DNA of 64,000 nt, from positions 1,342,880 to 1,406,879 of the forward strand of contig CATOSP010000002.1 of NCBI GenBank assembly GCA_951812625.1. The letters are read 5' to 3'. The translations under genes were made by a program, and so were the position numbers. The stretch is from an uncultured Dehalococcoidia bacterium (GTDB taxonomy: Bacteria; Chloroflexota; Dehalococcoidia; Lucifugimonadales; UBA3495). Shown piece after piece: positions 1-64,000 of the stretch. Under the pieces are notes generated by a model. The model was not told the origin of the DNA. It did not search any database and was given only the letters and a program-made list of their open reading frames with translations. The first letter of the stretch is position 1. Every line of letters begins with the position of its first letter.

Positions 1-939
1 TCGGTGAGTTTGAGCCGTGCTCCAGGTTACGATGGGAAGTACCCGTTGGGTATCGAAGTCATCGTCGTGGCCAACCCCAAGCCCGGCCGCTTGGCTTCCT
101 GGGGCGGGTTGGATAGTCAGACCGGGACGTACGGAACGGTCCGGATGGTGGCCGACCGGCATGTAACCCTGGACATACGACCCCCTCAGCCTACTCCCGA
201 CCCTGAACAGGCCGCTGGCCGGACTTCGACACCGCATCCAACGCCAACACCTACGACAGCTCTCACGCCGACCCCAACGGTTGCGCCCAAGTCGGCGCCA
301 CCGCCATCACTTCCTCCGACAAGCACGCTGGTTGCGATGCCAACACCAACGGGTGTTCCTGAACCCGTAGGAGCAGCGACCGTTACACTAAAGCCGCCGA
401 CACCAACACCGATACCGACAGCTACCTATGTTCCCACACCGACGTCTACGCCCAAGCCGACGCCGACGCCGACGCCGATACCGACTCCGACACCCACGGC
501 TGTGCCGACACCTACACCCATCCCGGACCCTCAGCCAATCTTGGTCAATGGCAGTGGAGACCGCGTAGGAGCCGACGAGAACGGCGGGGACTACGAGGTT
601 TATGTCATGTACGCCGGTGAATCTACGTGGACTCCACTGACCGACAACGGCAACGATGACCGTTGTCCATCCTGGTCCCCTGACGGCGGATCAATCGTCT
701 TCGTCAGTGACCGGGACGGGAACTGGGAGATATACAGTATGGACGGGGACGGAAGCTACCAAGCCCGGTTGACTAACAACGAGGGGGAGGACAAGTCGCC
801 GGTATGGTCTCAAGACGGTACGAAGATACTGTTCCAGTCTAACCGGAATGGAACGTGGGACGAGTACGAGATGTACCCTGACGGAGCTGGTCAAAGGAAG
901 GTAGAACGAGAACTCAGGAGGTACGTCTGCCCAGGATAG
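1..939 (+). CDS. PD40/TolB-like beta-propeller protein, 5' truncated by window edge
   Basis: The frame is open from the first base, so the true start lies upstream; a GTG at 4 is only a possible start. Residues of about 60-178 are a low-complexity Pro/Thr linker (PTPTPTP-type repeats). The C-terminal third holds PD40 (WD40-like) blades: SWSPDGGSIVFVSDRDGNWE and WSQDGTKILFQSNRNG. Such blades occur in TolB-like and other secreted or envelope propeller proteins that bind partners rather than catalyse. The Pro/Thr stretch probably is an extracytoplasmic spacer. The last residues (KVERELRRYVCPG) do not fit a blade, while blade-like sequence continues in other frames just after, so the 3' end looks frameshifted. 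Function unknown; family call fairly sure. Confidence 0.7.
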   Translation, partial: SVSLSRAPGYDGKYPLGIEVIVVANPKPGRLASWGGLDSQTGTYGTVRMVADRHVTLDIRPPQPTPDPEQAAGRTSTPHPTPTPTTALTPTPTVAPKSAPPPSLPPTSTLVAMPTPTGVPEPVGAATVTLKPPTPTPIPTATYVPTPTSTPKPTPTPTPIPTPTPTAVPTPTPIPDPQPILVNGSGDRVGADENGGDYEVYVMYAGESTWTPLTDNGNDDRCPSWSPDGGSIVFVSDRDGNWEIYSMDGDGSYQARLTNNEGEDKSPVWSQDGTKILFQSNRNGTWDEYEMYPDGAGQRKVERELRRYVCPG

Positions 940-1004
940 CCACTGGCCGTTGGATGGCATACACAGCCAGCGGGGCGGTCCAGAAATACTCCGGCAGGTG
1001 GTGA
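900..1004 (+). pseudogene. frameshifted continuation of the PD40 propeller gene
   Basis: After the second complete PD40 blade the reading frame is lost. One frame over (from about 905) reads NENSGGTSAQDSHWPLDG, which looks like the loop and first strand of a third blade. Then the remaining frame (from about 948) reads GRWMAYTASG and ends at TGA 1002-1004. PD40 blades typically read W..DG..IA/F.S, so the two pieces join into one blade only with two indels. This is either gene decay or assembly error. The evidence is pattern-based only. Confidence 0.4.
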
Positions 1005-1029
1005 CCCCGTGTGCCGAAAGTTCCGGGCC

Positions 1030-1068
1030 AAAAAGAAGAGGCCCGCCGGTCTCGAACCGGCGGGCCTC
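1030..1068 (-). terminator. rho-independent terminator of the solute-binding protein gene
   Basis: A perfect 13-bp inverted repeat (1038-1050 and 1056-1068; arms begin GAGGCCCGCC) with a 5-nt loop is followed, on the minus strand, by a T-rich run (TTCTTTTT). It lies 20 bp past the stop of the minus-strand gene at 1088-2917, as expected for an intrinsic terminator. Confidence 0.9.
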
Positions 1069-1087
1069 TGAACGGGCAGCGGTTGGG

Positions 1088-2917
1088 TTACTTGAGGACG
1101 ATGGTCTCGAAGTTGCTGGCCCCGCTGAAGTTCCCGTTCATGTTGGGGTTCATCTGCCATTCCGCGACCTGGTTGGTGTCGTACATGACGTGGAATGGGA
1201 CCTCGACGAAGCAGGGCTGGACCATCTGATGGTGAACGTGGTCGAAGTACTCTTCGGCCATTGCCAGCCGCTTCTCCGGGTCGGTCTCGGAGTTCATCTT
1301 GAACAGGTGGGTGGTGTAGAAGGGGTCCTCGAAGCCAGGGCCCCAGCCACCGTCGGTCAGAGCGCTGCCCTGGAAGCCCTTCGGCCAGTGGACGGGGAAC
1401 CCGGTCTTGCCCTCGTCACCAGCGCTGGCATAGATCTGGGTGTTGGTGCGCTGCACCAGCGTAGGCCGGAACTTGGTGTAGGTAATCCGGTCGACAGTGG
1501 TCTCGATGTTCAGGTGCTTGAGCCAAAGGCCCGCCACGGCGTCGCCGTATTCAGCGGTGAACCCGCCAGGGCCGACCCACAACTCAGCCTGGAAGCCGTC
1601 GGGATAGCCAGCCTCTTCGAGGAGCGCCTTGGCGCCCTCGGGGTCGAAGGGGATCTCCCACTTGTCCTGCCAACCGGGCTGGTTGATGGAGATCTGGATC
1701 AGGTAGCAGACCTCGCCGAGGCCCTCGACCAAGCTATCGTTGAGCGCCTCACGGTCGACAGCCATGGACATGGCCCACCTGACCTTGCGTGCCCGCTCCA
1801 TCGACTCAGGATCGCCGACGAAACCTATCCAGGGCTTCTCCACACGGGGGCGGGTCAGGGCTGCTTTGCTAATGGGATGCTCGGTCTCCCAGTAGTTGCC
1901 GGAGAAGAACACTCCGCGCTCGTGGGCCAAGCCGTTGTCCCGCTGAAGGTCGAAGCCCCCGGCCTCCTGCAGCCTGACGATGTCCTTAAAGGGAAGTTCG
2001 CCCGCCATCTGAGCTTCGCCTGTCTCCAGCATTGCCGTGCGTGCGGCGGCCTCAGGTATGTCGAGGATCACGACCTCTTTGACTGCGGGTACCTTGCGCC
2101 AGTGGTCGGTCACCGAGTGTGCGCGGATGATCTCACTCTTCTTCCACTCGTCGAAGATGAAGGGACCGGTGCCGATGTATATCTCGCGCATTCCCTCTTC
2201 GCCGTGCTGGTCGAAGACCTTCTTTGAGGTGATGCCCGCGCTCTGGTAGAAGGGACCCATATAGCGGAGGGGCATCGCCTGATGGAACAGGGTAAAGTTG
2301 AACCGCGCAGTGTAGGTGTCCAAGGCTTCCACGTTACCGATCAGGGGGGCGAAGTCTCCCGCCTGGCCGTGGATGCTCTCGGGAGTAGTGAAAGCGTTGG
2401 CGTCATTGTAGCTGAAGGCCACATCCTCAGCGGTCATCTCTCCCCAGTCGCCGTGGAACATTATGCCCTCGCGGAGCTTAAAGTCCATGTACTTCTGGTC
2501 AGGGGAAAGCTCCCAGGACTCGGCCAGCAGCGGCGTGTTCTGAGGGTCGAGAACGCCACCCGGCCCAGCCTCCACGCCGGTCAGGGTTTCGGTGATTGCC
2601 AACTGATAAATGTGCTCGGAGCAGCCGGCGGTGCAGAAGCGAGGAGTACCTGCGCCGGAGCGAATGTTGCGGGTCGCAAGTGTAACGGTCCCCGCCTGGT
2701 CGGCCATCATGCTCGTGTCGGGCGCCATAGTGGCCTCTGCCATTGGAGCCGTGGTGGCCTCTGCCATTGTCTGAGCCGCCGGGGCTTCAGTCGCGGCCAC
2801 TCCAGGAGTGAACCTCGGAGCGGGTTCAACCGTGGCTGAACCGCCGCAGGCTATGATCGCGCCAAGGGCCGCGACCAACCCCACTAAGAATAGTAATCCG
2901 ATAGGGACTCGTGGCAT
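1088..2917 (-). CDS. ABC transporter substrate-binding lipoprotein, family 5 (peptide/nickel type)
   Basis: A 609-residue extracellular solute-binding protein of family 5 (OppA/DppA type), expected to capture peptides or other small solutes outside the membrane. The N-terminus is a lipoprotein signal: hydrophobic stretch 6-22 and lipobox IIAC with Cys24, followed by a Glu/Pro/Ala linker to about residue 90. The body shows family features such as LAESWELSPDQKYMDFKLRE, the stretch with DVAFSYNDA, and KVRWAMSMAVDREAL. Start: AGGAGG lies 7-8 nt before ATG. It has its own promoter (2989-3017) and terminator (1030-1068), so it is monocistronic. No permease or ATPase gene is near, so its transporter partners must lie elsewhere. 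Family call is strong; the ligand is unknown. Confidence 0.9.
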   Translation of the reverse strand: MPRVPIGLLFLVGLVAALGAIIACGGSATVEPAPRFTPGVAATEAPAAQTMAEATTAPMAEATMAPDTSMMADQAGTVTLATRNIRSGAGTPRFCTAGCSEHIYQLAITETLTGVEAGPGGVLDPQNTPLLAESWELSPDQKYMDFKLREGIMFHGDWGEMTAEDVAFSYNDANAFTTPESIHGQAGDFAPLIGNVEALDTYTARFNFTLFHQAMPLRYMGPFYQSAGITSKKVFDQHGEEGMREIYIGTGPFIFDEWKKSEIIRAHSVTDHWRKVPAVKEVVILDIPEAAARTAMLETGEAQMAGELPFKDIVRLQEAGGFDLQRDNGLAHERGVFFSGNYWETEHPISKAALTRPRVEKPWIGFVGDPESMERARKVRWAMSMAVDREALNDSLVEGLGEVCYLIQISINQPGWQDKWEIPFDPEGAKALLEEAGYPDGFQAELWVGPGGFTAEYGDAVAGLWLKHLNIETTVDRITYTKFRPTLVQRTNTQIYASAGDEGKTGFPVHWPKGFQGSALTDGGWGPGFEDPFYTTHLFKMNSETDPEKRLAMAEEYFDHVHHQMVQPCFVEVPFHVMYDTNQVAEWQMNPNMNGNFSGASNFETIVLK

Positions 2918-2988
2918 CTCCTTCCTCCTGCTAGGTGCTCTAGCGTAGTATTGCGGGCCGTTTCAAGCCCAGATTCGAATGTCCGCAC

Positions 2989-3017
2989 ATTTAACATGCG
3001 TCATCGAATTTTGTCAA
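2989..3017 (-). promoter_or_regulatory. sigma-70-type promoter of the solute-binding protein gene
   Basis: On the minus strand a perfect -35 TTGACA (3012-3017) is separated by 17 bp from TTAAAT (2989-2994, four of six matches to the -10 consensus). The ATG lies about 70 bp downstream. Spacing and -35 quality make this a good housekeeping promoter candidate. Confidence 0.65.
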
Positions 3018-3097
3018 TGGTCTGACGATACCTGTTAGCGTTTCGTTTCTGGGCAGTGTGGTCGTCCAACGACGTGCGGTCGAGCCGAGTACGGGTC

Positions 3098-3625
3098 CTA
3101 CGCGGTCGCCCCTTCTGGCAGGCCCTTACCCGGCAAGGAACCTTTGGCCAACTGCCGCCAGTAGTCCATCTTCTGCCAGTGTTCGATCAGATCAGACAGA
3201 CCCAGGCCGGACGAACCTGAATCGCCACTCTTGCCAGCATTCTCCAACCCGCGTTTCATGGCGCAGATGGGAACCGGGTCTTCGACGGTGCGGGGGATGA
3301 GTCCGCGTTCGGCTGCCCTGGGCAGCAGGGCACGCAGGACCTCGCGGGCCTGGGGAAGGACGCGGCGCTCCTGGAGGCAACGACTCAGGTAGTTCTGGAG
3401 AGCCGTGAGGTTCCGGGGGCGGTAGCCGCGTTCCGCCATGCGCTTGAACAATACGGAGGCCCAATCGAAGGGGTCCTTCACGGGGCCGGACTTGGGGTTG
3501 GTCAAAGCGTCGGCAACTTCATCGCAGAATTTAGCGGTGACCTTGCCGAGGCGGTAGGTCTCGACTTCGGTTGCGTACTTGCGGAGGAGGGCGTCGACCT
3601 GGGACCTGAGTTGGGAGAAAGTCAT
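3098..3625 (-). CDS. small protein of unknown function, family U copy 1
   Basis: A 175-residue, mainly helical, charged protein that I do not recognise. Start supported by GAGG 8-10 nt upstream of ATG. It matters because a second, shorter relative (117 aa) lies at 55767-56120. Shared blocks are an N-terminal coiled segment (SQLRSQVDALLRKYA versus RSLQARVRALQRKYA) and a core block (RGYRPRNLTALQNYLSRCLQ versus AGFRLRTFIALHKCVDRFQD) ending in REVLRALLP versus RDILLALLP. Residues after about 115 are unique to this copy. Both genes stand alone next to repeat-rich spacers with hairpins and CCGGAAAAT motifs. No signal peptide or membrane segment. A mobile or phage-derived origin is possible but unproven. 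Confidence 0.6.
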   Translation of the reverse strand: MTFSQLRSQVDALLRKYATEVETYRLGKVTAKFCDEVADALTNPKSGPVKDPFDWASVLFKRMAERGYRPRNLTALQNYLSRCLQERRVLPQAREVLRALLPRAAERGLIPRTVEDPVPICAMKRGLENAGKSGDSGSSGLGLSDLIEHWQKMDYWRQLAKGSLPGKGLPEGATA

Positions 3626-3688
3626 TGCTTTACCTCTTTAGGAGAGTGAGCGATTGAGTGTGGAGCGAGGGGGTAAATCCCCCTTAAT

Positions 3689-3708
3689 CCCCCTTTTGCG
3701 AAAGGGGG
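3689..3708. repeat. C-rich/G-rich hairpin repeat
   Basis: An 8-bp perfect stem (CCCCCTTT / AAAGGGGG) with a 4-nt loop, embedded in a run of CCCCCTTAA-type motifs at 3677-3713. Hairpins of this form are common dispersed intergenic repeats in bacteria. It sits 60-80 bp upstream of the minus-strand gene starting at 3625. Confidence 0.6.
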
Positions 3709-3717
3709 AGATTTCTT

Positions 3718-3893
3718 GATTTTCCGGTCAAGTACGGTAGTCCGTGGCCGACTGACCGGACATCTGAGACGGCTGGGTCTGCCGGGTGTTCGATCCGGGA
3801 GCGGGTCGACATGTAATGATGGGACGGTAAGCGGACCGGAGAGTGAAGCGAAAAACACCGATTTTCCGGTCAAATGCGGACAAAACCGGACAT
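3718..3893. repeat. two-copy direct repeat
   Basis: Two units share GATTTTCCGGTCAA (3718-3731 and 3860-3873), a CGG 3 nt later, and ACCGGACAT (3755-3763 and 3885-3893). The inner spacing differs: the units are 46 bp and 34 bp. They lie upstream of family-U gene 1. They could be operator or transposon-end sequences; function unknown. Confidence 0.55.
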
Positions 3894-4478
3894 TCGGGGT
3901 AGCCAGAGATGCAAGAGGTCGATTCTGGAGAGGGGCCAGGCTGGTGCTTGCGGGTTGCCTTGTGAACTGTTTCAGACACTAAACATCGTGCGCCTCAGTG
4001 GCTGTCCTGGACTGGCCCTGCCCTCCTGTGGAGGGTCTTACGGGTCGGACGTAGGCTATGGTACATACGTTCTACGACTTTGGCAAGGGGCGATTGTCAG
4101 TGGGGAGCATTCAGTTTCGGGGCGCGGCGATTCAGCGACGATGTGGTAGTCATATGGCTGATCAGTGTGGAGCAGGCCTCCGCTTTCACGGGGCAACTTT
4201 TGTTGCGGGGACGGCGGTTCGGGAGAGGGGATGAGACCAGCGAAACTGAGAAGACGCCATGTCGGATGCGCGCCTTGCCTTGGGGAACCGCCTGTGATAA
4301 AACGGACTCACTTCATCGGCAGAGCGGAATCCGTAGCCTGGTCGTACGACTGGGCTTCGTTGTGTCCACTGACTTGGGAGTCACCACGAGTGGCGTTGGA
4401 CATTGACCTCTACGTGGTGAGTGAGATGCGTCACCGGGGACGATTCTCCGATATACCCGAACATGGAGCTATCCTAAA

Positions 4479-4904
4479 GTGCTCTCCGCAGTAGCCATGG
4501 CTGTCCGGGTGTCCTTTGGCCTCCTGTTGGGCTTTTTCCTGGGGGTTTTCGGGCTGTATTTTGGGTGGTTCATCTCCCCTCCGGGGCCGACTCTGCCAAG
4601 CGCGCTTCTGGTGACTTTCGCGGGCGTGGGCGCGAGCATCGGGGGGTTCGTCAGCTACTTCAAGCCCGATGTCCACCGGACGGTGCACTGGACCAATTTC
4701 GCTGCAGCACTAACCGGGGGGCTGGTCGGGGCCTGGGCAGGCTGGAGCCTCGGCTACGTCATTTACCCAGAAGGGGTGTACAACCCCGCCGCTCCCATCA
4801 GGACCCCACCTTTTATAATATCCGTGGTCGGCGCAAGCGCAGGCGCCAACATGCTTTCATGGTGCCTCTATACGTACCGGCTGGTACGGTTCCGCGAGAT
4901 ATAG
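4479..4904 (+). CDS. small integral membrane protein, unknown function
   Basis: 141 residues with four predicted membrane segments, roughly at 10-31 (FGLLLGFFLGVFGLYFGWFI), 41-60 (ALLVTFAGVGASIGGFVSYF), 73-95 (AALTGGLVGAWAGWSLGYVI) and 110-130. Gly/Ala-rich helices suggest tight packing. GTG at 4479 has GGAG 10 nt upstream; ATG at 4497 is an alternative start without a clear ribosome site. It stands alone before the ThDP-enzyme cluster, separated by 152 bp. No family recognised. Confidence 0.6.
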   Translation: MLSAVAMAVRVSFGLLLGFFLGVFGLYFGWFISPPGPTLPSALLVTFAGVGASIGGFVSYFKPDVHRTVHWTNFAAALTGGLVGAWAGWSLGYVIYPEGVYNPAAPIRTPPFIISVVGASAGANMLSWCLYTYRLVRFREI

Positions 4905-5056
4905 GCTGGGCCTCCATTCCCCCGGGATTCGATGGTCACGCCCTCCCCGCCACTCACGATTGGCAACAGCCATGGCAGACATCAAGGTGGTATACTTCCT
5001 TGCGTCCTGGCCGGAGCCGGAGTGCCCAAGCAGGTCTTCATAAGGAGGTCTTCTAA

Positions 5057-6703
5057 ATGAAGACGATTGACGCCATCTCGGAGATTTTGAAGAGGGAAGG
5101 GGTGGAGTACCTCAGTTGCTTCCCCACCACCCCGGTTATCGAGGCTGCTGCGGTGGCCGGTATCCGACCCATTATCTGCCGACAGGAGCGGGTGGGCGTT
5201 GGAATAGCCGACGGCTATAGCCGCGTGACCAACGGAGAGAAAATGGGCGTGTTCGCCATGCAGTACGGCCCCGGGGCCGAGAACGCCTATTCCGGCGTGG
5301 CGACGGCTTACTCGGACTCCACTCCGATGCTGCTGCTTCCCCTGGGGCATCCGCGGGAGCGACAGGGTATCCTCCCCCACTTCAACTCGATGACCAACTA
5401 CGCTGGGGTGACAAAGTACATCGAGCAGGTGAACACCGCCGACCGTACCTCCCAGGTGATGCGCCGGGCCTTTGCCGCGCTGCGCCAGGGCCGCTCCGGC
5501 CCGGTGATGGTTGAAATCCCCGCCGACATTGCGCTGGAGGACGTCTCAGAAGAGGACTTCTTCTACCAGCCCAGCAGGCAGGTGGCGGCCCAGGGGGACC
5601 CGAGGGACATCGAGGCCGCGGCCCGCGCCCTGTGCCAGGCCAGCCGCCCGGTAATCCACGCCGGACAGGGCGTTCTCTACGCCCAGGCCACCGATGAACT
5701 GGTGGAGCTGGCAGAGTTGCTCAATGTCCCGGTGATGACCACGCTGCTGGGGAAGAGCGCATTTCCCGAGGTACACCCCCTGGCCCTGGGAAGCGGGTCG
5801 GGGAGCATGTCGCGTCCCGTGTTCCATTTCATGAGCAATGCCGACCTGATCTTCGGCATCGGCTCCAGCTTTACCAAGCACGGCATGTCGATGAACTTGC
5901 CTCCCGGAAAGACGCTTATCCAGGCTACCAATGACTCCCGGGACATCAACAAGGACTACAACGTTGAGTATCCCATCGTCGGGGACGCGAAGCTGGTGCT
6001 GCGCCAGATGATTGAAGCCTGCAAAGAGATTGTGGGCAGCAGCCGGCAAGGCGGTGAGGGCGTCGCCAATGAAATCAACTCCCAGCGGGACGCATGGTTG
6101 GCCGACTGGGAGCACAAGCTTGGCAACAACGGAGCTCCGATCAACCCCTACCGGGTGATCCGGGACTTCATGCAGACGGTCCCGCCGGAGGACGCCATCG
6201 TAACCCACGATTCCGGGAGCCCGCGCGACCAGATCATGCCGTTCTACCGTTCCAACGGGCCACGCACCTACCTGGGTTGGGGAAAGTCCCACGGCCTGGG
6301 AACAGGACTGGGGTTGGTCATCGGAGCGAAGCTGGCCGCGCCGGAGAAGGTCTGCGTCAACTTCATGGGGGACGCCGCCTTCGGAATGACCGGCCTGGAC
6401 TTCGAGACAGCGGTCCGTTCCAACCTCCCGATTATCACGGTGGTCCTGAATAATTCCACGATGGCCGTGGAGACCAGGGCGATGGAAGACTCCCACCGTT
6501 TGTACAACAGCCGCGACTTGGGCGGCAATTACGCGGACATGGGCCGGGCAATGGGCGGCTACGCGGAGCGGGTCGAAGACCCGTCGGACGTGGCAGGGGC
6601 CTTCCAGCGCGCGCGCCGGGTAACTGAAGAGGAAGGCAAGGCAGTGCTGCTGGAGTTCATCACCAGCGCCGAGACAGAGACTTCCCACCGACGGGCATTC
6701 TAG
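5057..6703 (+). CDS. thiamine-diphosphate-dependent enzyme (acetolactate synthase/oxalyl-CoA decarboxylase-like)
   Basis: 548 residues, the standard length of the three-domain ThDP fold: Pyr domain (about 1-170), central domain (about 180-330) and PP domain (about 360-548). The catalytic Glu that activates the cofactor is Glu44 in CRQERVGVGIADGYSR. The metal/ThDP motif is GDAAFGM followed by VVLNN about 30 residues on. AGGAGG precedes the ATG by 8 nt. The family decarboxylates or ligates 2-oxo acids or acyl-CoAs. Downstream lie a small ferredoxin-fold protein and a CoA-transferase pair on the same strand. That order recalls oxalate catabolism (CoA transfer plus ThDP decarboxylase), but the substrate cannot be read from sequence. 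A paralog with altered active-site residues is at 56570-58225. Confidence 0.85.
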   Translation: MKTIDAISEILKREGVEYLSCFPTTPVIEAAAVAGIRPIICRQERVGVGIADGYSRVTNGEKMGVFAMQYGPGAENAYSGVATAYSDSTPMLLLPLGHPRERQGILPHFNSMTNYAGVTKYIEQVNTADRTSQVMRRAFAALRQGRSGPVMVEIPADIALEDVSEEDFFYQPSRQVAAQGDPRDIEAAARALCQASRPVIHAGQGVLYAQATDELVELAELLNVPVMTTLLGKSAFPEVHPLALGSGSGSMSRPVFHFMSNADLIFGIGSSFTKHGMSMNLPPGKTLIQATNDSRDINKDYNVEYPIVGDAKLVLRQMIEACKEIVGSSRQGGEGVANEINSQRDAWLADWEHKLGNNGAPINPYRVIRDFMQTVPPEDAIVTHDSGSPRDQIMPFYRSNGPRTYLGWGKSHGLGTGLGLVIGAKLAAPEKVCVNFMGDAAFGMTGLDFETAVRSNLPIITVVLNNSTMAVETRAMEDSHRLYNSRDLGGNYADMGRAMGGYAERVEDPSDVAGAFQRARRVTEEEGKAVLLEFITSAETETSHRRAF

Positions 6704-6753
6704 GCTCCGGCAACAGGTGGAATTGAAGAAGGCAGATATGAGGAGTCTGTAGG

Positions 6754-7116
6754 ATGGCGTTAAGCTCCAAGTACCTGTTCATAGCAAGCATGGACGTGGA
6801 CGCCGAGAAGGGTGACCTATTTGATGAGGTCTACGATACCGAGCATTGCCCGTTGCTGTCGGAGGTGCCCGGAGTGGTATCGGTGTCCCGGTTTGAGACC
6901 CAGCCCCTGAAGATGATCATGGGCGGGGAGACCAGGACGATCGTGGTTGAGAACGAACCCAAATATCATGCCCTGTACGAACTTGAAGACCCGGCGGTCC
7001 TGACGAGCAGGGAATGGGCCGACGCGGTGGACAGCGGCCGTTGGCCGGACCAGGTCAGGCCGTATACCAAGAACCGGCGGCACGTGCTGCTGCGGCTGAC
7101 CTATCCGGAGGGATAG
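6754..7116 (+). CDS. small ferredoxin-fold (dimeric alpha-beta barrel) protein, DUF4286/EthD-like
   Basis: 120 residues. The pattern YLFIASMDVD...DEVYDTEHCPLLSEVPGVVSVSRFE is typical of small dimeric alpha-beta barrel proteins (EthD, DUF4286, ABM), where a Tyr-x-x-x-His near residue 30 lies in the first helix. These are often accessory proteins or small enzymes in catabolic clusters. It follows the ThDP enzyme by 50 bp on the same strand and precedes the CoA-transferase pair, so it probably belongs to the same pathway. GAGG-type ribosome site a few bases upstream of ATG. No catalytic role can be assigned. Confidence 0.65.
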   Translation: MALSSKYLFIASMDVDAEKGDLFDEVYDTEHCPLLSEVPGVVSVSRFETQPLKMIMGGETRTIVVENEPKYHALYELEDPAVLTSREWADAVDSGRWPDQVRPYTKNRRHVLLRLTYPEG

Positions 7117-7188
7117 CGGCGAGGCAAGACGTTGGGACAAGGCCTTGCCTCGTCCTGATGGCCTTCATTACTAGAGGTATAGCGCTAG

Positions 7189-7288
7189 GGAACCTCTGAA
7201 CAAGTCGGCATGGGCCGGAATATATCGGCTGTTTTATGCTTACCCAACCCATGTTCCGAGCCATTCCACGGACTTGTTCAGAGTATCC
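7189..7288. mobile_element. 100-bp MITE with IS5-family-type ends and CTAG target duplication
   Basis: Terminal inverted repeats of 18 bp: 7189-7206 (GGAACCTCTGAACAAGTC) and 7271-7288 (reverse complement GGATACTCTGAACAAGTC), 16 of 18 matching. CTAG flanks both sides (7185-7188, 7289-7292). IS5-family elements start GGAA..., contain GAACAAGT and duplicate YTAR, which CTAG fits. The 64-bp interior has no gene. It sits in a 14-bp tandem repeat (7171-7184 and 7289-7302, one mismatch), whose second copy was split from the first by the insertion. It lies between the small barrel protein and the CoA-transferase pair. Confidence 0.75.
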
Positions 7289-7337
7289 CTAGAAGTATAG
7301 CGGCCTCGAACATCTGATTGCTGGGAGATTTGCGGCT

Positions 7338-8537
7338 ATGTCCGCTGGAGCCCTGGAAGGGGTGAAGGTGCTTGACCTCACCCACCATATCGCCGGACCG
7401 TGGTGCACCAAGCTGATGGCCGACTATGGGGCCGAAGTCCTCAAGGTGGAGAGGCCCGGAGGAGACCCCGCCCGCCGGATGCCACCCTTCTTTCACGATG
7501 AGGTGGACGCCGAGAAGAGCCTCCTTTTCCATTATCTGAACACCAACAAGCGGGGCGTGACACTGAACCTGAAGGACCGGCGGGGCGTCCGGATGCTGAA
7601 GGAGTTGGCGGCGGACGCCGATATCCTGGTCGAGAACTTTTCCCCGAGGGTTATGCCGTCATTGGGGCTGGACTTCTCCGCAATGCACGAGACCAACCCG
7701 GCGCTGGTGATGGTTTCGATCTCCAATTTCGGACAGACCGGCCCCTACCGGGACTACCGAGCTACCGACATCGTTGAATACGCGCTGGGCGGGTTGATGT
7801 ACATTTTCGGGGCATACGACCGCGAACCGCTCAAACATGCCCTGCACCAGGCCCAATTCAAGGCAGGCACGGATGCCGCATCTGCTTCATTGATAGCCTT
7901 CTATCATCAACAACTCAGCGGACAGGGCCAGCAGGTAGACGTGTCAATACACGAGTGCGTGGCCTCGGGTCTGCGGGATGTGGTGAACAACTTCACCTAT
8001 ACCGGGGCGGTGCGGCGGCGGCAGCCCAACCACAGCGGGGACCTGACCCGGGTGCGCGCAACGTCAGACGGCTATATCCTGCCGAACCCGGGAGTCTCGG
8101 CAGGCATCAACTGGCAGCTCGTGGTTGACCATATGGGTGTGCCGCAACTGGACGACGAGAAGTTTTCCAGCGCCTCCGCCCGCCTGGTGAACGCCGAGGA
8201 ACTGGGTGAGATACTGGACACACACTTCCGTACGCAGCAGAAGGCTGAGGTGTTCCACGACGCCCACCGCCAGCGCTTTATCTACGGCATGATCCAGTCG
8301 CCGGAGGACGCCCTGTCCGATCCCCAGTTTGAGGCGCGCGGGTTCTTCGTAGACGTGGACCACCCGGCCACGGGCGTGGTCAAACATCCGGGGCCTCCTT
8401 TTCTGATGAACGGCACCCCCTGGCAGGTCCGTCGACCTGCCCCGACCCTGGGCCAGGACAATCAAGAGGTGCTCGGCCAACAACTGGGCAACAGCGATGG
8501 CGAACTTTCCCTCATGAGGGCTCTGGGAGTAATCTGA
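7338..8537 (+). CDS. class III (CaiB/BaiF) CoA-transferase, subunit A type, catalytic Asp replaced by Gln
   Basis: 399 residues, usual family length. N-terminal hallmark GVKVLDLTHHIAGPWCTKLM and KVERPGGDP are CoA-binding fold features; GQGQQVDVS is also typical. Family III transferases use an Asp about 22 residues before the TG.GQ..DVS motif to form an acyl anhydride. Here the aligned position (D...AG pattern) is Gln173 (QFKAG; codon 7854-7856). The next gene overlaps its stop (ATGA at 8534-8537 region) and keeps the Asp. So this is likely the non-catalytic or CoA-binding half of a heteromer, like BbsEF or SmtAB, which are known two-subunit class III enzymes. A paralog with the same Gln is at 24443-25849. 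The Gln assignment rests on manual alignment. Confidence 0.85.
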   Translation: MSAGALEGVKVLDLTHHIAGPWCTKLMADYGAEVLKVERPGGDPARRMPPFFHDEVDAEKSLLFHYLNTNKRGVTLNLKDRRGVRMLKELAADADILVENFSPRVMPSLGLDFSAMHETNPALVMVSISNFGQTGPYRDYRATDIVEYALGGLMYIFGAYDREPLKHALHQAQFKAGTDAASASLIAFYHQQLSGQGQQVDVSIHECVASGLRDVVNNFTYTGAVRRRQPNHSGDLTRVRATSDGYILPNPGVSAGINWQLVVDHMGVPQLDDEKFSSASARLVNAEELGEILDTHFRTQQKAEVFHDAHRQRFIYGMIQSPEDALSDPQFEARGFFVDVDHPATGVVKHPGPPFLMNGTPWQVRRPAPTLGQDNQEVLGQQLGNSDGELSLMRALGVI

Positions 8538-9961
8538 TGACTGATAACGTCGCCCCAAACCGCCTTGCCGGCCGGGGAGCGGCGGACAGGACCCGTCCCA
8601 CTATGGCAGGACCTCTGGCTGGCGTCCGAATCATAGAGATGGGGCAGCTCATAGCCATACCCTGGGCCATGAAAATGCTGGCGGACATGGGCGCACAGGT
8701 AATCCGATTCGAGTCCTGCCAGCGCATGGAAGGTTACCGGGGAGACTCCCTTTATAAGAACGACGTCGAGGGGGAGACCTGGAACCGGGGCGCAAACTTC
8801 TACGAGCACAACCGGAACAAGCTTGGAATCACCCTGGACCTGAGCAAGGCGCAGGGGCTGGACATACTCCGGGAGCTAATCGCGGTTGCCGACGTTTTCG
8901 CGGAGAACTTTACTCCGAGGGTCATCAAGAATTTCAAGCTGGAGTACGAGGACCTGCGGAGCATCAAGCCGGACATCATCATGGTCTCGTCCACCGGCTA
9001 CGGTTATACCGGGCCGTGGGCCAACTACGGGGCCACGGGTCCCGCTACCGAGGGAGCATCTGGGCTGGCCTACATGACGGGCTACGTGGACGGTCCGCCA
9101 GTGCTGCCAGAGATTCCGTACACCGACTACACGGCCGGGGAGCACACAGTCTTCGCGGTGATGGCCGCGCTGGTACACCGATTCCGTACTGGCAATGGAC
9201 AGTTCGTAGACGTGTCCCAAACGCAAACCGCGGCCGTCACGGTGCCGGAAGCCCTGATGGACTATGCCGCCAACAAGCGAATCGAGCCAAGAATGGGAAA
9301 CGGCCACTCCAGCATGGCCCCCCACGGATGCTATCCATGCCAAGGTGATGACCGGTGGATCACCATCGCGGTAGAGAACGATTCGCAGTGGCAGTCGCTG
9401 TGCCGGGTGATGGGACAGGACGAATGGGCTGGCGACTCCCGGTTTGCCGATGCCCTGAGCCGGTGGCGAAACCGCAGGGAACTGGACGAGCTTCTTGGGA
9501 AGGTTACCGCCGAATGGGACGCAATCCGGCTGACGCATGAACTCCAGGCAGCAGGCGTAGCGGCGGGTGCGGTCCTGGATGCGAAGGACATGCTCTTCAA
9601 CCCTCACCTGAAAGAGCGGGGTTTCTACGAGGTGATCTCACACCACCCCAGCACCGGGATGCCGCCGCTGCCCTATGCCAGCCGCCCCTGGAAACTGTCG
9701 CTGACGCCCTCCGTGGACCGGACAGCCGGGCCTCTCATGGGGGAGCACAACAGGCTAGTGCTGTCGGACCTGCTGGGTCACACTGTGGACGAACTGGCGG
9801 GCTGGGAAGAAGAGGGGATCATCGGGTACGCCCCGACCAACCCGCGAGCGGTGCAACGCCCCTCGCTGGACGAGCAGGTGCGCCAAGGCAGAATGCAACG
9901 CTATGAGACGGACTTCGAGGAGCAGGTGGCCAAGGCGTATCCACCACCGCAGGCGGGGTAG
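8537..9961 (+). CDS. class III (CaiB/BaiF) CoA-transferase, subunit B type, with catalytic Asp
   Basis: 474 residues; somewhat long owing to a 20-residue N-terminal extension, an insertion near residues 62-90 (with ETWNRG) and a C-terminal tail. Hallmarks: GVRIIEMGQLIAIPWAMKML, VDVSQ, and PHGCYPCQGDDRWITIA. The catalytic Asp is Asp197 in DYTAG, placed exactly like the family nucleophile. Its ATG overlaps the preceding stop codon (ATGA), so translation is coupled with subunit A and a heteromer is likely. The CoA-transfer substrates are unknown. The pairing resembles the second pair at 24443-27147, whose B member shares the inserted WNR motif and the APH..Y.C.GDDRW motif. Confidence 0.87.
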   Translation: MTDNVAPNRLAGRGAADRTRPTMAGPLAGVRIIEMGQLIAIPWAMKMLADMGAQVIRFESCQRMEGYRGDSLYKNDVEGETWNRGANFYEHNRNKLGITLDLSKAQGLDILRELIAVADVFAENFTPRVIKNFKLEYEDLRSIKPDIIMVSSTGYGYTGPWANYGATGPATEGASGLAYMTGYVDGPPVLPEIPYTDYTAGEHTVFAVMAALVHRFRTGNGQFVDVSQTQTAAVTVPEALMDYAANKRIEPRMGNGHSSMAPHGCYPCQGDDRWITIAVENDSQWQSLCRVMGQDEWAGDSRFADALSRWRNRRELDELLGKVTAEWDAIRLTHELQAAGVAAGAVLDAKDMLFNPHLKERGFYEVISHHPSTGMPPLPYASRPWKLSLTPSVDRTAGPLMGEHNRLVLSDLLGHTVDELAGWEEEGIIGYAPTNPRAVQRPSLDEQVRQGRMQRYETDFEEQVAKAYPPPQAG

Positions 9962-9996
9962 ACGGCTCACCCGTTTGGCCCCTGCCCTTGCTGTTG

Positions 9997-10590
9997 CTAC
10001 AGGCCCCGACCAGCCTCGTATGCCGCGATCTTGTCCTCGTGCTGTAGAGTCAGGCCGATGTCGTCCAGCCCGTTGATGAGGTTGTGCCTGCGGGCCGGGT
10101 CAACCTCGAAGGTTATGGAAATCTCCTCGTCCTCGTCCCACAGGCGCTGACCGACCAAGTCGACGGTCAGGTTGACGCCCGGCTTGGAAAGGGCTTTGTC
10201 CATCACCTGCCGGACCTGATCCTCGCTGAGGCGCAGGGGGAGCAGGCCGTTCTTGAAGCAGTTGTTGAAGAAGATGTCCGCGAAGCTTGGCGCGATGATG
10301 CATTTTATCCCGTAGTCGCGCAATGCCCAGGGGGCGTGTTCGCGGGAGGAGCCGCAACCGAAGTTATGGCCCGCGACGAGCACCTTCGCTGGGCTATAAT
10401 CCGGCTGGTTCAGGACGAAATCAGGCCTGGGGCTGCCGTCCTCATTGTAGCGCCAGCGGGAGAACAAGGCGTCCTCGAACCCGCTGCTGGCGATGCTTTT
10501 CAAGTGGAATGCCGGGATGATCTGGTCGGTATCGACATTAACCCGATCAAGGGGAGCTACGACGCCTTTGAGCTCGGTGAAGGGGTCCAT
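9997..10590 (-). CDS. leuD: 3-isopropylmalate dehydratase small subunit
   Basis: 197 residues from ATG at 10590, which has GAGAGGAAG upstream; a longer frame reaches 10653 but its N-terminal part has no family similarity. Family hallmarks are MDPFTELKGVVAPL at the start, DTDQIIPAFHLK, the loop NFGCGSSREHAPWAL and APSFADIFFNNCFKNGLLP. With LeuC it isomerises 2- to 3-isopropylmalate in leucine synthesis. It is the last gene of a minus-strand operon: leuC, two Uma2 genes, leuD, the last gap being 41 bp. The insertion of Uma2 genes between leuC and leuD is unusual. The call is secure. Confidence 0.95.
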   Translation of the reverse strand: MDPFTELKGVVAPLDRVNVDTDQIIPAFHLKSIASSGFEDALFSRWRYNEDGSPRPDFVLNQPDYSPAKVLVAGHNFGCGSSREHAPWALRDYGIKCIIAPSFADIFFNNCFKNGLLPLRLSEDQVRQVMDKALSKPGVNLTVDLVGQRLWDEDEEISITFEVDPARRHNLINGLDDIGLTLQHEDKIAAYEAGRGL

Positions 10591-10631
10591 ATTCTTCCTC
10601 TCTTGTTGATTATCAGGGTTCCCCGGACGGA

Positions 10632-11258
10632 TTACCCGCCCACGGGCCGCCAAATGTCACGAAGATCCAGGGTGAGGCCGGGCAACTCCGGCTCACAAGA
10701 GACGGTGTCCGGTTGATCAAGGATAGCTACAGGTTGGCCGGGGCGGTACACATGGACGCACTGTTGCGCCGGGTCTACGAGGAGTCCCAGCCGGACGCCG
10801 TTTTCAATGTACTCGTCCATCTTCTCCTGCACGTAGACCAGGGAGTCCGTCCGTGAACGGAGTTCGATGACGAAGTCGGGACAGATGGGGGCAAACCTTG
10901 CCTGCTCCGCTGGCTCGAGGGCGTTCCATCGTTCCCGAAGAATCCAACATGCGTCGGGGGCCTTCATGGAGCCGTTAGGCAAGGTGAATCCAGCGGAGGC
11001 GCTGAAGGCGAGGCCCGTGCCATCTATGTCGGCCCAGTTTGCCACTTGGAGGAAAAGCCTGCCTTCCTTCCAAGCCGTGTCTGAATGCGCTGGAGGCATG
11101 ATGATCAGTTCCCTGCTGGCGGTCATCTCGAATCTGAGGTCGCCGTTGTTGCAGCAGAAGGTGACGAACTCGTCATCGGTCATGCTGATGGCGCTGAAGT
11201 CGAGCACCAACATGCAGGGCAGGGTTGATGCCGTCCCGGGAACCGGCTTGGTGGTCAT
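10632..11258 (-). CDS. Uma2 family endonuclease (DUF820), copy 2
   Basis: 208 residues from ATG 11258; this start overlaps the stop of the preceding Uma2 gene by ATGA (11255-11258), and aligns with the start of that paralog (MTTKPVPGTAST versus MTIKPVPGTAST). Uma2 proteins have a PD-(D/E)XK nuclease-like fold. Visible residues: APDACW, CPDFVIELRS (Asp and Glu) and VQEKMDEYIENGVRLG, where the Lys of EKM is the likely third. The fold's function in vivo is poorly known. The two genes are clearly a tandem duplication. Located inside a leuC-leuD operon with leuD 41 bp downstream, so translation may be coupled with the leucine genes. Confidence 0.85.
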   Translation of the reverse strand: MTTKPVPGTASTLPCMLVLDFSAISMTDDEFVTFCCNNGDLRFEMTASRELIIMPPAHSDTAWKEGRLFLQVANWADIDGTGLAFSASAGFTLPNGSMKAPDACWILRERWNALEPAEQARFAPICPDFVIELRSRTDSLVYVQEKMDEYIENGVRLGLLVDPAQQCVHVYRPGQPVAILDQPDTVSCEPELPGLTLDLRDIWRPVGG

Positions 11259-11869
11259 CCCCATATCTCCCGCAGGTCGAGAGTAAATCCGGGCAACTCC
11301 GGGTCGCCTGAGACGGTTGCCGGGTCTTCCAGCACCTCGACGGCTTTGCCGGGACGGTAAATGTAGACGTGCCGTTGCCTTGGGTCGATCAGCCATCCAA
11401 GCCGGACTCCGTTCTCGACGTACTCTTCCATTTTGCACTGCAAGTCGGTTGGGTTATCCGAGGGCGAGCGAAGCTCTATCACGAAGTCAGGGCAGACAGG
11501 TGCGAACCTCTCTTGTTCTTCTGAGGTCAAAGTTTGCCAGCGTGATAGCAATACCCAAGAGGCATCCGGAGAGAACACTGACCCATTTGGCAATGTGAAT
11601 CCGGTGGATGAGTCGAAGGTCTGTCCAGTCCCGTCCTGCCGCGACCATACGAACAGGAATCCGTTCAAATCGCTATTGCGTCCACCCGTTCTCGAACCCG
11701 TAGGCGGCATAATGATCAACTCCCTCTTCGCCGTGAGCTCCAAGCGAAAGTCCCCATTGTCGGAGCACAGCTTGAGGAACTGCTCTTCCGTCATGTCAAG
11801 GGCGCGGATGTCCAGCGTTAGCCTGTACGGCAGAGTTGATGCGGTTCCAGGGACTGGTTTGATGGTCAT
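11255..11869 (-). CDS. Uma2 family endonuclease (DUF820), copy 1
   Basis: 204 residues starting at ATG 11869, only 2 bp after the leuC stop (11872-11874); a longer frame into leuC is an overlap artefact. Domain as for copy 2: MTEEQFLKLCSDNGDFRLEL, LIIMPPTGSRTGGRN, SPDASW, CPDFVIELRSPSDNP and LQCKMEEYVENGVRLGWLID. The Asp/Glu/Lys set of PD-(D/E)XK nucleases is present. It is tandem with copy 2 through a 4-bp overlap. Cognate role unknown; the linkage to leuC/leuD implies co-expression. Confidence 0.85.
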   Translation of the reverse strand: MTIKPVPGTASTLPYRLTLDIRALDMTEEQFLKLCSDNGDFRLELTAKRELIIMPPTGSRTGGRNSDLNGFLFVWSRQDGTGQTFDSSTGFTLPNGSVFSPDASWVLLSRWQTLTSEEQERFAPVCPDFVIELRSPSDNPTDLQCKMEEYVENGVRLGWLIDPRQRHVYIYRPGKAVEVLEDPATVSGDPELPGFTLDLREIWG

Positions 11870-11871
11870 GG

Positions 11872-13278
11872 CTACAGGTCTCGCACGTCCACGAAATGAC
11901 CTGCTATGGCTGCCGCCGCCGCCATTGCAGGGCTGACCAGGTGGGTGCGACCCCCAGGGCCCTGGCGGCCTTCGAAATTGCGGTTGGAGGTGGAGGCGCA
12001 GCGCTGGCCGGGGTCGAGGATGTCGGGATTCATTCCCAGGCACATGGAGCATCCGGCGACACGCCAGTCCAGTCCAGCCTCTTTGAAGACCTCGTCGAGG
12101 CCCTCTTCTTCGGCTTCTTTCTTGATCTTGGCGGAGCCTGGGACGACCATCGCGTATACGTCGGGGTGAACCTTGCGGCCCTTGACCACCTCGGCGGCAG
12201 CCCGCAGGTCCTCAAGCCTGGCGTTGGTACATGCGCCGAGGAATATTCGGTCGATCTTGATGTCCTGCAGGGGAGTGCCAGGTTGCAGGTCCATGTACTC
12301 CAGAGCCCGGGACGCGGACTCCTGTTCGGCGGGATCGTCAAAGGAGGCCGGGTCGGGCACACGCCCGGAGATTGGGGCGACCATTCCGGGGTTGGTACCC
12401 CAGGTCACGAAGGGTTCGAGGTCCGGGGCGTTGATGATCACGGTCTTGTCGTAGACGGCACCGGGGTCAGTTGCGAGTCCCCGCCACCGCTCGACGGCGG
12501 CTTCAAAATCCGCGCCATGGGGGGCGAACTGGCGGCCCCGGAGGTATTCGAAGGTGGTGTCGTCAGGGGCAATCATGCCGGCCCGAGCCCCCGCTTCGAT
12601 GCTCATGTTGCACACCGTCATGCGTCCGTCCATCGACAGGGAACGGATGGCTTCGCCAGTGTACTCGATAACGTGGCCGGTGCCGCCGTTAATGCCGATG
12701 CGCCCGATGATGCCAAGGATGATGTCCTTGGCCGTGACGCCCGGCGGCAGGGAGCCGTCGACCCTGACTTCCATCGTGTTAGGCCTGAACTGGCGCAAGG
12801 TCTGGGTGGCCAGCACATGCTCGACCTCGGAGGTGCCGATGCCGATTGCGAATGCACCCAGTGCGCCATGGGTGGAGGTATGGCTGTCGCCGCAGACCAC
12901 GGTCTTTCCAGGCTGGGTGTATCCCAGGTCGGGCCCGATGATGTGGACGATGCCCTGGAGCGGGCTGAAGCGGTCGTAGAGGGTGACGCCGAACTCCTCA
13001 CAGTTACGGGAGAGGGCGTCCAACTGGGCCTGGGAAATCTCGTCGGTGATTGGTATGGACAAGTCCCAGGTAGGTGTGTTGTGGTCGGCGGTGGCGACCG
13101 TGAGGTCGGTGCGGCGCACGCCCCGGCCGGCCATGCGGAGGCCGTCAAACGCCTGGGCCGAGGTTACCTCGTGGACCAGGTGAAGGTCGATGTATATGAG
13201 GGCCGGTTCCCCCGGCTCCTCGTGGACTACGTGGGCGTCCCAGATTTTTTCGAACAGTGTTTTCGCGGGCATCTGCAT
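11872..13278 (-). CDS. leuC: 3-isopropylmalate dehydratase large subunit
   Basis: 468 residues, usual length. Aconitase-like enzyme carrying a [4Fe-4S] cluster; ligands are in [13 protein letters not shown] and [11 protein letters not shown]. Also seen are [20 protein letters not shown] and [15 protein letters not shown]. Two in-frame ATGs lie close (13278 and 13272); AAGGGA sits better spaced for the one at 13272. The gene is first in a minus-strand operon with two Uma2 genes and leuD, 2 bp before the first Uma2. An extended -10 promoter candidate lies at 13374-13382. The call is secure. Confidence 0.95.
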
Positions 13279-13665
13279 TCCCTTCCGTTAGTTTCGGCCA
13301 CGGCTTCCAATTTCAGAAGGGCACCGCCGGGCGGCGGCCATGCCCAACTGCGAAGGCCGTGCGGTCGGGACACATTATAACATCGCCGCCACGACCCTAC
13401 GCCTGTGGCTGCGGGTGTCTGCGCGCACCCGAGGAGACGGAGAACGCAAGGACGAGAGCTGATGTTGACCTGCATCTTCAGGGTGTTGACAGGCAGGTCG
13501 AGTATACCCGCGGAGTGACGAAAAACGATGGGCGGACGGCGCACTTTCATAAATGATGGTAAACTTACGGAGTCCCATAGGCCATGTGAACGCCCGTCCG
13601 CAATGCGTCTGAGGGCGAGTGGCGGGACCATCCAGTTACGAGATGACTTGCGGAGGGAACAGGCC
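13279..13665. other. 387-bp divergent intergenic region (leuC / aminopeptidase)
   Basis: Holds a minus-strand promoter candidate for leuC (13374-13382). A GC-rich hairpin at 13319-13345 (GGGCA ... TGCCC around CCGCC/GGCGG) would lie in the leuC leader RNA and could act in regulation, although no T tract follows. No leucine-rich leader peptide or T-box is visible. On the plus strand, ribosome site GGAGGGAAC is 8 nt upstream of the aminopeptidase start at 13666; no clear -35/-10 pair was found for it. Confidence 0.5.
13374..13382 (-). promoter_or_regulatory. extended -10 promoter candidate for leuC operon
   Basis: The minus strand reads TGT-TATAAT (13374-13382), a perfect -10 with extended TGn, about 100 bp upstream of leuC. 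No good -35 sits 17 bp further. Extended -10 promoters can work with a weak -35. Confidence 0.4.
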
Positions 13666-16260
13666 ATGACCACGTCCGAGGCGGTTGTGCTGCCAACCTC
13701 GGTACTCCCCAAGAAGTACCGGATCACACTGAAACCCGACCTAACCAACTTTACCTTCGACGGCAGCGAAAGCGTCGATGTCGCCGTGGTTGAGCCGACG
13801 TCGGAGATCATGCTGAACTCAGTTGAGCTTGAGATTGCGTCGGCGACTCTCCGACAGAACGGGGCGTCTACGACGGCGGGCTCCGTCATCTTCGACGAAG
13901 ACCGACAGACCGTGACGCTGGGCTTCCCCAACACCATTCCGGCGGGGGACGCCACGCTGGACATCAATTTCACCGGGATACTGAATGACAGGCTGCACGG
14001 GTTCTACCGCAGCGAGTACACGAACCCGGAGGGGGAGCAGAGTTTCCTGGCCACGACACAGTTCGAGGCCACGGATGCGAGACGGGCCTTCCCCTGCTGG
14101 GACGAACCGGCGCACAAAGCCAGTTTCGAGGTTACGCTGGTCATCCCGGAGGAGCTGGTAGCCGTCTCCAATACTCCAGTGGTCGAGGAGTCACGACCGG
14201 AGCCGGGAGTGAAGTCGCTAAGGTTCGGCGAGACGCCTGTTATGTCAACCTACCTTCTCGCGTTCGTGGTGGGGGACCTGGTCGGGATAGAAGAGCAGGC
14301 CAACGAACAAACGACGGTCGGCGTCTGGACCACGAGGGGCAAGGAAGACCAGGGCCAGTTCGCGCTGGACACATCGGTCAAGCTGCTTTCCTTCTTCAAT
14401 GATTACTTCGGGATTCCGTACCCTCTGGAGAAGCTGGACCATATTGCGATCCCGGACTTCGCCGCAGGGGCGATGGAGAACTGGGGCGCGATCACCTACA
14501 GGGAGACAGCCCTGCTGGTAGACGAGGCGAACTCTTCGGCGGGCACCCGGCAGCGGGTAGCCGAGGTGGTGGCTCATGAGATGGCCCACATGTGGTTCGG
14601 CGACCTGGTGACGATGGCCTGGTGGGACGATCTCTGGCTGAACGAGAGCTTCGCATCCTGGATGGGCAGCAAGGCGGTTGACTGGCTGTTCCCGGAATGG
14701 GATATGTGGACCCAGTTCGTGAACATGGACACCAACCGGGCACTGAGCCTGGACGGGCTGAAGAACTCTCACCCCATCGAGCAGGAAGTCAAGGACCCAG
14801 CCGAGGTGAGCCAGCTTTTCGACGCCATCAGCTACTCCAAGGGGGCGTCGGTATTGCGGATGCTGGAGCAGTTCCTTGGGCCTGAGACCTTCCAGCGAGG
14901 GCTGCAAGGTTACATATCGGCGCACCTGTACAGCAATGCCCGGACCGAAGACCTGTGGTCAGCCCTGGAAACAGCGTCGGGCCAGCCGGTTACGTCGATC
15001 ATGGACTCGTGGACCAAGCAGATGGGGTACCCGGTGGTGCGGGTGGAATCTTCCCGGAGCGGCGACAACGTGGAACTGACGCTGCACCAGGAGAGGTTCG
15101 TATACGACAGGCTTGAGGAAGAGACGGCCCTTGAACCAGAGGTCTGGCAGGTGCCGGTGGGCGTTTCGTCAGGCGGCGGACCGGGGTCAACCGCGATGGT
15201 TATGGATGGCCGCCAGGGCAACCTCAGGGTAGCCGCTCCCCAAGCACCGGAGTCGGACTGGTTCAAGGTCAACCCCGACCAGACGGGTTTCTTCCGTGTC
15301 AACTACTCCCAAGAGGACTGGGAGCGGCTTGTCCCGGCCATCCGGCAGCGGAGTATTCCGGCCACCGACCGGCTGGGTATCCAGAACGACGCCTATGCCC
15401 TGTCCAGGGCGGGCTTGCTGCCGGTCAGCCAGTTCCTGTCGCTGGCAAGCGCTTACATCAATGAGGACGACGCTTCGGTGTGGAGCGACCTGGCGAGCAA
15501 CCTCCACGACGTCAACTCCATGCTGGCTGATGAGCCCAGCCATGAGTCCTTCCAGCGGTTTGCCCGGGAACTGATAGGACCGGCGGCGCGGCGTTCCGGG
15601 TGGGAACCCAGGGAGGGAGAGGGCCACATGGACGCCCTGCTCCGGACCACGGTGTTGAGCCAGGCGGGTAGTTACGGCGACGGCGAAGTGCTGTCCCAGG
15701 CAATGGACCTGTTTCACGTGTTCCTGGAAGACCGGGAGAAGGTACACCCGGACCTGCGGGGCGTAGTGTTCTCACTGGCTGGACACGCCGGGGATGAGAC
15801 CACCTACAGGCAGCTCTGGGAACTGGAGAACCGGGCTGCGCTCCAGGAAGAGAAGATGCGGTTGTTGCTTGGCCTCTCCAGGTTTTCCCAGCCTGAACTG
15901 CTGACGGAGACGCTGGAACGGTCGATTACATCGGACGTGCGTTCACAGGACACCATCAGCGTGGTGACTGCGGTCGCGGCGAACGTGAAAGGCAGAGACC
16001 TGGCCTGGCAGTTCGTGAAGGATAACTGGGCCGAGTTTGACCGGCGGTACGGCGGCGGCGGGTTCGGGCTGATGCGGCTGGTGTCGGTCTGCGGACACTT
16101 CAACGATGAGGCAAGGATAGAGGAGATCGAGGAATTCTTCAGGGAGCATCCGGCCCCCGCCGGGGAACGGACGATCCGGCAGTCGATTGAACGGGTACGG
16201 CTCAACAGCCGCTGGCTGGACCGGAACCGGGCGGCGGTGGCGGACTGGTTCGGAAACTGA
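13666..16260 (+). CDS. M1 family metallo-aminopeptidase
   Basis: 864 residues from ATG 13666 (GGAGGGAAC upstream); the frame extends to 13528 but without family similarity. Zinc aminopeptidase of the M1 family: GAMEN exopeptidase motif at 268-272, zinc motif HEMAHMW at 304-310 with NESFA 19 residues later supplying the third ligand Glu, then FDAISYSKGASVLRMLEQFL and the catalytic Tyr region. The C-terminal half is the helical ERAP1-like domain. It removes N-terminal residues from peptides. No signal peptide; likely cytosolic. The metH gene follows by 85 bp on the same strand. Confident call. Confidence 0.93.
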   Translation: MTTSEAVVLPTSVLPKKYRITLKPDLTNFTFDGSESVDVAVVEPTSEIMLNSVELEIASATLRQNGASTTAGSVIFDEDRQTVTLGFPNTIPAGDATLDINFTGILNDRLHGFYRSEYTNPEGEQSFLATTQFEATDARRAFPCWDEPAHKASFEVTLVIPEELVAVSNTPVVEESRPEPGVKSLRFGETPVMSTYLLAFVVGDLVGIEEQANEQTTVGVWTTRGKEDQGQFALDTSVKLLSFFNDYFGIPYPLEKLDHIAIPDFAAGAMENWGAITYRETALLVDEANSSAGTRQRVAEVVAHEMAHMWFGDLVTMAWWDDLWLNESFASWMGSKAVDWLFPEWDMWTQFVNMDTNRALSLDGLKNSHPIEQEVKDPAEVSQLFDAISYSKGASVLRMLEQFLGPETFQRGLQGYISAHLYSNARTEDLWSALETASGQPVTSIMDSWTKQMGYPVVRVESSRSGDNVELTLHQERFVYDRLEEETALEPEVWQVPVGVSSGGGPGSTAMVMDGRQGNLRVAAPQAPESDWFKVNPDQTGFFRVNYSQEDWERLVPAIRQRSIPATDRLGIQNDAYALSRAGLLPVSQFLSLASAYINEDDASVWSDLASNLHDVNSMLADEPSHESFQRFARELIGPAARRSGWEPREGEGHMDALLRTTVLSQAGSYGDGEVLSQAMDLFHVFLEDREKVHPDLRGVVFSLAGHAGDETTYRQLWELENRAALQEEKMRLLLGLSRFSQPELLTETLERSITSDVRSQDTISVVTAVAANVKGRDLAWQFVKDNWAEFDRRYGGGGFGLMRLVSVCGHFNDEARIEEIEEFFREHPAPAGERTIRQSIERVRLNSRWLDRNRAAVADWFGN

Positions 16261-16345
16261 TCTATGTGGACCACGGTGCCGGTGGTGGCTACATCTTGCA
16301 TGGATTGGGGGTGGGGCGGCAAATCCTATCAATGGCAACGGTAAT

Positions 16346-19300
16346 ATGCAACAGGTTTCACGCGCTGACCAACTGCGGTCGATCATCAAGGAACGGGTCG
16401 TCGTCCTGGACGGGGCGATGGGCACGTCGATACAGGAACTTGACCTTGGGCCGGAGGACTTCGGCGGTCCCGAGTACGAGGGCTGCAACGAGTACCTCGT
16501 GCTCACCAGGCCGGAAGCGATATCAGATATACACAAGCGCTTCCTGGACGCCGGGGCGGACATACTGGAGACCAACACATTCGGAGCAACGTCCATTGTG
16601 CTGGCCGAGTATGAGCTTGCCCACGAGGCCAGACGCATAAACCAGGCGGCGGCCGCGATCGCCCGCGAGCTGTGCGACGCTGCTTCGACTCCCGACAAGC
16701 CCCGGTTTGTTGCAGGGTCTATGGGCCCGACCACCAAGTCCATTTCGGTGACCGGCGGCGTCACATTCGACGAATTGGCCGCCGCGTACCAGGAACAGGC
16801 CACCGGGTTGATGGAAGGGGGAGTCGATGTCCTGCTGCTGGAGACTTCCCAGGACACCATCAACGTCAAAGCGGGACTTGAGGGCATCGACCGGGCATGT
16901 GCCGAGTTGGGGATGGAGATCCCTGTCGCGGTTCAGGGCACTGTGGAACCGATGGGGACGCTGCTGGCGGGCCAGGACGCAGAGGCGTTCTACACCTCGC
17001 TGGCGCACCGGGACCTGCTCTGGATCGGGTTCAACTGCGCCACCGGCCCGGAGTTCATGACCGACCACGTGCGGACGTTGGCAGGGCTGTCCCGGTTCCC
17101 GGTGGCGTGCCTGCCCAACGCCGGTCTTCCCGACGAGAACGGCAACTACAACGAGACGCCGGAAATGATGGCGGCCACGGTGAGCCGGTTCATCGATTCC
17201 GGATGGGTGAACCTGATCGGCGGGTGCTGCGGTACGGTGCCTGACCACATCCACAGACTTGCGGAGGTGGTTGAGGGTAAATCGGGACGCCACCCCATAG
17301 AGTCCCGCGAGACCAGGGTGTCCGGGATTGAGGCGCTGCTGGTGGATGAGGATGTACGTCCCGTCATAGTGGGGGAGCGGACCAATGTGCTGGGAAGCCG
17401 CCGGTTCCGCCGCCTGATCTCGCAAGGGGCGTTTGAGGAATCGGCCGAGATAGGACGCCGGCAGGTACGGAACGGGGCCCATATCCTTGATGTGTGTCTC
17501 CAGGACCCGGACAGAGACGAAGCGGCGGATATGGAGGAGTTCCTCGATCTCCTGACCAGGAAAGTGAAGTCGACCATCATGGTGGACTCGACTGATGCGG
17601 AGGTCATCGAACTGGCCCTGAAACACCTGCAGGGCAAGGCGGTCATTAACTCGGTGAACCTGGAGGATGGGGAGGAGCGGTTCCAGGCCGTGGTGCCATT
17701 GGCACGCCGGTTCGGGGCTGCCCTGGTAGTCGGCTGCATCGACGAGGATAAGGAGCAGGCACAGGCGATTACGCGGGATCGGAAGCTGGAGATCGCCCGC
17801 CGTTCCGCCGACATCCTCACGGAGAAGTATGGAGTCCCAATCGAGGACATCATCTTCGACCCCCTGGTGTTCCCGTGCGGAACCGGGGATGAGAACTACA
17901 TCGGCTCCGCGGCAGAGACCATCGAGGGCGTGCGCCTGATAAAGGAGGCATTGCCACAGACCAAGACGGTGCTGGGAATTTCCAACGTGTCCTTCGGTCT
18001 GCCTGCGGCAGGGCGTGAAGTCCTGAACTCGGTGTTCCTGTACCACTGCGTTCAGGCCGGGCTGGACATGGCGATCGTCAATGCGGAGTTGATGGAGCGG
18101 TACAACTCGATTCCCGAAGAGGAACGCAAACTTGCAGAAGACCTGATCTGGTATCGCGGCGAGGACCCGGTTGCAGCTTTCGCGGCCCACTTCAGGGAGA
18201 AAGCGCCCAAGTCTTCCGCCGAAGACCGTCTAAAGCTACCCCTGGACGAGCGGTTGGGGCTGGCGATCATCGAAGGGACCAAAGAGGGGTTGACCGAGGA
18301 CCTGGATGAAGCCCTTACGGGCAGGAAACCGCTGGAGATCATCAACGGTCCGCTAATGGCTGGCATGGAGGAGGTAGGGCGCCAGTTCAACGCCAACCAG
18401 CTCATAGTCGCCGAGGTGCTACAGTCGGCGGAGTCTATGAAGGCGGCGGTGGCACACCTGGAACCACACATGGAGCGGAGCGACAGCGCCAACAAGGGCA
18501 AAGTTGTACTGGCTACAGTGAAGGGTGATGTCCACGATATTGGCAAGAACCTGGTGGATATCATCCTGTCGAACAACGGCTATGAGGTCATCAACCTGGG
18601 CATCAAGGTCCCGCCCCAGGACCTCATAGAGGCGTGCAAGCAGCACCAGCCGGACATCATCGGACTCTCCGGGTTGCTGGTGAAGTCAGCCCGGATGATG
18701 GTGGAGACAGTCCATGACCTGCGGCAAGCGCAGGTTGATTGTCCGATACTCGTAGGCGGAGCGGCCCTCTCCAACCGGTTCACCCGGCTGAACATTGCTC
18801 CTGAATACGGCGGGTTGGTGGCATATTCCCAGGACGCCATGAGCGGGTTGGCCCTGGCCAACACCATACAGGAGGCAGACGAGCGGCAAAAGCTGTCCGC
18901 TTCGCTCCAGGCTGAGACCGAGGAGATGCTTGACGCGGAAAGCCAGAGGAGCGCGGCATCCGGCAATGGCGCGATGACGCCGGTCCCTCCCGCGCAGGTG
19001 CGGCGGGACATTCCTGCGCAGCGTCCTCCAGACCTGCGGCTTCACATCCTGCGCGACTACGACATGGCGCAGATATTCCCGTACATCAACCCGCAGATGC
19101 TCTACGTCCGCCACCTTGGTTTCAATGGACGTTTTGCGGACGCGTTGGAGGCGGGTGATCCGGCAGCCATCGAATTGAGGGAGTCAGTGCGCCGGGTGGA
19201 GGATATGGTGCTGGCGCACCCGGACATCAACGCCAATGCGGTGTTCAAGTTCTTTCCCTGCCAGTCGGACGGGCAGTGGATGCTGGTGCTGGGGCCGGAT

Positions 19301-19894
19301 GGCAGGACAGTAATCGAGAGGTTCTACTTTGGACGCCAGTCCCAGAGGGACGGTCTGTGCCTCTCGGACTACGTTCTGCCCAAGACGGCGTTGAGCTCCG
19401 GCTCGGACGGGTTGGGAGATGGCGTGGACTACATAGCCATGTTCGTCACGTCTATCGGCCCCGGCATCCGGGAATTGACTGAAAAGTGGATGGCAGAGGG
19501 ACAGTACCTCAACGCGCACATCCTGCAGGCGTTGGCCCTGGAGTCGGCGGAGGGGTTCGCGGAGTTGCTGCACCAACAGATCCGGCAAATGTGGGGGTTC
19601 GGAGACCCGGCGGGGCTGAGTTATCAGGACCTGTTCCGCACCCAGTACCGGGGACGCCGGTTCTCCTTCGGCTACCCGGCCTGCCCTCGCCTGGAGGACC
19701 AGGAGCAGCTGTTCCGGCTGCTGGATGTGACCTCGAATATCGGGGTCGAGTTGACTGAAGAGTCGATGATGGACCCGGAATCGTCGGTGTCGGCGCTCGT
19801 TGTTCACCATCCCGAGGCCAAGTATTTCAACCTGAGCGAGCAGGATATTGAGCGGCTTGAACGAGAGGTCGAGTCTGTGCAGGCCGGACCTTAG
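16346..19894 (+). CDS. metH: cobalamin-dependent methionine synthase
   Basis: 1182 residues from ATG 16346; upstream extension overlaps the aminopeptidase and has no similarity. All four modules are present. Homocysteine-binding domain (about 1-310) has VVLDGAMGTSIQ and zinc ligands in GFNCATGPE and IGGCCGTVP (about 290-298). Pterin-binding domain (about 340-600) has VIVGERTNVLGSRRF and STIMVDSTDAEV. The B12 cap and domain (about 640-860) has GDVHDIGKNLVDI, where His730 is the cobalt ligand. The reactivation domain with AdoMet binding is at about 900-1180. It methylates homocysteine using methyl-THF, fitting the formate-THF ligase downstream. No cobalamin riboswitch fits in the 85-bp upstream gap. 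No strong ribosome site seen. Confidence 0.96.
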   Translation: MQQVSRADQLRSIIKERVVVLDGAMGTSIQELDLGPEDFGGPEYEGCNEYLVLTRPEAISDIHKRFLDAGADILETNTFGATSIVLAEYELAHEARRINQAAAAIARELCDAASTPDKPRFVAGSMGPTTKSISVTGGVTFDELAAAYQEQATGLMEGGVDVLLLETSQDTINVKAGLEGIDRACAELGMEIPVAVQGTVEPMGTLLAGQDAEAFYTSLAHRDLLWIGFNCATGPEFMTDHVRTLAGLSRFPVACLPNAGLPDENGNYNETPEMMAATVSRFIDSGWVNLIGGCCGTVPDHIHRLAEVVEGKSGRHPIESRETRVSGIEALLVDEDVRPVIVGERTNVLGSRRFRRLISQGAFEESAEIGRRQVRNGAHILDVCLQDPDRDEAADMEEFLDLLTRKVKSTIMVDSTDAEVIELALKHLQGKAVINSVNLEDGEERFQAVVPLARRFGAALVVGCIDEDKEQAQAITRDRKLEIARRSADILTEKYGVPIEDIIFDPLVFPCGTGDENYIGSAAETIEGVRLIKEALPQTKTVLGISNVSFGLPAAGREVLNSVFLYHCVQAGLDMAIVNAELMERYNSIPEEERKLAEDLIWYRGEDPVAAFAAHFREKAPKSSAEDRLKLPLDERLGLAIIEGTKEGLTEDLDEALTGRKPLEIINGPLMAGMEEVGRQFNANQLIVAEVLQSAESMKAAVAHLEPHMERSDSANKGKVVLATVKGDVHDIGKNLVDIILSNNGYEVINLGIKVPPQDLIEACKQHQPDIIGLSGLLVKSARMMVETVHDLRQAQVDCPILVGGAALSNRFTRLNIAPEYGGLVAYSQDAMSGLALANTIQEADERQKLSASLQAETEEMLDAESQRSAASGNGAMTPVPPAQVRRDIPAQRPPDLRLHILRDYDMAQIFPYINPQMLYVRHLGFNGRFADALEAGDPAAIELRESVRRVEDMVLAHPDINANAVFKFFPCQSDGQWMLVLGPDGRTVIERFYFGRQSQRDGLCLSDYVLPKTALSSGSDGLGDGVDYIAMFVTSIGPGIRELTEKWMAEGQYLNAHILQALALESAEGFAELLHQQIRQMWGFGDPAGLSYQDLFRTQYRGRRFSFGYPACPRLEDQEQLFRLLDVTSNIGVELTEESMMDPESSVSALVVHHPEAKYFNLSEQDIERLEREVESVQAGP

Positions 19895-19989
19895 GCCATC
19901 GACTGAGTTGGTTGTATTCCGGCTTTCTCTGGCATGACCGGTACAGGCGGGAACGACGGAGCGCAATCAGTTGCTAATGTGGGGGAACC

Positions 19990-21624
19990 ATGGACCCGAT
20001 TAACCTGGTGGCAGAACGTCTTGGCGTCGACCAAGAGCATCTGATTCCCTTTGGCCGGTACAAGGCGAAGATCAGCCTGGAGGCTATCAGGGACGACAGG
20101 CCGGCAAAGCTGATAGTGGTGACCGGCATAACGCCTACTCCTGCGGGCGAGGGCAAGACCACCACTGCCATCGGACTGACCCAGGGACTGGGCAAGCTGG
20201 GATACCGCCCAGTTGTGAATCTGCGCGAGCCGGCCCTCGGCCCTATCTATGGGATCAAGGGCGGTGGCGCTGGCGGCGGGAAAGCCCGCATCGTTCCAGA
20301 GGACGAGATAAACATCCATTTCACAGGCGACGCCCACGCTGTTGGGTCTACCCATAACCTGCTGGCAGCCCTTGTGGAGAACGCCGTCTACCGAAACGTC
20401 GCCTGCAACATGGCGCCCGAAGGCATACAGTGGTCGCGGGTAACCGACGCATCGGACCGCTCCCTGCGCCAGATCACTACGGGACTTGGCGGCAGCGCCA
20501 ACAGCCCATTGCGGGAGACAAGGTTCGATTTCGTCACCGCATCGGAGATCATGGCGATCCTGGCGCTGGCTGAAGACCTGGAGGACCTGCGTGACCGGCT
20601 GTCCCGGATCGTTGTTGGCACCAACCGCGATGGCATCCCCGTCTCGGCGGGCGACCTAGGCTTCGCCGGGCCGCTGATGACGCTGATGCGCCATACGGTA
20701 ATGCCCAATCTGGTGCAGACGCTTGAGGGCCAACCCGCAATTGTGCACGCCGGGCCCTTCGGGAACATCGCCCATGGCTGCAGTTCGATCATTGCGGACA
20801 AGCTGGGCATGGGCTACGCCGACCATGTGATTACCGAGGCCGGGTTTGGCTCCGACCTCGGGTTCGAGAAATTCATGCACATCAAGACCAGGCAGAGCGG
20901 TCTGCCAGTTGCGGCCGCGGTATTGGTCTCTTCGCTCCGGGCTATCCGGTGGCACGGGGGCGCTCGCCGACGGGACTTGGCGACACCGGACCGGGAAGCG
21001 GTCGAGGCCGGTGCGGCGAACCTGGTCCACCATATAGGGATTGTTCGAAGCTTCGGCCTGCCCGTCGTGGTGGCGTTGAACCGCTTCGACGGAGACAGCG
21101 CCGAAGAGCTTAACGCGGTGGCCGAGATAGCCAAGAACGCGGGAGCGTATGCCACCGCCGAATATGCAGGGTTCACCGACGGAGGCGACGGCAGCGTTGC
21201 CCTGGCCGAGGCAGTAGCCCGGTGCGCTGCCGACACAACGGTGACTCCCATTGATATGGACTACGCCTATCCACTGGATGCAACCGTGGAGGACAAGGTG
21301 CTAGCGTTGGCCCGGCGAGTCTACGGAGCGGAGTCCGTCACCTGGACTGCCGAGGCTCGGCGCAGGGCGCGTTTCTTCACCGCGCAGGGGTGGGACAATC
21401 TGCCCATCTGCATGGCAAAAACCCATCTGTCGATTTCCCATGATCCAACGCGGCGGGGGAGCCCATCCGGATATGCGTTCCCCGTATCGGACATCCGGGC
21501 ATCTGTAGGAGCGGGATTCCTGTACGCTCTTGCGGGCAGGATCGAGACCCTGCCTGGTCTGCCGACCCGGCCCCGGGCGTTGGACATGGACGTTTCTCCT
21601 GATGGAGAAGTGGTAGGTCTATAA
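19990..21624 (+). CDS. fhs: formate--tetrahydrofolate ligase
   Basis: 544 residues, close to the family length of about 555. The ATP-binding P-loop is TPAGEGKTT (50-58); also NLREPALGPIYGIKGGGAGGG and INIHFTGDAHAVGSTHNLL. It makes 10-formyl-THF from formate, ATP and THF, feeding the one-carbon pool that supplies metH 95 bp upstream and purines. Ribosome site GGGGGAA before ATG. The same-strand neighbour downstream is a NIPSNAP protein (43 bp). The call is secure. Could take part in the Wood-Ljungdahl methyl branch or only in folate metabolism; other enzymes are not in view. Confidence 0.95.
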   Translation: MDPINLVAERLGVDQEHLIPFGRYKAKISLEAIRDDRPAKLIVVTGITPTPAGEGKTTTAIGLTQGLGKLGYRPVVNLREPALGPIYGIKGGGAGGGKARIVPEDEINIHFTGDAHAVGSTHNLLAALVENAVYRNVACNMAPEGIQWSRVTDASDRSLRQITTGLGGSANSPLRETRFDFVTASEIMAILALAEDLEDLRDRLSRIVVGTNRDGIPVSAGDLGFAGPLMTLMRHTVMPNLVQTLEGQPAIVHAGPFGNIAHGCSSIIADKLGMGYADHVITEAGFGSDLGFEKFMHIKTRQSGLPVAAAVLVSSLRAIRWHGGARRRDLATPDREAVEAGAANLVHHIGIVRSFGLPVVVALNRFDGDSAEELNAVAEIAKNAGAYATAEYAGFTDGGDGSVALAEAVARCAADTTVTPIDMDYAYPLDATVEDKVLALARRVYGAESVTWTAEARRRARFFTAQGWDNLPICMAKTHLSISHDPTRRGSPSGYAFPVSDIRASVGAGFLYALAGRIETLPGLPTRPRALDMDVSPDGEVVGL

Positions 21625-21667
21625 CGACCCGTCAAGCAGCAACGAGACGAAATGGAGGAATAGAGGG

Positions 21668-21988
21668 ATGATTTACGATTTCCGCCAGTACACATTCAAA
21701 CCAGGCGCGATCCCCGATTACATGAAGGCGGTTGAGGAACTGTCGATTCCCATCCGGGCCAAGTACGGAGTCAAGCTGGCGGGCTGGTACTACAGCGACG
21801 TGGGAGAGTTGAACCAGGTCGTCCACATCTGGGCCTACCGGGACTACGCGCACCTGGACGAGGCGAAGGCGCAGGTGGCCCGGGACCCGGACTGGACGGG
21901 CAAGTACCTGCCTGCAGTGCGCGGACTCATCGAGGCGCAGAAGACATACCTGATGCTGTCTCCGGACTTTGCCCCGCAACCTGCATAG
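21668..21988 (+). CDS. NIPSNAP family protein
   Basis: 106 residues. MIYDFRQYTFKPGAIPDYMK and GWYYSDVGELNQVVHIWAYR are characteristic of NIPSNAP proteins, a dimeric alpha-beta barrel family without clear catalysis in bacteria. AGGAATAGAGGG lies just upstream of the ATG. It follows fhs by 43 bp and may be co-transcribed, but functional linkage is not established. Convergent with the minus-strand gene ending at 22049, 60 bp away. Confidence 0.85.
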   Translation: MIYDFRQYTFKPGAIPDYMKAVEELSIPIRAKYGVKLAGWYYSDVGELNQVVHIWAYRDYAHLDEAKAQVARDPDWTGKYLPAVRGLIEAQKTYLMLSPDFAPQPA

Positions 21989-22048
21989 GCATTGGCCAGA
22001 AATCCATAAGCATACGGGCCGGGGGTCTTGCCGCGTCTCAGAACCAGG

Positions 22049-23149
22049 CTAGTTGTGGCAACCCCTGGCCTGGATGTCCCAGACGGCCTCAACCCTGCCG
22101 TTGCGGACCCCTACGAAGCGGTCCCAGCGGCTGACTGTCGCGTCCTGCTGCGAGGGGATGAGAGTTACCTGGTCTCCCACGTTCAGTGAGACACCTTCGC
22201 CGACCCGGAAGACCACATGGTCGGGGTCCATTGACTCGACCGTTACTCCGGGGCGGCCTTCCACCTCCGGCATACCTCGCAGGGTGGCGACGGTCTTCTG
22301 TCCGGCGTCCCCGACGGCAACGCCGGGTCGGGGAGCGCTTATCACCGTGGTCAGCACTTTCCCGGCGTAATGGAAATCGGTCATGTAGCCATATCCTGTT
22401 TCCATCACGAGGTAGCTGCCGCCCTGTATCTCGGTGACACCGGGAATCTCTCCGGCAACGTCGTAGCTCCAGGTCTCTCCCGTTGATACTATCTCAACCG
22501 GGATGCCCGCAGCCTCAATGGCGTCCTTGAGGTCTATGACCCCCTGAATGACCCGCCTCCCCTCTGTCACCCGGTCCTCCCGCTCCGGCATGGCAGGAAT
22601 GACCTGATGGCTCATGATTCCGCGGAAGGCCAGGCCCGGCATGGACTGGACCGCCTTGGCCAGTTCAACGCCCTGGGCTGCATCCTGAACGCCGCAACGC
22701 CGCAGACCGGTCTCCAACTCAATGACCACTCCTACGGTTACTCCCTGGGCGCTGGCTGCCCGAGACAAATCGCGGGCGTTGTCGGAATTATCACAGGCCA
22801 CCAGCATCTCCGCCTGCTGCGCTAGGGTGCACAGTCGCTCTATCTTCAGAGGCTCCCTGATCTCGCTGGTAATGAAGACGCTGGGGATTCCCCCATGGAC
22901 CATAACCTCCGCCTCGGAGACCTTGGCGGAGCAGACGCCTCCTATTGTGCCGCCCAGCCGCATCTGGCGGTGGGCCAGCGCCGGGGTCTTATGGTTCTTG
23001 CCGTGGGGACGGAGCTTGCTTGTCCGGCCTTCGTAGTAGGTGGCCATTACGTCCATGTTGTGGTCGAGGGCGTCCATGTCCAGGACCAGACAGGGTGTGT
23101 CAAGGTCTTCCACCAGAGTTCCAGGAGTCGGGCGGTAAAGCTGGGTCAT
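22049..23149 (-). CDS. D-threonine aldolase/alanine racemase N-domain-like PLP protein, Lys present
   Basis: 366 residues. D-threonine aldolase/D-serine dehydratase-like fold: TPG TLVEDLDTPCLVLDMDAL, RPHGKNHKTPA with the PLP-binding Lys51, VCSAKVSEAEVMV, LETGLRRCG and GGSYLVMETGYGY. N-terminal PLP barrel followed by C-terminal beta domain. In the family a metal-binding His-x-Asp/Cys lies near VPxHCDPT; here it reads PSQQDATV, so the His is Gln and the metal site looks altered. Likely acts on D-amino acids or beta-hydroxy amino acids, but activity is open. Downstream of a close tandem paralog with 59 bp between them; probably one operon. Confidence 0.82.
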   Translation of the reverse strand: MTQLYRPTPGTLVEDLDTPCLVLDMDALDHNMDVMATYYEGRTSKLRPHGKNHKTPALAHRQMRLGGTIGGVCSAKVSEAEVMVHGGIPSVFITSEIREPLKIERLCTLAQQAEMLVACDNSDNARDLSRAASAQGVTVGVVIELETGLRRCGVQDAAQGVELAKAVQSMPGLAFRGIMSHQVIPAMPEREDRVTEGRRVIQGVIDLKDAIEAAGIPVEIVSTGETWSYDVAGEIPGVTEIQGGSYLVMETGYGYMTDFHYAGKVLTTVISAPRPGVAVGDAGQKTVATLRGMPEVEGRPGVTVESMDPDHVVFRVGEGVSLNVGDQVTLIPSQQDATVSRWDRFVGVRNGRVEAVWDIQARGCHN

Positions 23150-23208
23150 CTTGGTTCTCCCTTCGCGGACGGGTGGGATTCGGATGCGACAGGCCCTTTG
23201 GCAGGGGA

Positions 23209-24312
23209 TCAGGTGAACCTTCCCCGGGCGGCGATGGGCCAGTATCCTTCAAGCCTGCCATTGCGCACAGCCCGGATGTAATCGTACTGGTTGATGCAGA
23301 GGGCAAGGTCGTTTGGGACCAGCCAGGCTTTGTCCCCAGGGCGCAACTGTGTGATGGCGGACTCCTCAAGGTCCACCACGCCATGCTCGGCGCTGAAACG
23401 GTTGGCTGCCGCGCCGGGTACACCTTCCAGGACCGCCATTCCCCGGTCCGGGCCGGTGGCCTTGTGACCGGCGTCCAGCACGGCTGACGTGTCGATGGGA
23501 TGGCTGATTACGGAAGCCAGCACCTTAGCGGCTGGCCGGAACTCGGGCCTTAGCTGGCAGTATTTGAAGTCCATTAGAGGATAGGAGCCTGCCTGCACTT
23601 CTGTGATGCCTTCCACAGCAGCCGCAACGTTGTAGTTGTGAGTGCCGGCGACGCTGACGGTTCCGGACAACCCCTCCCGTTCCAGCAACTCGCGGGTGTC
23701 CAACGCGGGCTGCAGCTGCTGGCGCAGGTCGGCCTCCGTGGCTGCCTCGACCGGAGGTATGGCCATCACACCCTGGAATTCCAGCCCCGAGGAGCCCATG
23801 ATTTCCCTGGCCAACTCCACAGCAGCACCGCCTGGCATGACTCCGCAGCGTCCCAGACCGGCTTCCAACTCTACAAGGACACCGAGGGTCGCGCCAGCAG
23901 CGGTCGCTGCCTCTGACAGAGATGCCACGTTGCTCGAGGAGTCCACTGCCACCGAGATGCGGTTGGAGGCAGCGAGCGCGCACAGGCGCGCAATCTTCGA
24001 GCGGGTGACCAACTGGCTGGCGACCAGAATGGAAGAGAAACCGGCCTGGGCGAATACCTCGGCTTCCCCGACGCTGGTTACGGCGATACCCGTGGTCCGC
24101 GCATCGCCTCCTCCAAGAGCGTTGGCTTGAACATGGGCGATCTGTGGGCACTGGTGCGGAGTGACGAAGGGGCGGACGCCTGCCTTCGATCCGTCAAAGG
24201 CGGCCTGCAGCGTGCGTATGTTTTGCTCCATTACGTCCAGGTCCACGACCAGGGCGGGGGTGTCCAGCTCCTCGACCGGGGTCCCCGGCGGTTGGAAAAC
24301 GGGACGCTCCAT
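23209..24312 (-). CDS. D-threonine aldolase-like paralog lacking the PLP lysine
   Basis: 367 residues, 44% or so similar by eye to the neighbour at 22049-23149 and of equal length. TPVEELDTPALVVDLDVMEQ opens the barrel. At the position of the PLP lysine the sequence is RPFVTPHQCPQ: Thr51 replaces Lys51 and Gln54 the second Lys of KNHK. The codon at 24160-24162 is unambiguous. The C-terminal metal site reads VPNDLALC, with neither His nor Asp in place. So classical PLP aldolase or dehydratase activity is not expected. Possible roles are a non-catalytic partner of the neighbour or a new activity. GGAGGCAG lies upstream of the ATG. Divergent from the CoA-transferase pair across 130 bp. Confidence 0.82.
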   Translation of the reverse strand: MERPVFQPPGTPVEELDTPALVVDLDVMEQNIRTLQAAFDGSKAGVRPFVTPHQCPQIAHVQANALGGGDARTTGIAVTSVGEAEVFAQAGFSSILVASQLVTRSKIARLCALAASNRISVAVDSSSNVASLSEAATAAGATLGVLVELEAGLGRCGVMPGGAAVELAREIMGSSGLEFQGVMAIPPVEAATEADLRQQLQPALDTRELLEREGLSGTVSVAGTHNYNVAAAVEGITEVQAGSYPLMDFKYCQLRPEFRPAAKVLASVISHPIDTSAVLDAGHKATGPDRGMAVLEGVPGAAANRFSAEHGVVDLEESAITQLRPGDKAWLVPNDLALCINQYDYIRAVRNGRLEGYWPIAARGRFT

Positions 24313-24442
24313 AGCTGCCTCCTAGGGCCGGTGATAGTGTGCCGTAGCGTGTCGGATGACCCTTTCTCAGCCGGGTACGAACCAGCCTGACCGACGGAGG
24401 AAGAATATCACAAATGGCGGGCCTGGGCAGGGGAGTATGACG

Positions 24443-25849
24443 ATGCGCAATTGCAATTGGCAGGGGCCGATGGCACAATGGCTGTCGCGCCATTGGAGCA
24501 GAAGAACCGGAGGTCCAGCAGCGGAATTGGTCAATCAGCCGTCGAATATTGGAGAGGCAGCGGGGCTGCTTGAAGGCGTCAAAGTACTTGATCTGACCCA
24601 TTACCTTGCAGGACCTTACTGCACCAAACTTCTTTCGAGCTTGGGAGCAGAGGTCGTCAAGGTAGAGCGGCCCGGCGGCGACCCGATGCGGCGGTTTGGG
24701 CCACTGGTATCTACCATGACACTCCGCCAAGCCGAAGTGCAGACCCGAGATTCATCCGATCCCGATGATGGCAATGATGCCGGGGCCTGGTTCCTGTACC
24801 TCAATACCTCCAAGAAGAGCCTTACGCTGGACCTGAAGTCCGACAAGGGGAGAGATATAGCGCGCCAGTTGGCCGCATCCTCTGACATTGTGGTGGAAAA
24901 TTTCGCTCCCGGCGCCATGAACAAGCTGGGGCTGGGTTACGAGGAATTGCGGAAGACCAACCCGGCCCTGGTGATGACGTCGATCTCCAACTACGGGCAG
25001 ACCGGGCCATACCGGGACTGGAAAGCGACCGAAATCAATCTCTACGCCGCGGGCGGGTTGATGAACATCACCGGCGAGCCGGACATGCCACCGTTAAAGG
25101 AGGGAGCTCCGCTGGCCCAACTTGGCGCGGGGCAGGTCGCATTCGCAGCAACCATGGGCGCGCTGATGTACGCGGAAGAGACCGGCGAGGGGCAGCATAT
25201 CGACGTGTCCATCGCCGAGTACGCCACCAACATACTGGAAAACGCATTGATGCAGTACAGCTACTCGGGGATTGAGTTCACCCGGGTCGGCAACCGAGGG
25301 TATGGCCGCGCCGCCTGGGGAATCTATCCCTGCCAAGACGGGTATGTGGGCATAATTGCGGGCCCGGATACGCGCTGGCCTGCAGTGGCGGAAATCATGG
25401 AGCGGGAGGAGCTGGCCGATCCAAGATTCGAGTCCCGCAACGGGCGAATGATCAATGCTGATGAAGTGGACGCACTGATGCTGCCGTGGCTGCTGGACCA
25501 CGACAAGGTGGACATTTTCAAGGCAGGGCAGGACCGGGGCCTGGGATTCGCCTACGTTGCTACGATGCAAGACATACTGGATATGGAGCAACTGAACGCC
25601 CGAGATTATTTTGTCGAACTCGGAGACCCAGACCAGGGCGGGCTCATGTATCCGGGCGCTCCGATGAAGCTGTTCATAAATGGCGACGGAGACCGCAGCC
25701 TGAGCCCCAGACCGGGTAAGGGACAGGTGGGTTGGGTTTACCGGAGTGCGCCATCTCTGGGACAACACACCGAGGAAACGCTTTCCGGGAGGCTGGGCAT
25801 CAACGAGTCAGAAATTTCCGGTCTTCGCTCCCTGGGGGTGCTGGGATGA
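24443..25849 (+). CDS. class III (CaiB/BaiF) CoA-transferase, subunit A type, catalytic Asp replaced by Gln (pair 2)
   Basis: 468 residues if started at ATG 24443, which has GGGGAG 7 nt upstream; ATGs at 24437 and 24356 are alternatives. About 40 N-terminal residues lack similarity to the family. Hallmarks: GVKVLDLTHYLAGPYCTKLL, KVERPGGDP, YGQTGPYRDW, TGEGQHIDVS. The position of the catalytic Asp aligns to Gln226 (QLGAG; codon 25118-25120), as in the first pair's A member (Gln173). The next gene overlaps its stop by ATGA and keeps the Asp. Thus a second copy of the same arrangement, likely a heteromeric CoA-transferase with a different substrate. An enoyl-CoA hydratase follows. Confidence 0.85.
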   Translation: MRNCNWQGPMAQWLSRHWSRRTGGPAAELVNQPSNIGEAAGLLEGVKVLDLTHYLAGPYCTKLLSSLGAEVVKVERPGGDPMRRFGPLVSTMTLRQAEVQTRDSSDPDDGNDAGAWFLYLNTSKKSLTLDLKSDKGRDIARQLAASSDIVVENFAPGAMNKLGLGYEELRKTNPALVMTSISNYGQTGPYRDWKATEINLYAAGGLMNITGEPDMPPLKEGAPLAQLGAGQVAFAATMGALMYAEETGEGQHIDVSIAEYATNILENALMQYSYSGIEFTRVGNRGYGRAAWGIYPCQDGYVGIIAGPDTRWPAVAEIMEREELADPRFESRNGRMINADEVDALMLPWLLDHDKVDIFKAGQDRGLGFAYVATMQDILDMEQLNARDYFVELGDPDQGGLMYPGAPMKLFINGDGDRSLSPRPGKGQVGWVYRSAPSLGQHTEETLSGRLGINESEISGLRSLGVLG

Positions 25850-27147
25850 CCCCAAAGGGCGTCCCCTCCAACACACAGGCTCGGATGCCTCTCCGAAACT
25901 ACCGGATACTGGACCTTTCCCGTATCTGGGCCGGACCATACTGCACCAAGCTGCTGGCGGACATGGGAGCGGAAGTTGTCAAGCTCGAATCTTTGAGCGT
26001 GTACGACTCCCATCGCGGCCCGGTCAACCCTGCTCCGGGGATAGCGGCCTACCCTGATTCCGACCCCGGAGAGCGACCCTGGAACCGCAACGGCTGGTTC
26101 AACTGCCTCCACATGAGCAAGTATGGCATCAGCCTGGAAATAACCGGCGAAGAGGGCAAGCGTGTCTTCGACCAGTTGGTCTCGGTCAGCGACGTTCTGG
26201 TGGAGAACTTCCGGCAGGGCAGCCTGGCCCGGTTGGGATACGACTATGAAACCCTGCGCCGCCTCCGCCCCGACCTGATTTACGTTTCCATGCCCGCTTT
26301 CGGCAACAATGGTCCCTGGCAAAAGTACGTGGCCTACGGGATAGGGCAGGAACAACTCTCGGGAATGGCGCACATGACCGGGTATCCCGACGAAGGGCCC
26401 ATGAAGTCGGGCATCAACCACGGCGACCCGATCACCGGGGCCCATGCAGCCGGTGTAGTGCTCGCGGCGTTGCGATGGCGGAGACGCACGGGCAAAGGGA
26501 TGTTCATCGACGTGTCCCAGCAGGAGTCGGCGGTGGCCCTGATCGGGGGCGAGGTGCTGGCATACCAGATAACGGGCGAGGAACCGAAGCGACAGGGCAA
26601 CCACTCGCCGCACTTTGCACCGCACAACGCCTACCAGTGCGCCGGTGACGACAGGTGGGTGACCATCTCCGTTGCCACGGACGCGCAGTGGCGCGCGCTG
26701 GCGGGGATTGCAGGTGGAACATCGCTGTCAGAAGACGCCAGGTTTGCAACCGCGGCGGGTCGCCTGGAAAACCAGGAGGAGTTGGACCAGCTCATTTCCC
26801 GTTGGACGGCCGGCAAGGATGCCTACGCGGTGAGTCACCAACTGCAACAAGCCGGAGTGCCGTCCAGCCCGGTAATGCACGGCCCAGACCTTCTCGAAGA
26901 CCCGCACTACAGGGACAGGGGCACGTTCGTCAGCGTCAACCACGAACAAGTGGGGCCGAAGATGTATCCCGGCACCCCGTTCAGGATGAGCGCGACGCAG
27001 GGAGAAGTACGGTGGGCGGCCCCGGCCCTTGGGCAACACAACCGACTGGTGTACGGAGACCTGCTGGGTTTGGACGACGAAGAGATTGACGGGCTGGAGG
27101 AACGGGGAGTTATAGGGACCAAACCCACCGGCTCCCGCATAATCTGA
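25846..27147 (+). CDS. class III (CaiB/BaiF) CoA-transferase, subunit B type, with catalytic Asp (pair 2)
   Basis: 433 residues from ATG 25846, overlapping the stop of the A gene (ATGA 25846-25849). Hallmarks: NYRILDLSRIWAGPYCTKLL, an insertion with GERPWNRNGW (about 76-84), NFRQGSLARLGY, TGKGMFIDVSQ, APHNAYQCAGDDRW. Catalytic Asp is Asp194 in DPITG. Its insertion and APH..Y.C.GDDRW motif match the B member of pair 1 (8537-9961), so the two loci were copied as pairs. Predicted to transfer CoA between acids, substrate unknown. An enoyl-CoA hydratase is 60 bp downstream on the same strand, suggesting a beta-oxidation-like route. Confidence 0.87.
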   Translation: MTPKGVPSNTQARMPLRNYRILDLSRIWAGPYCTKLLADMGAEVVKLESLSVYDSHRGPVNPAPGIAAYPDSDPGERPWNRNGWFNCLHMSKYGISLEITGEEGKRVFDQLVSVSDVLVENFRQGSLARLGYDYETLRRLRPDLIYVSMPAFGNNGPWQKYVAYGIGQEQLSGMAHMTGYPDEGPMKSGINHGDPITGAHAAGVVLAALRWRRRTGKGMFIDVSQQESAVALIGGEVLAYQITGEEPKRQGNHSPHFAPHNAYQCAGDDRWVTISVATDAQWRALAGIAGGTSLSEDARFATAAGRLENQEELDQLISRWTAGKDAYAVSHQLQQAGVPSSPVMHGPDLLEDPHYRDRGTFVSVNHEQVGPKMYPGTPFRMSATQGEVRWAAPALGQHNRLVYGDLLGLDDEEIDGLEERGVIGTKPTGSRII

Positions 27148-27207
27148 GCGTAATGTTGCGATTCTTGCACCCTGACACCTTGCACACCTACACATGGAGG
27201 ACCTGAT

Positions 27208-27972
27208 TTGACCGAGAAAGAAGTCATCTACGAAATCGAAGACGGCATCGCTTACATCACGATGAACCGTCCCGAAAAGCTGAACGCCATCAACCCTGAG
27301 ATGCGCCAGATGCTGTGGGACGCCTTCCAGGATGTGAACGACAACCCGGAGGTACGCTGCGCCATCGTTACCGGTAAGGGCAGGGCCTTCTCCACTGGAC
27401 ACGACCTCGTTGCCATGGCGGCTGCGAGAGCCAACGAAGGTCCCAGCACCGGCGATCTGTACGTGGTGCAGTCGAACATCTGGAAGCCGATCATCTCGGC
27501 AATCAACGGAATTTGCCTGGCGCAGGGCTGCGGTATCGCGTTGGGCAGCGATATCCGCATCGCCTCCTCTGAAGCCCAGTTCGGCTGGCCCCAGGCCAAG
27601 CGGGGCATCTCGTCGGTCAGCGGCCCGGCGCTCCTGTCCCAGGTGGTGCCGCGCAACATTGCGTTTGAGTTCCTCTTCACCGGCGACTTTGTCGATGCAC
27701 AGAAGGCCCTTGAGTTGATGCTGGTCAACTACGTGGTGCCGCCAGAGGAGGTGATGCCTCGCGCCCAGGAGATGGCCCGCAAGATAACCGCGAACGCCCC
27801 GCTGGCCCTGGCCGCCATCAAAGAGGCTTCGCTCAAGGGTGCCGAGATGAGCCTGGTGGAGCGGGTGGACTTCGCCCAGAAGAAGCGGGACGAAGTCCTG
27901 GCCACCGAGGATGCGCAAGAGGGTGTGGCGGCCTTCGCTGAGAAGCGTGCCCCGGTCTGGAAGGGGCGGTAA
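27208..27972 (+). CDS. enoyl-CoA hydratase/isomerase family protein
   Basis: 254 residues, normal crotonase length. Start codon TTG at 27208 with GGAGG about 8 nt upstream; there is no better ATG. Crotonase features: ITMNRPEKLNAINPEM, GKGRAFSTGHDL (oxyanion-hole loop), AINGICLAQGCGIALGSDIR (second loop) and QFGWPQAKRGI. It hydrates or isomerises acyl-CoA thioesters; follows the CoA-transferase pair 2 closely, so it may act on the CoA ester formed. Catalytic Glu residues are not obvious in the standard positions, so other crotonase reactions are possible. Confidence 0.88.
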   Translation: MTEKEVIYEIEDGIAYITMNRPEKLNAINPEMRQMLWDAFQDVNDNPEVRCAIVTGKGRAFSTGHDLVAMAAARANEGPSTGDLYVVQSNIWKPIISAINGICLAQGCGIALGSDIRIASSEAQFGWPQAKRGISSVSGPALLSQVVPRNIAFEFLFTGDFVDAQKALELMLVNYVVPPEEVMPRAQEMARKITANAPLALAAIKEASLKGAEMSLVERVDFAQKKRDEVLATEDAQEGVAAFAEKRAPVWKGR

Positions 27973-28061
27973 CCGGAATAGCCAGCCCACTAGAACCACG
28001 GCATCGGACACTTCCCCGAGTCCATGAACAGGATTGCTATCCGTCGCTGCAGGAGGAGAAG

Positions 28062-29171
28062 ATGGTTACGTTGACCTCGCCTGAGACCGTTTCCATGAGC
28101 GCTGCCGGGCTGGAGGAAGTTACCCGGTTGTTCCACCAACAGATATCCGATGGCGTACACCCGGGCGCGGGCCTGGCAGTGTACCGCTACGGGAAGCCGG
28201 TGCTGGATATCCACGGGGGAGTTGCCGACGCCAAGACCGGCCGCCCGGTGGACACTGAGACCATGTTCGTGCTCTTCTCGTCAACCAAGCCACTTGCGGC
28301 GGCCTGCCTATACATTCTTAAAGAACGGGGCCGACTGGAGTGGGACGACCCGGTGGCCAAACACTGGCCGGAATTCGCCGAAAACGGCAAGGATGCGGTC
28401 ACCGTGCGCCATATTCTCAGCCACCGGGGAGGCTTCCCGGACACGCCCGCCGACCTTCCCTGGACTGACTGGGCGGACTGGTCCAAGGTCACCCGAGCCA
28501 TGGAGCGGACAGTTCCCAAGTACGCCGCCGGAGAGGTGTTGGCCTATCACCCGATCAACTATGGGTGGGTGATCGCGGAGTTGGTCAGGCGCATTGACGG
28601 GCGCACCTTCGACAGGTTCCTGGCAGAGGAACTCGCCGCCCCGTTGAAAATGGACAGTGCTTTCGTGAACCTGCCGCCTGTTCACGACCGCCGGGTGTCA
28701 CGCATTCACGTGATGGAAGAGGGCGCGGATACCAATGGGTACGCCGTGGTCTTCGACAAGCCGGAAGTCCACCACACCATCACACCCGGGGCCAACGGGA
28801 TAGCGTCCGCAGGGAACCTGGCCCGCTTTTACGCCATGCTGGAACGCCACGGCTCGCTTGACGGGGCGCAAGTAGTGAAACCGGAGACAGTGGACGAGGC
28901 GGTCACGCTACAGGTGGAGGCCGTGGACCAGTCGCTAGGAGCATTCGCACGCAGGTCACTCGGACTTGCGCTGGGAGACAACCGGATGGGGGAGTCCTCG
29001 GGAGACCCCCTCCATACTTTCGGACACGGTGGCGCGGGTACTTCCATTGGGTGGGCCGACTTCGATTCAGGACTGGCGGTGGGGTACATCACCAACGGTT
29101 TCCGAGGTGGAGAGACCAATGTGGCCCGCCTTGCAGCGGTGTCGCAGGCCGTCCGGGACGCCTGCCGGTAG
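28062..29171 (+). CDS. serine hydrolase, class C beta-lactamase/EstB-like
   Basis: 369 residues. SxxK motif as SSTK in LFSSTKPLAAACLYILKE (Ser is nucleophile, Lys base), Tyr motif in YHPINYGWVIAEL, and FGHGGAGTS near the C-terminus in place of KTG (HGG). This family includes esterases, D-aminopeptidases and lactamase-like hydrolases. No signal peptide is visible, so a cytosolic esterase or hydrolase is likely. AGGAGGAGAAG just upstream of the ATG. Same strand as the CoA-ester genes before it and 31 bp upstream of recQ; linkage to either is uncertain. Confidence 0.85.
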   Translation: MVTLTSPETVSMSAAGLEEVTRLFHQQISDGVHPGAGLAVYRYGKPVLDIHGGVADAKTGRPVDTETMFVLFSSTKPLAAACLYILKERGRLEWDDPVAKHWPEFAENGKDAVTVRHILSHRGGFPDTPADLPWTDWADWSKVTRAMERTVPKYAAGEVLAYHPINYGWVIAELVRRIDGRTFDRFLAEELAAPLKMDSAFVNLPPVHDRRVSRIHVMEEGADTNGYAVVFDKPEVHHTITPGANGIASAGNLARFYAMLERHGSLDGAQVVKPETVDEAVTLQVEAVDQSLGAFARRSLGLALGDNRMGESSGDPLHTFGHGGAGTSIGWADFDSGLAVGYITNGFRGGETNVARLAAVSQAVRDACR

Positions 29172-29202
29172 GATCTTGCGCCCGGTGGTCTCATCCGCCT
29201 CG

Positions 29203-31443
29203 ATGCTCGACCTGCTGAAGAACCACTTCGGGTTCGACCAGTTCCTGCCTTTACAGGAGGAGATAATTTCCTCCGTCATGGGTGGGAACGACACCTTTGC
29301 CCTCATGCCGACAGGCGGGGGCAAGTCGCTGTGCTACCAACTGCCGGCCCTTGCGATGGGCGGACTCACCCTGGTGGTCTCGCCCCTGATCGCGCTGATG
29401 AAAGACCAGGTAGATGCGCTCAAGACCAACGGCATTGCGGCTGGTTTCATCAACAGTTCGCTGACCCAAGGCCAAATCTTCCGGGCGGAGCAGATGGTCC
29501 GGGAAGGCCGCATCAAGATTCTGTATGTGGCACCGGAGCGGGCCATTTTGCCCGAGTTTCGGGAATTTCTCGAATCACTGGACGTCCGCCTTCTGGCCAT
29601 AGACGAGGCCCATTGCGTTTCCCATTGGGGGCACGACTTCCGCCCCGCATACCGCGATTTGAAGACCCTGCGGGAAGTGACGTACGGCGCACCGGCCATT
29701 GCCCTAACCGCCACCGCTACGAAGCCGGTCCGAGAGGACATCCTTACCGAGTTGGGACTTCGACAATCCCAGGTCTTCATCTCAAGTTTCAACCGCCCCA
29801 ACCTGACCTACTCAGTCGAACCCAAGGAGAAATCCCTGGAACCGCTCCTGGACTTGCTTGGGAAGCACCAGGGCGAGTCGGCGATCATCTACTGCACCGC
29901 GCGCAAGTCCACAGAGGAGATGGCCCAGGCCCTTTCGCGGCATGGATTCAAGGCGGAAGCCTATCACGCGGGATTGGAGCCGGAGGCGCGGCGTGCCGTG
30001 CAGGACCGGTTCATCCGGGACGAAACTCCCATTGTGGCAGCCACCATCGCCTTTGGCATGGGCATTGACAAGCCGGACATCCGCCTGGTGGTCCACTACG
30101 ATATGCCCAAGAACCTGGAGGGCTACTACCAGGAGACCGGGAGGGCGGGCCGCGACGGAATGCCCAGCGAGTGCGTTCTGTTCTACTCCTACGCGGACAT
30201 GGCCAAGCAGGAGTATTTCCTGGGTAGGATGGAGGATGTTGAGGAGCGGGAACGCTCCCGGAAACGTCTGGCGCAGATGGTGGAGTTCTGCAACATTGGG
30301 ACCTGCCGCCGGAAGTATGTCCTTGAGTACCTGGGAGAGGACTGGCCTGAGCAGGACTGCGGCGGCTGCGATGTCTGCCTGGCACCCCAGGAAGAGTACG
30401 ACGCAACGGAGGTCGCGCAGAAGTTTCTATCAGCGGTAGTCCGCACCGGGGAAACCTTCGGTCCAGCTTACGTCATCCGTGTACTCCTGGGATCGGGAGA
30501 CAAGAGGATACGGGAATACGGACACGATCAACTCTCGGTGTTTGGCATTGTCCGTGACCACTCCCGCGAAGAATTGCATCATCTAGTTAGCGCGCTGACA
30601 TCCAAGGGGCTGCTGGCGAACCCCGGCGGCCAGTATCCAACGCTGCAGGTGACACCTGAAGGCCGAAGGTTCCTGCAATCGCGCGGCTCCCTGACCCTGA
30701 CCCGTGCCGTTCGGCGCCCCGAAACCGATGGCACAAGAACCGATTCCCGTCCCAGCCGCTCCGGGCGGCAGGACAGGGTGCGAACCGGGGCTCACGATCA
30801 CGAGTCTTATGATGAGGAGCTGTTCCGGGAGCTATCGGACTTGCGCAAACGGACCGCAGACCAACAGGGTGTGCCGGCCTTCGTAATATTCGGGGACAGG
30901 TCGCTGCGCGATATGGCGGCCAAAAGTCCCGTGACCCGGGACGAATTTGCCCAGATATACGGGGTGGGAGAGGCAAAGATTCGGGAACTCAGCGGCCCCT
31001 TCATCGGGGTCATTCGGGCTTACGTTGACCGGAGGGGCACATCACGGGCTGGAGCTCCGCGTGAGCGCATTGCCAAGGCAGACCGTCCGATAGGAGAGAA
31101 ACGCTCCAGAACCGCAGGCGAATCATTCCGTGAGACGGGCAGGTTGATTTCGGCTGGGGCATCCGTGGCAGAGGTCGCACACCTGCGCGGCCTGATGGAG
31201 ACCACTATCGTGGGGCACCTGGAGCACCTAGTGCGCGAGGGCGAGGAGGTTGAGTTCGATCACCTGCTGCCCACCGGACAACGGCTGGATGCGATCAACG
31301 ACGCCTTCGAGGTGATGGGCCACCAACTGCTCCGACCAGTCTTCGACGAACTTGGCGGTTCCTGCTCATACCAGGAACTCAGGCTGGCGCGGCTCAACAA
31401 GCTACGAAACCGGTCTGTTCCGACACCTTCAACCAGCCAGTAG
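29203..31443 (+). CDS. recQ: ATP-dependent DNA helicase RecQ
   Basis: 746 residues from ATG 29203; the frame extends upstream over the serine hydrolase gene without similarity. SF2 helicase: Walker A PTGGGKSLCYQ (about 36-46), DEAH 134-137 with CVSHWGHDFRPAY, motif VI GRAGRDG. The RQC zinc cysteines lie near 363-392 (CNIGTCRRKY, CGGCDVC). HRDC domain about 530-600 with QGVPAFVIFGDRSLRDMA; the C-terminus carries an added helix-turn-helix-like region (AGASVAEVAHLRGLMETTIV) found in many RecQ proteins. 3'-5' helicase for recombination and repair. Convergent with khpB. Secure call. Confidence 0.94.
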   Translation: MLDLLKNHFGFDQFLPLQEEIISSVMGGNDTFALMPTGGGKSLCYQLPALAMGGLTLVVSPLIALMKDQVDALKTNGIAAGFINSSLTQGQIFRAEQMVREGRIKILYVAPERAILPEFREFLESLDVRLLAIDEAHCVSHWGHDFRPAYRDLKTLREVTYGAPAIALTATATKPVREDILTELGLRQSQVFISSFNRPNLTYSVEPKEKSLEPLLDLLGKHQGESAIIYCTARKSTEEMAQALSRHGFKAEAYHAGLEPEARRAVQDRFIRDETPIVAATIAFGMGIDKPDIRLVVHYDMPKNLEGYYQETGRAGRDGMPSECVLFYSYADMAKQEYFLGRMEDVEERERSRKRLAQMVEFCNIGTCRRKYVLEYLGEDWPEQDCGGCDVCLAPQEEYDATEVAQKFLSAVVRTGETFGPAYVIRVLLGSGDKRIREYGHDQLSVFGIVRDHSREELHHLVSALTSKGLLANPGGQYPTLQVTPEGRRFLQSRGSLTLTRAVRRPETDGTRTDSRPSRSGRQDRVRTGAHDHESYDEELFRELSDLRKRTADQQGVPAFVIFGDRSLRDMAAKSPVTRDEFAQIYGVGEAKIRELSGPFIGVIRAYVDRRGTSRAGAPRERIAKADRPIGEKRSRTAGESFRETGRLISAGASVAEVAHLRGLMETTIVGHLEHLVREGEEVEFDHLLPTGQRLDAINDAFEVMGHQLLRPVFDELGGSCSYQELRLARLNKLRNRSVPTPSTSQ

Positions 31444-31558
31444 CCTCCGCCAGCGGCTGGATGACCGGAGACGCCGCTATGCACCGAGGTCCCAATAGTA
31501 AACGGGGTAGCACCTACCGGAGGGGCCCGGCGCCACTCCCCTCAACCATCGTTCCCGG

Positions 31559-32200
31559 TCATGAGGCCTTGGGCATGATGGTGACCTTGCGGTTGTCCCT
31601 CTCGCCCGAGCTTTCCGTTGTGACCCGGGGATTGTCGGCCAATGCCGTGTGGACGACTCGCCGGTCTGCGGGCGGCATGGGCTCCAGGGTAACGCTGCGG
31701 TTGGTCTCCACTACCCTGGCGGCAACTTTAGAGGCCATATCTCGCAGAGAAGACTCCCTCCTCTGCCGGTAGTGCTCGACGTCCAGCATCACCCGGACGT
31801 TCTCACCCATTCTCTGCCGCACTATGAGGTTTACGAGGAACTGGAGTGCCTGCAAGGTCTGGCCACGCCGTCCGATTAGCAGCCCCGAGTCCTCGCCGGC
31901 AAGGTCAATTATAGGACCACCCACGTCGGGGTCGTCGGCGGACCTAAGGGTCCGGCTCACGTTGACGTTGGCCGCCTGGAGGATGTTGCTAAGGGTCTCG
32001 ACAGCGATGGATGCGGCGGTGTCACCCTGGGCAATCTTGGTTACCCTCACCCTTGCGAGTTCGGCCCCAATGCCCAGGAACCCGGCCTTGCCCCTACTTA
32101 GTATTTCTACCTCGGCCTCGTCTCGGTCGACGTCTAGCTCCTTGAGGGCGAGTTCTATTGCTTCTTCGACGGTACGGGCGGTCATCACGCGAACTTCCAT
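31559..32200 (-). CDS. khpB: RNA-binding protein KhpB/Jag (Jag-N, KH, R3H)
   Basis: 213 residues from ATG 32200, preceded by GGGAGA; ATG 32230 is an alternative and the frame in the YidC gene overlaps by 107 bp. Jag-N domain (TARTVEEAIELALKELDVDR, then RGKAGFLGIGAELARV), KH domain (about 80-150) with GLLIGRRGQTLQALQFLVNL whose GRRG is the RNA-binding GxxG loop, and R3H-like end (NRSVTLEPMPPADRRVVHTAL). A global small-RNA/RNA chaperone role is known in Firmicutes. Last gene of the rpmH-to-khpB cluster, and convergent with recQ. Confidence 0.9.
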   Translation of the reverse strand: MEVRVMTARTVEEAIELALKELDVDRDEAEVEILSRGKAGFLGIGAELARVRVTKIAQGDTAASIAVETLSNILQAANVNVSRTLRSADDPDVGGPIIDLAGEDSGLLIGRRGQTLQALQFLVNLIVRQRMGENVRVMLDVEHYRQRRESSLRDMASKVAARVVETNRSVTLEPMPPADRRVVHTALADNPRVTTESSGERDNRKVTIMPKAS

Positions 32201-33026
32201 TGTCTCCCATCTCCTCTCCGGGACCCTCATCCGCTGCGGAACCCGCAGGTTCTGGAGGAGGCGCCGGGGCTTGAGCAGCCCTGGGTAGCAGCGGGAACAG
32301 CGGGCCCCATCCGGTTACGAAATACTGTATCGCTATGCCGATGACGTTAGAGACTATCCAGTAGAGCGCCAGGCCACTTGGGAACTGCAGGGAAAAGAAC
32401 GCGATCATCAACGGCATCATCCAGAGCATCATCGTCTGGTTGGACTGTTGCCGCGGGTCGGTCGTCGGGGTCATGGTCATCTTCTGCTGGACCCACGTCG
32501 ATACGAACACCAGCGCCGGAATGACGACGGTCAATGGGTCTGGCTGGCCGAGGTCCAGCCAGAGGAACTCCGCATTCAGCGGCGCGGCCGAGTGGATGTT
32601 GACCACTGGTATCCAGCTATACAGCTTGTCGGAAAGCCCCACAAGGTCGTCGGGCTTGGAGAACACTGTCTGGATCAACACCCGGAACAGCCCGATCAGG
32701 ATGGGCATCTGCACAACCAGCGGGCCCAGGCAGCCGATGGGGTTGACACCAGCTTCCCGGTACATGCGCATGGTTTCCTGCGACACTCGCGCCCGGTCGT
32801 TGCGGTAGCGCTGCTGGAGTTCCTGCATCCTCGGCTGGAGAGTACTCATGGTCCGCATCTGGCGGACCTGCTTCAGTGTCAGAGGGAGAGTAACTACCCG
32901 GACCAGGGCGGTGAGCAGGATGATGGCGATGCCCATCTGGCTGAAACTGATGACGTACAACACCATCAACGTGTTGAGCATCGGCCGGATGATTGCTTCG
33001 TTCCAGATTACCGTGAGGGCTTCCAA
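32094..33026 (-). CDS. yidC: membrane protein insertase YidC/Oxa1
   Basis: 310 residues. Oxa1-type insertase with the charged residue in the first helix, Arg43 in LTALVRVVTLPLTLKQVRQM, and the loop SQETMRMYREAGVNP. Five hydrophobic helices: about 25-45, 98-120, 165-185, 205-225 and 228-245. A long C-terminal tail ends in arginine-rich DDRPYRRRSNRTRPQGARRR; its last 107 bp are also read in another frame as the start of khpB. No large periplasmic domain, as in Gram-positive-type YidC. Six bases separate it from the PQQ lipoprotein gene upstream. It inserts membrane proteins with or without Sec. Confidence 0.92.
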   Translation of the reverse strand: MEALTVIWNEAIIRPMLNTLMVLYVISFSQMGIAIILLTALVRVVTLPLTLKQVRQMRTMSTLQPRMQELQQRYRNDRARVSQETMRMYREAGVNPIGCLGPLVVQMPILIGLFRVLIQTVFSKPDDLVGLSDKLYSWIPVVNIHSAAPLNAEFLWLDLGQPDPLTVVIPALVFVSTWVQQKMTMTPTTDPRQQSNQTMMLWMMPLMIAFFSLQFPSGLALYWIVSNVIGIAIQYFVTGWGPLFPLLPRAAQAPAPPPEPAGSAADEGPGEEMGDNGSSRDDRPYRRRSNRTRPQGARRRPRRGRGRNTK

Positions 33027-33032
33027 AAGGTC

Positions 33033-34097
33033 TTACTCCCCGGCCGTTTCGCACTGGACGTCGCCGTGCCGCGTGTCCAAGCACCAATGAGTGCGGACGG
33101 ACGCCTGCCCAGCCTGGTTGGTCCGGACCTCTATTCGGGTCACAGTGCTGTCCTGTGAGCCGACGAATACGGAATTGCCCACCGCAAACAGAGGGGCCGT
33201 TACCTCTGCATCGCCGTGGATGTTGGTGAAGGCGATCTCCCTCTGGCCCTCAGCCACAGAAACGTCCGTGTCGAGCAGGCTGACCTTCCCGTCCTTGCTT
33301 GCGACCATCAATCCCTGTGAGACCAAAACCGGGCGGGAGACGATGGGAGAACCCAAATCATGCTTCCACAGCACATTCCCGTCCCGGTCGATTGCGTATA
33401 CGTTGCCGTCCATCGAGGGCGCGAAGATAGATGATCCGTCGGTAACAGGCCCGGCCCAGAACCAATTATCCCCGGTCACCGTCCACAACTGGCGTCCTGA
33501 ATTCGACTCGAGGGCATACAGTTTTTTGTCGAATGATCCAACAATGATCTGGTTGCGGAAGAACAGGGGACGCCCCACGACCACTCCTCCCGTGGGTGTG
33601 GCCCATTTCTGGTTTCCGTTATCCAGAGAGACTGCGTATACATGCTTGTCGTGGGAGCCGAAGTAGACAGTCTGGTCACGGACTAGAGGTGTGGACCAAA
33701 CCTCACCGCCTGTGGGGTTCGCGAGCTTCCACTTTTCGTCGCCCGTGACAGCGTCGAAGGCGTAGACGTTTCCGTCTTCCGATCCCACTACCACTACGCT
33801 ACCGTCGCTGTCCAGAGCAGGTCCGGACACCAGAGAAGGCTGGGGGACGCCAGAGCCGATGCGGACCCTCCATCCGGCGTCGTCTTCGAATTCGCCGGTC
33901 AACCGGTCCAAAGCGTACAGGTAGCCGTCCACGCCGCTGACGTAGACACGGTCTTCACCTATGACAGGAGACCCGAAAGAACCCTCAAGTCCTTGGGGCC
34001 CTTTGGAGGTAAACCCACCACACCCGGCAACGAATACGGCCAGCAATATAAACGCGGCAACCAGAGCTGGCCGCACCTGGCTAGTTGACACGATCAT
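33033..34097 (-). CDS. PQQ-binding-like beta-propeller lipoprotein (BamB-like)
   Basis: 354 residues from ATG 34097, which overlaps the upstream stop (ATGA at 34094-34097). Signal and lipobox: LVAAFILLAVFVAGCGG with Cys26. The rest is repeats of the PQQ type: GLDG-like blades such as GSPVIGEDRVYVSGVDGYLY, DGNVYAFDAVTGDEKWKL, SHDKHVYAVSLDNG and DKKLYALESNSGRQLW. Structure resembles BamB/YfgL but without proof of BAM partners; Chloroflexota mostly lack typical outer membranes. Positioned between yidD-proximal lipoprotein and yidC, so may be tied to envelope assembly or quality control. Confidence 0.8.
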   Translation of the reverse strand: MIVSTSQVRPALVAAFILLAVFVAGCGGFTSKGPQGLEGSFGSPVIGEDRVYVSGVDGYLYALDRLTGEFEDDAGWRVRIGSGVPQPSLVSGPALDSDGSVVVVGSEDGNVYAFDAVTGDEKWKLANPTGGEVWSTPLVRDQTVYFGSHDKHVYAVSLDNGNQKWATPTGGVVVGRPLFFRNQIIVGSFDKKLYALESNSGRQLWTVTGDNWFWAGPVTDGSSIFAPSMDGNVYAIDRDGNVLWKHDLGSPIVSRPVLVSQGLMVASKDGKVSLLDTDVSVAEGQREIAFTNIHGDAEVTAPLFAVGNSVFVGSQDSTVTRIEVRTNQAGQASVRTHWCLDTRHGDVQCETAGE

Positions 34098-34645
34098 TGC
34101 TCCGGGTCCAGGGGGGAAGAAGTCCATTCCACCGAAGGGAGACCTGACCCGTCGTCCCGCAGTGATTTCACAGTACCCTGCTTGGTGCCGATGTATATGG
34201 CGACATCCCCCGCCAGCAACATGATCTCAGACCCGTCCGCGTGGGCCCTGGGCGTGGTCCCGTTAATGCCCCGCGCCACGCCGAGTTCGCGGAAGGAGAT
34301 AGAGGTTACCTCCATAAGTTCTCCACCTATCTCCAGGACGTGGCCAACCACGAAGGGGTTGGGGTCAGTGACGGAGAGGAGGTTGTCCTCGGGGCTAAAC
34401 GTGGTCCCTTCGCTGATCAGGCTGCCAGTTGCCTGGGGGATAGGGGCCGCGGCCACGGGAGACCATCCGGTGCTGGCTTGGGAAAGGTCGCCTGGAGTGC
34501 AACCCAGCAACAGCAGACCAACCGCCAGCCAAACGAGGCTAATCCAGCCCGGCAACAGCCGCCTCTGCACCTGAGAGGCGGGCCTGCCTACCGGCTGGCT
34601 TGTCGAGTTAATCGAGACCGGTCCATTGGTGGGAATACGGAACAA
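34094..34645 (-). CDS. putative lipoprotein of unknown function
   Basis: 183 residues with a probable lipoprotein signal: basic RRLLPGW, hydrophobic 34-47 and lipobox LLGC with Cys49, preceded by an N-terminal extension of about 25 residues whose start is uncertain. Mature part is about 135 residues with beta-rich pattern: DPNPFVVGHVLEIGGELMEV and DVAIYIGTKQGTVKSL. No known family. Overlaps the PQQ lipoprotein start (ATGA), and yidD lies 31 bp upstream, so it is co-transcribed with envelope genes. A partner role in envelope assembly is conjecture. Confidence 0.6.
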   Translation of the reverse strand: MFRIPTNGPVSINSTSQPVGRPASQVQRRLLPGWISLVWLAVGLLLLGCTPGDLSQASTGWSPVAAAPIPQATGSLISEGTTFSPEDNLLSVTDPNPFVVGHVLEIGGELMEVTSISFRELGVARGINGTTPRAHADGSEIMLLAGDVAIYIGTKQGTVKSLRDDGSGLPSVEWTSSPLDPEQ

Positions 34646-34676
34646 GATAATCAGGAGGAATACAATGATGATAAGG

Positions 34677-34886
34677 TCATGTTACGGGATCGTATCCTTG
34701 TCCACCCCAAGGGTGGCAGCGGGCCAGGCGTTTAACACCCATCCAGACTCCCTTCATGGCGCCATATTGCTCCACGGCCTGCTGGGAGTATCGAGAACAA
34801 CTGGGGGTGTAGCGGCAGGATGAAGGAATAAAGGGGGATAGTCCAGCCTGGTACAAAGAAATCGACAAGAGAATGGCGCGCTTCAT
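34677..34886 (-). CDS. yidD: membrane protein insertion efficiency factor YidD
   Basis: 69 residues from ATG 34886; a longer frame upstream overlaps rnpA and is spurious. Family motifs are LYQAGLSPFIPSSCRYTPSC and CHPWGGQGYDPV with conserved cysteines. Overlaps the rnpA stop by ATGA (34883-34886). Small basic membrane-associated factor known to help YidC-dependent insertion; its position between rnpA and the YidC region is the classic order. Confidence 0.92.
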   Translation of the reverse strand: MKRAILLSISLYQAGLSPFIPSSCRYTPSCSRYSQQAVEQYGAMKGVWMGVKRLARCHPWGGQGYDPVT

Positions 34887-35260
34887 CGGTTCGGCCCGTC
34901 TGAGGGCCCCACGTCCTCTCCCTTGTCGTCTTGGAGTTCCAAACGAGTGCGCTGCAATAGATTGCCCGTGGCCCGCTTCAAATCCTGGTAGTCGGCTCTC
35001 TCGATGCCCCGGCGCGCTATGAAAATCAGGTCCCACCCTGGCCGTACCTGAGAGAGTCTGAGCGCCTCTCGCAACCTGCGTTTCACGCTGTTTCTGACTA
35101 CAGCGTTCCCCACTCTCTTGCTGACCATGAACGCGAAACGCGAGTGCTCCAATCCGTTGGGCAGGCACCGGACTACCAGCAAACGGTTCGCCGTGCTTGT
35201 GCCCTCACGGTGGATCTGAGAGAACCGTTTCGTTCCCGTGAGGCGATACTTGCGCTGCAC
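34883..35260 (-). CDS. rnpA: ribonuclease P protein component
   Basis: 125 residues. RnpA features: LTGTKRFSQIHREG, FAFMVSKRVGNAVVRNSVKR with the RNR-type RNxxKR motif, and WDLIFIARRG. Protein subunit of RNase P, which with rnpB RNA matures tRNA 5' ends. The C-terminus extends about 10 residues past the core. Follows rpmH by 17 bp and overlaps yidD, the usual order in bacteria. Confidence 0.94.
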   Translation of the reverse strand: MQRKYRLTGTKRFSQIHREGTSTANRLLVVRCLPNGLEHSRFAFMVSKRVGNAVVRNSVKRRLREALRLSQVRPGWDLIFIARRGIERADYQDLKRATGNLLQRTRLELQDDKGEDVGPSDGPNR

Positions 35261-35277
35261 CGCCAGAGGGCCCTGGT

Positions 35278-35415
35278 TTAGAGGGCCAAGCGGTGGCGTC
35301 CCTTGAACCGCCGACGCTTCAATACAGCTCTGCCGTCGGATGTGCGGGAGCGGGCGCGGAACCCGTGGACTCGGGCGCGGCGGCGTTTCTTCGGTTGGTA
35401 TGTGCGTTTAGGCAT
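35278..35415 (-). CDS. rpmH: 50S ribosomal protein L34
   Basis: 45 residues, ATG at 35413-35415 to TAA at 35278-35280. [20 protein letters not shown] is the conserved start; basic core [16 protein letters not shown]. First gene of the rpmH-rnpA-yidD-lipoprotein-PQQ-yidC-khpB cluster with a strong promoter 26 bp upstream. C-terminal residues LAL differ slightly from the common end. The gene is too small to be seen by length filters but its identity is secure. Confidence 0.95.
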
Positions 35416-35441
35416 AGTCGGTTACGAATCCTGACAATGGG

Positions 35442-35471
35442 ATTATAGGGCTACGTCAATTCGAGAGTCAA
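35442..35471 (-). promoter_or_regulatory. sigma-70-type promoter of the rpmH operon
   Basis: Minus strand: -35 TTGACT (35466-35471), 18-bp spacer, perfect -10 TATAAT (35442-35447). The rpmH ATG is 26 bp downstream, so the leader is short (about 20 nt). Five of six -35 bases match the consensus. Confidence 0.75.
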
Positions 35472-35938
35472 GGCGGCCCCAATATGCGCAAGGGGGACTG
35501 ACGAAGTCCCTGCACTCCGTTGCAGGAAGGGACTGCCAAGTATCAAGGCAAGAAGCCGACTGTCTCCGCCGGGATATGGTAGCATACGTGGCCGCGTAGG
35601 TATAGAACAAATGGAATGCCGAAGTGGCCGAGTGCTGGGCGCGCTGGTCACAAGAACTGCCTCGGGGGCGTAGAAGGCATGGAGTGGACCCAGGGGAGGG
35701 GGGTTGGACCTTGTTAGGTTGCGGAGGGTCCCAAGCGGCTGTGTACCCAATCACCGGCAGGCTGTCCTGCTGCTGCTGGACCGGACAAGCACGAGGGTTG
35801 ATCGCCCCACGCCAATAGCGGGTGGACTCGACCATTTCGCGGCAGCCTGATTCCGCCTACCCCGACAGTCGGAACACCTGCCCAACCTTGGCGCCCATGA
35901 CCAGTGAAGTTGATCCAGTCCATTCCCCAGGGGGTCCT
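35472..35938. other. 467-bp intergenic region upstream of rpmH
   Basis: Holds inverted repeats at about 35503-35540 (AGTCCC and GGGACT with inner CTGCA/TGCAG) and a tRNA-Leu-like fragment (35618-35660). I see no DnaA box (TTATNCACA), so no oriC evidence although rpmH is often beside dnaA. No other gene seen; region 35661-35938 is unexplained. Confidence 0.5.
35618..35660 (+). pseudogene. 5' half of a tRNA-Leu(CAA)-like gene, decayed
   Basis: Gap-free match of 33/43 positions to the 5' half of the intact tRNA-Leu at 47809. The acceptor 5' strand is identical (GCCGAAG) and CAA sits at the anticodon place. The anticodon stem is disrupted (C-C at its base, T-G wobble pairs) and U33 is A. No T-arm GTTCRA or acceptor 3' strand follows. 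Reads as a remnant, perhaps from an old integration or duplication. Confidence 0.5.
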
Positions 35939-36766
35939 ATGCCAGCTCCCAGAGTAATTTACCAGCCCAAACCAGGCAGCCCCATTGACGTAGACCGGGG
36001 CTTCTACGGACGCCTGAGCCAGGATACGGAATCACGTAGCCTGGTGGAACAGTTCGTTGTGCCGATACGCTCAGGCAGGGCGTGGCCGGTCCTGGCAGGC
36101 CAGATATGCCGCATCGTCGTGGTGGAAGGGGCGCAGGTGGCCGACTTCAACGCATGGAACCTGAATAATCCACGGGAACGGTTCTGGGCAGCCCGTACCA
36201 AGCAGTTGCACCGGGCCCACGTCACCACATTCGACCGGCTGTGGTCATGCCTCCCGTACTTGCGCCCCATGATTACCATCACTGGCGACACGGTGGACTA
36301 TCCCCTGGACGAGGACGGCGCCGGATGTCACGATCTGCTGGGCACCCGATGCGATCCGTACGTTCACAAGCTGCTGAACGGTGAGGACTTCGACTACTCC
36401 TGCCACTCCAACCTGGTGCGGGCAATCACTCCGTACCATCTCAATGAGAGTGACGTCCACGACGTGCTCAACATATTTCAGGTGACCGGACTGACCCGGG
36501 ACGATCGCTACTTCGTGAAGGCTTCACCGGCGAAGCAGGGGGACTACTTCGAGTTCTTCGCCGAGATAGACTTGCTATGCGCAATCTCCACCTGTCCTCA
36601 CGGAGACCTGTCGGTCCAGGTCTGGGGGGAGGACGTTGGAGACCCGATAGACACTTGCCATCCGCTGGGGGTCGAGATTTATCAACCGCCTGCAGACCTG
36701 CTGGAAGGCTGGCAGTCTCCTCCGATCATCGATTACCGTGGAATCCACGGGCTGGATCGTCCATGA
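35939..36766 (+). CDS. DUF1989 (urea carboxylase-associated) family protein
   Basis: 275 residues from ATG 35939, preceded by AGGGGG; the frame extends 39 residues upstream without similarity. DUF1989 hallmarks: GQICRIVVVEGAQVADFNAW, WAARTKQLHRAHVTTFDRLW, GAGCHDLLGTRCDPYV, NLVRAI and ISTCPHGDLSVQVWG. Conserved Cys and His suggest a metal or redox site. Members accompany urea carboxylase or guanidine/ethanolamine metabolism; some are carboxyguanidine deiminase subunits. No urea carboxylase is in this window, so the role is open. The next gene is a reductase of the epimerase family, 69 bp downstream. Confidence 0.8.
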   Translation: MPAPRVIYQPKPGSPIDVDRGFYGRLSQDTESRSLVEQFVVPIRSGRAWPVLAGQICRIVVVEGAQVADFNAWNLNNPRERFWAARTKQLHRAHVTTFDRLWSCLPYLRPMITITGDTVDYPLDEDGAGCHDLLGTRCDPYVHKLLNGEDFDYSCHSNLVRAITPYHLNESDVHDVLNIFQVTGLTRDDRYFVKASPAKQGDYFEFFAEIDLLCAISTCPHGDLSVQVWGEDVGDPIDTCHPLGVEIYQPPADLLEGWQSPPIIDYRGIHGLDRP

Positions 36767-36835
36767 GATTCCGGTAGCCGGTACGCGGTGAGCTGACCAG
36801 GTCATCGAACAAAGTGGAGTTGGCCGGAGGAATAG

Positions 36836-37666
36836 ATGATAGTAGTAACCGGAGCGGCGGGAAGGCTGGGGCGCAGGGTGGTGCAGTTGCTGCTTGACCA
36901 AGGCAGAGAAGTCCTGGCGACAGACCAACTGGCTGCGGATGACCTGCCCGCGGACTTCGTGCGTTGCGACCTCTCGGACACCGGGGCGGTTGACGAAATT
37001 CTCAGGAATGCTGAGGCCGTCGTCCATATGGGGGCTATCCCCGGACCTCTGCGAGAAGACCCGAGGGTCATTTTCCAGAATAACGTGGCGAGCACCTTCA
37101 ATGTCATGATGTCTGCGGCGGAGTCGGGATTGCGGCGTGTGGTGTTCTCGTCCAGCGCTTTCGGAATGGGGTGGGCCCACGACGGCAACGCTTTCGTGCC
37201 GCTGTACCTGCCATTGGACGAGGAACATCCCATGATGCCATTTGAACCCTACGGCCTGTCCAAGCAGGTCGGAGAGGACATCGGCAGGATGATCGCGCGC
37301 AATTCACGCACCTCGGTCGTCAGCCTGCGGTTCACCAATGTTGCGCTCCCGGAGGTCCAGGCGGAGTTTCCGTGGCCAGCCCCTACACCGGAGAATCCCC
37401 TGACACTGGTGATGTGGGCCTACGCCGATGCCAGGGACGTCGCCGAAGCCCACGTATTGGCACTGGACGCAGACATTGAAGAGTATGAGGCCTTCATGAT
37501 TGCCCAGCCTTCCAGTCGTTTCAAGGAGCCGACGATTGATCTCGTCAAGAGCAACTTTGGCGACCGGGTGGAGATAAGAGAGGGATTGAAGGGCACCGCC
37601 AGCGTGATCAGTACAGAAAAGGCCCAGCGGCTGCTGGGTTGGACACCACGCCATGACTGGAGGTAG
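36836..37666 (+). CDS. NAD(P)-dependent epimerase/dehydratase (extended SDR)
   Basis: 276 residues. Rossmann motif TGAAGRLG at the N-terminus, catalytic Tyr-x-x-x-Lys in PYGLSKQVGE (Tyr about 142), SSSAF before it and Asn-rich active site. GGAGG lies 5-7 nt before the ATG. Acts on sugar nucleotides or similar; substrate unknown. Same strand as DUF1989 and possibly co-transcribed, 69 bp downstream. Confidence 0.85.
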   Translation: MIVVTGAAGRLGRRVVQLLLDQGREVLATDQLAADDLPADFVRCDLSDTGAVDEILRNAEAVVHMGAIPGPLREDPRVIFQNNVASTFNVMMSAAESGLRRVVFSSSAFGMGWAHDGNAFVPLYLPLDEEHPMMPFEPYGLSKQVGEDIGRMIARNSRTSVVSLRFTNVALPEVQAEFPWPAPTPENPLTLVMWAYADARDVAEAHVLALDADIEEYEAFMIAQPSSRFKEPTIDLVKSNFGDRVEIREGLKGTASVISTEKAQRLLGWTPRHDWR

Positions 37667-37866
37667 AAGCGGCAGGTGGACTGTGGAGCGAGCCTCCGAC
37701 CCTGAGAAGCCGAAGGCGTATGGAAGCTTGCCTGGCGCAACCCAGCATCTTCCCCATGTCCGGAGCTCCGGCCTAGGGATTCCCAATTGAGCCTGTCTCA
37801 GGCCCGAGGGGTCGCCTAAGTCAGGCGCTTGTTGTCCACCGGAAACTGTGGGTGTGTCTGCCTTGA

Positions 37867-39627
37867 TTAGTAACCGACTGCATAGGCCTCGCAGCGAGGG
37901 TCTGCGCCGCCCTGCAGCACCCTGGTCTCCGGGTTGCGAGTAATGACACAGTACAGGGCTGAACCCTCCCACCAGTCCGGGTACTTCTCTATCGTGTGGC
38001 CCTTTCGCCGCAACGTCTCGGCCACTTCATCGGAAATACGGCCTTCCAACCGCAGCATCCCGGGCTCATATCTGGACGCCCAGTTCGAGCTGGGGAAGTT
38101 ATAGCTATAGAATCGGGGTTCCTCCACCGCCTCTTGAGGGTCGTGGCCAAATTCCAGCACGTTCAACAGCAATTGCAGAGTGCCCTGGGGTATATGGTCC
38201 CCACCGTGAGCGCCAAGGGCCATTACAGGCTCGCCGTCGCGGAGCACCAGGGCAGGCGCGGGAGTGAGCCTGGGCCGCTTGCCCCCTGCGACCGATGCCG
38301 GATGGCCCTCGGTAAGCTTGGACTGGGTGCCGCGCAATGAGAACGCCAGGCCGGTGCCCGGAATTATTGGCCCGCCGTTCTTGGTACCCTCGCTGGGGGT
38401 CGAGGAGAAGATGCTTCCATCCCGGTCGATTACAGCGAAATAGGAGGTCCCGCCGCCGCTGACTCCGGCGGTCCCCACCGGTGTCGTAGCATCTCTGGGA
38501 GACTGGGGCGCGCCGTCTACAGTTGCCTTCCCGCTTCGAGGGTCTCCCGCAGGAGGCGTGCCAGGCCAGGCCAGGTCCGGGTCGATCAGAGAGCGGCGCT
38601 TGACCAGGTATTCTTCGGCCAGCATTTCATCGATTGGCACGTCCACGAAGTCCGGGTCTCCCAAGTACTGTTCGCGGTCGGCGAAGGCCAAATTCAAGGC
38701 CTGGCTCACCGTATGAATGTACTCGGAGGAATTGTGGCCCATGGACGCCAGATCGTACCCCTCTAGAATCTTGAGGGCCTGGGGGAACGTTGGTCCCTGG
38801 CCCCACGGTCCCGTGCTGTACACGTCGTACCCCTTGTAATTTACCGTCACGGGCGGAGCCACCTGGACGTGATACCGGGCCAGGTCCTCCTCGGCCAGCA
38901 GACCCCCCATCTCCCGGTTGTATGCGACGATCTTGTGGCCCAGTTCGCCAACGTAGATGTAGTCCCTGGCCGCCTTGAGGGCAGCCTCCCGGCCTTTCCC
39001 AGCGTTTGAGGCCTCCACATCAGCGATTTTGGATAAGGTGGCAGACAGGTCCTTCTGATAGAACATTTCCCCCTGTTGGGGAGCGCGGCCACCAGGCAGG
39101 TAAATTTCGGCGGTTGACGGGTGGGCATTGTACTGGTCGAATGCGGTCTTGAACCGGCCGGCCAGATAGCGGTACATGGGGAAGCCGTTTCCGGCCAGGT
39201 CGATGGCCGCTGTCGCCACCTGTCCGAAGGTCATTGTGCCAAACCTGGACAAGGACGTCAGCCAGGAATCGGCGGCGGCCGGTGTCAGGGACGACAGCAC
39301 CCCGGCCGGAATCTTCCCGCCGTGATTCTTCTGAAAGTACTCGACCGATGCGGCCTGGGGCCAGACCCCGAGCCCGTCGATAGTGGTAACTTCTTTCCGG
39401 TCAGCCAGGTATATGACCGTGGGAGCCACGCCCAGGAAGCTGCAATCATCGACATGCACCACGTTGAGTGCCAGGCCAACGGCCACTCCGGCGTCAATCG
39501 CGTTGCCACCGTTCTTAAGGACTTCCAAACCAGCCATGGCGGCACTGGGGTGGCTGGCTACAACCATTCCGTTGACGCCCTGCATCAATGGACGAAAACT
39601 GGTTAGCGTGGTCCCTTTGACCGGCAT
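37867..39627 (-). CDS. gamma-glutamyltransferase family protein (Ntn hydrolase)
   Basis: 586 residues. GGT family: MVVASHPSAAMAGLEVLKNG, NAIDAGVAVGLALNVV and the small-subunit start GGGTSYFAVIDRDGSIFSST, where Thr394 is the expected autocleavage site and nucleophile; then GPIIPGTGLAFSLRG. Usual GGT is exported, but here the N-terminus has no signal peptide, suggesting a cytosolic form as in several GGT-like acylases. Substrate may be glutathione or other gamma-glutamyl or cephalosporin-like amides. Stands alone, the next minus-strand gene being 86 bp downstream of its start side. Confidence 0.88.
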   Translation of the reverse strand: MPVKGTTLTSFRPLMQGVNGMVVASHPSAAMAGLEVLKNGGNAIDAGVAVGLALNVVHVDDCSFLGVAPTVIYLADRKEVTTIDGLGVWPQAASVEYFQKNHGGKIPAGVLSSLTPAAADSWLTSLSRFGTMTFGQVATAAIDLAGNGFPMYRYLAGRFKTAFDQYNAHPSTAEIYLPGGRAPQQGEMFYQKDLSATLSKIADVEASNAGKGREAALKAARDYIYVGELGHKIVAYNREMGGLLAEEDLARYHVQVAPPVTVNYKGYDVYSTGPWGQGPTFPQALKILEGYDLASMGHNSSEYIHTVSQALNLAFADREQYLGDPDFVDVPIDEMLAEEYLVKRRSLIDPDLAWPGTPPAGDPRSGKATVDGAPQSPRDATTPVGTAGVSGGGTSYFAVIDRDGSIFSSTPSEGTKNGGPIIPGTGLAFSLRGTQSKLTEGHPASVAGGKRPRLTPAPALVLRDGEPVMALGAHGGDHIPQGTLQLLLNVLEFGHDPQEAVEEPRFYSYNFPSSNWASRYEPGMLRLEGRISDEVAETLRRKGHTIEKYPDWWEGSALYCVITRNPETRVLQGGADPRCEAYAVGY

Positions 39628-39713
39628 TTTCAGGCCTCCGAATTAGGGAATTCTGGTTCTTCGGTCTGGCTAAGGTCAGGGTTCTCCTGCCGCACTCGTG
39701 GGTCCTGTCAGCG

Positions 39714-40127
39714 TCAGATGCCCAGCGCGGCCAGCCCGGCCTTGGCGATGGCTTCGTCGTCGAGGCCGCTTGGCAGACCGCCCACGCCTATTGCGCCGAC
39801 CACGACCCCATCGTGGAGAACGGCGACTCCCCCTGCCAACGCTATCAACTGGGGATCACCGAAGGACTCAAGCGACCTGCCGGAGCTGTTGAGCTGCTCG
39901 GCGAAGGCGGCGGTATCCATCCCGCGGACTGCGGAGGTGTAGGCCTTGCGAATGGCGAAGGTGGGCCTCAGGCAACGGTCCATGCGGGCGTAGGCCAGCA
40001 GATTTCCGGCATCGTCGACCACAGCCATGTCGACCTTGCGCCGGTCGGGATCCCTGTTGTAATCAGCGATCATGGCCGCGATGGCGTTCTGTGCCTGTTC
40101 CAGGCTGATCATCGCTTTGTTGTACAT
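39714..40127 (-). CDS. GlcG/HbpS family heme-binding-like protein (DUF336)
   Basis: 137 residues from ATG 40127 with GGAGG 8 nt upstream; the frame extends to 40160 but that part would run into the IS630 end. Family features: KVDMAVVDDAGNLLAYARMD, AIRKAYTSA, GGVAVLHDGVVVGAIGVGG. HbpS-like proteins bind heme or act with diol and glycolate operons (GlcG). It lies just before the IS630 element (29 bp), which may have cut its promoter region. Function uncertain. Confidence 0.85.
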   Translation of the reverse strand: MYNKAMISLEQAQNAIAAMIADYNRDPDRRKVDMAVVDDAGNLLAYARMDRCLRPTFAIRKAYTSAVRGMDTAAFAEQLNSSGRSLESFGDPQLIALAGGVAVLHDGVVVGAIGVGGLPSGLDDEAIAKAGLAALGI

Positions 40128-40222
40128 ATCGTCAACCTCCCGTGGAGCACTAGTACTCAATCAAACTTGGTCTTGAAGTTGTAGCCGGGGACCGGGTGGC
40201 AGTGCTAATCTGCTGGCAATAG

Positions 40223-40714
40223 GTGCTGTTGCGAGGTGGTGGTGTGGTCAGGGAGAAGTTTGCGGTCCAGTTGACGCCGGAGGAGCGCAACCAACTGGAG
40301 CATATGATCCGGGCGGGAAAGGGTTCCGCCAGAGTTATCAACCGGGCCCGCATCCTGCTGAAGACCGACGAGGGCTGGTCGGCACCCAAGGTGGCCCAAG
40401 CCTTGGACGTGGCCCAGGGAACGGTGTTCAACGTCAAGCGGCGCTTTGCCGAGGGCGGGCTGGACGGTGTGCTCAAGGACCGGCCCCAGGCCCACCGGTA
40501 CCGCAAGATGGATGACCGGGCCGAGGGCCGCCTGATTGCCTTGGCCTGCAGTCCGGCCCCGGAGGGCCATGACCACTGGAACCTGCGCCTGCTGGCAGAC
40601 CGGATGGTTGAACTGGGGGTGGTTGAGTCCCTGTCGTACGAGACGGTGCGGCTGCACTTGAAAAAAACACAATCAAGCCGTGGCGGAAGAAACAGTGGTG
40701 CATTCCCGAGGTGA
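40223..40714 (+). CDS. IS630 transposase, N-terminal ORF (OrfA)
   Basis: 163 residues to TGA 40712-40714. Helix-turn-helix type N-terminus: LTPEERNQLEHMIRAGKGSA and GWSAPKVAQALDVAQGTVFN. After A7 (40661-40667) the frame runs out quickly (KKTQSSRGGRNSGAFPR); the usual IS630 continuation TIKPWRKKQWCIPEV is found in the -1 frame. So OrfA and OrfB probably join by programmed -1 frameshifting to give about 378 residues. Confidence 0.8.
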   Translation: MLLRGGGVVREKFAVQLTPEERNQLEHMIRAGKGSARVINRARILLKTDEGWSAPKVAQALDVAQGTVFNVKRRFAEGGLDGVLKDRPQAHRYRKMDDRAEGRLIALACSPAPEGHDHWNLRLLADRMVELGVVESLSYETVRLHLKKTQSSRGGRNSGAFPR

Positions 40715-41358
40715 GCGCCGACTTCGTGGCGGCCATGGAGGATGTCCTGGACCTCTACGCCGAGCCCTACGATCCCCAGAGGCCGGTGGTCTGTTTCGAC
40801 GAGACCTCCACCCAGTTGCTGTCCGACACCCGGCCGCCGATACCGGTAGAACCGGGACGTCCCAAGCGTGAGGACTACGAGTACCGGCGCGAGGGCACCC
40901 GCAACCTGTTCCTTTGCATCGAGCCCCTGGCGGGCTGGCGGCATGTGGCGGTTACGGAGCGGCGCACGGCCGGGGACTTCGCTCACCAGATGCGCTGGCT
41001 GGTGGACGAGGCCTACCCCGATGTGCCGGTGGTCCGGGTGGTATTGGACAATCTCAATACCCATCGCAAGGCGTCTTTGTACCAGGCCTTTCCGGCGGAG
41101 GAGGCCCGGCGCATGGCGCGGCGACTGGAGTTCCACTACACCCCCAAGCATGGCAGCTGGCTCAATATGGCGGAGATCGAATTCAGTGTCTTCTCCCGTG
41201 GCTGCCTCAAAAAGCGCATCCCCGATCAGGAGTCCCTCTGCAGGGAGATTCACGCCCTGGAACAAGAGAGAAACCGGGCTCAAGTCCGAGTCAACTGGCA
41301 CTTCGGCATCCAGGACGCCAGAACTAAACTCAATCGCCTCTATCCCATTAATTCCTGA
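40711..41358 (+). CDS. IS630 transposase, C-terminal DDE ORF (OrfB)
   Basis: 215 residues in its own frame, GTG start at 40711 overlapping the OrfA stop; the frame is open back to the A7 tract at 40661. Catalytic residues DDE: CFDETSTQLL, VVLDNLNTHRK and PKHGSWLNMAEIEF (Glu). Intact, so transposition might still be possible through frameshifting. Usual single-ORF IS630 transposase is about 345 residues. Confidence 0.85.
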   Translation: MSADFVAAMEDVLDLYAEPYDPQRPVVCFDETSTQLLSDTRPPIPVEPGRPKREDYEYRREGTRNLFLCIEPLAGWRHVAVTERRTAGDFAHQMRWLVDEAYPDVPVVRVVLDNLNTHRKASLYQAFPAEEARRMARRLEFHYTPKHGSWLNMAEIEFSVFSRGCLKKRIPDQESLCREIHALEQERNRAQVRVNWHFGIQDARTKLNRLYPINS

Positions 41359-41500
41359 CTTGATCCAGTACTAGTTGGACGCGCTGCAGGGTTGAATTGG
41401 GATCATATCTCACTCGTATATATCAGCGCTGTCGGGTTATGTAAAGCACGGTTCCTGTTCTGTGGTCCTGCGTCCAAAGGTGTGCTGTTGGATAGCATTG

Positions 41501-42370
41501 CTACACCTGCGCCACTGCGGGCCGGGATAGCTGCCGGGCTATGAAGCCCTTCATCAGCTCTATAGCCCGGTCGGACTCGGGTCCAGGGGTGTTTGCGAAG
41601 CCGTGGGGCATCTCCGGAAATAACTCCCGCTCTATGTGGCCTCCGGCTGTCCGGTAGGTTGTCTCGAACTTCTGGGGAATGTAGAGGGGGACGTTGTTGT
41701 CGTTGGTGCCCTGGATGATTATGGCGGGCGGAAGCTCCAGCGTCTCTCCCCGGTCCAGAGCCTCCTGGGGGTTGCCTTCGTGGAGGCTGGCGTGGTCCGG
41801 GAAGTAGGATTCGGTGGGGCCTATGAAACTATCGTAGCCATTTTCGCGTGCCCAGACGTAGCGGGCGTGGGGGTCTAGGACGGGCCAGCAGCACAGCATG
41901 TAACGCAAGGAGGCGTCCGCGTCTTCCCCTCCCGGCAGGGTCAGGGCGGAATAGCGGGAGTCCCTGGGGCGCATCCCGTTCAGGGCGACGGTGTGTGCGC
42001 CGCTGGAGCATCCCATTGCCCCCACCGAGTCCGGGTCTATGTTGAGCTGCCGGGACCGGGCTTTCATCCAGCGGGTGGCATAGTTGGAGTCCACGATCTG
42101 GGCTGGGTAAGGATGCTGCGGGGCCAGCCTGAAGTCTATGGCGACGACCACGATGCCGCTGGCGGCGAGGGCCGAGTTCATGAGATGGTCGGCGGAACGG
42201 TCGTTGAGGAACCATCTGCCGCCGTGAACGTCCAGCAGCCCGGGAAAGGGGCCTTCTCCCCGGGGCCGGTAGATGGTTGCCTCAAGGCTGCCGCTATCGT
42301 GTTCCAGGTAGACCAGATCGGTCATTTCGACGTCGAACCGGGCTGCGGGGCTGTATGCAACGCTGGCCAT
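41501..42370 (-). CDS. alpha/beta hydrolase (HSL-like esterase)
   Basis: 289 residues. HGG oxyanion motif in LLDVHGGRWF, VVVAIDFRLAPQHPYPAQI typical of hormone-sensitive-lipase-type, nucleophile elbow GCSSGAH (Gly-x-Ser-x-Gly). Later Asp in GTNDNNVPL and His in EMPHGF complete the triad. Esterase or amidase acting on small acyl substrates. No signal peptide. Followed downstream (minus direction) by the IS630 element; upstream neighbour is the GMC oxidoreductase across 61 bp, probably one operon. Confidence 0.87.
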   Translation of the reverse strand: MASVAYSPAARFDVEMTDLVYLEHDSGSLEATIYRPRGEGPFPGLLDVHGGRWFLNDRSADHLMNSALAASGIVVVAIDFRLAPQHPYPAQIVDSNYATRWMKARSRQLNIDPDSVGAMGCSSGAHTVALNGMRPRDSRYSALTLPGGEDADASLRYMLCCWPVLDPHARYVWARENGYDSFIGPTESYFPDHASLHEGNPQEALDRGETLELPPAIIIQGTNDNNVPLYIPQKFETTYRTAGGHIERELFPEMPHGFANTPGPESDRAIELMKGFIARQLSRPAVAQV

Positions 42371-42431
42371 GGTCTCTCCTTAAGTGACGCAGGGAAGGTT
42401 ATTTCACGGGAGTGTGCGGGAACGGCGGTCT

Positions 42432-43997
42432 TCACTTCCCCTGCTTGATGAAGTCCGAGATCCGCTCGCCGATCATCAGGACGGTCACGTTGATGTTGGC
42501 GCGGACGCATTCGGGCATTATGGAGGCGTCCACGACGCGCAGACCGTCTGCTCCGTAAAGTTTGCCGTACTGGTCTACCACGGCCATGGGGTCTGAGCCG
42601 GGTCCCATTTTGGCGGTGCAGGAGACGTGATGGCCGGTGCCCACCCACCGCCTCATCCAGGTGTTCAGGGCCTCGTCGGTTTCCAGATCGGAGTCCTCGG
42701 GGTAGACCCGGTCCTTGATGATGGCGGACATGGCCGGGTGGTCCTCCAGGCCGACTATCATGCGGACGCCGTCGCGGTACCTGCGGAGGTCTTCTTCGTG
42801 GTCCAGGAGGTTGTAGTTGAGAAGGGGATAGTCCCTGTAGTCGCTGGAGCGGAGCCTGATCTCGCCCTTGGACATGGCAAGGTTGAGGCCGAGGCTTGCG
42901 CCCAGGCCCACCAGGTCGGCGTGCGCGCCTCCCCTGTTGCGAGCCATGCCCGCACCGGAGTTCAGGTACACGATCATGTCATTGTGCAGGGGAGAGCCCT
43001 CGGCAGTGTACCGCACCAGAAGCTGGGCGTTGGCCACGAACCGTTGCAACTCCACCTCCGGCTTGGTGGCCCATAGCATGTTGAGGAGGGGATGGTCGGC
43101 CAGATTCTGCCCAACGCCCGGAGAGTCGATGACGGTGTCTATTCCGTGTTCCCTAAGATGGTCGGCGGGGCCGACCCCGGAGAGCATCAGTATCTGAGGC
43201 GACGCGATTGCGCCAGCGCTGAGGATAATTTCCTGGGCCTCGACGATGAAAGTCTCCCCGTCGGAGACTGCCTCAACGCCCGTTGCCCTAGGGCGCGCCC
43301 CGGTGGTGTCGAAGAGCAGCCGTTTGACCGTCACGTTGGGCCGGATGGTCAGGTTGAGGCGATGGCGCGAGAGGCCCAGGTATCCTATGGATGTGGACCA
43401 GCGGATGCCGTTGGGATTGTTCAGTGGCGTGGGACCCACCCCGGTGGTGCCGGGGGCGTTGTGGTCTTCACAGTGGGGCTGGCCGTTGTCCCGCCAGGCC
43501 TCGAACCAGATTTTGTTGCCCTGACGCCACTGGTCCGGGGAGAACCGGTGGCAGATGATGGGACCGTCGGAGCCGTGGAAGTCCCCGGGGTCGTCCTGGT
43601 AGGTGGTGTCCGTCTCCACCCTGTTGAAGTAGGGGACAAGCTTCTGGAAGTTCCACTCATCGTTCCCCCTTCTAGCCCAGTCATCGTAGTCCTCGGGGAT
43701 GCCGCGGAGGAATATCTGCCCGTTGATGGCGCTGGACCCGCCGGTCACCCTGCCCCTGGGAATCTCGATCTCGTTGCCACCCGCGCCACTGGCCCGGTAC
43801 TGCCAGTTGTGGTCGCTATCCCAGACGCTCTTGGCGGACATGTAGCCGTACTTGACCTCCTCCGGGAGGCTGTCGATGTCCGGATAGTCCGGGCCGGCCT
43901 CCAACAGGAGTACCGATGCGCCGGGATCTTCCGAGAGCCTGGTGGCGAGGATTGCGCCCGCTGATCCTGCGCCGATGACGATGTAGTCGTACCTCAC
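42432..43997 (-). CDS. GMC family FAD-dependent oxidoreductase (choline dehydrogenase-like)
   Basis: 521 residues. FAD Rossmann motif YIVIGAGSAGAILATRLSED, GMC signature GGSSAINGQIFLRG and the second signature GAIASPQILMLSGVGPADHL. C-terminal active site has HHVSCTAKMG and the WV...VDASIMPE pattern typical of alcohol/choline oxidation. It oxidises an alcohol substrate, unknown here. Upstream of the esterase in the same operon, which could release the alcohol. GGAGG region lies before ATG. Confidence 0.9.
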   Translation of the reverse strand: MRYDYIVIGAGSAGAILATRLSEDPGASVLLLEAGPDYPDIDSLPEEVKYGYMSAKSVWDSDHNWQYRASGAGGNEIEIPRGRVTGGSSAINGQIFLRGIPEDYDDWARRGNDEWNFQKLVPYFNRVETDTTYQDDPGDFHGSDGPIICHRFSPDQWRQGNKIWFEAWRDNGQPHCEDHNAPGTTGVGPTPLNNPNGIRWSTSIGYLGLSRHRLNLTIRPNVTVKRLLFDTTGARPRATGVEAVSDGETFIVEAQEIILSAGAIASPQILMLSGVGPADHLREHGIDTVIDSPGVGQNLADHPLLNMLWATKPEVELQRFVANAQLLVRYTAEGSPLHNDMIVYLNSGAGMARNRGGAHADLVGLGASLGLNLAMSKGEIRLRSSDYRDYPLLNYNLLDHEEDLRRYRDGVRMIVGLEDHPAMSAIIKDRVYPEDSDLETDEALNTWMRRWVGTGHHVSCTAKMGPGSDPMAVVDQYGKLYGADGLRVVDASIMPECVRANINVTVLMIGERISDFIKQGK

Positions 43998-44269
43998 TCC
44001 TTACCTCCTGGCTGTCACGCTGATCAGACGCCTTTGACCGCTGAAGGGATGGTATGCACTGGGACGGGGGACGTCAATCACCGGGACGGCAGTCCGGCCT
44101 CTGGAAACGGGACGGCATACCCCCAATTTGGAGACATCCCGGCGAAGAGTTCGGAGCCCGTCGCATCCAGGTCCGCCAATCATGGCGTACACGGTATCTC
44201 GACCGGTCTGCGGCAAGGTACAATTGGCAGATGAATCAGGCTATCTTTCGGACAGTCGGACAGTGAAGT

Positions 44270-45766
44270 ATGAGGACAGGGGCTGATTACAAAGAGAGTC
44301 TACGCGATGGGCGCGACGTATGGTTGATGGGCGAAGGCGCGGTGGCCGACGTCACGACCCACGCTTCGACGTCGGCCATGGTGGATGAGTACGTTGCGTG
44401 GTACGACCGCCACTTCGACGCCGACTGGCAGGAAGTCCTCCTGACCCCGTCCGATGGGAACGGCCATAGGCATCCTCTGGCGCTGACACCGCCCAAAACG
44501 TCTGAGGACCTGATGCGCCTGGGGAAGGCCATCAGCGCCGTGCACTTCGAAACCGGCGGCAACATGACGCACACCCCAGGCTACGGCGCGTTGATTGCCC
44601 TGGGAATGCTGAATGTTCTGAAGGGGCTGAACAACTCCTCTGAGGAAATTGAGGCGGCCGAGGCGTATTTTGAGGACCTAACCGAGAGCGGCAGGTTTCT
44701 CACCTTCGCCGGAGGCGGGCCGCTGATCGGGGCGCGGCTCCGTGAAGCTGAGAGCGACCGTGTGGCGCTCCGACTGGTGAGCGAGACTGCTGAAGGTGTC
44801 GTGGTTACCGGGAAAATCCAGATGCACACCAGTACACCCTTCGCGGAGGACCTGCTGATAACCAGCAGGGATGAGCTGCCACCCGGCAGTGGCAGGCACC
44901 TGTGGATCATTGTGCCAGTGAACTCCCGAGGCATCCGGGTGGTATCGCGCCGACCTGTCGCCAAGCACGATAATCCGTTCCTGTCACCCCTGAGCAGCCG
45001 GTTTGATGAGCTGGACTCCATGGTCTGGATGGAGGACGTTTTCGTCCCCCGCTCCCGCGTGTTCACCGGGGAGCCATCGAACCGAAACCGGCGCCATTCG
45101 CTGATCTCCTGGCTGCTCTGGCATCACAGCTACGGCTGGCTCGCCAAGGCGGAACTGACACTGGGCCTTGGCCTCGCCCTGGCTGAGGTCATGGGCCTGA
45201 AGGAAAATCCCCCGACAATCGAGCAGTTGATGGAGCTGACCGTCAACGTTCAGACCACTCGCACCTGCATGACGGCGGCGGAACTGGACCCGGAAACGAC
45301 GGAGAGCGGGTACGCCTTGCCCAACCAGCTTCATGTGGCTGCTGCAGGAATCAACACTCTCAGGGTCCGGCAGAGAATGGCTGAAATCCTGCGTGGCCTC
45401 CCCGGTTCGTCGTTGGTCAACGCTCCCGCAGACACAGACTTCGCCGACCCCAGGATGGCCGCAGAGCTGGAGGACGCTTTTGGAGGAGGCGGCTACACCG
45501 CGATGCAACGAGCAGCGCTCCTGCAACTCGCGTGGGACCAGGTGTCGTCGGGTCTGGACGGACGGGAGGCGGTTTTCGAGCTCCATGCCAGCGGTGGGCT
45601 TGAGGCATGGCGCCGCCGGTTGGCATCGTGGTTTGAGAGGTACAACGAGCTGGCGAACGGTGTACGGGGGTTTGTCCAGGTAGACATGCCGACCATGGAC
45701 CTGACCAGCCTTCAGGGAATACAGGGGCCGCCGAGGCGAATGCCTCAATCAACGCCGAGGCTCTGA
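44270..45766 (+). CDS. 4-hydroxyphenylacetate 3-hydroxylase (HpaB) family flavoprotein monooxygenase
   Basis: 498 residues, normal HpaB length. Acyl-CoA-dehydrogenase-type fold with family features: MRTGADYKESLRDGRDVWLM, TPGYGALIALG, DELDSMVWMEDVFVPRSRVF and WHHSYGWLAKAELTLGLG. HpaB uses reduced FADH2 supplied by a separate reductase (HpaC) to hydroxylate phenols or related rings. No HpaC-like gene is in the window. A paralog lies at 60737-62224. The gene stands alone: GMC operon diverges upstream across 272 bp, a 600-bp spacer follows. Substrate unknown. Confidence 0.85.
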   Translation: MRTGADYKESLRDGRDVWLMGEGAVADVTTHASTSAMVDEYVAWYDRHFDADWQEVLLTPSDGNGHRHPLALTPPKTSEDLMRLGKAISAVHFETGGNMTHTPGYGALIALGMLNVLKGLNNSSEEIEAAEAYFEDLTESGRFLTFAGGGPLIGARLREAESDRVALRLVSETAEGVVVTGKIQMHTSTPFAEDLLITSRDELPPGSGRHLWIIVPVNSRGIRVVSRRPVAKHDNPFLSPLSSRFDELDSMVWMEDVFVPRSRVFTGEPSNRNRRHSLISWLLWHHSYGWLAKAELTLGLGLALAEVMGLKENPPTIEQLMELTVNVQTTRTCMTAAELDPETTESGYALPNQLHVAAAGINTLRVRQRMAEILRGLPGSSLVNAPADTDFADPRMAAELEDAFGGGGYTAMQRAALLQLAWDQVSSGLDGREAVFELHASGGLEAWRRRLASWFERYNELANGVRGFVQVDMPTMDLTSLQGIQGPPRRMPQSTPRL

Positions 45767-46367
45767 ATCTCCGGCAATGAATTGACCTGAAGGATTTTTT
45801 CGGCGCGGAACCGAACCGTCACCGGCATGGAAGAATCGCGGACCCCCTTAGCAGCACGCGGATGGATGCTCCAAGACCGGCATGTAGTGGGAAGGGTGGA
45901 GAGGTGAACCAGAACCGGGAATTGTACTCCCACCTCAGGGACACACCGAATCGGGTCCACCGCAGGACCAAGGGGTTCAGCAAAAGCACCGCTAACTTAG
46001 TTGCTCGACAGCCTTGGTCTCTAAGAGCCTGGATTTAACCTAACGTGAACACGCGCCAGTAATACCGGCACCCGAGCTACCGTGCGCACGGCTATCCTGC
46101 GGCTATACTGGCCCATAGGGACCCGCGGGGTACCGTCTCCGAGAGCCGGGGTCAAACGCTCCACCGCCGGCCGGTCACCCGGACCGGCCAGTGAGAGGGC
46201 CGCAGCCTCTCCCATCAGCACGGGCTCGTCCTTCAATGTGCTGACGAGCAGTTGTATGGTTTACTGGCGCTGACTTCGCGCTCGCTCATAGAACAGTCAA
46301 CCCGAGCACAGGCTTGGGTGGCATGGTCCCAGTACCCTTCACGCAAAACCGGAAAGGAGAAACAGGC
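45767..46367. other. 601-bp intergenic region
   Basis: No reading frame with family features. One perfect hairpin at 46169-46189 (GGCCGGT / ACCGGCC, 7-nt loop). No RNA gene seen. Confidence 0.4.
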
Positions 46368-47165
46368 TTGAGCCCCGGAGAAAGAGAATCGATCCTCCAG
46401 CGGCGCGACGCCGCCTTGCAACGACTCGACGAAGGACATCGAGTGCTGCTGCAGTCTCTGGAGGGGATGGACACTGAAGAGGCCTTCCTCGGCCAGCGGT
46501 GGTCGGTGCGCGACGTTCTGTTGCACCTGGACTCGGAGCGGTACGTGGATGCGCTGGAGAAGATCGCCCGCGGCGAGATGGCGATGCTGCCACCGTTCTC
46601 AAGCCGGGAAGAGCATTTCCGGCTTGAGCTGGAGCAACAGGAAGCCACCCACCAGCGGTTCCGTGCGTTACTGACTGAACTGACACCGGAACAACTGGCG
46701 CGCCCGGCGACGCCTCCCAACCCTGAGAACTCCTATCCCGGTCTGACACTGCTGGAGCTGCTGGAACGCTCGGCCGGCCACGAGGCCAGCCACGCGCGCC
46801 AGATCGAACTCACCCGCCAGTTCGTCACCGCCTTCCGTTCCCGTGATCGGGCGCTGAACATCGTGGCCTTGGGCAACGGCGACACATCCCGCCTGTCGCC
46901 GCAGGTCAAGGACCTGCTGAATATGGCAGATCACGTGGTTGGGGAGCCCGAGGCACTGGCTGCAGTGGGCCACATGGTCCGCGGGGTGCAGCTTGCCATG
47001 CGCTCCGGTAACCTCGAAGAACTGGTCAGCCGTGCTGCCAGGGAGACCCGGGAGGGACTGTGGGTCGTGGTATGCGTCATGGGCGACGGCATCGACAACG
47101 ATGACACGGTTACCTCGGCCCGCAGACACGCAGACACGGTGGTGGTACACCGGGTGGAGCAGTAG
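46368..47165 (+). CDS. DinB-like four-helix domain protein
   Basis: 265 residues from TTG 46368, chosen because AAGGAG lies 8 nt upstream; an ATG at 46314 is possible. DinB_2-like helices: RWSVRDVLLHLDSERYVDAL, ERSAGHEASHARQI with His residues of a metal site. These proteins often are thiol-dependent enzymes or metal-binding. The C-terminal 90 residues (VGHMVRGVQLAMRSGN onward) are not explained by DinB and resemble no family I know. Tandem with tRNA-Leu about 640 bp downstream. Confidence 0.7.
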   Translation: MSPGERESILQRRDAALQRLDEGHRVLLQSLEGMDTEEAFLGQRWSVRDVLLHLDSERYVDALEKIARGEMAMLPPFSSREEHFRLELEQQEATHQRFRALLTELTPEQLARPATPPNPENSYPGLTLLELLERSAGHEASHARQIELTRQFVTAFRSRDRALNIVALGNGDTSRLSPQVKDLLNMADHVVGEPEALAAVGHMVRGVQLAMRSGNLEELVSRAARETREGLWVVVCVMGDGIDNDDTVTSARRHADTVVVHRVEQ

Positions 47166-47808
47166 TCGGTGGAATCCGGATGATTGAGCTCACGCGATGA
47201 TCAGGACCAAGACCTCTCGGATACCCGGCCCGAAGCTCTCGTTTTGCCGCCCCAACCAGGACTCCGGCTGTCTGCCATTGCGTGTCCCGAGTCATCCGTC
47301 CGGTGACCTCTGTACTCCTACGGTCTGTTTCCTTGGCGACGCGCCTTTCTGGTCGGTCCTGTTTTTCCCATTGGTCATGTGGAATCAACCAAGGCCAGAA
47401 TGGGATGTGCATTTCCTGGGAGGCTGCGAAAGGACCGGGTAGCCTTCGGTCCTTGATTGCAGGACGGTTCCATGTGACGGTTCACCTGCCATCTCCAGGG
47501 GTCATCCTGCCGGTATGGTCGAAGACCCTCCGCTGCACCACCAGTGTCAACTCCACCTGAGTACATGTCCGAAAGCTGGACTCAACCGGACTGCCCTAGC
47601 AAGCCGCCTATGCCATTGCCCTCCTTGTATCGGGTACTTGATTGGGCTACCATGGAGTTGCCGTTGTGGCGGATTTAGGCTCGGTGAGGCTGCGGCCATT
47701 CAGGGACAGAAACAACCAAGCGGTGACAGCCATGGTCGTGAATAGGCATAGCCTCAACGTTTGCAAATAACACCTCAGGAAACACTGGAGCCTGGATTCG
47801 TGCCTGAT
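47166..47808. other. 643-bp intergenic region before tRNA-Leu
   Basis: No convincing reading frame or RNA gene found. No clear -10/-35 pair was recognised for the tRNA downstream. Confidence 0.4.
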
Positions 47809-47894
47809 GCCGAAGTGGCGGAATGGTAGACGCGCCGGTCTCAAAAACCGGTGGGGGCAACCCCGTGTCGGTTCGACTCCGACCTTCGGCACCA
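47809..47894 (+). tRNA. tRNA-Leu(CAA)
   Basis: 86 nt with class II long variable arm. Acceptor stem GCCGAAG/CTTCGGC, D arm, anticodon stem CCGGT/ACCGG with loop CTCAAAA, so anticodon CAA (decodes UUG). Variable arm GGGGGCAACCCC, T arm with GGTTCGACTCC and encoded 3' ACCA. All stems pair. Confidence 0.97.
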
Positions 47895-48225
47895 ACTACT
47901 GAACTCCCAGCGATGGTCTTGGAAACCTAAAGCTGAGTCCTTGGGCCTTCGCCCCGTTCGACCCCTCAGGACCCCTTACGTCTTGCTAACTCCCACCCGT
48001 GACGAACCTGTCAGCCCGGGGTTTTCCCCTTGGCCAGACAATATTGGAACATCATTGCAGTGGCTCCAGTGCAGGTTAGAGGGAAGCACAGCCTCCATCA
48101 CGTCCAGACCCCAGACGGTCGAGTATCCCAACTTATCTGAATTGTAATAATGATGCGCATGTATTATTATCTGCTGCGGCGATCTTGCCCCATTCATTCC
48201 CCCACGATCATGTAGGCGGCGCTTC
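47895..48225. other. 331-bp spacer downstream of tRNA-Leu
   Basis: No gene or repeat recognised; no obvious integrase or attachment-site duplicate of the tRNA 3' end. AT-richer than the neighbours at 48130-48180. Confidence 0.4.
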
Positions 48226-49587
48226 ATGACCATCGCCGGTCTGGCAATCATGGCCTCGGGCCTGCTGCTGTTGCTGCTGACCAGCATTCCTCCAGCCACC
48301 CAGAAAGTGAAGGGGGGAATCTTTTACGGTTGGTCGCTGATCCTCCTCGCCTCGACGGTCATGATCCTGAGCATCGTGCCCTTCTTCCATAGCATGACGG
48401 CATGGTTCGTGGTTCTGGAACGGCACTTCGGCTGGAGCCGCACCGAGCTGGCACTGGCGTTCTCCCTCTCACGGGTTGAAGGCGGCATCATGGGCCCCCT
48501 GGAAGGCATCATGATTGACAAGCTGGGCGCGAGGCGAATGGTTGTCATAGGCACGACCATCCTTGGTGTTGGCTTCCTGATATTCGGGCAGATCAGAGAG
48601 CTTTGGCACTTCTACGCGGCTTTCCTGATCATGAGCCTTGGAGGCGGCCTGGGGACTTGGCTGCCCATGATGACTGTACTCAACAGTTGGTGGGTGCGCC
48701 GCAGGGCCACTGCAATGTCATGGGTGCTGGTAGGGTACCGCACGGGAGTCGTGGCGCTGGTCCCGTTAATCACGTGGGCGATGGACGACACCCAGTTTGG
48801 ATGGCGCCCTGTCGCCATGGGTATCGGTGTTGTGGTAGTCTTCGCGGCTTTCCCAATCTCCCGGATGGTGCGAAACCGGCCGGAGGACTACGGCCAGCTC
48901 CCAGACGGTGAAGAGAGGACGCCGGCTCCCGCTGCCGGGCGTACCTCTTCGTCTGCCTCAAGCACTGAAGAACGAAGCTGGACGTGGCAAGAGGCCATCA
49001 GGACGAAGAACTTCTGGCTGATGAGCGTTGGTCACGCCTGCTGCACCACCATTGTTGTAACCATCATGGTCCACCTGGGACCGATGCTGGTGGACCGGGG
49101 GTTTTCCCTCCAGACCGTCGGTATGGTCATCTCGATCTACACTGCCATAGGTATCGGGTCGACGCTGGTGGGGGGGCACATCGGCGACCGCATTCCGATC
49201 CGGCAGGCCATATTCGGATTTTCGATTCTCCAGTCCCTCGGGGTGGTCGTCCTTCTGGCGACACACACAATGCCCATGGTCCTGCTCTTCGCACTACTGA
49301 TGGGCTTGGGGGAAGGCCGTGGCTCGCTCACCACGGCAATACGGGGCGTCTACTTTGGGCGGAGATCATTCGCCAGCATCATGGGCATGTCGATGGTGCC
49401 CATGAATGTTCTGTTGCTGATTGCACCCCTGTTCGCCGGTTACATGTTCGACATGACGCAAAGCTACGTCATCCCCTTCGCGGCGGTGGCCATCGTAAGT
49501 TCCAGCGGGGCATCACTGTTCCTGTTCCTGGGTGACCCGAACAAGCAGTCGGCCAGGCTGGCTGCCAGTCCTGCTGCTGCCGATTAA
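48226..49587 (+). CDS. MFS transporter (monocarboxylate/oxalate-formate type)
   Basis: 453 residues with about 12 membrane helices and an additional hydrophobic stretch at residues 3-21 before the usual MFS start KGGIFYGWSL. MFS loop motif GxxxDKxGxRR between helices 2 and 3 appears as GIMIDKLGARRMVVIG. A linker of low complexity at about 205-240 sits between halves, then MSVGHACCTTIVVTIMVHLG. Sequence type resembles OFA transporters for organic acids. An efflux or uptake role cannot be distinguished. Next gene is the EthD-like protein, about 225 bp downstream. Confidence 0.85.
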   Translation: MTIAGLAIMASGLLLLLLTSIPPATQKVKGGIFYGWSLILLASTVMILSIVPFFHSMTAWFVVLERHFGWSRTELALAFSLSRVEGGIMGPLEGIMIDKLGARRMVVIGTTILGVGFLIFGQIRELWHFYAAFLIMSLGGGLGTWLPMMTVLNSWWVRRRATAMSWVLVGYRTGVVALVPLITWAMDDTQFGWRPVAMGIGVVVVFAAFPISRMVRNRPEDYGQLPDGEERTPAPAAGRTSSSASSTEERSWTWQEAIRTKNFWLMSVGHACCTTIVVTIMVHLGPMLVDRGFSLQTVGMVISIYTAIGIGSTLVGGHIGDRIPIRQAIFGFSILQSLGVVVLLATHTMPMVLLFALLMGLGEGRGSLTTAIRGVYFGRRSFASIMGMSMVPMNVLLLIAPLFAGYMFDMTQSYVIPFAAVAIVSSSGASLFLFLGDPNKQSARLAASPAAAD

Positions 49588-49812
49588 TCAGTCTTGCCAG
49601 ACCCTGTTCCCATTTCCCGGGTTTGGCGGAGGAATCGCGAGTGTGGCCTGCCCGGCGTCCGTTGGACCATTCTGGCCATTCGCTGAGAATCCCTCCCCAT
49701 AGCTATGGGCCAGCCGGGTGGTTGTAGACCAACGCCTCATGCCGTACTATTCCTCCAACCCGGCCATTCTCACATCACAAAGCCGAAGAACCGCCGAAAG
49801 TCAGGAGGGAGT

Positions 49813-50487
49813 ATGGAAGGAAGATACCCTAACGGGTTGCTGCTGGCGATCACCAACTGCACGGATGACTCCAGGCTGGATGAGTTCAACTACTGGTACA
49901 ACCATATGCACGTGCCGGATGTCACCGGACCCGGGGTATTCCGACACGCCATACGCTTTGCCAACTCAGATCCTGCATCACCGGCAGGGCAGTATGTGGC
50001 CACGTATGAGACCGATTGGGAAGAAGTTGAGAAGGCTATGCCAGCCCACCGGGAGGCCAGCGACCGCATCAGGGCTGGCGCAGACCGGGGAACACCCCTG
50101 ATTCAACCCGTTACGGTAGGTGTGTTCAAGCGCAGGGGCGGCGAGTTCAATGCTGCAGCCAAGCCGAGCCTGGGAATCCTGGTGGTGTTGAGCAACTGCA
50201 AGGACACCCACGATGAGAAGGAGTTCAACCGCTGGTACGAGGATGTCCACGTACCGGACATCCTCGACAGCGGAGCCTTCCACACTGCCTACCGGTACGA
50301 GAGCACCGACCCGGAGGCAACTAAGGCCAAGTACCTCGCCATCTACGAGACCGAGAACCGGGACCCCTCCGCTGCCAGGGAGAAGATGGGCGAATTGCGT
50401 GATGACTGGAGAGCGCGGGGCCGCCTGTACGATGGAATCGACGTGGTGGCGTCCCTCACAGCCCACCGCATCTGGCCGATGGACTAG
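49813..50487 (+). CDS. EthD-like protein with two tandem alpha-beta barrel repeats
   Basis: 224 residues from ATG 49813 with AGGAGGG 6 nt upstream. Two copies of the same domain: LLLAITNCTDDSRLDEFNYW then YNHMHVPDVTG (first half) and LVVLSNCKDTHDEKEFNRWY with EDVHVPDILD (second half). Each has the W-Y-x-x-x-H-V-P-D motif, and the duplication lets one chain form the barrel dimer. EthD-like small proteins accompany oxidative catabolism, such as ether or ring cleavage. No catalytic assignment. A hairpin (50515-50546) follows. Confidence 0.72.
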   Translation: MEGRYPNGLLLAITNCTDDSRLDEFNYWYNHMHVPDVTGPGVFRHAIRFANSDPASPAGQYVATYETDWEEVEKAMPAHREASDRIRAGADRGTPLIQPVTVGVFKRRGGEFNAAAKPSLGILVVLSNCKDTHDEKEFNRWYEDVHVPDILDSGAFHTAYRYESTDPEATKAKYLAIYETENRDPSAAREKMGELRDDWRARGRLYDGIDVVASLTAHRIWPMD

Positions 50488-50514
50488 GGCGACACGGGTC
50501 GATTGGACAACAAG

Positions 50515-50546
50515 ATGGGGGTGTGGCAAATATGCCGCACCCCCAT
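50515..50546. terminator. bidirectional intrinsic-type hairpin between convergent genes
   Basis: 14-bp imperfect inverted repeat (ATGGGGGTGTGGCA / TGCCGCACCCCCAT, one mismatch) 27 bp after the plus-strand stop at 50487. The minus-strand gene ends at 50689. No run of T follows on the plus side; the minus side has a short T-rich tail, so it could end either transcript. Confidence 0.6.
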
Positions 50547-50688
50547 CTCACTTTGCGCCAGGACGCCGAAGGCTAGGGTATTCGCATCTCCACCATCCGC
50601 ACACGCGATACCTGCTTTTCCATCGGTAAGTGTCTCCTCGTCACCGTAATGCGAGGTGATGAAGGTTCCCTTGTCTCGGTGGGCTGCA

Positions 50689-51858
50689 CTAGCCTGTGCG
50701 GGTTGCGTATGCCTCGCGGGCGCGGTCCAGGGCACGGGTCCTGCCGGCTACCAGCACTTCCTGCCGCTCGGCTGCCCATTGGTTGGATGCCTTGGTGCCG
50801 ATCAACGAACCCTGGAACTGGGGCATGACGTAACGGGCCAGCAGCTCGTAGCTGCGGAGCATCTGTTCCCTGGGCGCCCAGTCGATGGTCTGCACCAGAA
50901 AGCCGCCGAAGCCGCCGCTCTGCTCGTCCAGCCGTTTGATGGCCTCCACACAGTCGTCGGGGGTGCCTATGATCCACGAGCCGGAGTCGACCATGTAGTC
51001 GATGACCTTTTCCAGAGGGCCGTCAAAGACCGGCTTCCGTCCGTTGGTGCCCTCGGAATACTCGCGGAGGTAGCGCCCGGACCCGAGCCGGGCTTGTTCG
51101 ATCGCTTCCTTGCGGGTTTCCGCCAGATGCACCGGCAACACCAGCCGCCAATCGTCCCGGTTGACGGTCTGCTCGTGTTCGGCGGCTGACTCTTCCGCGA
51201 TGTCCCAGAGGGCCTTGAGGTTCGAAGGGCCGGAACTGGGGTCCCGGGGCACGGTGATGGTCAGCACTGCGGCGCTGTACTTCCCGGCCAACGCTACCCC
51301 GGCAGGAGTCTGTACCGAGGCCACCGCGACGGGCATGTAGGGCTTCTGGTATGGCCGCAACTGCAGCATCGCCTCATTCAACTCGAACCAGTCGCTCTTG
51401 TAGGTGATCGGCTCGGTCTCGGTGAACAGCCTCAGCACGATGCCAAGGGCCTCATCCATGCGTTCCCGCTGCACCTCGTGGGGTATGCCCATCATGTAGG
51501 CATCGCCCGGCAACGCGCCGGGTCCGACTCCCAGCATCACGCGCCCGTGGGTCATGTGGTCAAGCTGCACCATGCGGTTGGCGACCATCAGCGGGTGATG
51601 GTACGGCAGGCTGATCACGCCGGAACCAAGCTTGATGTGCCGGGTCCGGTCCGCTGCCACGGCCATGAAAATTTCAGGGGAAGAAATGGTTTCCCAACCC
51701 GCGCTGTGATGCTCCCCGATCCAGGCTTCGTCGTAACCCAGGTAGTCAAGCCATTGGACAAGCTCCAGGTCTCGGTCGATGGCCAGGGTAGGGTTCTCGC
51801 CAACCCGGTGGAAGGGACCCAGGAATATGCCGAATTTCATCCTTTCAGGTAATGCCAT
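50689..51858 (-). CDS. LLM class flavin-dependent monooxygenase (luciferase-like)
   Basis: 389 residues. FMN-dependent luciferase-like family: MKFGIFLGPFHRV, WIGEHHSAGWETISSPEI and GRVMLGVGPGALPGDAYMMG, resembling limonene 1,2-monooxygenase-type proteins. TIM barrel with FMN; requires a flavin reductase elsewhere. GAGGTGG lies before ATG 51858. Last of a four-gene minus cluster of LLMs and an amidohydrolase (50689-55292), 101 bp after the amidohydrolase. Substrate unknown. Confidence 0.87.
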   Translation of the reverse strand: MALPERMKFGIFLGPFHRVGENPTLAIDRDLELVQWLDYLGYDEAWIGEHHSAGWETISSPEIFMAVAADRTRHIKLGSGVISLPYHHPLMVANRMVQLDHMTHGRVMLGVGPGALPGDAYMMGIPHEVQRERMDEALGIVLRLFTETEPITYKSDWFELNEAMLQLRPYQKPYMPVAVASVQTPAGVALAGKYSAAVLTITVPRDPSSGPSNLKALWDIAEESAAEHEQTVNRDDWRLVLPVHLAETRKEAIEQARLGSGRYLREYSEGTNGRKPVFDGPLEKVIDYMVDSGSWIIGTPDDCVEAIKRLDEQSGGFGGFLVQTIDWAPREQMLRSYELLARYVMPQFQGSLIGTKASNQWAAERQEVLVAGRTRALDRAREAYATRTG

Positions 51859-51918
51859 CCTAGTCCACCTCTTCGCTTCTCAGAGTGTTCGTCGCGCAGT
51901 CCCGATCCGCCATTCATT

Positions 51919-51954
51919 CAGACGGTGGTTTACCATCAGACGGCGGTTTACCAT
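51919..51954. repeat. 18-bp tandem repeat, two copies
   Basis: CAGACGGTGGTTTACCAT (51919-51936) and CAGACGGCGGTTTACCAT (51937-51954), one mismatch, in the gap between the LLM gene and the amidohydrolase gene. Could bind a regulator or be a slippage duplication. Confidence 0.8.
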
Positions 51955-51959
51955 GCCGC

Positions 51960-52982
51960 CTAGTTGATGCGGTATACCCGGGTTGCCGTGTCGTGGAACA
52001 TGTCGGCACGCTCGCTGGCAGAATAGCCGCTGGACAGGCGCTTGAAGGCGTTGTACATCACGTTGTATGAGTAGGAGACCTTGTCCACCGGGAAGTTGCT
52101 CTCAAACATGCAGCGGCTCGGCCCGAACTGCTCGATGCAGTAGTCCATAAACGGGGCCATCGACTCAGCCAGTTCTTCCGACCCGATGGGCGTCTCCCGC
52201 AGGTGCCAGTCGAAACCCGTACGTGGCATCCCGATGCCGCCCAGCTTCATGTTGACGTTGGGACACTCGGCCACAGCAGCGATTCCTGCACGCCAGTTGG
52301 CCAGCACCTCATCGTCCCGGTTCGCGTAGGGGCCGACCCTTTGCAGGCCGCCGATGTGGTTCAGGATGATGGTCAGGTCCGGGACGGCCCTGGCGAAGTC
52401 TGCCAGTTCGGGCAACTGCGGATGGTACATCCAGCCCTCCAGGGACAACCCCATGCGGGCCAGCACCCTTGCCCCGGCGCGGAAGGTCTCGCTCCCCAGT
52501 TGGTTCGGCTGGGCGATGGCTGCAGTGTTTTCCACCGCCGGGTTCGGGTCCCATGTGACGGAGTGTCGTATGCCCCGGAAGCGGTTCGGGCTGGCCGCTT
52601 GCAGGGCCTCCAGCACCGGCTCGACCCGGTCGGCCAGGTGCAGGTTGGCGTGGCCCACGATTGCCGATGCCGCCTTGCATGGGCCGTACAGCCCCGTATC
52701 TGCCGCCGCCGCAAGTCCCTGTACGAACTCCACCTCGCCAACTGGCATCATCTCTTCCGGTCCGTCGGCTCGGTACATCGACCTCGCTTCGACGAACACA
52801 GTTGAGCGAACGTTGTGGCCGCTGTTGGTGTCGGCTGCCAGTTCGTGAAGAAGGTATCGCTGGTAGGGGATTCGCTGGGTGCGCATGTCCCAGAAATGGT
52901 GATGCGGGTCGCAGATGGGCAAGTCCGGCTCCAGACTCGGTTCGATAGTCAGGTCCAGCCAGTCATTACCGCCGAAAGGCAT
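51960..52982 (-). CDS. amidohydrolase family 2 (metal-dependent TIM-barrel hydrolase)
   Basis: 340 residues. Metal-binding start ICDPHHHFWDM (His-x-His), then ILNHIGG with conserved His and MFESNFPVDK near the end, where the usual Asp of S-D-x-P is Asn (seen in other members). This family includes decarboxylases and hydrolases such as lactonase or dicarbonyl ring-opening enzymes. Lies between LLM genes in the same direction (gap 78 bp upstream, 101 bp downstream), suggesting a joint oxidation and hydrolysis pathway for ring compounds. Substrate unknown. Confidence 0.86.
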   Translation of the reverse strand: MPFGGNDWLDLTIEPSLEPDLPICDPHHHFWDMRTQRIPYQRYLLHELAADTNSGHNVRSTVFVEARSMYRADGPEEMMPVGEVEFVQGLAAAADTGLYGPCKAASAIVGHANLHLADRVEPVLEALQAASPNRFRGIRHSVTWDPNPAVENTAAIAQPNQLGSETFRAGARVLARMGLSLEGWMYHPQLPELADFARAVPDLTIILNHIGGLQRVGPYANRDDEVLANWRAGIAAVAECPNVNMKLGGIGMPRTGFDWHLRETPIGSEELAESMAPFMDYCIEQFGPSRCMFESNFPVDKVSYSYNVMYNAFKRLSSGYSASERADMFHDTATRVYRIN

Positions 52983-53060
52983 GATGACCCTCCACAGGCA
53001 GGATTTAGCGGCCCCATAATACCATGATTTGCCGGGCTAGGACTTGGTCTCAAGTGCATA

Positions 53061-54128
53061 TCAGGATGCGGCGGATGCCAGCGCCGGGAAGACCCGGTCG
53101 CGGAACGCTGCCAATTCACGGTGAGGGAACTCGTAGGTCTCTGAGGTCATCAGGTAGAGACGCTTGATCCCCTGGGACTCGGCCGCCCTCAGGCGTTCAG
53201 CGCAATACTCGGGCGTTCCTATCAGGCCGATGGCGTCGCACATCTGGGCCAGCAGGTCCGGGGGCATGAACTGGCACAGCCGCATCGCCTCCTCCCAGTC
53301 CTCGGCGTGGGGTATGTCAGGGTAAAGCTCCCGCAGACCCTGGGGAATCTCCAGTTCCTGCGGGTCGATTCCTGCTGCCCGGAGGTAGGGTTCATGGGTA
53401 GTCTCGATCAGCCGTTGAGCGCACAGGGGCCGCGCGATCTCCCGCGCCTCCTGCTGGTCCTCGTGGATGATGGTTGTTGCGGTCAAGGCCATCTCGATTT
53501 CGTCAGGGTCACGCCCGGCGCGTTTTGCTCCGGCTTCCAGGTGCTGGCGGGCAACCTCGATGGACCCGGGGGCGATCCCCACCTGCAAGAGCACCCCGTC
53601 TGCCACCTCTCCCGCCAGTTCAATGGCCCGAGGCCCATGGGCGGCGATGAAGATTGGTGGCGTATCGGGACCACGTCCGAACCCGCCCGGCTCGCCCCCC
53701 GCGTGGCGCATCCGGCTCCGCACGTCGTTGAAGGCTACATCCTCTCCCCGCAGCAGTTCCCTCATGGTCAGCACCGCCCGGCGCATCTGCCGGACGGAAG
53801 CAGGTCGAACTCCCACGGTCTGCACCGAGCTGAAGCCCCGGCCCATCCAGAACTCCACCCGCCCCGGCGCAAGCTCAGCCACTGTCTTCATTGCGGAGGC
53901 CAGCACCGAAACATGACGCGTTACGGGGTTGATGACCGCCGAGGCTATCCTGATGCGCTCAGTTGCCTGCACAGCGAAGGCCATGCTGACGAATACGTCG
54001 CGCTCCAGGAGTTGGGAGTCCAGCACCCCCACGCCGTCAAATCCTGCTTCTTCGGCCTGACTGGCAAAGTCTGCGAGTTCGGTGACAGGTTTGCAGGGAG
54101 GGACCCTGAGATCTATCTGGATTGCCAT
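53061..54128 (-). CDS. LLM class flavin-dependent oxidoreductase
   Basis: 355 residues from ATG 54128 with GGAGG 5 nt upstream; the frame extends 17 residues further. TIM barrel: IQIDLRVPPCKPVTELADFA, GRVEFWMGRGFSSV and the MRELLRGEDVAF stretch. Related to F420/FMN-dependent luciferase-like proteins (Mer/LLM). Substrate unknown; member of the 50689-55292 cluster, 69 bp downstream of the next LLM. Confidence 0.86.
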   Translation of the reverse strand: MAIQIDLRVPPCKPVTELADFASQAEEAGFDGVGVLDSQLLERDVFVSMAFAVQATERIRIASAVINPVTRHVSVLASAMKTVAELAPGRVEFWMGRGFSSVQTVGVRPASVRQMRRAVLTMRELLRGEDVAFNDVRSRMRHAGGEPGGFGRGPDTPPIFIAAHGPRAIELAGEVADGVLLQVGIAPGSIEVARQHLEAGAKRAGRDPDEIEMALTATTIIHEDQQEAREIARPLCAQRLIETTHEPYLRAAGIDPQELEIPQGLRELYPDIPHAEDWEEAMRLCQFMPPDLLAQMCDAIGLIGTPEYCAERLRAAESQGIKRLYLMTSETYEFPHRELAAFRDRVFPALASAAS

Positions 54129-54197
54129 TCGTTCCTCCGGGTCTTGGACCTTATGCAATAATCGTGGCTTTCGGGGCATTAGCCGCCTCTTGGGGAC

Positions 54198-55292
54198 TTA
54201 CCAGGGCGGCTCGAAAGGCTCTTCATTGACCTCGTTTACCAGGTCCATCAGGTGGCCGAGGACTTCTATGCGTTCCTTCAGGCCGGGAACTGCCAGACCG
54301 GTGCGGCCTACCGCCCGGTACCTCAGCGACGCAGCCAGCGTGTCGACCCCCGCGTCGCGGTAGGCCCGGATGCGCTCCTTCACCATCTCGTCGGTGCCGA
54401 TGAGGTTGGACTTCAACACCATCTCCGCAGGCACCAGCTTCCGGGCTTCGTCCCTGCGCCCGTCAATCCACAGGTTTTGTATGGCCTTGGCTTCATCGGC
54501 GTACCCGGCGCGGCAGTAGGCGGCGTTATAGAAGTTGAACTCCCTTGACCCCATCGCGCCGAGGCTGAAGGCGAGACCGGGCTTGAGGGCTTCCACTGCT
54601 TCATCCACATCATCCGTAAATAGCACCGAGCCGCCGACCTGGAGGTCAATATCCGACATGGACCGTCCAGCTTTGTCAGCGCCTTCCTTGATGTAGTCGA
54701 AGAAGGCGTCGGCGTGTTCAGGCATGAAGGACGTGCCCTTCCACCCGCCGGCCAGTTCTCCGGTGAGCCGGAGGTTGCGCGGGCCGAGGGATGCAATGTA
54801 AATCGGGATGTCCGGCATGGCGGGCGACTCGGTCCGGATGGACTTGCCCTGGCCTTCCCGTACCGGTAGTTGGAAGTTGCGGCCCTGGTAGGCGACACGC
54901 TGCCCGGAAAATACCTGCTTCATAATCTTGATGGTCTCACGGGTGCGCCCTATCGGGTCGTCGAAGATAACGCCGTGAAACCCCTCAATCACCTGTGGGC
55001 CGCTCGTTCCGATGCCCAGCAGGAACCTGCCATTGGACATGGAGTACAGTGACATCGCGGTCATCGCCGTGTTGGTCGGGGTGCGGGTGCCCAGTTGGAG
55101 CACTCCCGTCCCCAGCTTGATGCGTGATGTCTTGGCCGCCAGGTATGCCAGCGGCGTCGCGCCGTCGAACCCCCACGCCTCAGGAGACCAGATGCTGTCC
55201 ACACCCAGCCGTTCCGCCTCGATTGCAAAGGTGGAAAGTTCCTCCCAGTCGGCTACGGCATAGCCATGGATGAACCCGGTGGAAACACGCAT
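54198..55292 (-). CDS. LLM class F420-dependent-type oxidoreductase
   Basis: 364 residues. MRVSTGFIHGYAVADWEELS, WSPEAWGFDGATPLAYLAAK, RIKLGTGVLQLGTRTPTNTA and GRFLLGIGTSGPQVIEGFHG are luciferase-like features; the G.SGPQV... pattern is common in F420-dependent members. Ribosome site GAGGAGG 8 nt before ATG. First gene of the minus cluster. Possible oxidation of a ring or alkane-like substrate; the flavin or F420 choice is inferred. Confidence 0.85.
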   Translation of the reverse strand: MRVSTGFIHGYAVADWEELSTFAIEAERLGVDSIWSPEAWGFDGATPLAYLAAKTSRIKLGTGVLQLGTRTPTNTAMTAMSLYSMSNGRFLLGIGTSGPQVIEGFHGVIFDDPIGRTRETIKIMKQVFSGQRVAYQGRNFQLPVREGQGKSIRTESPAMPDIPIYIASLGPRNLRLTGELAGGWKGTSFMPEHADAFFDYIKEGADKAGRSMSDIDLQVGGSVLFTDDVDEAVEALKPGLAFSLGAMGSREFNFYNAAYCRAGYADEAKAIQNLWIDGRRDEARKLVPAEMVLKSNLIGTDEMVKERIRAYRDAGVDTLAASLRYRAVGRTGLAVPGLKERIEVLGHLMDLVNEVNEEPFEPPW

Positions 55293-55427
55293 TCAAGCCC
55301 TCCTCAATCGGCAATGAGGTAGTTTAACCCTGCGTGTGACTATGCACAATCAGCGGGTTGGGCTGGGGTAAGACCGCAATTTCCCACTCAACGAGGCGGT
55401 TTCGCGCCGTACCGTTCATCGGACCAA

Positions 55428-55448
55428 TTACTGACACTTGCTCCTTTC
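55428..55448 (-). repeat. dispersed motif GAAAGGNGCAAGTGTCAG, copy A
   Basis: Minus strand reads GAAAGGAGCAAGTGTCAGTAA. Matches copy C at 62628 in its core and the upstream 25 bp also align (ATGATA-GG-AG...), so it is part of a longer related sequence of about 50 bp. Function unknown. Confidence 0.65.
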
Positions 55449-55688
55449 AAACCCCGGATGCGCTCCCATATCATGTCCTGTAGGCGCCAGGACCGGCCAC
55501 CGCCCTGACCGGGAACGAAATCCAACCCGTCGCTCGGGGAACCAGCCCAATGCGCGCAGGCCGGTCCTGTAGCAGTCATGGAGCAGCGTTCTCGATGCCC
55601 GGGGATATCCCATGGACTGTCCAGCACCCTTACCCGAGGCCCGGCCAACGCAACGGAATTCGTAAAAGTGAGCGGAAGTGAGCGGAAA

Positions 55689-55718
55689 TGGAGGGGAAAC
55701 TGAAAGTTTTCCCCTCCA
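55689..55718. repeat. hairpin upstream of family-U gene 2
   Basis: Inverted arms TGGAGGGGAAACT and AGTTTTCCCCTCCA (one extra T) with a 3-nt loop, 49 bp upstream of the gene at 55767. Comparable in place to the hairpin upstream of family-U gene 1 but not in sequence. Confidence 0.6.
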
Positions 55719-55766
55719 GTCCCTCCGCGCTCCGGCCATAAATCTCAAAGGAGCTGACACCGGAAA

Positions 55767-56120
55767 ATGAGAAGCGAAATCAGGTCCCTCCAGGCCCGCG
55801 TCCGTGCCCTCCAGCGCAAGTACGCACCCCAGCTCGCCTTCATCAAGCTGCGCAAACTGGCTGAGGACTACATCCTCGAATGCGAGAAAGCTCGCCACGA
55901 GAACAAACCCCAGCCCGAGACCCATTCATTCATCAAAAAGATAGTCAAGGCCGGCTTCCGCCTTCGCACATTCATCGCCCTCCACAAATGCGTGGACCGG
56001 TTCCAGGACAAGAACGCCATCCCCGAGCCCAGGGACATCCTGCTTGCCCTACTTCCTTATGACTGGGAGCGGATTAACCGGCACATGCCCAGGAAGTCGG
56101 ACCTTCTTGCCGAGCAATAG
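55767..56120 (+). CDS. small protein of unknown function, family U copy 2
   Basis: 117 residues, helical and charged, related to the 175-residue protein at 3098-3625: RSLQARVRALQRKYA at the start and AGFRLRTFIALHKCVDRFQD with PRDILLALLP in the core. It lacks the Gly/Ser-rich C-terminal part of copy 1. Start ATG has AAAGGAG about 13 nt upstream. Preceded by a hairpin and 10-bp tandem repeat. No known family and no signal peptide. Two copies 52 kb apart, each with repeats, hint at a mobile or phage-like module, but this is inference. Confidence 0.6.
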   Translation: MRSEIRSLQARVRALQRKYAPQLAFIKLRKLAEDYILECEKARHENKPQPETHSFIKKIVKAGFRLRTFIALHKCVDRFQDKNAIPEPRDILLALLPYDWERINRHMPRKSDLLAEQ

Positions 56121-56569
56121 GATGAGGAAATAGGAGAGGGGAAGGGGGACGCCGGCAGCCGGGCTGGGAACGTGGGAAGTGGATCCCGCTCCCTTGATAA
56201 CCAGGAGGTTGAGGAGCGTCCCTGGCGGGAATGAGCCACAGCCGAAGCTTAGAGCCTGCCCAGTCCGGGCCAGAGGGGGAAATGCCCGGAGATGTCCGGG
56301 AACGTCCGGGGAAATGAAATATGCCCCGGCGGCGGGCCGGTGGTTGATCAGACCGCCCGAATCGGGACTCTGCCCTTGGACTCTGCCCTTGTAGTAGCGG
56401 GCGAGTGAGAAACCGTGGCGGGCGTTGCTTGAGTGTATAATTGGCCAACACAACCTACGGGGGCAACTCTGCTCCTGTGCGGGGACCAACAACAAGGGAC
56501 GGGACCACGGCGGCGCTGGGCTGCCCAGCACCGGTATGGGGCGACGCTCTGGACGTGGAGGACTGATAA
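56121..56569. other. 449-bp intergenic region before the second ThDP enzyme
   Basis: No reading frame with family features and no clear repeat. GATGTCCGGGAACGTCCGGGG at 56290 is a short repeated TCCGGG pattern only. Confidence 0.4.
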
Positions 56570-58225
56570 ATGACTATAAGCGTGGGCACCGGAATCGCTC
56601 GGGTATTGAAGCAGGAAGGGGTGGAGTGGGTCTCCACTTTCCCGGTCTGCCGGGTCAACAATTCCCTTGGCCGGGAGGGGATACCGATGGTGATGATGCG
56701 GGACGACCGCTATGCGGTTGCCTTGGCAGATGCCTACTCGCGTATCAACGCGGGATCGCCCATCGGAGTGGCTACCTTCCAGGGAGGCGTCAACGCCGCG
56801 GGTTTGCAGGTCGCCTATGCGGGTATGGCCCAGGCATATGAGGACGGCTCCCCCGTGTTGTGCATCACCGACGGTGTGCCCATTGGCGGGACCGAGAACA
56901 GTCAGTTCGACGTCACGACCAGCCTGAAGACGGTGTCCAAGTGGTACGGCTATCTGGACCGGCCGGAGCGGCTGCACGAGTTCATGCGCCGCGCCTTCAC
57001 AATGCTGCGGTCTGGCAGGCCCGGCCCCGTGGTGCTGGCCATTCCAGACCCCGACGCCCTGATCGACGAGACTGCTGACCCCTACATGCCGGTCAAGGCA
57101 TGGAAGTCGCTCCCCGACCCCGCCGACGTTTCTGCTGCGGTGGACTTGTTGCTGGAGGCCAGGGACCCCCTGATTTACGCTGGTGAAGGCGTCATATACG
57201 CAGGGGCGTCGGACCAACTGAAGTCATTTGCCGAGTTGGCCAACTCTCCGGTAATTACGACGCTGAAGGCCAAGGGCGCACTCCCGGAAGACCATCCCCT
57301 GTTCGTCGGGGTCAGGGGCGGTCAGGTGGACCACTACCTGAGCAAGTGCGACCTGCTGCTGGCGGTCGGCTCCAGCCTCTCGCCGGGCCGGTTCAGCCAC
57401 GCCATACCAAACGCTGTGGCGAAGAAGATTATCCACTGCAATGTGGACGAACTGCACGTCAACAAGGCGTATCCCACGTCCGTTGCATTGATAGGCGACG
57501 CCCGGTTCTCCCTCGAAGCCCTGGAGAAGACGCTATCAGATAAGACCGGGGGCAACGGCAGGGATCCGGGAAGCGTGATGGCGGAAGTCAGGGCGGCGCG
57601 AGATGAGGCGTTGGCCCAGTACAAGGAGGCGATGGCGTCCACCGACACGCCGATCAACCCCTATCGCGTCTACGCCGGGCTTATGGAAGTGCTCGACCCG
57701 CTCAAGTCCTTTGTCACCCACGAGTCGGGGAACACCAGAGACCAGTTGAGCACGGTGTACGACACACTGATACCTCGCGGGTTCCTGGGATGGGGGAATG
57801 TATCTTCCCTGGGGTTCAGCCTTGCGGCGACCATCGCCGCCCGGATTTCATTCCCGGACAGGCACTGCGTGGCCGTTACCGGGGAGGCTGGCCTTGGCTA
57901 CATGATGGGCAACTTGGAAGTGCCGTTGCGCCAGAATTTGGGGATTACTATCGCCCACGTTAGCAACGGTGGATTTGCCGGTTACGGGCCGGGCTTCTGG
58001 GGAGACGGCCATGATCCATTCACCCACCGGGTGCTTGGGTATGAGGATGTGGACATGTCCAGGGTTATCGGCGAGCTGGGCTACCACACCGAGCGGGTGA
58101 CGGAACCGGCGGATGTGGGTCCGGCCCTGAACCGCGCCCTGGCCGCCAACGATTCCAACCAGCCTTCCTACATCGAGTTCGTTTGCAGCCAGTACCCCAT
58201 CTACGGCGGTTGGGTCGGCAGATAG
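56570..58225 (+). CDS. ThDP-dependent enzyme-like protein with altered active-site residues
   Basis: 551 residues, full three-domain ThDP layout, paralog of the 5057-6703 enzyme. GGAGG lies 7-8 nt before ATG. At the place of the catalytic Glu (Glu44 in the paralog) it has Asp46 in MMRDDRYAVALADAYSR. The cofactor-metal motif GDG...NN reads GEAGLGYMM ... AHVSNGG, so Asp is Glu and the last Asn-Asn is Asn-Gly. Enzyme changes of this kind occur in a few ThDP proteins, but loss of both strongly suggests different cofactor handling or inactive state. Neighbours: MFS transporter (convergent) and family-U gene upstream. Substrate unknown. Confidence 0.82.
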   Translation: MTISVGTGIARVLKQEGVEWVSTFPVCRVNNSLGREGIPMVMMRDDRYAVALADAYSRINAGSPIGVATFQGGVNAAGLQVAYAGMAQAYEDGSPVLCITDGVPIGGTENSQFDVTTSLKTVSKWYGYLDRPERLHEFMRRAFTMLRSGRPGPVVLAIPDPDALIDETADPYMPVKAWKSLPDPADVSAAVDLLLEARDPLIYAGEGVIYAGASDQLKSFAELANSPVITTLKAKGALPEDHPLFVGVRGGQVDHYLSKCDLLLAVGSSLSPGRFSHAIPNAVAKKIIHCNVDELHVNKAYPTSVALIGDARFSLEALEKTLSDKTGGNGRDPGSVMAEVRAARDEALAQYKEAMASTDTPINPYRVYAGLMEVLDPLKSFVTHESGNTRDQLSTVYDTLIPRGFLGWGNVSSLGFSLAATIAARISFPDRHCVAVTGEAGLGYMMGNLEVPLRQNLGITIAHVSNGGFAGYGPGFWGDGHDPFTHRVLGYEDVDMSRVIGELGYHTERVTEPADVGPALNRALAANDSNQPSYIEFVCSQYPIYGGWVGR

Positions 58226-58236
58226 TCACTGGACCA

Positions 58237-59487
58237 CTATGCCAGAATAGGGCGGCGCGCCAGCCGCGTCGCCCACAGGAACCCAATGGCGGCGACGTAT
58301 AATCCCACCGCCAGCAGAAACGCCCCTGCGTAGTCCCCCTGCAAGTCGAAGAGCAGCCCCCCAATCACCGGCCCTGCCAGAAGCCCGACGCTCCGCCCCG
58401 CCTGAATGATTCCCATCGCGGTCCCCAGGCTGTTGGCTGGAATGATGTCAGCCGCTTTGGCGCTCAATGCCAGCCCACCGATCCCATCGCTCAGGCCCGA
58501 GAAGGCTACGAACACCACGAGCGGCCACAGCACCTCTCCGTCTCCGAGAAGCAGCACTACCACGATGGCGGTGATCTGCATCCCGAACCCTATCGTGAAG
58601 ACCGGCTCCCTGCCCAACACGTCCGAAAGGGCACCGGTCACGGGGCGTCCTACTAACCCGACCAACCCAACCGCCCCGATTGTGGATGCGGCCTGGAGCG
58701 CGGAATACCCTCCGGCAACGAAGAAGGCCACCATGTGGACGTTGGTCAACTGTATCCCCACCGACGATATAGTCCGTGCCATCACCAGGTACCAGAGGGT
58801 GTCGGAACGCAGCAGTTTCCCCGCTTGTCCCCGGGGCCCGGTCTCTGGTTGCTGTGCAAGAGCTACTGAGGCTGACTCATGCGCCGGGTCTGGAGGTCGG
58901 CGTTGGAGAAGCAGGTTGGCGGGTACTACCATCAGGAAGAAGACTGGCCCGAGTATGCGGCAGGTAACCCGCCAGCCCACCTGCGAGATCAGCAGTTGGG
59001 CCAGGGGGGCGAAAATGCCCTGTCCAACGGGGTTGCCGGAGTCAGCCAAACCCAGGGCACGGCCACGGCTCCTTGGGAACCAGGGGGCCAGGTTGGCGGT
59101 GGCGGTGAAGGACGAGACGGCGTTCTCCCCGATGGTGACCACCACGCCGTAGAAGATGAACAGTTGCCAGAATTCCGATACGAAGCTGCTGCCCAGGTAT
59201 CCAATCAGCAGCACAGCGCCGCCCAGGGCGAACAGGCTGCGGGGGCCGAGCCGGTCCAGCATCCCGCCCAGCAGCGGGGACATCAGCGCCCCTGTCAGAC
59301 CGGAGGTCGAGAATATCCCGGCGGTTGCCGCAGCGCTTCGGGAGAAGCTCTCCCGGAAGGCCAGGAACAGCACCGGAGCGGTGTTCTTGATCCCACCTTC
59401 TGCCGTCAGGTTGAGGAAGGCCAGGGAGAAGATGACCCAGCCGTAGTGGCGCTTCTTCAGGGTGTCCCGCCAGAGGTTTCCAACCAA
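58237..59487 (-). CDS. MFS transporter
   Basis: 416 residues with 12 predicted helices. MFS motif between helices 2 and 3: GGMLDRLGPRSLFALGGAVL, and RGRALGLADSGNPVGQGIFA later. YGWVIFSLAFLNLTAEGGI is typical of monocarboxylate-type transporters. Converges with the ThDP gene (11 bp apart at the 3' ends). Divergent from the SBP-like gene at 59622. Substrate unknown; likely organic acid transport. Confidence 0.87.
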   Translation of the reverse strand: MVGNLWRDTLKKRHYGWVIFSLAFLNLTAEGGIKNTAPVLFLAFRESFSRSAAATAGIFSTSGLTGALMSPLLGGMLDRLGPRSLFALGGAVLLIGYLGSSFVSEFWQLFIFYGVVVTIGENAVSSFTATANLAPWFPRSRGRALGLADSGNPVGQGIFAPLAQLLISQVGWRVTCRILGPVFFLMVVPANLLLQRRPPDPAHESASVALAQQPETGPRGQAGKLLRSDTLWYLVMARTISSVGIQLTNVHMVAFFVAGGYSALQAASTIGAVGLVGLVGRPVTGALSDVLGREPVFTIGFGMQITAIVVVLLLGDGEVLWPLVVFVAFSGLSDGIGGLALSAKAADIIPANSLGTAMGIIQAGRSVGLLAGPVIGGLLFDLQGDYAGAFLLAVGLYVAAIGFLWATRLARRPILA

Positions 59488-59621
59488 AGCAGTGGCGCCT
59501 CCTGACCAAGGGCATTTATAGTGTCAACAGCGCCACGAGAATTGGCCGGTTTACATCCAGCTTCGTGCCGCCCGGTGGACACTATTCACGCTGGACCGAA
59601 GTTTGTCAAAGGAGTGTAACT

Positions 59622-60659
59622 ATGGCAGTACATATCACGATGGCCTTTTCTGACAATCCAAGGGTCCAGCCGCTGCGCGATGGGACTGTCAAGCCGGAGG
59701 GCATCGACCTGGAAATGCTGACCATCCCTCCCAGCGACCTGTTCTACCGCAACCTTGCCTACGACGAGTTCGACGCCTCGGAGATGTCCATATCCGAGAC
59801 CCTGCTGGCGTTGGAGAGAAGCGACGGGTCGAAGTGGGACTGGTCGGCCTTGCCGGTGTTCTTGAGCCGGGGCCATGTCTGGCCCAGCCTCTATGTTAAC
59901 GCCGAGTCCGGCATAGAATCCCTGGCCGATCTCAAGGGCAAGCGTATTGGCATACCGGACTACGACATGACGGCAGGTCTCTGGTTTCGCGCCACCCTGT
60001 TGGACATGTACGGGATTCAGGCCGGGGATAACGTCTGGTTCAACGGCCGTACCAGGGAGCACAGCCACGGGGGGGCATTGGGCCTGGACGACGCCGGACC
60101 GGTGGGAGTGACTCATCACTGGCTGACGGTGGACCAGACCCTGGACGTGATGCTGGACAGGGGAGAGATCGACGCCTTCACCGCCATGCGTTCCGGGGGC
60201 CGGGTGACGGCAGGCGACCCTACGGTAATCGACCGCTACGGCGGCACGCCCATCGCGGGGAATCCGAGAATCAAGAAGCTGCTGTCGGACGATGGCAAGG
60301 GCGTGGTGTATGAATACTTCCAGAAGACCGGGTTCTTCCACTGCAACCACCATGTAATCGTGCAGAACCGGATACTGAGGGAACACCCCTGGGTTGGGCT
60401 GGAGCTATTCAAGGCATTGCAGCGTTCCAAGGAGGTGGCTATCCAGAGGGCCAGGGAATCGCAGTCCGCCTATCTCTATTTCCCCGGCTCTGACTTCTCC
60501 GATCAAGCGTCGGTCATTGGGCCTGACCCGTATCCCATCGGCATCAGGGTGATGGGCAAGAACGTTGAACGGGCGGTGCAGGCATCGCTCGAACAAGGGC
60601 TGCTGACGAAGCCGCTGGCCCTGGAGGACATCTACTTCCACACGACGATGGGCACGTGA
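59622..60659 (+). CDS. periplasmic-binding-fold protein, NMT1/THI5 or 4,5-dihydroxyphthalate decarboxylase-like
   Basis: 345 residues from ATG 59622, with AAAGGAG 8 nt upstream. The two-lobed fold shows LKGKRIGIPDYDMTAGLWFR, SGIESLADLKGKRI and YRNLAYDEFDASEMS. Similar proteins are annotated as 4,5-dihydroxyphthalate decarboxylases or as NMT1-type binding proteins, and have no signal peptide here, favouring a cytosolic enzyme. No catalytic residue can be proved. Head-to-head with the MFS gene and convergent with HpaB at 60737, suggesting a common aromatic-acid pathway. Confidence 0.72.
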   Translation: MAVHITMAFSDNPRVQPLRDGTVKPEGIDLEMLTIPPSDLFYRNLAYDEFDASEMSISETLLALERSDGSKWDWSALPVFLSRGHVWPSLYVNAESGIESLADLKGKRIGIPDYDMTAGLWFRATLLDMYGIQAGDNVWFNGRTREHSHGGALGLDDAGPVGVTHHWLTVDQTLDVMLDRGEIDAFTAMRSGGRVTAGDPTVIDRYGGTPIAGNPRIKKLLSDDGKGVVYEYFQKTGFFHCNHHVIVQNRILREHPWVGLELFKALQRSKEVAIQRARESQSAYLYFPGSDFSDQASVIGPDPYPIGIRVMGKNVERAVQASLEQGLLTKPLALEDIYFHTTMGT

Positions 60660-60736
60660 GGTAGCATAGACCCGGTCAGGTCAACCAATCTCCGCCGGTG
60701 GGCCACCCCACTCGTCAATGATGTGATTGCACTGCG

Positions 60737-62224
60737 TCAGTGGGGCAGAGGCCGGGAGATCAGGTCTTTGATCTGGTCCGTTACGGCTGACTGGTCGAAG
60801 GTGCGGAGGAGGTTGATGCGGTTGCGGTTGGGGTCGCCTCCGTGCCAGTACTCGTACACCTCCTGGCGCATTCCGAAGGAGGAAACTGCCAAGTCGTTTG
60901 CCAGACGGTAGAGGCGCGACTTGTACTCTACGCCAACGCCTTTGCCTCGCATGTAACGATCGAGGTAGGGACGGAGGTCCGGGTTGGCCAGGTCATTCTC
61001 GCTGGGCTGCATGATCATGCCTGAGCCGGAAATCTCGCGGAGCAGCTGTACCATCCGGGCCGATGTCTGGGCGAAGAAGATGTTCATGCCCGACATGGAA
61101 CCGAGGGACATCAGGCCGCCATCGGTCATGTACGCGCCGTGCTCCACACCGTCCATCGCGTGACGCCACATCTCGCAATAGGTGGCCATCTCGCCGAGCT
61201 TGGCGGCGACCTCCCGGTACTCGATTACTCCTATGGCTTCTGCAATCATGGTAGCCACGGCAGCCATCAGGCGCATACGGAAGTGGATGCGGCACAGGTT
61301 GGCCCAACCCATGAAGTTGACGTTGCTACCCAGCCTTTGCAGCAGAGGGGTGGCCTCGTAGAGCATGAAGAGACGATCCCAGGGGACGAGGACGTTCTCG
61401 AAGAAGAGCATTGAGTCCTGTTCGTCGTACAGCGCGCCCAAGGGGTGGCCGTAGCTACCAGGGAACTGAGAGACCGGCTCGCGGCACAGGACCTTGAGGC
61501 CGGGACTGTTGGTGGGGATGGAGAAGGCCAGAACGAAGCGGGGGTCGGCCCGGCGGACGAATGTGGCCGACAGCGAGACGTAGGTCTCATTGCTGATCGG
61601 GGCGGCGGTGGCTAACTGTTTGGCCCCGTGGACGATCACACCCTCCGTAGTTTCCTCGACCACGTGGAGTGCGATGTCCTCTTCCAGGACGGCCCTCTGC
61701 TCGTTCTGGGGCTGCTCGCTGCGGTCCACCTGGGGGTCGCCGAGGGCGTGAGTGAGGAACAGGTCGTTCTCCAGGCAAAGGCGGTGGTAGTTGGCGATGT
61801 TCTCGCCGAAGTCGCAGTGGGGGTTTTTGACCGCGGCCAGGGCCTCCCGGGAGTTGTAGAGTGTGATGATGTGGGGCGCGAGGATGTCGGGGCTGCGGCC
61901 AAGCTGACCCCAGGACTGCTCGTTCCAGATCTCACTGTTGCGGCGCTTGTGCTTCAGGTCGTCAGCACAGGTGGGCAACTGCCACGACAGGCTGCAACGG
62001 TTGCCCGTCTCCGGGGAGACGAAGGTCATCTGCTCCCCGAACTCGGCAGAGTGTTGCAGGTCGTAGATGCGGGCCAACTCGTGGACCATGCCGGTCAAGG
62101 CGGGGTGGGTTGTAACGTCGGAAACCCTTTCGCCATCCAGCCAGACCTCGCGGCCGTCCTTCAGGCTCTCGATGTAACGCGGGCCGGCCATCGCGCCCTG
62201 GGGCTTTGATGTGTCTACAACCAT
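60737..62224 (-). CDS. 4-hydroxyphenylacetate 3-hydroxylase (HpaB) family flavoprotein monooxygenase
   Basis: 495 residues, paralog of 44270-45766. YIESLKDGREVWLDGERVSD, PHIITLYNSREAL, LYDEQDSMLFFENVLVPWDR and the long C-terminal helical part with GTRMVQLL-like features typical of HpaB. Uses reduced FAD from a separate reductase, not in view. Converges with the SBP-like gene at 59622 (77 bp). Ring hydroxylation is probable but the substrate is unknown. Confidence 0.86.
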   Translation of the reverse strand: MVVDTSKPQGAMAGPRYIESLKDGREVWLDGERVSDVTTHPALTGMVHELARIYDLQHSAEFGEQMTFVSPETGNRCSLSWQLPTCADDLKHKRRNSEIWNEQSWGQLGRSPDILAPHIITLYNSREALAAVKNPHCDFGENIANYHRLCLENDLFLTHALGDPQVDRSEQPQNEQRAVLEEDIALHVVEETTEGVIVHGAKQLATAAPISNETYVSLSATFVRRADPRFVLAFSIPTNSPGLKVLCREPVSQFPGSYGHPLGALYDEQDSMLFFENVLVPWDRLFMLYEATPLLQRLGSNVNFMGWANLCRIHFRMRLMAAVATMIAEAIGVIEYREVAAKLGEMATYCEMWRHAMDGVEHGAYMTDGGLMSLGSMSGMNIFFAQTSARMVQLLREISGSGMIMQPSENDLANPDLRPYLDRYMRGKGVGVEYKSRLYRLANDLAVSSFGMRQEVYEYWHGGDPNRNRINLLRTFDQSAVTDQIKDLISRPLPH

Positions 62225-62514
62225 TGGGATACTCCTTCATATCCGGGGCCAACATATCCGGGGCCAATTGACGCAATCATATTCGCGGGGCTGGAGCATC
62301 GCAAGGAGAGAGACCCGGTAAGGTAGGGAGGGCAACTGTTCAGGTCTGTCTGACCGGTCTAAGGTATGTCCCACTTCCGGCAGTTTCGAGGCTGGAGTTT
62401 TTATTTCTTGAGCCAAAGTGAGCCATTCTGAGCCATTTGCCACTGTGTCCGGTTGAGATTTGCACCGCAGTTGATTTGACACATGGACATGGTAGCAAGT
62501 GGTGACCGGGGATG

Positions 62515-62535
62515 GAAAGGGGCAAGTGTCAGTGG
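62515..62535 (+). repeat. dispersed motif GAAAGGNGCAAGTGTCAG, copy B
   Basis: GAAAGGGGCAAGTGTCAGTGG. Core identical to copies A and C except one base; found in the degenerate repeat region. Confidence 0.6.
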
Positions 62536-62627
62536 GCGAGAGGAATCCCTATCGACTCGCTTTGATGAAGTAGAGACCATCCGCCGGAGTTTGCGCGGGC
62601 TATGATAAGGCAGAGTGTCCAGGCCAA

Positions 62628-62648
62628 GAAAGGTGCAAGTGTCAGCAA
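62628..62648 (+). repeat. dispersed motif GAAAGGNGCAAGTGTCAG, copy C
   Basis: GAAAGGTGCAAGTGTCAGCAA. The preceding 27 bp (ATGATAAGGCAGAGTGTCC...) also align with copy A at 55428. Confidence 0.65.
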
Positions 62649-62861
62649 TCCAGACCGTCCAAAACCAAATGCCACCGCAGCCCACTTGGTTATGTGCGGT
62701 GCCAGTGCGCATGGCGCGGATGCGGCGGATTTGAGGCTAGAAATCCATTTCCCAGGCCATTGTGAGCCTCTGTTCCTCACGGCGGGGCCGGTTGAGATTT
62801 GGGCTGGGACAAGTCTGGCAATCACGACGATATTATGTTAGCGGTTGCTTACCGGTGTTGG

Positions 62862-62881
62862 GAAAGAGGGAGTGTCAGTAA
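62862..62881 (+). repeat. dispersed motif, copy D (degenerate)
   Basis: GAAAGAGGGAGTGTCAGTAA keeps the AGTGTCAG core and the GAAAG start, but lacks the GCA part. Confidence 0.45.
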
Positions 62882-63129
62882 GGGAAACAAATTCCCTTCC
62901 AGGTCCCTTGGGAAATCGGACGGCGATTGGCTTGCTTGGTCGCGGGAAGGGCTGTGGTCTGGAGGTTGGCGGGCTGCGTGAATGCAACGTTGCGGTGAGC
63001 CAGCCCTCGATGATGGTTGCCAAGGGGTGGGTTCTGAATGAAAATGGAGCCGCAACTATCCGGCTAGAATAGCGTTGCAGACTGGCAAAGGACTGCGACG
63101 ACCAGCCTATCGTACTGGGAGGTCCCGCC

Positions 63130-64000
63130 ATGACTACCGTTCAAGCCCGTCAGAACCAGGCATCCGTTCCTGTTCCGGCCAACATGCTCCAGACGATACG
63201 GTGGCGGTGCATCGGGCCGCCGCGCGGGGGGCGTGTGGTGGCCGTGGCCGGGGACCCGCAGGACCAGATGGTCTTTTACTTCGGGGCCTGCGCCGGCGGG
63301 GTCTGGAAGACGGATGATGGGGGCGTCTACTGGCGGAACGTTTCCGATGGATTCTTCAACACCGCAGCCGTGGGCGCGTTGGCGGTGTCGGACAGCGACC
63401 ATAACGTCGTCTATGCCGGGATGGGGGAAGCCTGCATCCGGGGGGACGTGTCCCACGGTGACGGCGTGTACCGCTCTACCGATTGCGGACAGACATGGAC
63501 ACACCTGGGACTAGAGGACACGCGCTACATATCCCGCGTGCGGGTGCATCCTACCGACCCGGACCTGGTGTACGTGGCAGCGTTGGGTCACGCCTACGGG
63601 CCCAACGAGCAACGCGGGGTGTTCCGCTCCAGGGACGGGGGGAAGACCTGGGAGAAGGTGCTTTACCGGGATGATAAGACCGGTGCGATTGACCTTTCCA
63701 TTGACCCGAACAACCCGAGAATCATCTACGCGGCATTGTGGCAAGTGCAGCGGACGCCCTGGAGCCTCATCAGCGGCGGGCCGGGCAGCGGTATATTCAA
63801 GTCATCGGACGGCGGGGACTCCTGGGAGGAGATTGCCGGGAATCCAGGGTTGCCTTCCGGCACTCTTGGGCGCATCGGAATTGCCGCATCTCCAGCGAAA
63901 CCAGGCCGGGTGTGGGCCACCGTAGAGGCCGAGGACTCGGCGGTGTTCTGCTCGGACGATTCGGGAGCCACATGGGAGAAGATGAGCGATAACCAGGACC
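63130..64000 (+). CDS. BNR/VPS10-type beta-propeller protein, 3' truncated by window end
   Basis: At least 290 residues from ATG 63130, with GGGAGG 7 nt upstream; no stop before 64000. Repeats of Asp-box type: GGVWKTDDGGVYWRNVS, GVYRSTDCGQTWTHLG, GVFRSRDGGKTWEKVL and GIFKSSDGGDSWEEIA. Such S/K-x-DGG-x-TW boxes mark sialidase-like/VPS10 propellers, found in photosystem stability-factor-like and glycosyl hydrolase-annotated proteins. No signal peptide visible at the N-terminus. Function not defined; probably binds rather than cleaves. Preceded by a degenerate repeat spacer. Confidence 0.85.
   Translation, partial: MTTVQARQNQASVPVPANMLQTIRWRCIGPPRGGRVVAVAGDPQDQMVFYFGACAGGVWKTDDGGVYWRNVSDGFFNTAAVGALAVSDSDHNVVYAGMGEACIRGDVSHGDGVYRSTDCGQTWTHLGLEDTRYISRVRVHPTDPDLVYVAALGHAYGPNEQRGVFRSRDGGKTWEKVLYRDDKTGAIDLSIDPNNPRIIYAALWQVQRTPWSLISGGPGSGIFKSSDGGDSWEEIAGNPGLPSGTLGRIGIAASPAKPGRVWATVEAEDSAVFCSDDSGATWEKMSDNQD

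Follow-up and report, generated by a model that had tools for sequence, protein, structure and literature searches.

Two adjoining genes of the family III CoA-transferases (Pfam PF02515) on the forward strand of the window, i.e., the whole 64,000-nucleotide stretch analysed here, raise the question of what a member of this family does without its catalytic aspartate, and whether it forms a single enzyme with the Asp-bearing protein encoded next to it. In family III chemistry, the aspartate attacks an acyl-CoA to give an acyl-aspartyl anhydride, which is turned into an aspartyl-CoA thioester, from which CoA is passed on to the acceptor acid. The Asp-less protein is subunit A (positions 7338–8537, 399 aa) and the Asp-bearing one is subunit B (8537–9961, 474 aa as listed); both cover profile positions 1–366 of PF02515, with 318 bits for A and 347 bits for B at a cut-off of 23.3, and they are 29% identical to each other, while the cut-off of no named NCBIfam CoA-transferase model is passed by either. 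A owes its place in the family to descent and would not count as an enzyme in its own right. It is very likely that A and B together make up one BbsEF-like enzyme, in which Asp197 of B is the predicted CoA carrier and A, with Gln173 at the corresponding site, would be the non-catalytic partner.

The two sites can be recognized next to a common motif, as HQAQFKAGTDAAS precedes SGQGQQVDVS in A and PYTDYTAGEHT precedes TGNGQFVDVS in B. The sequence-only reading had set Gln173 of A (codon CAA, 7854–7856) against Asp197 of B (codon GAC, 9125–9127), and this placement is upheld by a MAFFT alignment of four reference chains with all 50 family III domains or fragments in this genome, with which pairwise HMMER alignments to solved structures concur; it was also checked whether a proper alignment brings an aspartate of A to that position, and the residue found there by MAFFT is Gln173. 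Gln173 is invariant in 121/121 rows (A and 120 listed of 7,244 homologues, 68–99% identity), as are His167, Gln171, and Gly177 of A in the same rows, and the predicted nucleophile Asp197 is likewise invariant in the 121 rows for B (B and 120 listed of 1,615 homologues). A sequencing error or gene decay at Gln173, to which a practically negligible probability is given, is contradicted by this 121/121 invariance, which extends to homologues of 68–77% identity, and by the intact frame; the invariance thus speaks against any recent decay of A. A catalytic residue that was lost, at a position that was then frozen as another residue, points to a role that has been kept.

Such a role might also be catalytic, with working sites in both subunits, if A relied on a carboxylate that had moved elsewhere, or if Gln173 or His167 served another chemistry. 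This alternative can draw on the invariance of His167, Gln171, and Gln173 and on Asp54, Asp214, and Asp294, each present in 121/121 rows (A and 120 listed homologues), but it is considered very improbable, for the residue at the Asp site varies freely among the A subfamilies, being Gln, Leu, Trp, Tyr, Cys, His, Glu, Ser, or Gly in the Asp-less members of this genome, and, although Asp54 is common in the A clade described below, Asp214 and Asp294 lack such conservation there. A displaced carboxylate was looked for in the vicinity of Gln173, at residues 166–189 of A, and rejected, since no conserved one occurs there; the sole aspartate of this segment, Asp179, is Asp in 78/121 rows and Asn in 43/121.

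The named homologues of A and B belong nearly all to metagenome genomes labelled Chloroflexota, Dehalococcoidia, or SAR202 cluster, with one labelled Acidobacteriota; the source bacterium is therefore probably SAR202-like (marine SAR202 group). Among 197 genomes drawn evenly across the class, near orthologues of A (E 1e-130) were found in this genome alone, and among the nearest relatives an A match of at least 56% identity occurs in 15 of 39 other genomes.

The arrangement of the two genes had been described as a coupled ATGA overlap, which is wrong in detail: the junction is TGATG (8535–8539), in which a single base is common to the stop codon of A (8535–8537) and the listed start codon of B (8537–8539), not the classical four-base ATGA. 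Moreover, the true start of B may be the ATG at 8603, because 97 of the 121 rows of the B alignment have their N-terminus exactly at the position of B-Met23; B would then have 452 aa, and the intergenic gap would be 65 bases. The spacing of the A/B junction is variable among the 15 junctions compared, and the order of the genes is variable as well, the 16 A/B-clade pairs in this genome comprising 12 with A first and 4 with B first. B adjoins A in all 18 relative loci, of which 15 are orthologous (56–75% identity) and 3 are more distant (49–54%).

The window lies at C2:1342880-1406879 of a 4.03 Mb, five-contig genome, whose 50 matches to PF02515, four of them in the window, follow a simple rule. 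A pair was defined, by hand after inspection of the data, as two domains fused in one frame, or two on the same strand whose profile matches are separated by less than 2 kb, the widest accepted gap being 1,991 bases (L046). On this definition, the genome has 18 pairs, of which 14 are encoded by neighbouring genes and 4 are in-frame fusions, and exactly one Asp is present in each (18/18); the 13 single genes (two incomplete) all carry Asp. In four related genomes from the same family or order (G013, G026, G028, and G037), one Asp is found in 29/30 pairs and Asp is present in 38/39 singles, which brings the five genomes combined to 47/48 pairs and 51/52 singles. Viewed by domain, the nucleophile is absent from 50/148 family III domains, and 49 of these 50 adjoin or are fused to a second family III domain. 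The excess of Asp-less domains in pairs (49/96) over singles (1/52) corresponds to a Fisher p of 7e-11, a value that is weakened because kinship is ignored and just two changes on the tree are needed to account for the Asp-less state.

Both exceptions to the rule come from G028. One is a Phe/Asn pair (L159), in which a B-type domain with Asn for the catalytic Asp (L159:8961-10247) stands beside a Phe-type A, without Asp at the expected position; the other is a lone Gln-type gene (L151), at a distance of 12 kb from a gene (L152) that resembles the B of the second pair in the window. Several scoring decisions enter these counts. In L161, a gap of 2,277 bases separates two Asp genes on the same strand, which were scored as singles and would make the tally 47/49 if taken as a pair; also scored as singles were an Asp gene directly beside a fused pair (in each of L148 and L159) and two opposite-strand Asp genes (L189). 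Four rows with TDF or SDF (L180, L198, L203, and the second domain of L148) were scored as Asp-bearing, as they show the same one-column indel shift owing to which the BbsF row displays His at the Asp column of the 50-domain MAFFT alignment; rows with a gap at this column (the first domain of L157 and the second of L165) were scored as Asp-less. Three pieces, a C-terminal one in L033, one of 37 positions in G026, and a split one in G028, were not counted as separate genes.

The rule bears directly on the possibility that B is a homodimer on its own and that A is an Asp-less protein with a task apart from B, such as the binding of acyl-CoA or some other reaction, and is only co-expressed with it. 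This possibility agrees with the fact that most known solved structures of the family are homodimers, and A does retain residues conserved in both clades in addition to its own invariant His167, Gln171, and Gln173. Asp-less genes stand alone, however, in just 1/52 single-gene cases, and the descent of the two subunits and the fused forms described below also count against this possibility, which is held to be distinctly unlikely.

In a tree of 51 rows, from which three were omitted (two L033 pieces and one partial L056), A-type and B-type rows, 17 of each, separate into an A clade and a B clade, and the two chains of PDB 9fn0, both named 'Subunit of Benzylsuccinate CoA-transferase', are divided between these, chain A grouping with the A-type rows and chain B with the B-type rows. 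We take chain A to be BbsE and chain B to be BbsF. Both clades persist when the 30 alignment columns around the Asp are removed, with a bootstrap of 100 for each and SH-aLRT of 99–100. Furthermore, the distance matrices of A and B co-vary (r 0.79 over 17 pairs, 0/20,000 permutations), and they still do so after near-copies are collapsed (r 0.50 over 15 pairs, 1/20,000 permutations), as would be expected if the partners evolve together; co-variation of this kind and the fact that BbsEF, with one chain in each of these clades, forms a complex (PDB 9fn0) both speak against B acting by itself.

Outside the A and B clades lie two fused double family III proteins (L054:3927-6227 and L057:4170-6644), with Ser in the first domain and Asp in the second. 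Because they fall outside both clades, this one-Asp layout seems to have arisen in a second lineage as well. Similar Ser/Asp layouts are also present in L163, L166, L182, and L197, and the fused Ser/Asp proteins of L054 and L057 presumably resemble DddD.

A sister pair of the Trp type was followed by using a fused protein of this genome (C2:1332500-1335058) as the query, which retrieved relatives at 41 loci in named genomes, 37 of which have both residues readable (L124, L127, L144, and L145 were omitted, as both residues are not visible there). The two domains are encoded in one fused frame in 21/37 loci and by two genes in 16/37. The B-type domain carries Asp in 35/37 and Asn in 2/37 (L106, L122), and the A-type domain never carries Asp, with Trp in 36/37 and His in 1/37. 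Parts that are joined in some genomes and apart in others are classical evidence of a physical partnership, which here would apply to the sister pair and not to A-B itself; the fusion of the related pair in 21 loci also counts against a B that dimerizes without A. Two further observations were made at these loci: the first domains of L106 and L122 are B-type with Asn in fused Trp-type pairs that have no Asp at the expected position, and, by label, the Trp-type pair is fused in 17/21 readable Chloroflexota/Dehalococcoidia loci and split in 12/16 Proteobacteria loci (L106–L146).

A BbsEF-like heteromer in which one subunit is non-catalytic, as first put forward by the sequence-only reading, is the best reading of the A-B pair in view of the clades shared with the 9fn0 chains, the D178 adduct of BbsEF, the 47/48 pairs, and the fused and split forms of the sister pair. 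In such an enzyme, the donor acyl-CoA would be attacked by Asp197 of B; the resulting acyl-aspartyl anhydride would give way to an aspartyl-CoA thioester, which would hand its CoA to the acceptor acid. In mesaconyl-CoA transferase (PMC9196870), the subunits interlock, the pocket is situated where the large domain of one subunit meets the small domain of its partner, and the nucleophile is proposed to be Asp165; from this inter-subunit pocket, we infer that an A-B dimer would have one productive pocket, composed of the large domain of B and the small domain of A, and a second, Asp-less pocket, composed of the large domain of A and the small domain of B. A would be retained for completing and shaping the pocket of B. 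AlphaFold2 (AF2) models of A (pLDDT 73, pTM 0.70) and of a fused sister pair (19 rows; pLDDT 70, pTM 0.73) are of middling confidence and were left unused for residue placement.

Gly31, Ala32, Lys36, Glu38, Arg46, Asn68, and Lys71 of A are common to most or all A and B rows, so that the capacity to bind CoA may have been preserved in A's own pocket. On account of these shared residues and this possible binding, a wider and tentative reading, for which the chances are rather small, regards the A clade as an ancient general lineage of pseudo-transferases, whose Asp-less pocket would hold a CoA ester or acid and tune specificity, and the A-B pairs as a module that multiplies the CoA-transfer reactions of SAR202. 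The features invoked for such a role in specificity are the residue that occupies the former nucleophile site, which is specific to each subfamily and is Gln173 in this one, and the invariant His167 and Gln171.

As for the reaction served by the A-B enzyme, the gene neighbourhood offers a few clues. Upstream on the same strand lie a ThDP enzyme of the PRK06154 family (5057–6703; NF004807, 750 bits at a cut-off of 607) and a 120-aa protein without a Pfam or NCBIfam match (6754–7116). The ThDP gene is near A-B in 13/18 relative loci, on the opposite strand in 4 of these 13 (L096, L097, L098, and L101), and the small gene in 11/18, all of them within the 15 orthologous loci; both are conserved neighbours, and the ThDP enzyme has a presumed link to the pathway of the pair. 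Some relatives add genes for an acyl-CoA dehydrogenase (L094, L100), an AMP-binding ligase (L094, L101), and a ketopantoate-reductase-like protein (L094, L095), as read from ten hand-chosen proteins of six loci. Because of the ThDP enzyme and, in some relatives, the acyl-CoA dehydrogenase, acyl-CoA ligase, and ketopantoate-reductase-like genes, the neighbourhood suggests, as a guess, that A-B takes part in the catabolism of a 2-oxo, 2-hydroxy, or branched acid. LeuD and LeuC lie downstream of A-B on the opposite strand, with the same families in L094, and these may be ordinary leucine genes. Benzylsuccinate was considered as a substrate and is unlikely by gene context, the neighbours being the ThDP enzyme, the small protein, and LeuCD and not a bbs operon; among the neighbours read, no bbs-type or bss-type gene was found by family.

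Elsewhere in the window, a second ThDP enzyme (56570–58225) is related to that at 5057–6703 (311 bits). The second pair of the window is also on the forward strand, with an A-type protein bearing Gln at the Asp position (24356–25849) and a B-type protein bearing Asp (25732–27147), both assigned by alignment and tree. This second pair (24356–27147) adjoins two opposite-strand genes, 22049–23149 and 23209–24312, with alanine-racemase-N and D-serine-dehydratase domains.

The abundance of such genes has a precedent. In SAR202, the CoA-transferase III family is prominently expanded and annotated gene by gene; five single-cell genomes contain 62 CaiB/BaiF-type proteins that belong to one Sfam family (PMC5395668). 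The gene family and the kind of organism are the same as here, and the passages on this expansion mention neither pairing nor loss of the Asp. The term CoA-transferase, with or without the hyphen, does not occur in the main text of a later SAR202 pangenome paper (PMC6946804). The pairing rule and the A/B clade split were not met with in the open-licence papers searched, and novelty is not claimed for them; the A-B pair is a new case of an enzyme of the BbsEF kind, and the CaiB/BaiF expansion in SAR202 is already in print. If the heteromeric reading of A-B is true, Asp-less and Asp-bearing neighbours should be treated as two-subunit enzymes in annotation and in assays, and the split into A and B clades would be a simple sequence rule for the choice of partner.

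Among known enzymes, SUGCT and the formyl-CoA transferases are homomeric, and SmtAB, the succinyl-CoA:malate CoA-transferase of Chloroflexus, which the sequence-only reading had invoked along with BbsEF, is a two-subunit family III enzyme. Human SUGCT (9br6, 9br7) and the formyl-CoA transferases share the fold and family of A, but these enzymes have the Asp, as seen in the alignment row of SUGCT, and A does not. SUGCT is nonetheless the top PDB match of A (191 bits, vs 183 bits for BbsE), with 9fn0 chain A in third place, and a fold search with the model of A also ranks SUGCT above BbsEF, a result that is non-discriminating. For B, on the other hand, the top PDB match is 9fn0 chain B (233 bits). 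The closest parallel to the A-B pair is BbsEF, the succinyl-CoA:(R)-benzylsuccinate CoA-transferase of the toluene pathway (PDB 9fn0, 9fol, and 9fun), which likewise consists of two family III chains. The title of 9fol names a 'D178-CoA adduct', and residue 178 was placed in chain B by counting on the printed alignment; this Asp178 aligns with Asp197 of B, and Tyr171 of chain A stands opposite Gln173 of A, so that the two systems differ in having Gln in A where BbsE has Tyr. In both, two family III chains, one with and one without the Asp, stand together, in the window as neighbouring genes, and A shares common descent with BbsE, as B does with BbsF (bootstrap 100).
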